A stretch of 41,547 bases of DNA from Victivallaceae bacterium (GTDB taxonomy: Bacteria > Verrucomicrobiota > Lentisphaeria > Victivallales > Victivallaceae), in the NCBI GenBank assembly GCA_028691615.1, contig JAQUYX010000005.1:1-41547 (forward strand). The letters are read 5' to 3'. Positions 1 to 41,547 of the stretch are shown here, one piece after another (within the stretch, counting starts at the first letter, position 1; each line of letters begins with the position of its first letter). The notes below the pieces were generated by a model, which was given only the letters and a program-made list of their open reading frames with translations, did no database searches and was not told the origin of the DNA. A program made the position numbers and the translations under genes.

Positions 1-402
1 GGAGAACTCACCTTCCGGACGCTCAGCAGAAACCCGGTGATCACGTCGCTTTTCGACACCCCGGAATCCTGGGAGGTGCGCCATGTCGCGCTGGCCGAAC
101 GCGCGGGGCTCCTGCTGGTCGCTCCCGCCACCGCAAATTTTTTGGCGAAAATGGCCCACGGAATCGCCGACGACGCCCTCAGTACGTTTGCGGCCGCCTG
201 TTTTGACAATGTGCTGCTGGCTCCGGCCATGAACGAACGCATGTGGCGCAATCCGGCGACCGCTGCGAATGTCGACGCGCTTGCTGCGCGCGGCGTCGGT
301 TTCTGCGGACCGGCGACCGGCGAACTTGCCTGCGGAAGCGGCGGGATTGGGCGCATGGAAGAGCCGCAGACGATTTTTGAGGCGGCTTTGAAGCGGCTCT
401 GA
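1..402 (+). CDS. coaC: Phosphopantothenoylcysteine decarboxylase (CoaC), 3' part
   Basis: The frame is open from the first base, so the N-terminus lies outside the window; 133 residues are visible. The protein decarboxylates 4'-phosphopantothenoyl-cysteine to 4'-phosphopantetheine in coenzyme A synthesis, using FMN. Visible family motifs are PATANF (the PASANT-type flavin motif), PAMNERMWRNPA (the substrate-binding loop) and LACGSGGIGRM, which carries the conserved cysteine of the clamp. Translation stops just after this clamp with no CoaB synthetase domain attached, so this is a monofunctional CoaC and not a CoaBC/Dfp fusion. coaB would then lie elsewhere. The birA start follows after 36 bases, so the two cofactor genes are probably cotranscribed. 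Confidence 0.9.
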   Translation, partial: GELTFRTLSRNPVITSLFDTPESWEVRHVALAERAGLLLVAPATANFLAKMAHGIADDALSTFAAACFDNVLLAPAMNERMWRNPATAANVDALAARGVGFCGPATGELACGSGGIGRMEEPQTIFEAALKRL

Positions 403-438
403 CCCTTCCCGGGGGCATTCCGGGCGAAAGGAGTTCCG

Positions 439-1221
439 TTGAAAAAAATGCGTCAGCCCGATTTTATGCTGGACTATGATCTGCCGGTGTTCGGATATGA
501 GCAGTTGGACTCCACCAACGGCTTTGCCCGGGAAAACTTCGAGGAATTGCCCGATGGCGCACTGGTGCTGGCGATGCATCAGACCGCCGGTCGCGGCCGC
601 CGGGAACGGGTCTGGATTTCGCCGCCGGGAACCAATCTGGCGCTCACTTGGGTCGATAAGCGTCCCGGCGCGGGATACTCCACGGGAATGCTGTTGGGCT
701 TGGCGGGACTGGCCGCACTGCGGTCGGCCGCGCCCGAATTGGAGTGCTATATCAAATGGCCGAACGACCTTTATATCCGGCATCGCAAAATTGCCGGGAT
801 CCTTTGCGAAGGGGCCGGATTTTCGGGGACGGAGCTGCGCGGCGTGGCCGGCGGCATCGGGATGAATATCAATACGTCTGGGGAGGCGCTTGCCTCTGTC
901 GGTGATACCGCTACGGGGCTTTTTCTCGAAACCGGACGGCACTTTGATCTCAAAAAAATCGTTTTTGATCTGGCAAAATACCTGAAATGGTGTTATATTT
1001 CCAAGATTGCCGAAAACGGAGAAGCCACCCGGCTTTACCGGGCGGAGAACCGTCTGATCGGAAAGGAGATCGCCTTGATCGACGGGCGCGGCAATCGGTA
1101 CGAAGGTACGTTCGAAGAGCTCGGACCGGGCGGAGAACTTCTGCTGCGGCGGAAGAGCGGCGCTTTGGAGAGTTTCTGTTGCGCCGACGTATCGGTGGAC
1201 AAAAAGATTTTTAACTCGTAA
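439..1221 (+). CDS. birA: Biotin--protein ligase (BirA), monofunctional
   Basis: This 260-residue protein activates biotin as biotinyl-AMP and attaches it to a lysine of an acceptor domain. The signature GRGRRERVW near residue 52 binds biotinyl-AMP, and KWPNDLY followed by KIAGILCE is the second hallmark. The C-terminal ~50 residues resemble the small SH3-like BPL_C domain. There is no N-terminal winged helix, so it should not act as a biotin operon repressor. The TTG start at 439 is chosen because AAAGGAG at 427-433 sits 5 bases before it; the ATG at 448 would be 14 bases away. Its downstream neighbours encode a biotin-dependent decarboxylase, the likely acceptor. Confidence 0.93.
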   Translation: MKKMRQPDFMLDYDLPVFGYEQLDSTNGFARENFEELPDGALVLAMHQTAGRGRRERVWISPPGTNLALTWVDKRPGAGYSTGMLLGLAGLAALRSAAPELECYIKWPNDLYIRHRKIAGILCEGAGFSGTELRGVAGGIGMNINTSGEALASVGDTATGLFLETGRHFDLKKIVFDLAKYLKWCYISKIAENGEATRLYRAENRLIGKEIALIDGRGNRYEGTFEELGPGGELLLRRKSGALESFCCADVSVDKKIFNS

Positions 1222-1270
1222 TAATTACCGGAATACAACAACCTAACAAGCAACAAGAAGGAAAATGGTT

Positions 1271-1507
1271 ATGACGCTGTTTTTCGACGGACTCAAACTG
1301 ATGGTCCTGGGCATGGGTGCGGTTTTCGCCTTTCTGCTGGTGATGATCGTTCTGATGTCCTTGATGTCGAAGGTGCTCGCTCCCTTCGCGCGGCGCATGG
1401 AAGAAGCCGCCAAGGCCAAGCAGGTCGCGCCAAAGGCCCCCGCCTCCGCCGCCGACGCTGAACTCGCCGCCGTCGCGGTCGCCGCGGTCAAAGCATCGCT
1501 TAAGTGA
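1271..1507 (+). CDS. oadG: Sodium-pump decarboxylase gamma subunit (OadG-like)
   Basis: This small protein of 78 residues has one hydrophobic segment near its N-terminus (about residues 5-30), then a charged stretch and an Ala/Pro-rich tail. That is the architecture of OadG, the subunit that anchors the alpha subunit to the membrane beta subunit of Na+-translocating decarboxylases. Sequence identity in this family is low, so the call rests on architecture and on its place directly before oadA and oadB. An in-frame ATG at 1265 is only 2 bases from the AAGAAGGA box (1255-1262). The ATG at 1271 has an 8-base spacing and is preferred. Confidence 0.8.
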   Translation: MTLFFDGLKLMVLGMGAVFAFLLVMIVLMSLMSKVLAPFARRMEEAAKAKQVAPKAPASAADAELAAVAVAAVKASLK

Positions 1508-1571
1508 CACTGTTCTTTTCGCAACTTCATCCGACAAAAAATACACAAAGATCAAGGAGAATCATTCCGTC

Positions 1572-3389
1572 ATGAAGAAAATCGAATATATGGACGCGTC
1601 GTTCCGCGACGGATTCCAGTCCTGCATCGGAGCGCGTGCGCGTACCGAGGATTTCCTGCCCGCTCTCGCAGCGGCCAAAGAAGCAGGGACAACCAATTTT
1701 GAAATCGGCGGCGGAGCGCGTTTCCAGAGTCTTTATTTCTACTGCCAGGAAGACGCCTTCGAGATGATGGACAAGTGCCGCGAAGTCGTCGGCCCGCAGA
1801 TCAATCTGCAGACCCTTTCGCGCGGCGCCAACGTCGTCGGACTGATCTCCCAGTCGACCGACATCATCAATCTGCACGCGGTGCTCTTCAAGAAACACGG
1901 CGTGTCGACCATCCGCAACTTCGATGCGCTCAATGACGTGCGCAATCTGGCTGTCTCCGGCCGCTGCATCGCCAACGCCGGACTCAAGCATCAGGTCACA
2001 GTCACGATGATGGGGCTTTCTCCCTCCCTCAAGGAAGAGTATGCCCACACTCCCAAATTTTATACCGATAAACTGCGCGCGATTCTCGACGACGGCCTTC
2101 CCTTCGACAGCCTCGCGTTCAAGGACGCCAGCGGCACTTCGACCCCCCAGACCGTCTATGAGACGATCAAGGCGGCGCGCGCGCTGATCGGCGATCAGAT
2201 CAAGATTCAGTTCCACACCCACGACACCGCGGGCATGGCGGTCGCCTGCAACTTCGCGGCGATCGAGGCCGGCGCGGACATCATCGATCTGGCCATGAGC
2301 CCGATGTCCGGCGGCACCTGCGAGGCGGATATTCTGGTGATGTGGCAGCGTCTGCGCGGAACCGATTACACGCTGGACATCGATCCGGAGAAGATTCTTC
2401 AGGCCGAGCGCGTTTTCGAGAAGCAGATGGCGAAATATTTTATTCCGCCGGAATCCATGGAAGTCAGCCCGAAGATCATTTTCAGCCCCATGCCGGGCGG
2501 AGCGCTGACGGCCAATACCCAGATGATGCGCGACAACAACTGTCTGGACAAGTTCCCCGCCGCGATCGACGAGATGCGCGATGTGGTTGCCAAAGGTGGC
2601 TTCGGCACTTCGGTCACCCCCGTGTCGCAGTTCTATTTCCAGCAGGCTTTCGCCAACGTCATGCAGGGCAAATGGAAGAAGATCACCGATGGTTACGGCA
2701 AGATGGTTCTCGGTTACTTCGGCCGCACGCCGGTGGCGCCCGATCCGGAGATCGTCAAGCTCGCTGCCGAGCAGTTGAAGCTGGAACCGACCACGGAAGA
2801 TGTCCATGCGATCAACGACCGCAATCCCAAGCTCGGGATCAAGGCCGCGACCGCGCGTCTGGAAGCCGCCGGGATTCCGGTGACCGATGAGAACGTCTTT
2901 ATCGTGGCGACCTGCGACGACAAGGGATTGGAGTTCCTCAAGGGCAACAAACCCTGCGGCATCCGCTACAAAGAAGAGCCGAAGAAGGCCTCCGGAAAGG
3001 GTGCCTCCGGCACTTATACCGCTGCGGTCGACGGCAAGAATATCAGTGTTGATGTGCAGTGCGGCGATGTTTATACCGCCACGGTCAACGGCAAGAAGTA
3101 TTCCGTGAAGATCTCCGAGGGCGCTGCTCCGGCTGCCGCCGCGGGCGCGGCCAAAGCCGCTTCCGGCGCTGCCACGGATGTGGTTGCTCCGCTTCCGGGC
3201 ACGGTGACCAAGCTGGTTGCCGCGGTCGGCAGCGAATTGGCCGAGGGCGACACCATTCTGGTGATCGAAGCGATGAAGATGGAGACGCCGATTACGGCGG
3301 AAAAGGCCTGCAAGCTCGTGGCGATTCCTGTGACGCAGGGGCAGGTGGTGGCCGCCGGAGATACGCTGGCCCAGATTGAGGAGAACTGA
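1572..3389 (+). CDS. oadA: Biotin-dependent (oxaloacetate-type) decarboxylase alpha subunit
   Basis: This 605-residue protein has a carboxyltransferase TIM barrel (about 1-300), a conserved PYC_OADA region (about 300-460), an Ala-rich linker and a C-terminal biotinyl domain with the acceptor lysine in EAMKMETPI. It moves the carboxyl group from the substrate onto biotin before membrane decarboxylation. Visible active-site elements are the metal aspartate in [10 protein letters not shown], the lysine that becomes carboxylated in AFKDASG, and the metal histidines in HTHDTAG. The barrel differs from classic OadA: RDGFQS replaces RDAHQS, and HTHDTAG is the pyruvate carboxylase form. From memory it resembles the variant called pyruvate carboxylase subunit B in epsilonproteobacteria. 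Oxaloacetate is the likeliest substrate but is not proven by sequence. AAGGAG lies at 1553-1558, 13 bases before the ATG. Confidence 0.88.
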
Positions 3390-3396
3390 GGTAAAA

Positions 3397-5130
3397 ATGA
3401 AGAGACTCTTTACGCTGATTATGGCGCTTGGAGTTCTGAGCGTTTTTGCTGCGGAGGGCGTTTGCCCCTCCGCGACAAAGAACGCCTGTTCCCAGGCGTC
3501 CGCTCCGGCGATCTGCCCGAAGGCAGCCGAAGCGGCAAAAAATTGTCCGAAAGCTGCAAAGGCAAACTGCCCGAAGGCGGTTTTGCAGAAAGCGGAAGTT
3601 CAGAATCCCAACCGGGACGAGGTGTTCCAGTGGATTCCCGACGGCAAAGGCAATCTGCAGCTGGTTTATGTCTGGCCGAAGAAGGCGCGGATTTATGCCA
3701 TTTCCGTGGCCAACAACCAGAATGTGCTGCCCGGTCGCGAAGCGATGACCATTGTCCCCGAAGGACGCAGCAAAGGCAAAGTGAAGATCACCGCGGCCGG
3801 AAAAATCTCCGGGATCCGCAGCGATCTGGTCGCCGCCAGCGCGGTGGAGGCCGGACAGGTGCTGTTGACCTTGACCCCGACGATGCTGATGCACGACTCG
3901 GTGAACAACGCCGACAACAAAAGCGCGGCGCTTCCGGGATGGGGCAGTGCGTTCTCCGGACTTTGGCACAGCACGGGGCTTTATGACATCATTCGTCAGA
4001 CTTCGACCGACTTTGCGTCGACCTGGACGCTGGGACTTGGCCGGGTGCTGATGAGTCTGGTGGCGCTGGTGCTGATTTATCTGGCGATCGGCAAGGAGTT
4101 TGAACCGTTGCTGCTGCTGCCGATCGGCTTTGGCGCGTTGCTGGCGAATATTCCGTTGGCGGGTATTTCCGGCCCGGACGGATTGCAGGGAATGATTTAT
4201 CAGGTCGGCATTGAGTCCGGCGTATTCCCGCTGCTGATTTTTATGGGCGTTGGCGCGATGACCGACTTCGGTCCGCTGCTGGCCAATCCGAAGACTTCGC
4301 TGCTCGGCGGCGCAGCCCAGCTGGGCATTTTCACCGCGCTGCTTGGCGCGTTGGGATTGACGGCCATGGGAATCGGAATCGACTTCAGTCTCAAGGACGC
4401 GGCCTCCATCGGAATTATCGGCGGCGCGGACGGCCCGACTTCGATTTATCTGACCAGTAAACTCTCTCCGAAACTCCTCGGCGCAGTGGCGGTTGCCGCA
4501 TACAGCTATATGGCGCTGGTGCCGATCATTCAGCCGCCGATTATGCGGCTGTTGACCACGCAGAAAGAGCGGAAGATCCGGATGAGACAGCTGCGGAATG
4601 TTCCGAAGCTGGAGAAGGTCTGTTTCCCGATTCTGATTACTGTGCTTTGCGCATTGCTGCTGCCGGATGCCGCGCCGTTGATCGGCATGTTGATGTTCGG
4701 CAACCTGATGCGCGAGTGCGGCGTGGTGGAACGCTTGAACCAGACTGCTCAGAATGCGCTGATCAATATTGTCACGATCTTCCTCGGACTGGCGGTCGGG
4801 AGCAAGCTCTCCGCCGAACAGTTCCTGAGCCTTCAGACGGTCGGCATTCTGGTGCTTGGCGCGGTGGCGTTCAGCATCGGCACGGCCGGCGGCGTGATCT
4901 TCGCGAAGATCATGAATCTCTTCTCGAAGGAGCCGATCAACCCGTTGATCGGTGCGGCCGGTGTTTCCGCGGTGCCGATGGCGGCGCGCGTGGTCAACAA
5001 GGTCGGTCTGGAGACGGACAAGCAGAACTTCCTGCTGATGCACGCGATGGGGCCGAACGTGGCTGGCGTGATCGGATCGGCGGTTGCCGCCGGAATTCTG
5101 TTGAATCAGTTGGGGAAATTCATCGACTGA
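3397..5130 (+). CDS. oadB: Na+-translocating decarboxylase beta subunit with N-terminal extension
   Basis: This 577-residue membrane protein carries the decarboxylation-coupled Na+ channel. The canonical OadB part starts near residue 200 and contains the hallmark [20 protein letters not shown] and [15 protein letters not shown]. Before it lies an unusual ~190-residue extension. It holds a signal-peptide-like segment (1-19), a stretch with five cysteines at 23, 31, 40, 50 and 58 (mostly CPKA repeats), and a beta-rich segment (about 100-170) that looks like a biotinyl/lipoyl half-barrel but has MLM (163-165) where a biotin domain has MKM. The ATG at 3397 follows TGAGGT at 3387-3392, overlapping the oadA stop; an upstream in-frame TTG at 3376 is less likely. 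Typical OadB proteins are about 375-435 residues. Confidence 0.9.
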
Positions 5131-5354
5131 CAAGCTCTTTCTTGAAAAAAGAATCGAGCATTTACCGGGAGGAACTTCCCGCGCTCCTCGAAAGGGGGGA
5201 GGCGGGAGGTACCCCCGGATTCCTTTTTCGGGGAGTGATTTCCCCGTCCGGAAGTTGTGCGGCCTCAGGGGTCTGTGGTGTTTTTTGGCGCGTCGAATGA
5301 CCTAAAAAAGGACATCGGACCGAGGCGTCTTCAAAGTTATGAGGAACAATTTTC
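5131..5354. other. Intergenic region between oadB and the SGNH gene
   Basis: This is 224 bases without a convincing gene. It holds small GC-rich inverted repeats, such as CGGGGA and TCCCCG spaced by six bases near 5237-5254, but none is followed by a clear T-run, so no terminator is called for the oad genes. Short frames on both strands here lack any recognisable domain. No consensus promoter was found for the downstream gene. Confidence 0.4.
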
Positions 5355-6404
5355 ATGAATTATCTGTGGGATCAGGCAAGCGGCGTTGTCAAGGACGAGA
5401 GCATTATGTTTGCGGGGACCAATCATGCGGAATTGGCCTACCCGGCGGTAAAAATCATCTCGTTGACCAATACGGTCAGTGGAATTACCTATCTGCCCGG
5501 AAAAGATTTTCTGCACATAAAAGGAAACTGCTCAATCGAACTGGCCCCCGGCTCCCGGATTGTGCCGGTGCCGATGGAGGAGCTTTATCCGCCGACGGAA
5601 AAATGTATTTTTTATCCAAACAAGAATGCCAATGCGTTGCCCAGCGGAATTGATCAGCGCAACTTGCGTTTTTCTTCAAAGGATTTTTTCCTCGCCAATC
5701 AGTTTGAAGTCGATTATCAGACGGATTCGGAGCTGTTGATCGATTTTGCTCCGCGCCAGAAGGGGACGTTGCGCCGAAGCATCGATAAGCTGCGCAAGAA
5801 GGAGTCTCTGCGGTTGACGTTCATCGGAGACAGCATCACAGAGGGGTGGAATGCCAGCAAATTTGTTAAGGTGCATCCCTTCCGTCCCTGTTATGCCGAA
5901 CAACTGGCGATCGGACTGGAAAAAAATTATCAGACCAAGGTAATCTATCGCAATTACGCCATCGGTGGAACCGGATGCCGGCAGGCCGTCGAGATCGAAG
6001 AGAAGTATCTGGCGGAGCCGCCCGATTTGCTGGTGATCGCGTATGGCATGAATGATTTCAACGGCATGACCGCGGATCATTTCGGGGAAGTCATCTCCTC
6101 GATCATGGCGCGTGCGCGCAAGCGTTGCCCCGGAATTGAGTTCCTGCTGGTTTCCAGTATGCCGGGCAACCGCGAGTGGGCGCCGACCCGGCCCGGTCCG
6201 GATGCGCGGTTCCATGCCGAGCTCAAAGCGGTTGCGGAGACGGTTTCCGACGCGGCGCTGGCGGATGTGCGTACGCCGTGGATTGATCTCTTGAACCGCA
6301 AGAAGTTTTTCGACATGACCGGCAACGGCGTGAATCATCCCAATGATTATGGTCATCGATTGTATGCATCGGTGCTCCTGTCGCTTCTGACCGAAGAAGA
6401 ATAA
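5355..6404 (+). CDS. SGNH/GDSL-family hydrolase
   Basis: This 349-residue probable esterase acts on acyl or acetyl esters, likely of carbohydrates. The catalytic Ser160 lies in FIGDSITEGW (block I), the oxyanion glycine in AIGGTG (block II), YGMNDF is block III, and NHPNDYGHRLYA supplies the block V histidine. The first ~140 residues form a separate N-terminal domain common in carbohydrate-active SGNH enzymes. No signal peptide is evident, so it is probably cytoplasmic. AGGA at 5342-5345 is 9 bases before the ATG. Two hairpins directly after the stop suggest a monocistronic unit. The substrate cannot be read from the sequence. Confidence 0.85.
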   Translation: MNYLWDQASGVVKDESIMFAGTNHAELAYPAVKIISLTNTVSGITYLPGKDFLHIKGNCSIELAPGSRIVPVPMEELYPPTEKCIFYPNKNANALPSGIDQRNLRFSSKDFFLANQFEVDYQTDSELLIDFAPRQKGTLRRSIDKLRKKESLRLTFIGDSITEGWNASKFVKVHPFRPCYAEQLAIGLEKNYQTKVIYRNYAIGGTGCRQAVEIEEKYLAEPPDLLVIAYGMNDFNGMTADHFGEVISSIMARARKRCPGIEFLLVSSMPGNREWAPTRPGPDARFHAELKAVAETVSDAALADVRTPWIDLLNRKKFFDMTGNGVNHPNDYGHRLYASVLLSLLTEEE

Positions 6405-6436
6405 CGCTGTCGGAGGATTGCAGACGGCGTTTTCTT
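6403..6436 (+). terminator. Rho-independent terminator of the SGNH gene
   Basis: AACGCTGTC (6403-6411) pairs with GACGGCGTT (6423-6431) in a 9-bp stem with one G-U pair and an 11-base loop. A T-rich tail, TTTCTTTG, follows. The stem begins inside the stop codon of the SGNH gene. Confidence 0.7.
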
Positions 6437-6477
6437 TGCCATTTCGAATGAAGAAATTCAAGTCTGAAAAATCAACT

Positions 6478-6531
6478 ACTCGCGGCAGGCTGCGTTCCAA
6501 TGCGTCGCATCTTGCTGCGAGTGGTTTTTTT
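6478..6531. terminator. Second hairpin terminator, possibly bidirectional
   Basis: ACTCGCGGCAGG pairs with CTTGCTGCGAGT across an internal loop, and the + strand continues GGTTTTTTT. It lies between two convergent genes and touches the end of the YkgJ-like gene, so it may also serve the minus strand, where the T-run is weaker. Confidence 0.7.
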
Positions 6532-6884
6532 CAGGAATCTTTGCGGCTGTGTGCCGCGCCGACGCATAGGTCTTCCCAGTGTTCAAAGCGCCATTTGCGC
6601 GGGAATGCGTCGCATTGTTCCGGCTTCACATCCTGAATCTTGCATCCGGAATACCCGGATTTGCTTGTCTCCAGAAAGATACAGCTGCCATCGGGTTTTT
6701 CCGTGAGAGACAGTCCCCTGCGATCCTCGGTGAGCCGGGTATAGCGCGCGGTAAATTCCTCCAAGGTCAACTCTAGAAATTCGGCAATGCGCTTCGCTTC
6801 GTCGCCGGACAAATGCACATACCCTTCCCAGCGGCAGCAGTTGCCGCAGCGCAGGCAGTGAAATTGTTCCGGCACCGGAAACAT
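6531..6884 (-). CDS. YkgJ-family CxxCxxCC metal-cluster protein
   Basis: This 117-residue protein contains the family signature CLRCGNCCRW near residue 9, followed by further conserved cysteines (GCKIQDVKPEQCDAFP), typical of the putative zinc- or iron-chelating YkgJ/UPF0153 family. Its precise role is unknown. The ATG at 6884 is used because a longer frame from 6953 would run into the preceding gene, whose stop is at 6907. The Shine-Dalgarno match before 6884 is weak. The 22-base gap suggests cotranscription with the upstream gene. Confidence 0.8.
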   Translation of the reverse strand: MFPVPEQFHCLRCGNCCRWEGYVHLSGDEAKRIAEFLELTLEEFTARYTRLTEDRRGLSLTEKPDGSCIFLETSKSGYSGCKIQDVKPEQCDAFPRKWRFEHWEDLCVGAAHSRKDS

Positions 6885-6906
6885 TTTTGGTTCGTCGTTG
6901 CGACGA

Positions 6907-7470
6907 TTACCGGAAGTTGTCGAAACGAAGATCGTCGTCGCGCAGATCGACAAAGAAGAACCCGGCGGCGAAATCTACCCATTCAATCGGATTAAGATAG
7001 ACTTCCGCTTCCACCAGCAGTCCGAGCGCTCCGCCGATCTGCCAATAGTCCCGCGCTCCGGTGTAGAAATCGAAGATCCGCTGATCCGGACCGGGGATGC
7101 CTGCAAACTGATGATAGTACTTCTGCACGAGGTAGCTGGTGCTGCGCCGCTCCATGTCTTCCTCGCCGACGACGATGAACGACCAATACCATCCATCCTG
7201 AATTCCCCAGCCGTACTGCCGGTTGTAATCCTTAAAAACTTTGGCCTGAACTCCTGCGCCAGCGCCCACCACGCAGGCACGGCTTCCCATCAATTCCGCC
7301 CGGACCACCGGGCCGACGCCCAGTCCGAGGGAGAAGAGATCCAGTGCATCCAGAATCCGATTGGGCAGATAAAGCGCGATCCGTTCGCCCCAGGTCACAT
7401 CCGACGCCTGCGCCGTGCCTCCGGCCAGAAGCACACATCCGAGCATAAACGACAGAATAAACTTTTTCAT
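6907..7470 (-). CDS. Secreted or outer-membrane conserved hypothetical protein
   Basis: This 187-residue protein has a clear signal peptide ending GGTAQA-SD near residue 23. The body alternates glycine-rich hydrophobic strands (LGLGVGPVVRAELMGS, GALGLLVEAEVYLNP) and ends with GFFFVDLRDDDLRF. From memory, proteins of this type with a closing DxxDDD-like segment occur in Planctomycetes and relatives, where they have no known function. It is probably periplasmic or outer-membrane associated. A purine-rich AAAGGGAA lies about 10 bases before the ATG. It follows a single-span membrane protein gene and may share its promoter at 8001-8029. Confidence 0.6.
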   Translation of the reverse strand: MKKFILSFMLGCVLLAGGTAQASDVTWGERIALYLPNRILDALDLFSLGLGVGPVVRAELMGSRACVVGAGAGVQAKVFKDYNRQYGWGIQDGWYWSFIVVGEEDMERRSTSYLVQKYYHQFAGIPGPDQRIFDFYTGARDYWQIGGALGLLVEAEVYLNPIEWVDFAAGFFFVDLRDDDLRFDNFR

Positions 7471-7579
7471 CTTAAATCAATTCCCTTTGCACAATGCTTT
7501 CTCTTGAACAATTTTATTTTCGATGGCGTCATGTCCCCGTCCTCGCGGCTTTCCTTCCGCTCGCGTGGCCGGGAGACCG

Positions 7580-7948
7580 TCAATCAATACTGGGCTTCTT
7601 CGGCTCTGTCGTGCGCGGCGCGGTCGCTGTTTCCGGCGCAGCACTGGAAGCCGGTTCGATCGGCTCCTCGACAATGTCAAAATCGCCGGTCATCTCCGCA
7701 CGCTTCAACTCGGTCAGATCCAGCAGGAGCCGATTGGTCCGTTTCTGTTCCTGAATCACGTCGGTCAACAACGCCTGATTCCGGCGCATGATCGTCCCGA
7801 TTCCGGTCAAATTCGCATCCATATCCTTGCTGACCTGACGGAAACTGGAATAAAACCGCGATAATTGTGCAGCACCAAGGGCAAAAATCAGCCACGTCAG
7901 CAGCCCGCCGACGATTGCAAACCACATTTCCGATGATAATTCCAGCAT
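7580..7948 (-). CDS. Small single-span membrane protein with cytoplasmic helix
   Basis: This is about 122 residues with an N-terminal membrane segment (WFAIVGGLLTWLIFALGAAQL) followed by a ~70-residue helical region with heptad-like spacing (coiled-coil prone) and a Pro/Thr/Ala tail. The family was not recognised. Two adjacent ATGs (7951 and 7948) follow AGGGGAGGA; 7948 has the better spacing of about 6 bases. The long open frame upstream of the ATGs is probably noncoding because a consensus-like promoter lies at 8001-8029. Confidence 0.65.
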   Translation of the reverse strand: MLELSSEMWFAIVGGLLTWLIFALGAAQLSRFYSSFRQVSKDMDANLTGIGTIMRRNQALLTDVIQEQKRTNRLLLDLTELKRAEMTGDFDIVEEPIEPASSAAPETATAPRTTEPKKPSID

Positions 7949-8000
7949 CATGTTCCTCCCCTCTGGATAACCCTCGTTCAGACAATTACGATCCGATAGT

Positions 8001-8029
8001 AATATAGGACGGAAAAAGCTTTTGCGCAA
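8001..8029 (-). promoter_or_regulatory. Sigma-70-type promoter for the 7948 gene
   Basis: On the minus strand a -35 TTGCGC (8024-8029) and a -10 TATATT (8001-8006) are separated by exactly 17 bases. The expected start near 7994 gives a leader of about 46 bases. Confidence 0.6.
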
Positions 8030-8121
8030 GTCTTTCTCGCTTTTTTTCTCGGCATATTTTAATTTTTTCGGAACGACGCCACCCGGAAAAAGTCGCTCCG
8101 ATGGATTCCGAGGGGGGATTT

Positions 8122-9327
8122 CTACTGCTGATACATGCTTGGAAACGTCCCCCGGAAACTTTCGCCGGTCGGCAGATCCAGCGGTTCCTGACGGTCGATT
8201 GCTCCGAGCCTTCGCGAGAGGGGCCAGAAGATGAAGAGCGCTTTGCCGACAATGTTGCGCCGGGGAACCGTCCCCCACAACCGGCTGTCGGCACTGAAAA
8301 GCGCGTTGTCGCCCAGCATGAAATACCGTCCGTCCGGCACGGTAAACTCGTCTGTCGGCGTGCGCAGATGATTGCCCGGCGCGTCCCCGACGGTCGAAAT
8401 ATGCCCCTGATACCCGCCTTTGCCGCTGTAAAGTTTGTCAAACGCTTTCGAAAAGGCGGTGATGTGCCGGAATTGTGATTCCCCGCGCGGCTTGACGAAC
8501 AATCCCTGCCCGGTTATCTTCAGCGTGTCGCCGGGCAATCCGACCAGCCGCTTGATGTAATAGAACCCCGACTGATCGGAAAGCCGTCCGCCGTTGATAT
8601 AGATTCCTTCGGTATTGAACACAACCACATCTCCGCGTTTGAGTCCGGTCAATACAAAACTCACCCGGTCCACAAAAAGATGATCCCCCGTCGAAAGAAT
8701 CCCGTCGCACAGCACTTCGCCCTTGCGGTATTCGCGTCCCGGCATGATCCGGCTGTACTCAAAAACCTTTGCCGGCGTACCGGGCAGCTGATAGGTCGTT
8801 TCCCCGATGGAAAAGACTGTTTTCCCGCCCGAGGCGCGGGGCGTCCGATCGTCGAGCGTCCCGTCGGACGCAATTTCCAGCCGGGCCTTGCGGCTCTCCA
8901 GGAGCGACAGCGGGTAGGGCAGACGGTTCATCAGCGGACTACCCAATCGCTCTTTTTCCACAAAATGGATTCCGTAAAGCGTCGGCTGCATGCTGCTGGT
9001 CGGAATTTTGAACGGCTGCAAATAGAGCCCGCGCACTCCGAACGCCACTGCAAACGCGACTGCGGCGATGTCCACCCATTCCCGAATACGGTCGCCCCGA
9101 CGCGGAGGAAGAATTGCGGCAAAACGGCGCTGCTGGGTTTCCAGTATCCGGGCGCGGTCGGCGGTAGGATCGGCGGTGATCGCATGGTTTTCCGCGATCA
9201 ACGCATCCAAAGCGTGTTTTTTTTCTGCCGAAAGAATATCGTCGTCGCGGTGCCGGATGGAGCGGACTTCGCCGGAAAATTTGCGGAACTCTTTGGAAGA
9301 TCTATATTTTTTATAAAAATCGAACAT
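8122..9327 (-). CDS. lepB: Signal peptidase I (LepB)
   Basis: This 401-residue enzyme cleaves signal peptides from exported proteins at the outer face of the inner membrane. A membrane segment (about 85-104) is followed by PTSSMQPTLYG with catalytic Ser112. The general-base lysine, Lys259, is in YYIKRLVGLPGDTL, and GDN...DSRLWGTVP is the conserved C-terminal box. Ser and Lys are ~147 residues apart, against ~55 in E. coli, because of an insertion around 120-215. Homologues with large insertions exist, so this is unusual but not disabling. GGAG lies about 10 bases before the ATG. The gene has its own promoter at 9379-9407. Confidence 0.93.
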   Translation of the reverse strand: MFDFYKKYRSSKEFRKFSGEVRSIRHRDDDILSAEKKHALDALIAENHAITADPTADRARILETQQRRFAAILPPRRGDRIREWVDIAAVAFAVAFGVRGLYLQPFKIPTSSMQPTLYGIHFVEKERLGSPLMNRLPYPLSLLESRKARLEIASDGTLDDRTPRASGGKTVFSIGETTYQLPGTPAKVFEYSRIMPGREYRKGEVLCDGILSTGDHLFVDRVSFVLTGLKRGDVVVFNTEGIYINGGRLSDQSGFYYIKRLVGLPGDTLKITGQGLFVKPRGESQFRHITAFSKAFDKLYSGKGGYQGHISTVGDAPGNHLRTPTDEFTVPDGRYFMLGDNALFSADSRLWGTVPRRNIVGKALFIFWPLSRRLGAIDRQEPLDLPTGESFRGTFPSMYQQ

Positions 9328-9378
9328 ACGAAGAAAACTCCGTGTCTTTCTTTTTTTCTTCTCCTATCAAGATGGGAT

Positions 9379-9407
9379 AATATATCCTGACCGGAAGGCT
9401 TTTACAA
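9379..9407 (-). promoter_or_regulatory. Promoter of lepB
   Basis: On the minus strand the -35 is TTGTAA (9402-9407) and the -10 is TATATT (9379-9384), with a 17-base spacer. The expected start is near 9372, about 45 bases before the lepB ATG. It lies back-to-back with the promoter of the 9561 gene. Confidence 0.75.
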
Positions 9408-9467
9408 GCAAATGGAACGATTCTTTTCTGCGGGACTGAATCCTGTGGTTTTTTTCTGCGCGTGCCC

Positions 9468-9495
9468 TTGACAAATGGCAAATGCGCGTTACACT
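9468..9495 (+). promoter_or_regulatory. Promoter of the 9561 gene
   Basis: TTGACA at 9468-9473 and TACACT at 9490-9495 are separated by 16 bases. The leader to the ATG at 9561 would be about 60 bases. Confidence 0.55.
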
Positions 9496-9560
9496 ATGCC
9501 CGGCAACGGCAGAAAGCCGTCCGGATCAATCTGAAAAATCAAAATTCAGGAGGAAGAAAG

Positions 9561-9998
9561 ATGGGAACAGCCAGTTTGATTATCGGGATTCTCTGCTTCG
9601 GCGCAGCCATGGTTCCAACCAGCGGCTATCTAACCTTGATCCCCGCGACCATCGGCTTGATTCTTGGCATCGTCTGTCTGGCCGAACGGGTCGACCGCAA
9701 GGCGATGGCGATCGGCGGGACGGTGCTCAACGCTCTGGCGATCGTTTTGCTGTTCTTCTGGGGCGCGGTCATTGCCTTCGGAGTGGAAGGCGCCGTGGAT
9801 CTCTCGGCGGCTCGCCTCTTCCACCAGCCCCCGCCCGGATCGCTTCCTCCGGTCGAACAGCTTGACATCATCGCGCCGGAGACGCCGGTAACCATGCCCG
9901 CGTCCGCGAAAACCGCGGCTCCCGCACCGGCCAAGGCGGTCGCTCCCGCAGCAGCACCGGCAATGCCCGCTGCGAAGACCGGCGGCGCCGGAAAATAG
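9561..9998 (+). CDS. Small membrane protein, DUF4190-like
   Basis: This 145-residue protein has two hydrophobic hairpin segments (about 4-35 and 48-75) with a polar ERVDRKAMA loop between them, similar to the DUF4190 membrane hairpin. An Ala/Pro-rich tail of about 60 low-complexity residues follows. The ATG at 9561 follows AGGAGGAAG at 9548-9556, which decides the start; an upstream in-frame TTG at 9462 lies before the promoter. Function unknown. Confidence 0.65.
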   Translation: MGTASLIIGILCFGAAMVPTSGYLTLIPATIGLILGIVCLAERVDRKAMAIGGTVLNALAIVLLFFWGAVIAFGVEGAVDLSAARLFHQPPPGSLPPVEQLDIIAPETPVTMPASAKTAAPAPAKAVAPAAAPAMPAAKTGGAGK

Positions 9999-10061
9999 TC
10001 GATGATGCAAAAGCCAGATGCGAGCTTAAAAATTTGACACAATCGTTCGTTTTCCGGAAAA

Positions 10062-10124
10062 ACACAAAGCCCGGAAGCGCCCCCCCCTTTGGGATGGATG
10101 GCGGGACGCCTTCGGGCTTTTTTG
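10062..10124. terminator. Bidirectional hairpin terminator
   Basis: AAAGCCCGGAAGCG pairs with CGCCTTCGGGCTTT across an ~30-base loop, followed by a T-run on the + strand and preceded by an A-rich run that gives Ts on the minus strand. It separates the convergent 9561 gene and the GH57 gene. Confidence 0.7.
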
Positions 10125-10147
10125 TGCCGCAAATGCTGGAACTTGAA

Positions 10148-11530
10148 CTATTTCTCGCCGAAATACTTCTCGCTCATCAGCAGTTTGTCGATCGCATTGA
10201 TCTCGGTGGCCATCAGCGGCGCGGAATAGATCGCGCGCTTCTGCGCAATTCCACCCTTGAGCATCGCCTGCTCAATCAGGGTGTTCGCGCGCTTGAGATC
10301 GTCCAGCGTTTCACGCACGTTGAAGCGTCCGGGCGTCGTCGGCAGCGGAGGCCAGCGCGAATCGGAGACATAACTTGAAGCGATCGCACGCACGGCGTCG
10401 CGCAGTTCCGGCAGATCTCCGGTGTATTTGCGCACCGCGGAGACTCCGTCGGCGAGCGAGCGGCAGACCGGATCGAGCACGCGCGAATAGCTCGTGTTCG
10501 CCCACGCTTTGGCCGTTCCGCCGTGCCATGCGGCGCCGTTTTCAATGTTGTCGATCAGATCGTTCGGAATGAGCGTCTTGGCCTTCGCGAAAACCTCTTT
10601 GATCGTCGCCAGTTCGTAGCCGATCGAGCGGGCCATGTCAAGCAGCTCCTTGAAGCGGCGCACGCTGGCCGGTTCCGGCTCGAAGAAACGCGCCTGATTG
10701 AACTGTTTGACGTAGAAATACGCGCTCGATCCGATGTATTCGGCGTCTTCGGCGTAGGGCATGATGAACGTGCCGCCGCTGGTCTGAATGCGCGGCGCCC
10801 ACTTCTCGAACATCTCCTGCAATTCCTGAATCGACACCGGCGTTTCGCGCATGCCTTCGGTGGCGCCCATGAGATACCACAGCATCGGATTGGCCATGCA
10901 ATCGCTGCGGAAAATCATCTTCAGACCCTTCGACGTGACCGACGGATTCGTCAGATAACGCAGAAATTCGCTCTTGTCCTTGATGAATTCCTCGATCTTG
11001 AAGAGGTGGTTCTTGTTGCTGTGCCCCTGAACATCGTAGCTCAACTTGGTCGCTTCCCGGATCTCCGGGAAACTCAGGAAAAAGCTGTCCGCGTCCATAA
11101 TCAGGCTCTTGTAGCCCGCTTCCAGATAGAGATCCGGCAGGTGTCCGGCCCAGCCGCACTCGGGATTCCAACCGGTTTCGGGACGGTAGGAGGTGTATTT
11201 TTCCCACGCGTCCAGACCGTCTTTGAGCGTCGCAAGCGCGATCTCCGGGGGGATGTTGGCGAGCATCACATGGATGAAGGGGCTGCCGACCGGTTCGATG
11301 CGGCCTTCCTGCACCAGTTTTTTCAGCAGGGCGAGCACCTCCGGCGCTTCGTCGTGCATGACTTCCAGCGTCCGGCCCGAGGCCTCGAACGCGATTTTAT
11401 AATCATTGTCCCGCACCAGCTCAAAGAGCGGCTGGTAGCAGTTTTCGCAGACCCATTTGCGCTTTTCCGGCGGCAGCTGGGAGTACTGAATGTTGCCGTG
11501 GGGCATGAAGATGACTTGACCTTTGGACAT
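10148..11530 (-). CDS. Glycoside hydrolase family 57-like protein
   Basis: This 460-residue protein matches the GH57 (beta/alpha)7 fold. HGN at 11-13 corresponds to conserved region 1. WNPE with Glu124 fits the catalytic nucleophile region, and FRSD with Asp210 fits the acid/base region of family members such as 4-alpha-glucanotransferase and alpha-amylase. No signal peptide is present, so it acts in the cytoplasm on imported or stored alpha-glycosides. The exact linkage is not predictable. It is the last gene of an operon 21 bases after the GH36 gene, with GGGAGG 7-12 bases before the ATG. Confidence 0.8.
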   Translation of the reverse strand: MSKGQVIFMPHGNIQYSQLPPEKRKWVCENCYQPLFELVRDNDYKIAFEASGRTLEVMHDEAPEVLALLKKLVQEGRIEPVGSPFIHVMLANIPPEIALATLKDGLDAWEKYTSYRPETGWNPECGWAGHLPDLYLEAGYKSLIMDADSFFLSFPEIREATKLSYDVQGHSNKNHLFKIEEFIKDKSEFLRYLTNPSVTSKGLKMIFRSDCMANPMLWYLMGATEGMRETPVSIQELQEMFEKWAPRIQTSGGTFIMPYAEDAEYIGSSAYFYVKQFNQARFFEPEPASVRRFKELLDMARSIGYELATIKEVFAKAKTLIPNDLIDNIENGAAWHGGTAKAWANTSYSRVLDPVCRSLADGVSAVRKYTGDLPELRDAVRAIASSYVSDSRWPPLPTTPGRFNVRETLDDLKRANTLIEQAMLKGGIAQKRAIYSAPLMATEINAIDKLLMSEKYFGEK

Positions 11531-11551
11531 GATGAATTTCCCTCCTTGTTT

Positions 11552-13339
11552 TTATGCTTCGATGATTTTTGAAGAATGCGCGGCAAGTTTTGTTCCGGCG
11601 ACGATCGCTTCGCCTTCGCCGTAATGAAAGAGACCCGTGACCCGTTTGCCGCTTGAACGCTCCACCCCTTCGAGAATCGTGCACGGCACATGCTCAAACC
11701 GATCCGCCACGCGCGTCTCATATCGATCGATATGGTTCAGCAGATCTTCGGCCAGAACCGCCCGGTCGGGCGTCAGCGAAGGCAGATTGTCGCTGGACAG
11801 GATCATTCCGCCGGAAAGCGTCAGCAAATCCGCCCAGAGATGAACCTCATTTTCAGTGAGTTCGGTGTTGTCCGAACGCACGATCAGCGTGTCCGGATCG
11901 TTCAGCCACAATCTCTTATGCATATAAATATGCGCGGCCACATTGCGGCAGACATTGGGCACCGTGGGGGCTTCGTCATACCACTTTCTCGGCGGTTCCC
12001 AGTAGGGGGTGATGTCCGTCGAAATCCGTTCCGCATCCACCACTGCGACCATCTGGCCGAGCGGAACCGTGCAACCGAGAATGAAACCGTCTTCTCCGAA
12101 GCCCCGGCGGATTGCCTCCATGCCGCGGCGCAGCGCTTCCGCACGCGTCGCATTCGGATCGAATCGCACCGCGCCCGGCGTCGCGGAGGCGAGCATCATG
12201 AAATCAAGTTTCACATAATCGAAGCCGAGCGAACGCACGGCGCGGAAAAGTTCTTCGAAATGACGCTGCACTGCGGGATTCGTTCCGTCGAGCACCGCCG
12301 CTTTCCGGCCCTCGCGCCACTGCTGCGGATAGAGCACATTGCCCGCCTTGTCGTGAAGCATCCACTCCGGGTGTTCCGCGAGCAGCCGGGAACCCTCTTC
12401 GGCCATGAACGGTCCCAGCCACAGCGCGGGGACAAATCCGGCTTTGCGGATCTCTCCGGCCAGATAAGCCAGCCCGTGCGGAAATTTTTCGTTGCAGGTC
12501 AGCCAATCCCCGAGAAACGACTGGTAACCATCGTCCAGCTGGAGATAACGGACCGGATATTTTTCCCGGTTCTGCGCGAGAAATTTCACGTTGGAGAGGA
12601 TATCCTCTTCGCGCACTTTGTCGAAGTAGTAATACCAGGAACACCACCCGGCGGCAGTCTCAAAACGGTTCCGCCGATGGGAGCATTCGCCCCACTTCTC
12701 CGCAAACTCCTCCAGCAGTACTTCGCTCTCGGTCCCCACGGAAAACGCCAGCGTCTCGCTGGTGACCGTCTCCCCGTCGGAGAGGGTGCGCCCGTCAAAA
12801 TCGCAATAGGCGTCAAACTCGGACATTCCCTCTTCCGCCAGACGCATCGTAAAATTGCCGAATGCGCGCGCGGAGGTCACAAACCCCGCCAGCAGCATCT
12901 TGCCGCTTCCGTCGCGAACGACCGTCAGATGTTCGCTGCGGAATCGGTTCGGCGTGTCTTTGCAATACCGGTCGGGACGGCAGACGGCGAACGGCAGATA
13001 CTCCGGATTGAACTGGAAATCGTATTCCCCATACTTGCGTACCCCGCACGGACTGGCCATCGTCCATCCTTCCAGATAGACGCGCATGGCTTTCCCGTCG
13101 GAGGCAAAAAATCCTCCGTCGGATGCCCCCATGCGCCACCGGAATCCGTCCAGCGAAACGCTTTGCCCGGACTGGTTGAGTACGGTCAGAGTGCGCAGTT
13201 CAAATTTTCCTTCGCGCCAGACTGTGCCTGAAATCACCAGCCCCGCACGCGCCGCCGCCGTCGCATCCAGCCATTTTCCGCCGATGCCGATCTCCGCTTT
13301 GACACAGTTCAGGATCACTCCCAAGCCCAGATCGCTCAT
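11552..13339 (-). CDS. GH36-type alpha-galactosidase-like glycosidase
   Basis: This is a 595-residue protein with an N-terminal beta-sandwich (about 1-225) and a (beta/alpha)8 barrel. GWCSW at 231-235 and QLDDGY at 267-272 are clan GH-D markers. Asp379 in DYVKLDFM is the expected nucleophile and Asp442 in RISTDITPYW the acid/base. It probably removes alpha-linked galactose or a related sugar by a retaining mechanism. No signal peptide is present, so it is cytoplasmic. Its ATG overlaps the stop of the upstream isomerase gene by 4 bases, so translation is likely coupled. Substrate could be raffinose-type, galactinol-type or another alpha-galactoside. Confidence 0.85.
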   Translation of the reverse strand: MSDLGLGVILNCVKAEIGIGGKWLDATAAARAGLVISGTVWREGKFELRTLTVLNQSGQSVSLDGFRWRMGASDGGFFASDGKAMRVYLEGWTMASPCGVRKYGEYDFQFNPEYLPFAVCRPDRYCKDTPNRFRSEHLTVVRDGSGKMLLAGFVTSARAFGNFTMRLAEEGMSEFDAYCDFDGRTLSDGETVTSETLAFSVGTESEVLLEEFAEKWGECSHRRNRFETAAGWCSWYYYFDKVREEDILSNVKFLAQNREKYPVRYLQLDDGYQSFLGDWLTCNEKFPHGLAYLAGEIRKAGFVPALWLGPFMAEEGSRLLAEHPEWMLHDKAGNVLYPQQWREGRKAAVLDGTNPAVQRHFEELFRAVRSLGFDYVKLDFMMLASATPGAVRFDPNATRAEALRRGMEAIRRGFGEDGFILGCTVPLGQMVAVVDAERISTDITPYWEPPRKWYDEAPTVPNVCRNVAAHIYMHKRLWLNDPDTLIVRSDNTELTENEVHLWADLLTLSGGMILSSDNLPSLTPDRAVLAEDLLNHIDRYETRVADRFEHVPCTILEGVERSSGKRVTGLFHYGEGEAIVAGTKLAAHSSKIIEA

Positions 13340-14151
13340 CGTACCCCCTTGCCGCGCAGAAATTCCAGACTGCGCTTCATTCCATCTGCCACATCGTCGG
13401 TCAGTTCGTATTCGATCAGCGCGGGGCCTGCGTAATCTTCGAGCGCGGAGAGCAAATCATCCCAATTCAATCGCCCTTCGCCGCAGGTGGCCGGGAGCAC
13501 TCCCGTGCCGGCGTCGCGGAAATCCTTGAGGTGAACTCCTGCGATGGAACCGGCGAATTTCCCATAAAGTGCCGCCGGGTCCGCATCGCCGACCGCCGCC
13601 AGATTGGCCGGATCGTACTGAATTGCGCAGCCGGTGGCGGCGATTCGCTCCAGCAGATCGACACGGGTGCTGGCGCTGGCGAAATGCGTGAGAACTCCGT
13701 CGTGGGCGACGACTCCGCCATGCGTTTCCACGCACGGAAGCACGCCATGCATTCTCCCGTAGGAGGCAATCTCCCGCAGGGCGGCAAGCATAGTTTCGAG
13801 GCGTGCGCCGTAGACAACGCTGTCGGAGGAGAAGCCGGCGAAGATCCGCAGCAGTTTGACCTCGAGTTTTTCGGCAAGACGGATGACCGTCTTGACTTTG
13901 TCCACCTGCGCGGCGACATCGTCCCCGGTGAAATCATTGCCGGTGCATGCGCACATGGTGGAAATCCCGTGCGCCGCATACAAAGCTTTGACTTTTGCGC
14001 AATCACTTTCGGTGGAATCCAACTGGATTGGATCTTTCGAGTAATTTGCGATGGAGAGCTCCACCAGCGTCACGTCTAGCGATTGCGCCAGCACCAGCTG
14101 CTCTTCCAGCGGCGTGTCCCGCAGCCCCCAAGCGGCCAGACCGAGAATCAT
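13336..14151 (-). CDS. Sugar phosphate isomerase/epimerase family TIM-barrel protein
   Basis: This 271-residue protein belongs to the xylose isomerase-like TIM-barrel superfamily (AP endonuclease 2 fold). Probable metal ligands are Glu142 in VETHGG, Asp180 in YDPANL, His207 in HLKDF and Glu247 in IEYE; CGEGRLNWDDLL is another typical motif. Members include epimerases, dehydratases and the newer 3-keto-glycoside lyases, so the reaction is not certain. The gene overlaps the dehydrogenase stop upstream and the GH36 start downstream by 4 bases each, making it a core member of the sugar operon. Confidence 0.8.
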   Translation of the reverse strand: MILGLAAWGLRDTPLEEQLVLAQSLDVTLVELSIANYSKDPIQLDSTESDCAKVKALYAAHGISTMCACTGNDFTGDDVAAQVDKVKTVIRLAEKLEVKLLRIFAGFSSDSVVYGARLETMLAALREIASYGRMHGVLPCVETHGGVVAHDGVLTHFASASTRVDLLERIAATGCAIQYDPANLAAVGDADPAALYGKFAGSIAGVHLKDFRDAGTGVLPATCGEGRLNWDDLLSALEDYAGPALIEYELTDDVADGMKRSLEFLRGKGVR

Positions 14152-15182
14152 AACTCCCTCCAGTCGAACAGAATCTTAAAGACGTTCGCGCCGTTTTTGC
14201 TCTGATATTCAAATGCTTCCTTGGCTTTGCCCGCCGGCCAGACTTCGATCGGCAGGTGCTTGGTGACGAACTTTCCTTCGCTCATGTATTTGAGAATCTC
14301 CGCCTTGCCGCGGTGTTTGATGGCGCAGGTCATGGACAGATTGACGTTCTTGACGAACCAGTGATGGTAATGGTCAAACACCAGTTTTTCCGGATAATCT
14401 CCGTTCAGATGGATGTGCCCCGGCTCGTCGTCGTCCTTCCAGCCGCCGTCCTTGATATACTTCCAGAGAATGCCCGGAACCTGCGGATTCCCGGAACATT
14501 CGATGATTTTGTCCGCGCGTTTCCCGTTGGTGATCTCCAAAACTTTGCGTTCGCTGTCAACAAAATCAATCGCGTAGTCGGCATATTTCTCGGCAATAGC
14601 GCGGCGGAACGGATTCGGATCGACGTTGATGACCGTGATGCCCGGGCATTTGATCTTGAGAATCTGCACGGCACTCAACCCCACCATCCCGGAGCCGAAG
14701 ACGATCACTGTGTCGCTTGCGCGAAGATGGAATTTCTCGATGCCCTTCAGCGGAACACACGCCAGATACGCGAGCACCGCGTCGGCGTCGGAAACATTGT
14801 CCGGCACCTTCTCCAGCGGATCGCCGGCGCCGCCGGCATTGTCGGCGTCCTTGTGACAGAGCAGCGTACCGCCGCCCCAGGCCGAACAGCAGTCCATATA
14901 CTTGCGGCATTCGTTGATCATGACCCGGTCGCCCTTGTGGAACCCGGGGGCGTAGGAGCCTTCCTCCAACACCACACCCATGTTCTCGTAACCGGGAACC
15001 AGCGGATAATAGCACTGTTCCGGATGCTGAAGACCGTGATAAGTCTTCATATCCGTGCCGGTGGAAATTGCCGACATCATCGTCTTGCAGACTACGGTGT
15101 CCTCGCGTTTCGGGGTCAATGTGACCTCCCGGAATGCCGCCTCATAAGGGCGTTCGATCACGGTTGCCAGTGTCTTCACCAT
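14148..15182 (-). CDS. Zinc-type (MDR) sugar/alcohol dehydrogenase-like protein
   Basis: This 344-residue medium-chain dehydrogenase/reductase has a GroES-like N-domain and a Rossmann NAD domain with VIVFGSGMVGLSAVQ. Where classic members carry the catalytic-zinc cysteine (GICGTD), this one has SAISTGTD, so that ligand is missing. The structural-zinc loop is altered but still cysteine-rich (ECRKYMDCCSAW...LLC). It may oxidise or reduce a sugar hydroxyl in the pathway served by the operon. An ATG at 15188 is only 1 base from AAGGAG; the ATG at 15182 has a 7-base spacing and is preferred. First gene of the operon, with a strong promoter at 15297-15325. Confidence 0.8.
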   Translation of the reverse strand: MVKTLATVIERPYEAAFREVTLTPKREDTVVCKTMMSAISTGTDMKTYHGLQHPEQCYYPLVPGYENMGVVLEEGSYAPGFHKGDRVMINECRKYMDCCSAWGGGTLLCHKDADNAGGAGDPLEKVPDNVSDADAVLAYLACVPLKGIEKFHLRASDTVIVFGSGMVGLSAVQILKIKCPGITVINVDPNPFRRAIAEKYADYAIDFVDSERKVLEITNGKRADKIIECSGNPQVPGILWKYIKDGGWKDDDEPGHIHLNGDYPEKLVFDHYHHWFVKNVNLSMTCAIKHRGKAEILKYMSEGKFVTKHLPIEVWPAGKAKEAFEYQSKNGANVFKILFDWREL

Positions 15183-15296
15183 TTTCATGCTCCTTGACTA
15201 TGTAGATTGCGACGCCACCTTGCCCCATGCCGCACTGCGCCTTGATGCCGTGCTGTTCCCGGGGCGGTGTCGTCTTTGCCTGACCGTCTATCTTAC

Positions 15297-15325
15297 AATA
15301 TAAAAAGCAACTCGTCCTTTGTCAA
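15297..15325 (-). promoter_or_regulatory. Promoter of the sugar operon
   Basis: On the minus strand a perfect -35 TTGACA (15320-15325) and a -10 TATATT (15297-15302) are separated by 17 bases. The expected start is near 15290, giving a ~107-base leader to the ATG at 15182. Confidence 0.8.
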
Positions 15326-15363
15326 ACCGCCCCGACGGAAAACAGGTTGTTTTTTCCCAAAAG

Positions 15364-15407
15364 TATGGTTTTATTATGAAATATTGACAGAAAGATATGG
15401 TTTTATT
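15364..15407. repeat. Direct repeats, candidate activator sites
   Basis: TATGGTTTTATT occurs at 15364-15375 and again at 15396-15407, 32 bases apart (about three helical turns). Centres lie near -80 and -112 relative to the predicted sugar-operon start. Tandem direct repeats in phase upstream of the -35 are typical of AraC-type activators. No regulator is encoded in the operon itself. Confidence 0.55.
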
Positions 15408-15436
15408 CCTTTTGGAAATCTTGTTTCGAGTGCCAA

Positions 15437-15478
15437 AAAAAAACGCCCGGAGGATTGCTCCCCCGGACGTTGTTTTTT
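15437..15478 (-). terminator. Terminator of groEL
   Basis: On the minus strand ACGTCCGGGGGAG pairs with CCTCCGGGCGT (about 11 bp) and is followed by a run of nine Ts. It lies just after the groEL stop. Confidence 0.85.
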
Positions 15479-15500
15479 ATGTCGGTTTGCGACGGATGAA

Positions 15501-17135
<1,635 letters not shown>

Positions 17136-17192
17136 AATAAATGTCTGTCCTTATGCTGATGTTACTTTTGTTGCAATGCGGGAAAAAAATCG

Positions 17193-17489
17193 TCAGCCGA
17201 CAATTGCCAGAATGTCGTCGCAGCCGACCACTTTGTATTCCTTGTCGCCGACCTTCACTTCGGTCCCGCCGTAACGGCTGGTCAGAACCTTGTCGCCAAC
17301 CTTCACGTCAAAGGGAACTTTCTTGCCTTTGTCATCGGTCTTGCCGGTGCCCAGCGCGATCACCATGTACTCCTGCGGCTTCTCCTTGGCGGTGTCCGGA
17401 ATGAGAATCCCGCCCTTCATCTGATCCTCGTTCTCGCAGATCTCCAAGAGTACCCGGTCGCCAAGCGGCTTAATGTTGACTTTCGCCAT
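17193..17489 (-). CDS. groES: 10-kDa co-chaperonin GroES
   Basis: This 98-residue protein caps the GroEL ring. The mobile-loop region reads [20 protein letters not shown], and KPLGDRVL and SRYGGTEVK are family hallmarks. AAAGGAG precedes the ATG by 7 bases. It follows dnaK after 130 bases that contain an 8-bp hairpin but no consensus CIRCE element. Confidence 0.98.
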
Positions 17490-17562
17490 CTTTTTTCTCC
17501 TTTTTTGGGGTTGTTACGGGTTGTTTCTAAATTGTTTTTTTGAAAGCGGAAAACAAGGGGGC

Positions 17563-17587
17563 GAAGGGAGTTTGTCTTCCTCCCTTC
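17563..17587 (-). other. Hairpin between dnaK and groES
   Basis: GAAGGGAG and CTCCCTTC form a perfect 8-bp stem with a 9-base loop. On the minus strand it is followed by GCCCCCTTGTTTT, a weak T-tract, so it could be an attenuator, an mRNA processing or stability element, or a leaky terminator. Confidence 0.5.
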
Positions 17588-17619
17588 CGGCCTCCGGGTT
17601 TTTCGCATGACACGATGCG

Positions 17620-19554
17620 TTACTTGTTGTCGTCGACCACTTCCGCGTCGATGATGTCGTCCTTGCCGCCTTTCGCCTCACCGGCGGCGGCATTGCCGTT
17701 CGGGGGCGGAGTGCCGGCTTCCGCGCCGGCCGCGCCCTGCGCCGCGCCCTGCGCATTCTTCTGCGCGTAGATCGCTTCGCCGAACTTCATGAGCTTCTCT
17801 TCCAGCTCCTTGGTGATCGACTTCATCGATTCGGTGTCGTCCTTCTCAATGGCCTTCTTCAGGCGTTCGACCCCTTCTTCGACGGGCTGCTTGACGTCCG
17901 CGGGCAGCTTGTCGCCCAATTCCTTGAGCTGCTTCTCAATCTGATAAACCAGCGAATCAGCATGGTTTTTCGTCTCGATTTTGTCCTTGACCGCCTTGTC
18001 TTCGTCGGCGTGCGACTTGGCTTCGTTGACCATGCGGTCGATTTCCGCGTCGGTCAGGCCGCTCGAAGCGGTAATGGTGATCTGCTGCTCCTTGCCGGTG
18101 CCCAGATCCTTGGCGGTCACATGCAGAATGCCGTTGGCGTCGATGTCGAAGGTCACTTCAATCTGCGGCACGCCGCGCGGCGCCGGCGCAATGCCGTCCA
18201 GCCGGAAGCGCCCGATCGACTTGTTGGCACTGGCCATTTCCCGCTCGCCCTGCAACACGTGGATGTCGACCGAGGGCTGATTGTCGCTGGCCGTCGAGAA
18301 GATCTCGCTCTTGCGGGTCGGGATCGTGGTATTGCGCTCAATGAGCTTGGTGGCCACGCCGCCCATCGTTTCGATGCCCAGAGAAAGCGGAGTGACATCC
18401 AGCAGCAGCACATCGTTGACCTGTCCGCCGAGCACACCGCCCTGAATGGCGGCGCCGCTGGCGACCACTTCGTCCGGGTTGACTCCCTTGTTGGGTTCGC
18501 GGTCGAAAATCGTCTTGGCCATCGTCTGGACTTTGGGCATACGGGTCATGCCGCCGACCAGAATGACTTCCTTGATGCCGCTCTTGGTCAAGCCGGCGTC
18601 GCGCATGCAGTTCTCGCAAGGAGCGACCGTGCGTTCCAGAAGTTTGTCGCAGAGCTGTTCGAGCTGAGCGCGGGTCAGCGTGACATTCAGATGCACCGGG
18701 CCGTCCGCATTCATCGAGATGAACGGCAGATTCACGTCGGTGCTCATGCTGCTGGAAAGTTCGCACTTGGCTTTTTCCGCAGCTTCCTTGAGCCGCTGCA
18801 GCGCCTGCGTGTCCTTGCGCAGATCGACGCCGTTGTCCTTCTGGAACTGCTCCGCCAGAAAGTCGATCACCGCCTGGTCGAAATCATCGCCGCCGAGGTG
18901 GGTGTCGCCGTTGGTGGCCTTCACTTCGAACACCCCGTCGCCGATTTCCAGAATCGAAATATCAAACGTACCGCCGCCGAGGTCGTACACCGCAACGGTC
19001 TCTTCGCTCTTCTTGTCCAGTCCGTAGGAGAGTGCGGCCGCAGTCGGCTCGTTGATGATCCGCAGCACTTCCAGTCCGGCGATTTTGCCGGCGTCCTTGG
19101 TCGCCTGCCGCTGGCTGTCGTTGAAGTACGCGGGCACGGTGATGACCGCCTGCTTGATCTCTTCGCCGAGATAGGCTTCCGCGTCGGTCTTCATCTTCTG
19201 AAGAATCATTGCGGAGATTTCCGGCGGAGAATACTGTTTGCCGCCGGCCACGATGGCCACATCGCCGTTGGGGGCTTCCGCAAGTTCATACGGAACCAGA
19301 TGCTTTTCCGAACCGATTTCGGAGAATTTGCGCCCCATGAAACGCTTGACGGAAAAGATTGTATTTTTGGGATTGGTGACTGCCTGACGTTTGGCCGTCT
19401 GACCGACCAGGCGTTCGCCGTTCTTGGTGAATGCGACGATCGACGGAGTCGTCCGGTTGCCTTCCGCATTGGGAATGACTTTGACTTCGCCGTGATCCAT
19501 GACCGCCATGCAGCTGTTGGTCGTACCGAGGTCGATACCGAGAATCTTGCTCAT
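17620..19554 (-). CDS. dnaK: Hsp70 chaperone DnaK
   Basis: This 644-residue chaperone binds exposed hydrophobic segments of client proteins under ATP control. The start shows [14 protein letters not shown]-type phosphate-binding residues (here [11 protein letters not shown]), then [13 protein letters not shown] and [12 protein letters not shown]; the substrate domain and a Gly/Ala lid tail end in DDIIDAEVV. The ATG at 19554 follows GGGAGGAAAG and is the only plausible start. The frame upstream of it is noncoding. Neither grpE nor dnaJ is adjacent, unlike many dnaK loci. A sigma-54 promoter lies upstream. Confidence 0.98.
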
Positions 19555-19613
19555 AATTCTTTCCTCCCTGATTGGGTTTTTGCTTGTCGTTTCAAAATTA
19601 CGCTTTGAAGATA

Positions 19614-19630
19614 AGCAAGAGTCGTGCCAA
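19614..19630 (-). promoter_or_regulatory. Sigma-54 (RpoN) promoter of dnaK
   Basis: On the minus strand the -24 element TTGGCACG (19623-19630) and the -12 element TTGCT (19614-19618) are separated by four bases. GG and GC are exactly 10 bases apart, as the RpoN consensus TGGCACG-N4-TTGCW requires. The start would be near 19603, 49 bases before the ATG, with a good ribosome-binding site in between. No sigma-70 promoter of comparable quality was seen here. Confidence 0.75.
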
Positions 19631-19661
19631 CGGGGTTTTGCGGGGGGAAAGGGGAGTTTTT

Positions 19662-19709
19662 GTGCCAAAAGTGCGACAGGCGGTGCGTCGCCGCGTCATT
19701 TTGGCGCAC
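19662..19709. promoter_or_regulatory. Imperfect inverted repeat upstream of the sigma-54 promoter
   Basis: GTGCCAAAA (19662-19670) and TTTTGGCGCAC (19699-19709) form an imperfect inverted repeat about 60-105 bases upstream of the predicted dnaK start. This is the distance range used by enhancer-binding proteins that activate RpoN promoters. No activator gene is present in the window. Confidence 0.35.
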
Positions 19710-19742
19710 TCGATCGGCGCGCAGTGTCTCAGCTTTGTCGCG

Positions 19743-20765
19743 TCAGTTCCCGGTGAAATCCGCCTTGACCACCGCGTGAAACGGTTTTCCGGAGAAGGCG
19801 CAGCCCGATTCCAGCCACCTGCGCGCTTCCCCAATCTGCAGATCGAAGCGCTGCCGCAGCATTCCGAAGCCCGCCCGCCCTGCGATCCGGGGCACTGCGT
19901 CAAACGAGAAAAGCCAATAGTCCCGCCCCGCGATCCGCCCGTACCGTTCGGCTGCGTCCAGCAGCGGATCAAGCAGATTCAAATTCATGACAAAAATGCT
20001 TTTCGGCGCTTTTGCGTCTCCGAAAATCGATTCGCCCAGCGCCGCGATTTCCACGGCGGGATTCTCAAATTCCCGCAGAAAACAATATTCCGGCGTCAAC
20101 TGGTAATCCTGATGGATTCCGCGTTCAAAAAACGAAATGATCCGTTCCGCCAGATAAGGATATCGCGGGTCGGCCCGGTAAGAGAGAAAGGTGATCGGCC
20201 GCCCGCCGCGCTCCGTGAGCCAGCGCAGCCCTTCCTGCAACCCCGAGTGCGTGTCCGTCAGTACATAATCGAACGAGGCGTATTGACGGTTGATGATCAG
20301 CTGCGGCACGTTGCGCAGTCTGAGATAATCCATCGCGGAAAGCATCTCCTCCCGCGGCAGCATCCAGATGACGCAGCAGCCCGGTTCGCACAGCTCCTCC
20401 AGCCGTCCGAAAATCTGCCGTTCGGTAATCCGGACAATACTCAATGTGGAGGTCTCCCGCCCCGCAAGCAGCAATAATTCCAGTTCGCACAGCGCCGGCA
20501 GTCCGTTCCCCACAAAAACAATCCGTCCCGCCGCGGGGCGCGCGCCGGGGCGCAGAATCGTGGTACAGCTGCCTTTGCGTCCGCTCAGATACCCGGCGCG
20601 GGTCAACGCCGCGACCGCGCGTTCCACGGTGGTGCGTGAACACTTGTATTTGCGGGCGAGGACGTTGCGTGACGGCAGACGGCCGCCGTACCGCAGCGCG
20701 CCGCCGGACAGATCTTCCAGGATGGCTTTGACCAGAGCGTCGGTTTTGTTCAATCCCGCATCCAT
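19743..20765 (-). CDS. GntR-family regulator with LacI-type sensor domain
   Basis: This 340-residue protein has an N-terminal winged helix (about 8-72; LPSRNVLARKYKCSRTTVERAVAALTRAGYL split over two helices) and a C-terminal periplasmic-binding-protein-like ligand domain. This combination is common for sugar regulators in Lentisphaerota and Firmicutes. The ligand is probably a sugar, but that is an inference from the family. It lies 50 bases after an orphan permease gene on the same strand, and dnaK follows 188 bases later with its own promoter. Confidence 0.85.
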   Translation of the reverse strand: MDAGLNKTDALVKAILEDLSGGALRYGGRLPSRNVLARKYKCSRTTVERAVAALTRAGYLSGRKGSCTTILRPGARPAAGRIVFVGNGLPALCELELLLLAGRETSTLSIVRITERQIFGRLEELCEPGCCVIWMLPREEMLSAMDYLRLRNVPQLIINRQYASFDYVLTDTHSGLQEGLRWLTERGGRPITFLSYRADPRYPYLAERIISFFERGIHQDYQLTPEYCFLREFENPAVEIAALGESIFGDAKAPKSIFVMNLNLLDPLLDAAERYGRIAGRDYWLFSFDAVPRIAGRAGFGMLRQRFDLQIGEARRWLESGCAFSGKPFHAVVKADFTGN

Positions 20766-20815
20766 ATTGTTGCTTGCTTTTGTGTGATTTGTGAAAAAAA
20801 GAGCGTCGTTTTATT

Positions 20816-21850
20816 TCAGAGACTTCTGCCGCCCCCGGAATCAAAACTGATTCGCGGGTCCGCCCAGAGATACAGCAAATCGGCCAGCAAAATTCCCGAA
20901 AGCGTCAGCGCCCCCGCAAAGGCGAAGAGCGCCATCGCCAACGGATAATCCCTGCTCGAAAGCGCCAGCAAGGAGAGCGTCCCCATGCCCGGAATGTTGA
21001 AAATGTGTTCGACAATCACGCTGCCGGCCACCAGCGACGGCAGAATGCCCGCGAAGAGGGTGATCAGCGTAATCAGACTGTTGCGGAAGGCGTGTCGCCA
21101 CACCACCAGATTTTCCGGCACGCCCTTGGCGCGCGCGGTGCGGATGTATTCTGAGGAGAGATTTTCCAGCATGCTGTTGCGCATGTAGCGCGAGAGCCCC
21201 GCAAACGATCCGTAAGTCAAACACAAAATTGGCAGCACGTAATGCTTGGCCGAAAACCACAGCGCTTCGTAAATTCCGACCTCCAGCGGCGTTCCCGCCG
21301 GAATCCCCTTGAGCGGCAGAATCGGCCAGCGTCCGCCTTCGCAGAGCCAGCTTTGCAGCAGCAGTCCCACCCAGATCACCGGAAGACTGTACAGCGCAAA
21401 GGCCAGAAATTCAAAGCTCCGGTCAAACCAGCCTCCCTGTTTGGCCGCGGAAAACACCCCCATCGGGATCGCCACGGCATAAGCCAGCAGAATCGCGTAG
21501 AGATTCAGCGAGAGCGTCACCGGCAGCCGTTCCGCGATCAGCACCGTGACCGGACGCCCCGGATCGACTGTGGCCGAGCGCCCGAAATCGCCGTGAAAAA
21601 GGACGTTGCCGAACCAGTAGGCGAATCCCACCGCCAGGGGCTTGTCGAGGTGAAGTTCCTTGCGCAGCGCCTCGTTGACGGCGAATCCGCCCTTGTCCGA
21701 GCTGACATTCGCGGCGCTCCCGGAGGCGTCCAAAAGCGTGCTGCGGGTCGGATCGCCGGGGGCCAGCCGCAGCAGAACGTAGCTGACCAGCAGAGTGGCC
21801 AGAAAAGTGGCCCCGCCCAGCAGAATGCGTTGGAGCAGGTAGCGGATCAT
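20816..21850 (-). CDS. ABC transporter permease, DppB/OppB type
   Basis: This 344-residue inner-membrane permease has an N-terminal signature MIRYLLQRILLGG, six predicted membrane segments and the EAA loop YIRTARAKGVPENLVVW that contacts the ATPase. The family imports peptides, nickel or oligosaccharides. No partner permease (DppC type), binding protein or ATPase is nearby, so the rest of the transporter must lie elsewhere or the gene is an orphan. Its start overlaps the stop of the AAA+ gene by 4 bases, so it is probably translationally coupled to it. Confidence 0.88.
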   Translation of the reverse strand: MIRYLLQRILLGGATFLATLLVSYVLLRLAPGDPTRSTLLDASGSAANVSSDKGGFAVNEALRKELHLDKPLAVGFAYWFGNVLFHGDFGRSATVDPGRPVTVLIAERLPVTLSLNLYAILLAYAVAIPMGVFSAAKQGGWFDRSFEFLAFALYSLPVIWVGLLLQSWLCEGGRWPILPLKGIPAGTPLEVGIYEALWFSAKHYVLPILCLTYGSFAGLSRYMRNSMLENLSSEYIRTARAKGVPENLVVWRHAFRNSLITLITLFAGILPSLVAGSVIVEHIFNIPGMGTLSLLALSSRDYPLAMALFAFAGALTLSGILLADLLYLWADPRISFDSGGGRSL

Positions 21851-23166
21851 AAGGTGCGCAGCTTTTCTTTGAGGAGGTTTTGAATATATTCTTCCCCGTA
21901 TAGCTTGCGCATCAGTTCGATGTTGAAGTCGTAGAAGAGTTCCGGATCCGGTTTGTTGATGATGCCGGAGACCGACCGCTCGACCATGCGGCGGCGGCGG
22001 TCGCGGTCGGACGAAAATTCCGCCAGATAGCGCATCAGCGTGCGGGGACTCAATTCCGTGAACTCCTTCTGGCCGAAGCGTTCGGTGTAGTCCGCGGCGA
22101 TGACCAGCACGAGGTTTTGCGGCGCTTTGTGCATGCCGAGCGCCAGAAGGTGTTCTTCGATCACCTCCATGCAGCGCACTTCGTCGAAAACCGGATAGCG
22201 TACGCTGCGCCCGCGTGACAGAATGCTGGCGGGAAATTCATAGTTGCTGGCCAGCACCGGAAGAATGTTTTCGGCCGGAGAAAACGCCCCGCCGACATGG
22301 TTGCAGAAGTCATACCAGTCGCATTCCCGCGGATCAATGTCGTCAAAAAACACAACGAATTTGCGGTCCTTGCGCTCCGCCAGCAGCGCGAAAAGCCGCG
22401 CCAGTCCATGCGTAAGCGTCTCGACCGTCGGCAGAATCAGCACGAAATCTCCGCCGCGCATAGCGTGGGAAAGCACCATCTGGGTTTTGCCGTGACCGGG
22501 CAGGCTCGAAAGCAGCAGCGGCACGTTGCTTTTGCCCTCGGCGAAGTCCCGGAAATGCGTCAGAATCGCGTGCCGGACACTGTGAAATCCAAAGAAAAGT
22601 CCCGGCGCCTTCGGATCAATGCGCGAGGCCGCGACAAATTCTCCATCCCGGTAGCCAAAAACGCTGCCCGACGCGAAGGGATCGGCATTTTTGATTCCTT
22701 CCAGCAGCTCGGATCGTTCGCTTTTGAGCATGGAAAACTCTTTGGCGAGCGTTTGGGCCAGCGGCAGAACCGCTTCGGCGTCCTTTTCGGAAACCAGTTG
22801 GGCAAAAATGCGGATTCCATTCGCAATTCGCGCCGCGTGCGTCAGGAGGAACTCCAGATTTTCCCCTCCGTTGTCCGCATGCAATTCGTCCAGAATCCCC
22901 ATGCGCACAATCGTGTCGAAGAGCGCGTGAAAAAAGTTTTTCTTGCCGACGCGCGCTCCGGTGGCGAAATCATTGAGGTATATCGCCCCGTCCTCCGAAT
23001 CTTCCAGGCGCCGCGCCGCTTCGAACGCCCCGCGCAACCGCCTCAGAAACGACACTTCGCGCCCCGGGGCGATCCCGAACGAATCGTTTTCGCCGGGAAC
23101 GCAGAACAGCGTGCGAAAGGAGCGTTCCGCCTGTTCCAGCTCTTTTTGATACGCGGATTGCGGCAT
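21847..23166 (-). CDS. AAA+ ATPase, DUF815-like
   Basis: This 439-residue protein has a long helical N-terminal part (1-210) followed by a P-loop ATPase domain. The Walker A is LPGHGKT (222-228) and the Walker B is VVFFDD (271-276). The segment SNYEFPASILSRGRSVRYP is typical of the sensor-1 and arginine-finger region. The layout resembles DUF815 ATPases, which have no well-established function. The start at 23166 has a weak purine-rich site, but a consensus promoter lies at 23210-23238. Confidence 0.75.
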   Translation of the reverse strand: MPQSAYQKELEQAERSFRTLFCVPGENDSFGIAPGREVSFLRRLRGAFEAARRLEDSEDGAIYLNDFATGARVGKKNFFHALFDTIVRMGILDELHADNGGENLEFLLTHAARIANGIRIFAQLVSEKDAEAVLPLAQTLAKEFSMLKSERSELLEGIKNADPFASGSVFGYRDGEFVAASRIDPKAPGLFFGFHSVRHAILTHFRDFAEGKSNVPLLLSSLPGHGKTQMVLSHAMRGGDFVLILPTVETLTHGLARLFALLAERKDRKFVVFFDDIDPRECDWYDFCNHVGGAFSPAENILPVLASNYEFPASILSRGRSVRYPVFDEVRCMEVIEEHLLALGMHKAPQNLVLVIAADYTERFGQKEFTELSPRTLMRYLAEFSSDRDRRRRMVERSVSGIINKPDPELFYDFNIELMRKLYGEEYIQNLLKEKLRTL

Positions 23167-23209
23167 TTTGCTTTCTTTTTACTCCGAATTGTTTTTCACC
23201 TTGAAAGAC

Positions 23210-23238
23210 AATATACCGACCCGGGAGGCTTTTGTCAA
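23210..23238 (-). promoter_or_regulatory. Promoter of the AAA+ gene
   Basis: On the minus strand the -35 TTGACA (23233-23238) and -10 TATATT (23210-23215) are separated by 17 bases. The expected start near 23203 gives a ~37-base leader. The promoter sits between the miaB stop and the AAA+ ATG. Confidence 0.85.
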
Positions 23239-23249
23239 ACTTTGTCCTG

Positions 23250-24593
23250 CTACTCCCCGACGACTTTGCCGAAGAGCGAAACACTTCCCGCGCGGGTAAT
23301 CTGAATCTGCCGCAACTGCCCCACGGCAATCCCCTCGACCGGCAGAAAGTTGACCGTCCGGTTCGTCTGCGTGCGCCCCGTCCAACGCTCCGCGTTGCGG
23401 TGGCTTACGCCTTCGACCAGCACTTCCCGCGTCTCCCCAACCTCGTTCTTGAGCGCCGTTTGCACGCGCCGGGCCAGATCGTCCAGCAGAATTTTGTTGC
23501 GTTCGAGCTTGACCTCATCGGAAACATCGTCGGGCAGCGCCGCCGACTTCGTGCCGCTCCGGGGCGAATATTTGAAAATATACGATTGATCGAACTGCAC
23601 CTCTTCCAGAAGAGAGCGCGTCGCTTCAAAATCCGACTGGGTTTCGCCCGGAAATCCGACAATCACGTCGGTGGAAAACGCCGCCCCCGGAAGCGCCGCC
23701 TTGAGCTTGGCGACAATTTCCAGATAGCGTTCGCGCGTATATTGCCGGTTCATCGCCGCCAGCATCCGGTTCGAACCGGACTGCACCGGCAGATGCAGCG
23801 ACCGACAGATCTTGGGTTCCCGCGCCAGCGTCGCAATCAGCCGTTCGTTGAAATAAGTCGGATAGGGCGAGGTGAACCGAATCCGTTTGATTCCGTCGAT
23901 CGCACAAAGCTCCTCCAAGAGTTCCGCGAAGGGCGAATCATGATCTTCCGGCGCACTGGTGCGCCCCTGCATTCCGTAGGCCGCGACATTCTGCCCGAGC
24001 AGCATGATTTCCCGGATTCCCGAGTCGGCCAGCATCCGGGCCTCCGCGACAATCCCGCGCGCGTCTCGGCTCAATTCCCGGCCGCGCACATAAGGCACGA
24101 TGCAGTAGGAACAAAAGCGGTTGCAGCCCCGGGTGATGGCGATGTAGCCGGAGACCGGCGACGCCGCCGACGCCGAAAAGTGTTCGCCCATGCCGTCGAG
24201 CACTTCGCCGCCTTCTTCCAGAAGCGCGGTGTTCTTGCGCGTCTTGCTCACCGAATCGATCACTTCGGCCAGCCGGTGAAGCTGCCCCGTGCCCAGCACG
24301 AAGTCCAAGTGCGGCAGTTCCGCGAAAAGGCTTTCGCCGCGCGCCTGCGCCATGCAGCCGGCCACGCCGATGATCAAAGACGGTTTCGTCTTCTTGAGTT
24401 TCTTCATGAAGCCGATCTTGCCGACGGCCTTGCGTTCGGCCTGATCGCGCACGCTGCAGGTGTTGAACAAAAGCACATCCGCGTCGGTTTCCGTGGAAAC
24501 CATCTGATGACCCGCCTTGACGAGGATTCCGGCCATTGCCTCGGAATCACGCTCGTTCATCTGGCAGCCGTAGGTTTTGATATATACTTTCAT
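23250..24593 (-). CDS. miaB: tRNA-2-methylthio-N6-dimethylallyladenosine synthase MiaB
   Basis: This 447-residue radical-SAM enzyme adds a methylthio group to i6A37 of tRNAs. The N-terminal domain carries the auxiliary cluster cysteines (YGCQMNERDSE, NTCSVRDQAE, GCMAQ). The radical-SAM cluster is in GCNRFCSYCIVPYVRGRE, and the C-terminal ~65 residues form a TRAM domain. The ATG at 24593 begins MKVYIKTYGC, and the longer open frame is ruled out because it reaches into the promoter at 24604-24632. Confidence 0.96.
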   Translation of the reverse strand: MKVYIKTYGCQMNERDSEAMAGILVKAGHQMVSTETDADVLLFNTCSVRDQAERKAVGKIGFMKKLKKTKPSLIIGVAGCMAQARGESLFAELPHLDFVLGTGQLHRLAEVIDSVSKTRKNTALLEEGGEVLDGMGEHFSASAASPVSGYIAITRGCNRFCSYCIVPYVRGRELSRDARGIVAEARMLADSGIREIMLLGQNVAAYGMQGRTSAPEDHDSPFAELLEELCAIDGIKRIRFTSPYPTYFNERLIATLAREPKICRSLHLPVQSGSNRMLAAMNRQYTRERYLEIVAKLKAALPGAAFSTDVIVGFPGETQSDFEATRSLLEEVQFDQSYIFKYSPRSGTKSAALPDDVSDEVKLERNKILLDDLARRVQTALKNEVGETREVLVEGVSHRNAERWTGRTQTNRTVNFLPVEGIAVGQLRQIQITRAGSVSLFGKVVGE

Positions 24594-24603
24594 AATGGCG
24601 GGT

Positions 24604-24632
24604 AATATATCCGGTTGACGTGTCTTTTGCAA
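24604..24632 (-). promoter_or_regulatory. Promoter of miaB, predicted leaderless
   Basis: On the minus strand the -35 TTGCAA (24627-24632) and -10 TATATT (24604-24609) have a 17-base spacer. Only 10 bases separate the -10 from the ATG, so the transcript should begin 2-4 bases before the start codon. Confidence 0.75.
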
Positions 24633-24656
24633 GCGCGTTTCGGGTTTTTGCCGGCG

Positions 24657-25319
24657 TCAGCTTTCGTACAGCTGCGCCAGACTGAGCACTTGCGCTCCCC
24701 GCGTGGCCAATTCATCCATCTGGGATTCAAACGTCTCCACTTCCGTATTCACCCACGGATGCACCTGGTCGGGAATCCCGTGGTAGACCAGAATCAGACA
24801 ACGGGAATCCTCCATGCGGTCGAACTCCTCCATCGCCCGCGTGAATCCGCCGTTCTTCTCGGTGACTGCGTAAGCCGGCAGGCGGAACGGATCTTCCGTG
24901 GCCGGATCGAACGAGCGCTCCTCCACGCATCGGGCCGCCAGATAGTTGCGTTCCTTGAGGATCTTTGCGGCTTCCTCCGAATACGGACCGCCCGGATAGG
25001 CGAACGTCCGCGGTTTCGGCAGCCCCAATGCCTGAAACAACACCTCAATATAGACAATTTCCCGTTCAATGCCCTCATGGGTCAGCGATTGAGAGCCCCC
25101 ATGCGTATGCGTATGATTGCCCAACTCAAACCCCATCGACGCAATCTGCTGCATGTCTTTGTGGGAAAGTCGCATGCTGCCATGCAGATTGTTCCACTCG
25201 CGGTTCCATTCGGTGATGAAAAACGTCGCATTGAACCCTCTGGTAACCAGAAATGGAGCAACTCTTTCCGCATGATTTTTAACACTGTCGTCAAAGGTCA
25301 GAATGACGCGCTTTTCCAT
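24657..25319 (-). CDS. Polysaccharide deacetylase family protein
   Basis: This 220-residue protein has the NodB-homology fold. TFDDSV with Asp10-Asp11 is motif 1 (catalytic base and metal ligand), GNHTHTHG supplies metal histidines (motif 2), and FAYPGGPYS is motif 3. It likely removes acetyl groups from a carbohydrate. No signal peptide is seen, so it is probably cytoplasmic. It has its own promoter at 25391-25419. Confidence 0.85.
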   Translation of the reverse strand: MEKRVILTFDDSVKNHAERVAPFLVTRGFNATFFITEWNREWNNLHGSMRLSHKDMQQIASMGFELGNHTHTHGGSQSLTHEGIEREIVYIEVLFQALGLPKPRTFAYPGGPYSEEAAKILKERNYLAARCVEERSFDPATEDPFRLPAYAVTEKNGGFTRAMEEFDRMEDSRCLILVYHGIPDQVHPWVNTEVETFESQMDELATRGAQVLSLAQLYES

Positions 25320-25390
25320 TTTTTACTCCTCTTCTCTTCCGGCAGGAATCAAAGGATACTGTAATCTTTCATGAACTGATTATGATTAAA

Positions 25391-25419
25391 AGTATATCAT
25401 GCCTTACCCAAAAAGTCAA
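25391..25419 (-). promoter_or_regulatory. Promoter of the polysaccharide deacetylase gene
   Basis: On the minus strand the -35 TTGACT (25414-25419) and -10 TATACT (25391-25396) have a 17-base spacer. The -35 overlaps the last codons of aroC. The leader would be about 65 bases. Confidence 0.7.
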
Positions 25420-26465
25420 TCCATTCGTTTCGATAAAAGCAACGCATCCGCAATGACCAGCGCCGCCATCGCTTCCACCACCGGAACAATCCGGGGGCAG
25501 AGACACGGGTCGTGCCGTCCCGCAATTTCACAGACCGTCGCACAATTTTCCTTGGTCACCGTGCGCTGGGGCAACCCCACCGACGGGGTCGGCTTGACCG
25601 CCGCGCGAAAAATGATCGGCGCACCGCTGCTGATTCCTCCGAGGATTCCCCCCGCGTGATTCGTCGCAAAACCATCGGGCGTCATCTGGTCGTTGTTCCG
25701 GCTGCCCCGGAGCGAGGCCGCAGCAAAGCCGTCTCCGAACTCAATGCCCTTGATTCCGCCGATCGACAAAATTGCCTGCCCCAGCAAGGCATCCAATTTG
25801 TCGAAAACCGGTTCGCCCAGCCCCGCCGGAACATGAAGAATTTGACATTCGACGATCCCGCCGACGCTGTCATGCTCCTTGGCCGCAGAGAGAATTTCCG
25901 AAGTCATCGCTTCGACCGCGTCCGGATCGGCGGCGCGAACCGGATTTTTCTCGATACAGTCGCGGTTCACGGCAACGCCCCGGATCGAGCCGACGGCCGC
26001 GGTGTATGCGAAGAGGTCGATGCCGTTTTGTCCGAGCAATGCCTTGGCGACGGCTCCGGCCGCCACGCGCGCCGCTGTCTCGCGCCCCGAGGAGCGCCCG
26101 CCGCCGCGGTAATCGCGGACGCCGTATTTGCGAAAATAAGTGTAGTCGGCATGGCCGGGGCGGAAGAGTTCGGCCAGATTGCCGTAGTCGGAGGAACGGC
26201 TGTCGCAATTGCGAATCAGCAGCGCCACGGGCGTTCCGGTGGTCACGCCTTCAAAAACGCCCGACAGAATTTCCACGCGGTCGGCTTCGCCGCGCGCGGT
26301 GGTCAGCTTGGACTGACCGGGTCTGCGCCGGTCGAGATCGCGCTGAATGATCTCTTCGTTCAGGGGAATCCCGGGGAGCATTCCGTCGACGACCGCGCCG
26401 ATTGCCGGGCCGTGCGACTCCCCGAAGGTGGTGACTTTGAAAATTTCTCCCAAGGAACTGCTCAT
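25416..26465 (-). CDS. aroC: Chorismate synthase
   Basis: This 349-residue enzyme makes chorismate from EPSP, the last common step of aromatic amino acid synthesis, and needs reduced FMN. Family signatures are FGESHGPAIGAVVDG near the N-terminus, DRRRPGQSKLTTARGEAD, and RKYGVRDYRGGGRSSGRETAAR split in the middle; the GGI and SSGAPI segments follow. The ATG at 26465 has AAAGGAG 8 bases upstream and overlaps the stop of the preceding metallophosphoesterase by 4 bases. Confidence 0.97.
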   Translation of the reverse strand: MSSSLGEIFKVTTFGESHGPAIGAVVDGMLPGIPLNEEIIQRDLDRRRPGQSKLTTARGEADRVEILSGVFEGVTTGTPVALLIRNCDSRSSDYGNLAELFRPGHADYTYFRKYGVRDYRGGGRSSGRETAARVAAGAVAKALLGQNGIDLFAYTAAVGSIRGVAVNRDCIEKNPVRAADPDAVEAMTSEILSAAKEHDSVGGIVECQILHVPAGLGEPVFDKLDALLGQAILSIGGIKGIEFGDGFAAASLRGSRNNDQMTPDGFATNHAGGILGGISSGAPIIFRAAVKPTPSVGLPQRTVTKENCATVCEIAGRHDPCLCPRIVPVVEAMAALVIADALLLSKRMD

Positions 26466-27343
26466 TTTGCTTTCTCCTTTGCCTGCCGGGAGTGCAGATT
26501 GTGCTTCGGTGCGACGAACCGGATCAGCCACGCTTCCGGGGGGCAGCGAAACCGCCACGGCAAAGAACATTCGCCCATCCCGGAACTGACAATCATCTCC
26601 AGCACCTTTCCGCTTCTCCGGAAAATTCCACAGTCAAAACGCCTTCCGTAACTCGATGAAGTGAACAGCGCTCCCCACAGCGGCAACCGGATCTGCCCGC
26701 CGTGCGTATGCCCGGTGAGCGCCAGCGACACCGGATTGAGCGCATCGAGAAAATCGATGCCGATCACTCCGTCGGGACTGTGCGAAATCAACACGTTTTC
26801 CCGGTCGTACGGCCATGCCGCCGGTTCCAGCGGACAGCCTTCCTTGATCTCGTCCAATCCGTAAAAGAAAAAACGTTCATCCGACCACGATTCATTGCGC
26901 AGCAGCGTCACTTTGTGCCGGGCAAACTCCTCTTTCCAATGCTCGGGCCGAATCCAGCTCTTGGCCCGTTCCCAGTTCCCGAAAACCGCCAGCTTCACCG
27001 CATCGTGCGGCAATGCGTCCAGTGCGCCCGGCAGGAGATCCAACTCCGCCGCGTCGGCGGCCAAATCGCCCCCGAGAACGATGTAATCGACCTTCTCTTC
27101 CCTGGCGATGTTGCGCAGCGCTTCGAGCTTCCCGTAATCTGCCGCGCTCCCCTGAAAGTGCAGATCGGAACAGAATAAAATCCCGACTCCGACCGCCGCC
27201 GGATGGCGCGGCACGTACTCGTAACGCGTCAACAAAAGCGATCCATGCTTCTCCCGGCGGAGCGACTCGATCTTCCGCTCTCTGTGCCAGCGTTCCGCAC
27301 GTTCCGGAAGAAAAAGTTTGCTTTTTACCGGGAGTTTTGTCAA
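26462..27343 (-). CDS. Calcineurin-like metallophosphoesterase
   Basis: This 293-residue protein shows the binuclear metal motifs of the YaeI/YkuE-like class: SDLHF, GGDLAAD, SHSPD and GHTHGGQ. The third motif reads GNWE where GNHE or GNHD is usual, so one histidine is replaced by Trp. The N-terminal ~50 residues are basic and lack a signal peptide. The start is a TTG at 27343 with no clear ribosome-binding site, 9 bases after the greA stop, so the exact start is uncertain. Substrate unknown. Confidence 0.8.
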   Translation of the reverse strand: MTKLPVKSKLFLPERAERWHRERKIESLRREKHGSLLLTRYEYVPRHPAAVGVGILFCSDLHFQGSAADYGKLEALRNIAREEKVDYIVLGGDLAADAAELDLLPGALDALPHDAVKLAVFGNWERAKSWIRPEHWKEEFARHKVTLLRNESWSDERFFFYGLDEIKEGCPLEPAAWPYDRENVLISHSPDGVIGIDFLDALNPVSLALTGHTHGGQIRLPLWGALFTSSSYGRRFDCGIFRRSGKVLEMIVSSGMGECSLPWRFRCPPEAWLIRFVAPKHNLHSRQAKEKAK

Positions 27344-27352
27344 TTCGATTGC

Positions 27353-29443
27353 CTAATCGAGTTCGGCGAGCACCTTCTCCGGCAGCGGATCAATCCCGAG
27401 GATCGTCGCGTTGCGTCCGCCGGGAAGTGCGACCGTGTCGCCCTTCTTGTGATCCATAAGCGCCGCGCCCATCTTGGCGCGGTAGGAGACATAATTCTTG
27501 TCTGGATCGGCATCCTTTGCGCCGAGCAGATAGGAGACCGAACGAACGCCGTCGCAATCCAGCGTCAGCATACATCCGGGTTCCACCATGTCGCCGATTT
27601 TCACCGTGCGGAAGTCCATCGCCTGAAGGTTGCCGATTTCATTTTCCAACTCGCTGCGACGGCGGGAAAGAAAGTTTCTGCGTTCCTTGGCGGCGTCGAA
27701 TTCCGCGTTTTCCCGGAAATCCCCGTGCGCCCGGGCGGTCTTCAACGACTCCCGGTTGGCCGGCTGCTGGACATTGACAATGTCTTCCAATTCGGCCATC
27801 AGACGCTTGAAACTCGCGTTGGAGGTGCAGATCGGACGGTCGTCCTTCTTCTCCTGATCCTCCCGTTCGAAGACGCCCGCGTGCATAATCTTGCTGCCGG
27901 CTCCGCCTTCGATCACTTCGCGCAGCTCATTGGAAATGCGCGACAGCTTGACCAGCAGACTCTGACGCTCGCTCGGCGAGAGGAAAAGCGCGCTCTGAAG
28001 CGTGCCGGCCAGCTTCGCCGGATCGTCCGAGCAATCCAGCACCGTCTGGTGAAAATCGCTGCTGTCCAGAAAATCCGCACGCAACTCCCGCTGCGCGGCT
28101 CCCCACTGCCGGGGAATCTTCGTCTGCGAAAGCGCGCGGATGATATTTTCGATCGACAGCAGCCCGGTCAGGGAAACCGCCTGTTTGCGGCGGTTCTTCC
28201 AGATCCAGAGCAGCACGTCCGAGCTGTACGGGGTTGCGCCGGAGATCGCATCGACCAGCGTCTGCTGGTCGCAGACCGTCCCGACCTGCGTGAGCGCCTT
28301 GACTGGCAGCAGCAGCGCCAGACGGGCGAGATATTCATCGCCGAAGACCGTCTTGGTCGCCCGGGCGAGTTTTTCAATCTCTTTGGCCGAGAGTTCCGAC
28401 CAGACCGCCAGCGGCTCAAGCAGCAGCTGCGACGGAGCGGCAGGCCAGAAAGACGCCTTGTCCCGAAGCGGTTCAAAGACATCCGCGGCTTGCTCTTCGC
28501 TGAGCTTCGCTTCGACTCCCGCGATGGCCGAGGCCAGAAATTTCGCTTCACGCATCGCGGTGCTCTTGAGCAACCGGGTGAAGAAGAGCTTGAGTTTCTC
28601 CGCTTCTTCGGCGGTATATTTCTTTTCTGCGGGTTCCTGCTTGAGCAGCGTCCCCATTTCTTGCAGGCTGCGGGCCTCCGCGGAACTGCGCGTGCCGGAG
28701 GCGTTGCCCGTCTTGTGGGAGTGAAGCCAGGTTTCCAAGGCCTCCGCAGTCATTTTGGCGCCGACGCCGTTGCGCGCCATATTCAAAATGGTGTTGTCGT
28801 TGATCGGGACGATCGCCTGCGCCCGAACCAGACGGATGAAATCCTCTCCGGAAATGCAGGGCTTGTCCTGTGGCGTGGCGGCCTTGATCATGTCTTTGCT
28901 GTTTTCCATGACTACGCCGGAAACCAGCACGTTTTCAATCGGAATGGCCGAGGTGCCGCCGGTGCAGCCGAAGGGACTGACCGACACTACTCCGCCGATC
29001 GGATCGATCGCGTTGATCATGCCCCAGCGACCGCTGTTGAGAAAAATGATCTGCCCGGATTTGAGGGCGATCAGTTTGCGCAGCCGCACCGGCACGTGGC
29101 AGAGCGGAACTGCGGTTTCCCGCACGCCGAGCGCACGGAGGACCGGCGGACGGCTGAGGAAGGGCGGCAGCAAGGTTTTGATGGAATTGGCCAGCAGATT
29201 GCGGTAGGTGCTGCTGTCGGCGACAGGCAGCGTGGCCAGTTCAATAAAAAACGAGGATTCTTCATGGGAAAGATCCTCGTTTTCCGTGTCGTACTTTTCG
29301 TAAAGCAGTTCCAGTGCGCCGTTGACTTCTTCGGCCAGTGGCTGCTGCATCTCTTTAAGCTGACTCATCAGGGTGTTGAGAATCTTCGGGGTCGGGTTTT
29401 CCGCCGCCGCCATCAGGGTTGCTTCGATCGTGGCCTTGTTCAT
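27353..29443 (-). CDS. greA: Long GreA-family transcription factor with N-terminal extension
   Basis: This is a 696-residue protein whose last ~155 residues are GreA: an N-terminal coiled coil with ARAHGDFRENAEFDAAKERR and a C-terminal FKBP-like domain. GreA rescues backtracked RNA polymerase by stimulating transcript cleavage; the acidic tip residues are seen around D and E of GDFRENAE. The preceding ~540 residues are helical and not a recognised domain. Chlamydial GreA is similarly long (~715 residues), so this looks like a PVC-lineage trait. Normal GreA is ~158 residues. A TATATT promoter lies at 29534-29562. Confidence 0.85.
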   Translation of the reverse strand: MNKATIEATLMAAAENPTPKILNTLMSQLKEMQQPLAEEVNGALELLYEKYDTENEDLSHEESSFFIELATLPVADSSTYRNLLANSIKTLLPPFLSRPPVLRALGVRETAVPLCHVPVRLRKLIALKSGQIIFLNSGRWGMINAIDPIGGVVSVSPFGCTGGTSAIPIENVLVSGVVMENSKDMIKAATPQDKPCISGEDFIRLVRAQAIVPINDNTILNMARNGVGAKMTAEALETWLHSHKTGNASGTRSSAEARSLQEMGTLLKQEPAEKKYTAEEAEKLKLFFTRLLKSTAMREAKFLASAIAGVEAKLSEEQAADVFEPLRDKASFWPAAPSQLLLEPLAVWSELSAKEIEKLARATKTVFGDEYLARLALLLPVKALTQVGTVCDQQTLVDAISGATPYSSDVLLWIWKNRRKQAVSLTGLLSIENIIRALSQTKIPRQWGAAQRELRADFLDSSDFHQTVLDCSDDPAKLAGTLQSALFLSPSERQSLLVKLSRISNELREVIEGGAGSKIMHAGVFEREDQEKKDDRPICTSNASFKRLMAELEDIVNVQQPANRESLKTARAHGDFRENAEFDAAKERRNFLSRRRSELENEIGNLQAMDFRTVKIGDMVEPGCMLTLDCDGVRSVSYLLGAKDADPDKNYVSYRAKMGAALMDHKKGDTVALPGGRNATILGIDPLPEKVLAELD

Positions 29444-29533
29444 CTCTGTTCCAGAATTGATTTTACCGGTCTTGAATTGGCGAACTTCCGGGTTTGTTCA
29501 ACACTCCGGGAAAGCACTCTCCCGGAACTGAGT

Positions 29534-29562
29534 AATATAACACTCTTTTTTGTCAATTACAA
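29534..29562 (-). promoter_or_regulatory. Promoter of the long greA
   Basis: On the minus strand the -35 TTGTAA (29557-29562) and -10 TATATT (29534-29539) have a 17-base spacer. The leader would be ~85 bases. Confidence 0.75.
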
Positions 29563-29576
29563 CCCCATCGGGGCAT

Positions 29577-30440
29577 TCATCTCTGCAAATCTTCCGTCGG
29601 ATCTTCGCCATCGCGACAATCGCGCGGGGAAAGATGGAACTTTTTGCGGAACAAATTCGAAAAATAACTCTCGCTGCCGAAATGCAATTCCGCGGCGATC
29701 TCCTTGACCGGTTTTCGCGTGTTTCGCAGCATCAGACGCGCCATTTGGAGCTTGCGGTCGAGAAAGTACGCGTAGGGCGAAATGTGATACTGCGCTTGGA
29801 AAAGCCGATTGGTCTGCGAGGGGGAAAACCCCGCGTAGCGCGCAATCTCCTCCATCGACAGCGATTGCATGATGCTGCGATCCAGATAATTCCGCAGCGG
29901 CTCCGCCACCGGATTGACTTGGCGGCATCCCTGCTTCGCCTTGACTTGGCCCAGCGCGTGAAAGAGCCCGACGGCCACTTCCAGCGCCACCTGCTGCACG
30001 TTTGTCCCGTCCTCCGTTGACGCCGCCATCCGGTCCAATCCAGTTTGGAACAGCGCTTGCAGATTGGTTTTCTTCAAGAGGAAGGTGTCCGAAAGACCGC
30101 AATGTTCCAGCAGAAAATCCACCAGTTCGCCCTGCAAATTGAACCAGATCTTCTCCCACGGATTCTCCGGCGACGGATAATATTCGTGATCGCTCCACGG
30201 ATGCACCACATACACATCGTCCGCCTCCGGACGGAACGTCGTCCCGTCACTGCGCAGCGTTCCTTCGCCCTTGACAATGTATTCCAGCACGCAGATCGGT
30301 TCGTTCCGGCGCGCAATGCGATAGTCGCTGCGGCAGCGGGTGATCCCGCAGAGCGGCATGTATAAAAGCCGGCTGCCTTCGGCCGAACTTAAAATAATCT
30401 GTTCTTCGTTATAATCTTCATTGCGCCTGCGGCGGCTCAT
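29577..30440 (-). CDS. AraC-family transcriptional regulator
   Basis: This 287-residue protein has an N-terminal cupin-like sugar-sensing domain (about 20-165) and a C-terminal double helix-turn-helix (about 185-280), with LSMEEIARYAGFSPSQTNRLF and FGSESYFSNLFRKKFHLSPRD as the two recognition units. It starts 3 bases after the ymdB stop, so it sits at the end of the tgt group. Its target is unknown. Confidence 0.9.
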   Translation of the reverse strand: MSRRRRNEDYNEEQIILSSAEGSRLLYMPLCGITRCRSDYRIARRNEPICVLEYIVKGEGTLRSDGTTFRPEADDVYVVHPWSDHEYYPSPENPWEKIWFNLQGELVDFLLEHCGLSDTFLLKKTNLQALFQTGLDRMAASTEDGTNVQQVALEVAVGLFHALGQVKAKQGCRQVNPVAEPLRNYLDRSIMQSLSMEEIARYAGFSPSQTNRLFQAQYHISPYAYFLDRKLQMARLMLRNTRKPVKEIAAELHFGSESYFSNLFRKKFHLSPRDCRDGEDPTEDLQR

Positions 30441-30443
30441 CGT

Positions 30444-31232
30444 TTACAACTCCACCATTCGGTCGATCGGTACGATCTTTGTCGCGCGCCCCGAACGGTA
30501 ATCGTAGGTGATGACCGCGCCGCAAACCCGGATCGGACCATCTTCGGCCACCGCCAGACGGCAGGGCATCCCGGTGGTGAATTTGGTCAGCACGTCTTCG
30601 ACCTTGCGACCGAGCACGGAACGGGCGGCTCCCGCCATGCCCAGATCGGTCAGATGGGCGGTCCCCCCCGGGAGGACTTCCGCGTCGGAAGTCTGCACGT
30701 GGGTGTGCGTGCCGACCACCGCAGTGACCCGGCCGTCCAGAAAATAGGACATGGCCAGCTTTTCACTGGTCGCCTCCGCATGGAAATCAATGAAGATATT
30801 CGGCGTTTTCGGCGCGATCTCTTCGACCAGGCGGTCGGCGGTTTCAAAGGGGCAATAGGCGCTGTCGCGCATGAAAACTTTGCCCATCAACGCGATCACC
30901 GCGTAATCTCCGCCGCCGGGATTGCGGAAAATCGCCCAGGAGCGTCCGGGCTGCACGTGGTGAAGATTCGCCGGACGCAGCACATTGGGAATCCGGTCGA
31001 TCTCAAATTCAAACCCCTTCTGATCCCAGACATGGTCGCCTGCGGTGAACACATCGGCCTCCGGACTCATCTCCGCCAGACATTTGCCGGTCAGCCCGTT
31101 GCCCGCGGCCGAATTTTCGGCGTTGACCACCGCCACCTGCGCGGAAAATTCGCGTTTGAGTTCCGGGAGCAGCTTCTTGACCGCCTTGCGGCCCCCGGAG
31201 CCGACGACGTCGCCAATGAAAATCAGATTCAC
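30444..31232 (-). CDS. ymdB: YmdB-type metallophosphoesterase
   Basis: This 262-residue protein belongs to the TIGR00282 family, whose Bacillus member YmdB is a 2',3'-cyclic-nucleotide phosphodiesterase. Metal-site motifs are FIGDVVG at the start, NAENSAAGNG, TAGDHVWD, DFHAEATSEK and GTHTHVQTSD. It starts with GTG at 31232 after an AAGGGG site. The gap to the upstream gene is 17 bases. Confidence 0.9.
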   Translation of the reverse strand: MNLIFIGDVVGSGGRKAVKKLLPELKREFSAQVAVVNAENSAAGNGLTGKCLAEMSPEADVFTAGDHVWDQKGFEFEIDRIPNVLRPANLHHVQPGRSWAIFRNPGGGDYAVIALMGKVFMRDSAYCPFETADRLVEEIAPKTPNIFIDFHAEATSEKLAMSYFLDGRVTAVVGTHTHVQTSDAEVLPGGTAHLTDLGMAGAARSVLGRKVEDVLTKFTTGMPCRLAVAEDGPIRVCGAVITYDYRSGRATKIVPIDRMVEL

Positions 31233-31249
31233 CGCGTTTTCCCCTTCTG

Positions 31250-32200
31250 CTAAAAAAGCTTTTTGATTGCCTTGACCGTGCCCGCAGCCGCGTCTTCCAC
31301 GGCTTTTTCCGCCTTTACGGTGGCGTTGCCGACGGCTTTTTCCGCCTTTACGGTGGCGTTGCCGACGGCTTTGCCCGCCTTGACCGTGGCGTTGCCGACG
31401 GCCTTGCCCGCGTCCACGGTGACGTTGCCGACGCCGCTGAGTCCGTCCATGACGTTTGTGCCGAGTCCTTTGAGCGCGTTCCCCGCCTGTCCGGCCATCC
31501 CGATGATCGCGTCGAACACCACCTGACAGGCTTCGCCGAAGTTATTCGCCCCGAGATCGTTCAATGCCATCGGCGGAAGCGGAATGTTGACGGTCGTGGA
31601 AATCGTCGAGGAGGAGAAGCCCAGACTGCCGGCGGTGAACTCCAACCGGCGGATCACGATGCCTCCGCCCTGGGCGGATTTTTCTTTCGGCGGCGGCGTG
31701 TTCGGATCGGTTTGTTCGGAATTTTCTCCGGGTTGCGTCTGAAGGCGGGCGACGAATGTGTCGACGTTGTTTTTGAGGACGTTGAGATTGGTCGTGCCGT
31801 CGGAATACTGCAAATTGACATTCAGTCCGTCAAGCACAATCAGTTCGACCACCTTCTGCTTCGCCAGCAAAGTAGGCATGTCGAAGTCGAAGATGAAATT
31901 TTCAAATTCCAGCGCGTTCGGCGCATAATATCCCTGCGGATTGGCAATCGCGAATTTGCGCAATTCCAACCGCCCGTGCAAGAGACTGAAGGAGCAGGAC
32001 CCCACCGTAATTTGCGTGCCGACGACCCGGCTGCCGATCTTTTCCGCGCTGAATTTGATGATGGGACCCAGAAAAATCAGGACGATCAAAAGCAGCATTA
32101 CAAGCAGCGCGAGAGCGCCGCCCCCCCAGATCAGGGTGCGTTTCAAAATTTTTTCCCAATTCCAGCTGCGCGGGTCGAATTTTCCTCTTTTGCCGTCCAT
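31250..32200 (-). CDS. AsmA-like membrane-anchored protein with C-terminal repeats
   Basis: This 316-residue protein has one N-terminal membrane segment (about 24-50) followed by a beta-rich AsmA-like periplasmic region with the LLHGRLELRKFAIANPQGY segment. AsmA family members act in outer-membrane lipid or protein homeostasis. A Pro-rich linker (NTPPPKEKS) separates a second half. The last ~55 residues are five 11-residue units of the type VGNATVKAxKA, encoded by 33-bp tandem repeats at 31299-31430. Confidence 0.75.
   Translation of the reverse strand: MDGKRGKFDPRSWNWEKILKRTLIWGGGALALLVMLLLIVLIFLGPIIKFSAEKIGSRVVGTQITVGSCSFSLLHGRLELRKFAIANPQGYYAPNALEFENFIFDFDMPTLLAKQKVVELIVLDGLNVNLQYSDGTTNLNVLKNNVDTFVARLQTQPGENSEQTDPNTPPPKEKSAQGGGIVIRRLEFTAGSLGFSSSTISTTVNIPLPPMALNDLGANNFGEACQVVFDAIIGMAGQAGNALKGLGTNVMDGLSGVGNVTVDAGKAVGNATVKAGKAVGNATVKAEKAVGNATVKAEKAVEDAAAGTVKAIKKLF
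31299..31430. repeat. 33-bp tandem repeat (four units) in the AsmA-like gene
   Basis: Four in-frame 33-bp units at 31299, 31332, 31365 and 31398 encode the amphipathic 11-residue repeat GKAVGNATVKA. The first two units are nearly identical; the others differ at a few sites. An 11-residue period fits an amphipathic helix like those in LEA or apolipoprotein-type repeats, which could bind a membrane surface. Confidence 0.8.
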
Positions 32201-32254
32201 AAAGCGATTCTCCTGATCAATTCCTTGTAAAGATGTGAAAGGGGGCGGAACGTC

Positions 32255-33373
32255 CTATTTGTCCTCCCCGCCGTGATAACGCCGGTGAAACTCGGCGCGA
32301 AATTCTCCGAACGATCCTTCGTCAAGCGCATGGCGGATGCGCGCCATCAGGTTAAGAAATACATGCAGATTGTGCATCGAAAGCAGCATCACCGCCAGAA
32401 TCTCTCCCACATTGAACAAATGCCGCAGATACGCCCGGGTGAAGTTGCGGCAGCAATAACATTCACAACCTTCTTCCACCGGCGAGAAGTCCGCGGCGTA
32501 CTTCGCCGCCTTCACCGGCAGCGTCCGTCCGTTGGAGAGAAACGCCGTCCCGTGCCGCCCCAGACGGGTGGGCATGACGCAGTCGAACATGTCCACTCCG
32601 CGCGCCACCGCCTCAAGCATTTGATACGGAGTTCCCACGCCCATTAGATAGCGCGCCTTCTCCTGCGGCAGTTCATTGGCGATCCAGTCGAGCACCATAA
32701 GCATCTCCGGTTCGGATTCGCCCACGGACACTCCGCCGATGGCGTAACCGTCGAAATCCAGCGCGGTGATTCGTTTCAAACAGTCGCGCCGCAGATCCTC
32801 GTAAACCGACCCCTGCACGATGCCGAACCGCTGCTGTCCGTCGTTGAGCGGCTGTTCGCGGCTCATGGTTTCCCAGCGGACAGTCAGATCCACGGATTTT
32901 GCCGCCTCGGCGCGAACCGCCGGGTAGGGGGTGCATTCGTCGAAGGCCATGACGATGTCGGAATCGAGCGCGCGCTGGATGGCCATGGACTCGCGCGGGC
33001 CCAGAAAATGGCGGGAACCGTCGATGTGGGAGGCAAATTGCACTCCGTCGGGGGTGATCTTGCGCAGATTTGCCAGACTGAAGACCTGAAAACCTCCGCT
33101 GTCGGTCAGAAACGGTTTCTTCCAGCCGGTGAAGCCGTTGAGTCCGCCGGCCAGATTCATCAGTTCCATGCCCGGTTTGAGCATCAAATGGTAGGTGTTG
33201 CCGAGGATGATTTGGGCGCCGAGCTCTTCGAGCGTCCGGGGCGTGACCGCCTTGACCGAGGCGCGCGTGCCCACCGGCATGAATACCGGGGTTTCGACCA
33301 CGCCCCTTCGCAAGGTGAGTTTGCCCCTTCTCGCGGCGGTGGCGGAATCTTTCTGACGAATTTCAAATGACAT
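32255..33373 (-). CDS. tgt: Queuine tRNA-ribosyltransferase
   Basis: This is a 372-residue TIM-barrel enzyme that exchanges G34 of Asn, Asp, His and Tyr tRNAs for the queuosine precursor. DSGGFQVFSL contains the general acid/base Asp, and DCVMPTRLGRHGTAF the nucleophile Asp. The zinc site is CECYCCRNFTRAYLRHL. The ATG at 33373 starts MSFEIRQK; the longer frame to 33403 is less likely. A divergent promoter pair serves tgt and folD. The downstream asmA-like, ymdB and araC genes follow with gaps of 54, 17 and 3 bases. Confidence 0.96.
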   Translation of the reverse strand: MSFEIRQKDSATAARRGKLTLRRGVVETPVFMPVGTRASVKAVTPRTLEELGAQIILGNTYHLMLKPGMELMNLAGGLNGFTGWKKPFLTDSGGFQVFSLANLRKITPDGVQFASHIDGSRHFLGPRESMAIQRALDSDIVMAFDECTPYPAVRAEAAKSVDLTVRWETMSREQPLNDGQQRFGIVQGSVYEDLRRDCLKRITALDFDGYAIGGVSVGESEPEMLMVLDWIANELPQEKARYLMGVGTPYQMLEAVARGVDMFDCVMPTRLGRHGTAFLSNGRTLPVKAAKYAADFSPVEEGCECYCCRNFTRAYLRHLFNVGEILAVMLLSMHNLHVFLNLMARIRHALDEGSFGEFRAEFHRRYHGGEDK

Positions 33374-33428
33374 GATGCGGTACTTTCGATCTGACGGTCT
33401 CATAAAATTTCATTGTGTTCCCGTGGAT

Positions 33429-33457
33429 AATATATCCGAATCAGCGTTTTTTTCAAA
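33429..33457 (-). promoter_or_regulatory. Promoter of tgt
   Basis: On the minus strand the -10 TATATT (33429-33434) is preceded by a poor -35 TTTGAA (33452-33457) with a 17-base spacer. It is divergent from the folD promoter at 33476-33504. Confidence 0.6.
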
Positions 33458-33475
33458 TCGCGGAGCCATGCCGAT

Positions 33476-33504
33476 TTGCAAAAAGCATGCGCACCGGGTA
33501 TATT
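33476..33504 (+). promoter_or_regulatory. Promoter of folD
   Basis: TTGCAA (33476-33481) and TATATT (33499-33504) have a 17-base spacer. The expected start is near 33511, giving a ~90-base leader that carries the 9-bp repeat block. Confidence 0.75.
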
Positions 33505-33521
33505 GACGGCACTCGGCAAAA

Positions 33522-33557
33522 GTCGGACGTGTCCGACTCGTCCGACATGTCGGACGG
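33522..33557. repeat. Four 9-bp units of GTCSGAC forming palindromes
   Basis: GTCGGACGT, GTCCGACTC, GTCCGACAT and GTCGGACGG follow directly at 33522-33557. Adjacent units are inverted relative to each other, giving the perfect palindrome GTCCGACATGTCGGAC (33540-33555) and a second near-perfect one at 33521-33538. The block lies in the folD leader, just after the predicted start, so it could be an operator or an RNA hairpin. Similar GTCCGAC repeats are remembered from other PVC genomes but this was not checked. Confidence 0.7.
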
Positions 33558-33599
33558 ACTTGGAGCAATGCCGGCATCAAAAACAGTAAAGGATTTTTT

Positions 33600-34511
33600 T
33601 TGATTATGGGACGGATCATCGACGGAAAGGCAATCGCTGCCGAACTCAACAGCGAAAACGCCGAATGGGTGCAAAAACTGATTCAGCGCGGCGTCACCCC
33701 CGCCCTTGCCGTGATTCTGGTCGGCAGCGATCCGGCTTCTCAAGTCTATGTTAACGCAAAAGCCAAAAAATGCGCTGAACTGGGAATCCGTTCCCTCAAA
33801 TTCGAACTCGCCGCGGACACAACCCAGGAGGAACTGCTCGCTTTGGTCCGAAAACTCAATTGCGATCCCGGGGTCGACGGCATTCTCGTCCAGTCGCCCC
33901 CGCCGCCGCAAATTGACGAGGAGGCCGTCGTCGAAGCGATCGATCCGGCCAAGGACGTGGATTGTTTTCACGCCCAAAACGTCGGCAAAATGCTGATCGG
34001 ACGCACCGACGGCTTCTTTCCCTGCACTCCGTTCGGCATTCTTAAACTGCTCGAAAAGAGCGGCGTGGACCCGAAAGGCAAACACGCCGTCATCATCGGA
34101 CGATCCAATATCGTGGGCAAACCGATGATGGCGCTGCTTTTGCAGAAGGCCGCCGGGGCCAACGCCACCGTGACGGTCGTTCACTCCGCCACGCCCAACC
34201 CCGAAGAGTACATCCGCTCGGCCGATCTGGTCATCGCCGCGCTCGGAAGACCCAAATTCGTCACCGGGGATATGATTAAAGAAGGCGCCGTGGTTATCGA
34301 CGTGGGGATCAACCGCGTGCCCAATGCAGACAATCCGGGCAAAACCAAGCTCGTCGGCGACGTCGATTTCGATTCGGTGATCGGCAAAGCCAGTTTGGTC
34401 ACACCGGTTCCCGGCGGAGTCGGCCCCATGACCATCACCATGCTCATGCGCAACACCATTTTGAGCGCCTCGCGCCGCGCGGACCGCATCGAAGCGGAAG
34501 CCGCCCGCTAA
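33600..34511 (+). CDS. folD: Bifunctional methylene-THF dehydrogenase / cyclohydrolase
   Basis: This 303-residue enzyme interconverts 5,10-methylene-, methenyl- and 10-formyl-tetrahydrofolate using NADP. The family motifs are YVNAKAKKC with the catalytic lysine, PCTPFGI, GRSNIVGKPM and TPVPGGVGPMTITML. The QLPLP motif appears as QSPPPP, a substitution near the substrate site although the Gln is kept. A TTG start at 33600 is used because AAAGGA (33588-33593) is 6 bases before it; an ATG at 33606 would give a 12-base spacing. The 3' end overlaps recX by 4 bases on opposite strands. Confidence 0.95.
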   Translation: MIMGRIIDGKAIAAELNSENAEWVQKLIQRGVTPALAVILVGSDPASQVYVNAKAKKCAELGIRSLKFELAADTTQEELLALVRKLNCDPGVDGILVQSPPPPQIDEEAVVEAIDPAKDVDCFHAQNVGKMLIGRTDGFFPCTPFGILKLLEKSGVDPKGKHAVIIGRSNIVGKPMMALLLQKAAGANATVTVVHSATPNPEEYIRSADLVIAALGRPKFVTGDMIKEGAVVIDVGINRVPNADNPGKTKLVGDVDFDSVIGKASLVTPVPGGVGPMTITMLMRNTILSASRRADRIEAEAAR

Positions 34512-34996
34512 TGCTCCGGCTCCGCAGCGTCGTTGCAAAGCAACGCGTTGCGCACTTGCAGCGCCGTCGAGAGCGAAAAGCCGCGGGAGAGCAGCGCCCG
34601 CAGTAGTTTTTCCGATTTCTTACGCGGATCGTGTTCGTGAAGGAGCGTGCGCAGTTTGACCTCTCCGAGCGCATGCGCACGCTCATATTCGTTGTCCGGC
34701 ACATTCTCCGGGAGCGCGCTCCCGCCCAGCCCCGATTCCGCGAGCTTCCGGCGGATCGCACGGTTGGACGCATTGCCGCGCGCCAGCTCCGCCGCGTAAT
34801 CCTCCCGCAGCTGCGCGTCATCGACAAAATGCAGACGAATACATTCGTCGACGGCCTCTGTGGATTCCGCCTCGGAGTAACCTTTGCGACGCAGTTTATT
34901 CTTGAGCTCCCGTGCGGAATGAAGCCGCACGCCGAGATACTTGAGCGCCTGCTCCAAGACCGGAAGGCGCGGCTTGTCCGCCCCTTTGCAAGTCAT
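34508..34996 (-). CDS. recX: Regulatory protein RecX
   Basis: This 162-residue protein is an all-helical modulator that inhibits RecA filament extension. The diagnostic pattern is LRRKGYSEAESTEAVDECIRLHFVDD split over helices, then YAAELARGNASNRAIRRKLAESGL. Its ATG at 34996 overlaps the TGA of the debranching enzyme gene by 4 bases, so translation is probably coupled to that gene. recX is usually next to recA; this placement is unusual and recA is not in the window. The 3' end overlaps folD convergently. Confidence 0.9.
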   Translation of the reverse strand: MTCKGADKPRLPVLEQALKYLGVRLHSARELKNKLRRKGYSEAESTEAVDECIRLHFVDDAQLREDYAAELARGNASNRAIRRKLAESGLGGSALPENVPDNEYERAHALGEVKLRTLLHEHDPRKKSEKLLRALLSRGFSLSTALQVRNALLCNDAAEPEH

Positions 34997-37900
34997 GAAA
35001 GCAACTCCCATACCCGGTAGGCTTCGGTCACGCTCCATGCCTGCGCCGGACAGCCGCCGGCGCTGTGCGGATAATCTCCGTCGCAGATCTCCGGCAGCTG
35101 ACCGGGCACGTTGCCCTCGAAGAAGCTCCGCACCGATCCCAGAAGCGACAGCGCCCGCGCCCGGTGCGCCGACCCTCCGGCCAGATACAGCGCCTCGCAG
35201 TAGCTCGGAAACATCCAGCCCCACCCGGTGCCGTTGTGATACGCAGCTTTTCGCTCGGTGTCCTCCGGTCCCCGGTAAAAACCGACGTAAGGATGCCCCG
35301 GGTTGTTCAGCAGACGGCCGTGAAGTTCCACGGGGAGACGGTATTCCACATCGCGGTCCGCCAAACTGCGGATCGCCCCCGGCAGCACCAGTTCGCCCGC
35401 CGAACGGATCACATCGCCGATCCGGGCCGGATCGCTCACCGCCCCGAGCGTCACCAGCAGAAGCTGATTCGACCGGACATGGTCGTCGGCAACCGCCTCC
35501 GACGCCGGATGGTACCGGCCGTCCTCGACATGCAGGCAGTCGCTGAACCGCTGCTTCTTCGGAAGATAAAAATAATGCTCCAGACTTCGCGCGGTGGTCG
35601 CCGCGAGCGTCTGATATTCCAAATGGCGTTTTGCCAGCAGTTTCTGCGCGGCATACCACAGCGCCTGAATCTCCACCGGATACCCGCAGCGGGGCGTGCC
35701 CGCAGGATAATTGGTGTCCATCCAAGTGTAATGCGGCGGGCTCCAGACCAGATTGGCCTCTTTGTCGCAGCAGATTCCGTTGGCCGTGCCCTCCCGGTAG
35801 AAGTGAAGAATCGAGAGGAGCACCTCTTCGAGCGAACGGTCTGGGCATTTCACTTCGAGAATTTCCTCGCTGCCGCTTTTGGCAATATAGTCGGCCACCG
35901 CCGTGAAGAGCCACAGCGGGGCGTCGCTGGTTTCCCGGTTCGAGCTGTCGGCGCCCCGGATCATATTCGGAATCGTCCCGCGATCTTCAAAGGAGGCGAA
36001 TTCCACGATCGCGGCGCGTGCAAAGTCTAGCTTCCCCGCCGCAATCACTCCGCGCAGTGCAATGAGCGTGTCGCGCCCCCAGTCGAGAAACCACGGATAC
36101 CCCGCGATGACACTGCCGTTGTCCTCGCGCCGGACCAGATAGGCTTCCATCGCCCCTTCCAGCGCGCGGCGGAACGCAATCGGTTTGACCGAAATTGCCT
36201 CCGGCACGGTTTCCGTGCAGGGGCAGTTGACCGCGAAGCATAGAACGCTCGTCGCAGCGCATTCCAGCGGGGTTTCAAAATATCCGGGGCTGAAGAGATC
36301 GGTCGTGTGTTCAAGTCCGTAATATGCCTCGACCGGAAGTTCCTGCTGATAGCTCCATTCCCCGTTCTGATGAAACACGCCCGCTCCGGAAATCGCAACT
36401 TGCAAAATCCGTTCCGACGAAGGAGCGAAAACAAAATTGTTTTTCCCAGCGCGGATCGACGCGGGAAAGTGTGTTTCCGCTCCCGCGTATGCCTTGGTCA
36501 CCGTGTGGTTGATCCGGTCGTCCACCGTCGGGCGCACGATCAGCTTCAACGGCAGCTCCGCCGATTCCGCCCCGCAACGGGTGAAACTCATGCGGACACG
36601 GTTCTCCTTCGCGTCCATAACCAGACGCACGTTGATCGGAATGCCGCGTCCTTGACCGGTGGGAATTTCAAACCGCCACTCCCCGCCGTCGCCGGCGGTG
36701 ACGAAACTCTTCAGCACGGCAAAATTCAGTTCCGTTGAAAAATCATTGACCACCGCCCATGCCCGGACTCTTCCGGCCATGACGTATCGGTCGGCCGGAC
36801 GCTGCAAATCGGGGTTGACCGCCAGAATCGCGTCGTACTTGCTCTCGATCGTCCCGAATGCCGCCCGCGCCATCGTGTAGGAACCGTGAAGGTTGACCCC
36901 CAATGTCACATGGTCGATCCGGTGCAGCGTGCCCACGTCGAAAACCGGCGAAAATTCCAATTTTTCCGCGGGCGGAAGCATCAGCAGTTGCCCCTGGAAA
37001 CATTTTCCGTGCGTATTTTCGAAGCTGACAAACCGCATTTCCAGCCGCCCCGGCTCCAGCGACCGGAAGTCGGCATACGCAAAGTGGGTCGTTCCGTCCG
37101 CGGACGGCAGCGACATCCCGGAGGCCGCCACCTTCAAACCGCGCCGGATCAGATAGCGGAACGGATTCTCCGACTGGATCATCAGAAGATCGCGATCCGG
37201 AATCGGCACCAGTCTGCGGCAATCGCGCGGGCCGTGCCAGACGGTGACCGCCGTAACCGGCGAACGTGTGAGCGTTTCCAAATAGGTTTCCGGCGCGGCC
37301 AGAAGTTTCTTTGCCTCCGCCGCCGGATCGAAGGAGTCGCGCTCCGCCGCAAAAAGTTCCATCAGCGCCAGCGCCGCGCTCTGCGCCCGCTGCCGGACGC
37401 TTGCCGCCGGTTCCCCTTTGACGGCGGCGGCCGCCAGCTCCCGGTAAATTCCGACCGCCTTTTCGTCGGCGGTCAGCGCGACGCAGCCGCCGGGCGGCAA
37501 ATTGACGAACCGTTTCCCGTTCTCTTGGCGCATTGCGATCATTTTTCCGGAAATGAGATCGTACAGCGGCAAATCCGGATCGATGGCGCGCTCGGGAAAT
37601 GCCGCTTCGCGATGGTTGCGGCAGTCGGTGTTGACCGCGACCCAAAGTGTGTCTTTGCCGTCGGAAGAGCGACGCACGGCCGCGGGAATGTCGCCGGAAC
37701 GGCGTTCGCACAGCTCCATGACGCTTGCCGCTCCCAGTGCCGGATGATTCGCCAAAAGCGTATCAAGCATGCCCAGAAATTTGACCTGATTGTCCGGATT
37801 GCCCCAGTTGAGGCCGCCCGCGCGGTGGACATCAATCTTCTCCGAGGCGTAAAATTCGACGCCGTTGGCAAATCCGAACCCCGCCCCCGAAGAGAAGAGC

Positions 37901-39216
37901 GCCGTCAGCGCGCAGCGCATCGACGCGTAAAGACGCCCGCGCGCGGCCAGACGGTTGTTGTCGTGCGTTTCGGCAAAATTAATGAGCGTGCCGAATTGGC
38001 TGCTGACATATCCGGCGTACCCGAGATATCCGGCGATTTCGTCGGGCGATTCGTTCTGAAAGAGTTCGGAATACCCCCACGATAGCCCGATTTGGCCGAG
38101 GAGGTTCTCCTGCACCTTCGCCGGTCCTCCCAATCCTTCGAGCAGAAACACCGTGTCCGGAAATTCCCGCTTGACCCGTGCGACAATGTAGCTCCATGCC
38201 TCCGACGGCACCATGTACCCCGCGTCGCAGCGGAATCCGTCCACCCCCTGCGCACACCAGTAGAGAAAGACTTTGGCGATGGTTTCGGCCACGCCTTTGC
38301 AGTTGAAATTCAGCTGGCAGAGGTCCGCCCAGACAATGCCCCACGCGCCGGGACTGGTGAATTTACCGTCGCTGCCGCGCACAAAATATTCAGGATGCCG
38401 CTCCTGCAGTTTCGAAGCCCAGCCGGTGTGGTTGACCGGAATGTCCAGAAAAATCCGCCCGCCGCGCGCGTGGACGGCGGAAACCAGCTCAAGAAATTGT
38501 TCCAGCGCAGTGGCGGACGGGTCGAAATCGGCCAGCTCCGGGGAGACTGCGAAGTAATCCAGCGGCGCAAAGGGGCTGCCGAAGCGTCCCATGCGTCCGT
38601 AAACCGTGGGCGTCGGATGGATCGGCAGAAGCTGAAGAATCCGGCAGTTGAGGTCGTTGAAAATATGGTCGAGTCGTCCGATCAGATTGCGGAATGTGCC
38701 GGAGGGAGGGATCACCGTGTAGCCGCCGCGTTCGAGCGCCTCGGCGGATGCCACGGTCTCCGGCGATACGGCGGCCGCCGCGTTTGGGAGAGCAATCTTG
38801 CCGCCGAATTGCCGGACGAATGCGCAGTAGACGGTGTTGCCCGCAATGTTCATCGCCGGTTCCACTTTGATGCGGAGGTTGTCCGAGGACGGCCAGAGGA
38901 TTGCGTCATCTTGGGATACGGCAAAACACTTTCCTTCAAAAACTCCGCATTCGAGCAGCGGAACCATTCGTTCAAAGCGATTGGCGCTCCCCTCCACGCG
39001 GTGCATCGGCAGATCCTGCCACGCCGCGGCGGCCTTGGCGTCGCCGGGAAGATTCTTCTCGTGGCGCTCGATGGCGGCTTCGTCGAGGTAAGCGCGGCGG
39101 TTGAACGTGGTACGGAAGAATGCCTTTTTCACTTCCGCGTTTCCGGTGTCGAGCGTGATGCGTACGGCGTCGCCGCGGAAAAAAATGCGGCGGGACGGAG
39201 AAAGAGTCTGATTCAT
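34993..39216 (-). CDS. Bifunctional glycogen debranching enzyme (GH13 plus GH133)
   Basis: This 1407-residue protein joins two catalytic domains. The N-terminal half has a GH13 alpha-amylase-type barrel (about 170-560) with DIPVNHTGW, the nucleophile Asp331 in GVDGFRCDAGY, the acid/base Glu360 in LLEG and ETHDNNR. The C-terminal ~450 residues are an amylo-alpha-1,6-glucosidase (GDE_C, GH133) domain with WFLDWGRDTLIAL near residue 1045 and GDYPHSAGGCPAQAWSVTEA near the end. This is the architecture of eukaryotic debranching enzyme, with 4-alpha-glucanotransferase and 1,6-glucosidase activities in one chain. Most bacteria instead use GlgX or TreX. It is cytoplasmic, with no signal peptide. A middle domain (about 600-960) is unassigned. 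Confidence 0.88.
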   Translation of the reverse strand: MNQTLSPSRRIFFRGDAVRITLDTGNAEVKKAFFRTTFNRRAYLDEAAIERHEKNLPGDAKAAAAWQDLPMHRVEGSANRFERMVPLLECGVFEGKCFAVSQDDAILWPSSDNLRIKVEPAMNIAGNTVYCAFVRQFGGKIALPNAAAAVSPETVASAEALERGGYTVIPPSGTFRNLIGRLDHIFNDLNCRILQLLPIHPTPTVYGRMGRFGSPFAPLDYFAVSPELADFDPSATALEQFLELVSAVHARGGRIFLDIPVNHTGWASKLQERHPEYFVRGSDGKFTSPGAWGIVWADLCQLNFNCKGVAETIAKVFLYWCAQGVDGFRCDAGYMVPSEAWSYIVARVKREFPDTVFLLEGLGGPAKVQENLLGQIGLSWGYSELFQNESPDEIAGYLGYAGYVSSQFGTLINFAETHDNNRLAARGRLYASMRCALTALFSSGAGFGFANGVEFYASEKIDVHRAGGLNWGNPDNQVKFLGMLDTLLANHPALGAASVMELCERRSGDIPAAVRRSSDGKDTLWVAVNTDCRNHREAAFPERAIDPDLPLYDLISGKMIAMRQENGKRFVNLPPGGCVALTADEKAVGIYRELAAAAVKGEPAASVRQRAQSAALALMELFAAERDSFDPAAEAKKLLAAPETYLETLTRSPVTAVTVWHGPRDCRRLVPIPDRDLLMIQSENPFRYLIRRGLKVAASGMSLPSADGTTHFAYADFRSLEPGRLEMRFVSFENTHGKCFQGQLLMLPPAEKLEFSPVFDVGTLHRIDHVTLGVNLHGSYTMARAAFGTIESKYDAILAVNPDLQRPADRYVMAGRVRAWAVVNDFSTELNFAVLKSFVTAGDGGEWRFEIPTGQGRGIPINVRLVMDAKENRVRMSFTRCGAESAELPLKLIVRPTVDDRINHTVTKAYAGAETHFPASIRAGKNNFVFAPSSERILQVAISGAGVFHQNGEWSYQQELPVEAYYGLEHTTDLFSPGYFETPLECAATSVLCFAVNCPCTETVPEAISVKPIAFRRALEGAMEAYLVRREDNGSVIAGYPWFLDWGRDTLIALRGVIAAGKLDFARAAIVEFASFEDRGTIPNMIRGADSSNRETSDAPLWLFTAVADYIAKSGSEEILEVKCPDRSLEEVLLSILHFYREGTANGICCDKEANLVWSPPHYTWMDTNYPAGTPRCGYPVEIQALWYAAQKLLAKRHLEYQTLAATTARSLEHYFYLPKKQRFSDCLHVEDGRYHPASEAVADDHVRSNQLLLVTLGAVSDPARIGDVIRSAGELVLPGAIRSLADRDVEYRLPVELHGRLLNNPGHPYVGFYRGPEDTERKAAYHNGTGWGWMFPSYCEALYLAGGSAHRARALSLLGSVRSFFEGNVPGQLPEICDGDYPHSAGGCPAQAWSVTEAYRVWELLS

Positions 39217-39251
39217 GTTGAAGCGTCCGGTTTGCTGTGGGATAAAAAATC

Positions 39252-39536
39252 CTATTGGTCTTTGGTTTTTATGCTGATGTCGATGACCTCGTCACGCGGG
39301 GGAATTACGCCTTGGGCTTCCTCCCGGGGAGGGGCGGCCTGATTTCTCCGATGCCCGTATTCGCGCGTGTGGCCGGCCACCTTGCCGCCGAATTTGCGGA
39401 AACTGCTGCGGACCGTCCCGCCGAGGAAAAAATCCACGACAAAGAGAATCAACAGAAACGGCAGCAGCATCACAACGACGGCGATGATCGCCAGAACAAG
39501 CACCGCTCCCAATAAAAATTTGATCAGCCTCGGCAT
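39252..39536 (-). CDS. Small single-span membrane protein
   Basis: This 94-residue protein begins with a long hydrophobic segment (about 4-40) followed by a basic region and a Pro-rich, acidic C-terminal tail. No family was recognised. It lies 35 bases before the debranching gene on the same strand and has a good promoter at 39582-39610, so it probably leads that operon. AAAGGA is about 12 bases before the ATG. Confidence 0.6.
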   Translation of the reverse strand: MPRLIKFLLGAVLVLAIIAVVVMLLPFLLILFVVDFFLGGTVRSSFRKFGGKVAGHTREYGHRRNQAAPPREEAQGVIPPRDEVIDISIKTKDQ

Positions 39537-39581
39537 AAATAAAAAAATCCTTTCCGGAAGTGGGTTTGCTTTTTTTTACAT

Positions 39582-39610
39582 AATATACCCGCGTTTTTTT
39601 TCATTTACAA
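39582..39610 (-). promoter_or_regulatory. Promoter of the 39536 gene and debranching operon
   Basis: On the minus strand the -35 TTGTAA (39605-39610) and -10 TATATT (39582-39587) have a 17-base spacer. The leader to the ATG at 39536 would be ~39 bases. Confidence 0.75.
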
Positions 39611-39677
39611 GAATAGATCGGAAAAAGACGACACTCGCCAAAACCTGCACCGCATCTTTCGATGCTTCGAAAACAGC

Positions 39678-39706
39678 TTGAAAAAAACCTTTCCCCCGGA
39701 TATATT
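39678..39706 (+). promoter_or_regulatory. Promoter of the SpoU gene, predicted leaderless
   Basis: TTGAAA (39678-39683) and TATATT (39701-39706) have a 17-base spacer. Only 10 bases separate the -10 from the ATG at 39717, as in miaB, so the transcript should be nearly leaderless. Confidence 0.75.
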
Positions 39707-39716
39707 ACCGCACATT

Positions 39717-40202
39717 ATGGAACATACGCATAAAATCACCCTGATTCTGGACCGGCTCCGCAGCGCGCACAACACGGGCAACATTTTCCGGCTCGCCGAA
39801 GCCGTCGGCGCGGAACTCTGTGTCTGCGGCTACACCCCCGGCCCCGGCCATCCCAAATTGGTCAAGACCGCCATGGGAACCGACCAGGTCGTCCCCTGTC
39901 GACACTTCGAAACCTCTTTCGATGCCGTGCAGGCGCTTCGACAGGAAGGATATGCGATGATTCTCGCGGTTGATTCCCTCCCCGGCGCCGGACTGGCGTG
40001 GGAAATGCAGTACCGTTTCCCGCTGGCGCTGGTTCTGGGCAACGAGGCGCTCGGCATCCTGCCGGAAACCGTCGCCGCCTGTGACGGCACGGTCGCTCTG
40101 CCGATGTTCGGCAAAAAAGCCTCCATCAATGTCGGAAATGCCGCCGCCGCCGTGCTTTACGCAGTGGTTGCGAGCGCGCCCCTTAAGGAGTGTATCCCAT
40201 GA
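39717..40202 (+). CDS. SpoU-family (SPOUT) RNA 2'-O-methyltransferase
   Basis: This 161-residue methyltransferase of the TrmH/SpoU class uses S-adenosylmethionine to methylate a ribose 2'-OH in tRNA or rRNA. The three SPOUT motifs are NTGNIFRLAEAVGAE, ALVLGNEALGI and LPMFGKKASINVGNAAAAVLYAV, the last near the knot. It is close to the minimal SPOUT length. The target RNA is not predictable. The ATG at 39717 is chosen because the frame upstream of it covers the promoter at 39678-39706. The stop overlaps the next gene by 4 bases. Confidence 0.88.
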   Translation: MEHTHKITLILDRLRSAHNTGNIFRLAEAVGAELCVCGYTPGPGHPKLVKTAMGTDQVVPCRHFETSFDAVQALRQEGYAMILAVDSLPGAGLAWEMQYRFPLALVLGNEALGILPETVAACDGTVALPMFGKKASINVGNAAAAVLYAVVASAPLKECIP

Positions 40203-40951
40203 AGATTGCACTGATCGGAAAACATCTCGACGACGTTCGCCCCCTGCTGACGGAGCGGGGATGGACGGTCGCGGAGCCTCCCGAACTGGTCGTCGCCCAC
40301 GGCGGCGACGGGACGCTCCTGCAGGCCGAACGGGAATTTCCGCTGGTCCCCAAGCTGCCCATCCGCGACGGAGGAACCGCGCCGACCTGTCCGCGGCATA
40401 GTGCGGAAGCCATGCTCGACAACTTCCTTGCCGGCAAATTTTCGCTTCAGAATCTCCCCGTGATCGCCGGACGCTCCGGCGGGAAAATTCTGAAAGGCAT
40501 CAACGATATTTTCATCCATTCGCTCAACCGCGTGGGCGCGCTGCGCTACCGCGTGTGGATCGACGGGGAACTTTACGCCTATGAGATCGTCGGCGACGGC
40601 GCGGGTCTTTCCACGGTTCACGGCGCGAGCGCCTATTATCGAAGCATCACCCACAGCCTCTTCCGGGTCGGACTGGGCTTGGCGTTCAACAACAGCACCG
40701 AACCGATCAACCACCTCGTCCTCGCGGAGTCCTCCCATGTCAAAATCCAGATCGTGCGCGGACCGGCGCTGATGGTGGCGGACAATTCCCCCGAAGAGGT
40801 GATTATCGAGGAAGGCGCGTTCGCGGAACTTTACCGGACCGAGGAGTCCGCTCAGGTTTACGGACTGGACTGCTTCATGTGTCAGGAGTGCCGCCGTCTG
40901 CGCCATCCGCACCGCTATCCGCCCGCGCGGGAAGTGGTCGAGCCGCGCTGA
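40199..40951 (+). CDS. Divergent NAD-kinase-like protein
   Basis: This 250-residue protein carries GGDGTL (35-40), the phosphate-binding motif shared by NAD kinases and diacylglycerol kinases, and a second motif DGAGLSTVHGASAYYRS matching the NAD kinase TxxGSTAYxxS segment. Differences are marked: the conserved NE pair reads ND, GSTAY reads GASAY, and the short RDGGTAPTCPRH segment replaces the usual glycine-rich loop. The C-terminus has a cysteine cluster CFMCQEC. It may be a true but diverged NAD kinase or have another role. AAGGAG at 40185-40190 is 8 bases before the ATG, whose ATGA overlaps the previous stop. Confidence 0.7.
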   Translation: MKIALIGKHLDDVRPLLTERGWTVAEPPELVVAHGGDGTLLQAEREFPLVPKLPIRDGGTAPTCPRHSAEAMLDNFLAGKFSLQNLPVIAGRSGGKILKGINDIFIHSLNRVGALRYRVWIDGELYAYEIVGDGAGLSTVHGASAYYRSITHSLFRVGLGLAFNNSTEPINHLVLAESSHVKIQIVRGPALMVADNSPEEVIIEEGAFAELYRTEESAQVYGLDCFMCQECRRLRHPHRYPPAREVVEPR

Positions 40952-40989
40952 TTTTGAGCGAACGCCCGGAGAGGGAGGAGGCGATTGCT

Positions 40990-41547
40990 TTGACGCCTGA
41001 CAAAAAACTGCACGTCTGCAACGGGGGACGGTTCGTTTCCCGGGGGATTGGCGCACATCCCTCCCGGATGATCGACAGCTGCGAACTGATTCTTGTGGGG
41101 GAGGGGCGGCTTTCGATGTTCGAAGGCGAACAGGAATTTCATCTGGCGGAGGGGGATTTTCTGATTCTCCGGCCCGGAGTCAGACATGGAGGGCTGGGGA
41201 CTTATCCGAAAGATCTCTGGTTTTACTGGGTGCATTTTTTTACCGAAGACCCCAATTCGCTTCCCGTCAGCGGCCATCTGGTCAATGCGGACAAGAGCCG
41301 GACGCTGTTTGGGCTGCTGCTCAACAACCAGAGCGATCGCGGGGCGCCGGAAGGGAGTGGAGAACTGCTGCTGGCATTGTTGCTGGCCGAATGCCGTCGC
41401 GCGGCGGCGGTAATGGTGCGGTTGCCGGAACCGGCGGCGGTGACGGAGGCCAAGCGCCTCGCGCGCATGGAGTTCGCACTCCCCGCTACGAGCGCGGGGA
41501 GCATCGCCGCGAAGCTATGTTTGAACCGGGATTATCTAAACCGGCTC
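40990..41547 (+). CDS. AraC-family regulator, truncated by the window end
   Basis: 186 codons are visible before the window ends inside the first helix-turn-helix. The N-terminal part is a cupin-like sensor (LVGEGRLSMFEGEQEFHLAEGDFLILRPGVRH split over strands) and the last ~30 residues read SIAAKLCLNRDYLNRL, the start of the AraC DNA-binding domain. The TTG at 40990 follows GGGAGGAG (40973-40980) by 9 bases; upstream in-frame codons offer no better start. It lies 38 bases after the NAD-kinase-like gene. Confidence 0.8.
   Translation, partial: MTPDKKLHVCNGGRFVSRGIGAHPSRMIDSCELILVGEGRLSMFEGEQEFHLAEGDFLILRPGVRHGGLGTYPKDLWFYWVHFFTEDPNSLPVSGHLVNADKSRTLFGLLLNNQSDRGAPEGSGELLLALLLAECRRAAAVMVRLPEPAAVTEAKRLARMEFALPATSAGSIAAKLCLNRDYLNRL

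Follow-up and report, generated by a model that had tools for sequence, protein, structure and literature searches.

The chaperone genes dnaK and groESL are usually controlled by sigma-32, by HrcA/CIRCE or by sigma-70. In a stretch of 41,547 nucleotides from a Victivallaceae bacterium (hereafter the window), the initial annotation had read a full RpoN consensus upstream of dnaK, which raises the question of whether a central chaperone operon is run from a sigma-54 promoter and, if so, which protein opens it. The best explanation as a whole is a working sigma-54 promoter on dnaK-groES-groEL that would be opened by a palindrome-bound activator, and we place its probability at about 0.85.

The dnaK promoter element and its operon

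The element, the genes behind it and the end of the operon are all found on the minus strand of the window:

19614 to 19630, minus strand: predicted sigma-54 -24/-12 promoter, TTGGCACGACTCTTGCT (from sequence and from conservation at dnaK loci of the order)
19603, minus strand: predicted +1, placed by its spacing from the -12 element, 49 nt 5' of the dnaK ATG (19554)
19562 to 19568, minus strand: ribosome-binding site GGGAGGA (from sequence)
17620 to 19554, minus strand: dnaK, 644 amino acids (Pfam HSP70, E 1e-271; NCBIfam DnaK)
17193 to 17489, minus strand: groES (Pfam Cpn10)
15501 to 17135, minus strand: groEL (Pfam Cpn60_TCP1)
15442 to 15471, minus strand: intrinsic terminator with a 13-bp stem and T run, directly 3' of groEL at the operon end

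The minus strand from 19630 to 19614 reads TTGGCACG-N4-TTGCT, a perfect match to the -24/-12 consensus in which 10 bases separate the GG (19628-19627) from the GC (19616-19615). The full match reported initially thus agrees with the sequence, as do the placement of the element 49 bases before dnaK and the good ribosome-binding site. RpoN itself is encoded in the source genome (200.8 bits; 391 bits against TIGR02395, where the cut-off is 277). Directly upstream of the promoter region lies a gene for a GntR-type HTH protein (19743-20765, minus strand) that fits no curated equivalog.

The initial annotation had further proposed that the promoter serves dnaK and probably groESL. In 102 of the order's 109 loci, dnaK is followed by groES in the same orientation, and in the window the stretch from dnaK to groEL holds neither a minus-strand sigma-70-type match nor a terminator, while the terminator directly behind groEL is strong. 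With this gene order, we judge it very likely that the predicted promoter drives dnaK-groESL.

The dnaK promoter is the sole exact match to TGGCACG-N4-TTGC in the window. When two mismatches were allowed, however, the window gave 18 matches against 17.8 expected, and the motif by itself is therefore weak evidence. Counting across the whole genome was uninformative, as 67 matches at one mismatch or fewer compared with 60 for a reversed-pattern control, which is no excess. Because motif frequency alone was not decisive, conservation was tested.

Conservation of the element among relatives

We located dnaK in 110 of the 137 genomes of the order and read the upstream DNA at 109 loci, accepting as a site any GG-N10-GC with at most four mismatches to the consensus. 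A site was present at 108 of the 109 loci; 49 of these had no mismatch, 25 had one, 19 had two, 11 had three and 4 had four. The opposite strand of the same upstream regions contained none (0/109), while shuffled upstream regions gave 38 sites in 1090 and distant 150-nt windows 45 in 1384, all of them with at least three mismatches. The invariant columns of the order's dnaK upstream regions, scored column by column, were confined to the -24/-12 element, namely TGGCA and TGC. An alignment of this kind had been proposed at the outset, with lack of conservation in close relatives as the outcome that would count against the promoter; the -24/-12 bases proved to be nearly universal in the order.

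Outside the order, the site was found at 37 of 40 additional loci from the class and phylum, at 12 of 14 named loci from Kiritimatiellae, Verrucomicrobia and Lentisphaerae, and at 27 of 30 loci from other, deeper-branching genomes of the phylum. Beyond the phylum it appeared at 1 of 51 loci. By its named relatives, the window belongs in Lentisphaeria, close to Victivallis. In position and in conservation, the predicted promoter stands above chance, and we regard it as almost certainly a real sigma-54 promoter. In many of the deeper-branching loci L414-L431, the dnaK element begins just 28-30 nt 5' of the ATG, which would put the sigma-54 start on the ATG or immediately beside it; dnaK mRNA in many of them is possibly leaderless.

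Signs of HrcA/CIRCE and of sigma-70 control were also looked for. HrcA was absent from all 137 genomes of the order and all 388 of the phylum (control genomes gave the expected result), no CIRCE element occurred in the window, and no CIRCE half-site was found near dnaK at the phylum loci scanned. In the order alignment there was no conserved TATAAT or TTGACA column upstream of dnaK, and the conserved columns revealed no second element.

One alternative is that the element is a sigma-70 promoter, or the operator of an unknown repressor, that merely resembles -24/-12. A perfect TATAAT does occur within 46 nt in six loci, for example directly 3' of TTGCT in L044 and L045, but neither TATAAT nor TTGACA is conserved as a column, the invariant columns coincide exactly with the RpoN consensus, and the distance to the start codon suits a sigma-54 start. 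Together with the phased palindrome upstream and the presence of RpoN and a near-universal activator (both described below), this makes such a reading highly improbable.

An upstream palindrome and a candidate activator

A sigma-54 promoter of this kind would need an activator, and a candidate binding site for one is found 78 bp 5' of the dnaK promoter element:

19692 to 19708, minus strand: candidate activator (enhancer) site, TGCGCCAAAATGACGCG, one mismatch to TGYGNCA-N3-TGNCRCA

This sequence scores 14.1 bits on a position weight matrix (PWM), compared to 6.8 bits at the 99.9th percentile of the null, and a window scan at one mismatch to the palindrome returned 2 matches against 0.39 expected. 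The palindrome at 19692-19708 was preferred to another in the window, at 19677 (GTCGCACTTTTGGCACA), whose score did not reach the null. Across the order, the exact palindrome occurred in 62 of 108 dnaK upstream regions (0.12 expected from shuffles) and a PWM match above the 99th percentile of the null in 102 of 108, the consensus and the matrix having been built from the same upstream regions as those scored. At a stricter threshold, it was found at 32 of the 40 additional class and phylum loci, 8 of the 14 named loci and 15 of the 30 deeper-branching loci.

At dnaK loci of the order, the palindrome lies between 57 and 163 bp from the promoter, at distances that recur about every 11 bp (R 0.75). 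A genus-level test, which lessens but does not remove the effect of shared ancestry, gave R 0.63 at 11.45 bp, a value reached by none of 20000 random placements. An activator that reaches the promoter by DNA looping needs such helical phasing, and the palindrome TGYGNCA-N3-TGNCRCA is likely the activator site.

The source genome encodes three clear sigma-54 activators: two GAF-domain proteins and one REC-AAA+-HTH response regulator. The two GAF-type activators (G000:C83, L228; G000:C69, L229) are of types that are both absent from several relatives. The third is:

Contig C144, 6127-7587, source genome: NtrC-type response regulator, REC-AAA+-Fis HTH, 487 amino acids

The C144 regulator has the full set of features of an NtrC-type enhancer-binding protein, with a REC domain that keeps the phosphorylatable site region, an AAA+ sigma-54 interaction domain bearing GAFTGA, and a Fis-type HTH whose recognition helix, NRT-AAE-LGISRRTLHRRL, is constant among orthologs. 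An ortholog is present in 134 of the order's 137 genomes and in all 61 high-quality ones, mostly at 49-62% identity, while paralogs stand at about 46% or less.

Five genomes (G050, G076, G097, G098 and G106) have exactly one activator gene, and all five still carry the dnaK promoter. Their single activator is always of the response-regulator type and groups with the C144 regulator (clade support 0.88). These genomes are drafts, 91-96% complete, and it is possible that a second activator was missed.

It could be proposed that in the source genome dnaK is activated by one of the GAF-domain proteins, C83 or C69, rather than by the response regulator; both proteins are present there with an intact AAA+ domain. 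However, there are relatives that share this promoter and palindrome but have no GAF activator, and the recognition helices of the GAF proteins differ while that of the response regulator is constant, as is the palindrome. Because single-activator genomes lack them, we set the GAF activators aside as improbable. The initial annotation had implied an unknown activator; the single-activator genomes together with the orthologs narrow the choice to one NtrC-type response regulator. In our judgement, the C144-type regulator probably opens the dnaK promoter.

In a strongly reduced, 0.9-Mb single-contig genome of the phylum (G160:C1, L439-L478), rpoN is kept (34.6% identity over 376 amino acids) and the -24/-12 element of dnaK is degenerate, with a palindrome about 102 bp 5' of it; an activator gene was not seen in the 800 of 916 kb (87% of the genome) that were read.

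A second chaperone operon and the proposed mechanism

In the source genome, a promoter of the same type (TTGGCACGCCTTATGCT) precedes hsp20-hsp20-clpB-htpG, together with a palindrome (TGCGTCATTCTGTCGCA). Among 54 clpB loci, 49 had a -24/-12 site, 42 of these 43-87 nt before the start, and five had none; the palindrome was above threshold at 33 of the 49. In the single-activator genomes and one two-activator genome, intergenic consensus sites fell mainly at dnaK and clpB. These patterns suggest that sigma-54 and the C144-type regulator very probably drive both dnaK-groESL and clpB. Two further exact -24/-12 matches in the source genome (G000:C182:12968, L007; G000:C186:35158, L008) each stand immediately 5' of a long open frame, one of which resembles the start of a glutamate dehydrogenase; these sites are perhaps targets of the GAF activators.

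We propose that RpoN-RNA polymerase on the -24/-12 element would stay closed until an activator, most likely the C144 NtrC-type response regulator, bound TGYGNCA-N3-TGNCRCA 57-163 bp upstream on a fixed helix face and opened the promoter using ATP. An unlinked histidine kinase that reads protein or envelope stress would phosphorylate the regulator and thereby switch it. RpoN and a regulator of this type would also drive hsp20-hsp20-clpB-htpG, so that the cytosolic chaperones would form a small sigma-54 regulon in place of the HrcA/CIRCE or sigma-32 control found elsewhere.

The nature of the signal is less firm. The promoter could instead provide general or nutrient-linked expression (nitrogen, carbon or growth state) under a near-constitutive activator that does not respond to protein stress. 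The curated families nearest to the C144 regulator by HMM are AtoC and NtrC, both under cut-off (413.6 bits against 558.6 for the NtrC equivalog), and no curated NCBIfam equivalog takes it in. The neighbors of its gene are pfkA (phosphofructokinase) on one side and a gene for an outer-membrane efflux protein on the other, with no kinase gene beside it. The nearness to AtoC and NtrC, this gene setting and the constant requirement for groESL would suit general expression, but the recurrent targets are chaperones (dnaK-groESL, clpB, hsp20, htpG), the signature of a proteostasis regulon, and the REC domain keeps its phosphorylatable site region. We consider general expression possible but rather unlikely, and a protein-stress signal behind the activator likely, if with modest confidence.

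Several points count against our favored explanation of a working, activator-opened sigma-54 promoter, among them the lack of a kinase gene next to the regulator, the reduced genome with no activator in the 87% read, the draft state of the single-activator genomes and the five clpB loci with no site. In addition, groESL is normally essential, and if sigma-54 were its only promoter, with nothing contributed by another, rpoN and the activator would be essential too. That would be unusual, and dnaK-groESL may have a weak second promoter.

Whether sigma-54 and one orthologous response regulator make up the principal chaperone and heat-shock system of the entire phylum (GTDB Verrucomicrobiota, including Lentisphaeria and Kiritimatiellia), replacing HrcA and sigma-32, is in our estimate an even bet. 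If so, rpoN and the response regulator would be essential or nearly so across a phylum that covers gut, soil and aquatic lineages, and its central chaperones would depend on an activator that needs to be switched on, which suggests that the response to protein damage is organized differently here. A small sigma-54 regulon (dnaK-groESL and hsp20-clpB-htpG) with a defined candidate enhancer would also offer a system for studying two-component sensing of protein damage.

Sigma-54 chaperone promoters are already known or predicted elsewhere, in Bradyrhizobium (groESL3) and in Planctomycetota and Bacteroidota; the open-access literature searched held no earlier report of them for Lentisphaerota, Kiritimatiellota or Verrucomicrobiota. 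Bradyrhizobium groESL3 is one of several groESL copies and belongs to the nitrogen-fixation regulon of NifA and RpoN. Its expression is RpoN-dependent (PMC4842269) and, as predicted here, a chaperonin operon stands behind a -24/-12 promoter; in contrast, the present case involves dnaK-groESL and clpB across a phylum, together with an activator of the REC type and another palindrome. In Planctomycetota and Bacteroidota, the DnaK, GroES, GroEL, IbpA, GrpE and DnaJ families are enriched behind predicted sigma-54 promoters (PMC12316311), likewise a cluster of chaperone families. The accessible text of that report, however, does not name Verrucomicrobiota for chaperones or include Lentisphaerota and Kiritimatiellota, and it names no activator or enhancer site for chaperones, for both of which we found candidates. 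The HrcA/CIRCE system of Chlamydia shares the coordinate control of dnaK and groESL (PMC8762339) but is a repressor system, with HrcA absent from the 388 phylum genomes and CIRCE from the window. Myxococcus xanthus HsfA is an NtrC-like response regulator that directly controls the heat-shock gene lonD (PMC9109919, citing Ueki and Inouye 2002); hsfA shares its operon with the gene for a hybrid kinase, and its listed targets include lonD and secondary-metabolite and pilus-related genes. The C144 regulator has no adjacent kinase and its proposed targets are dnaK-groESL and clpB, but the likeness to HsfBA would be that of an NtrC-like response regulator acting on heat-shock genes.
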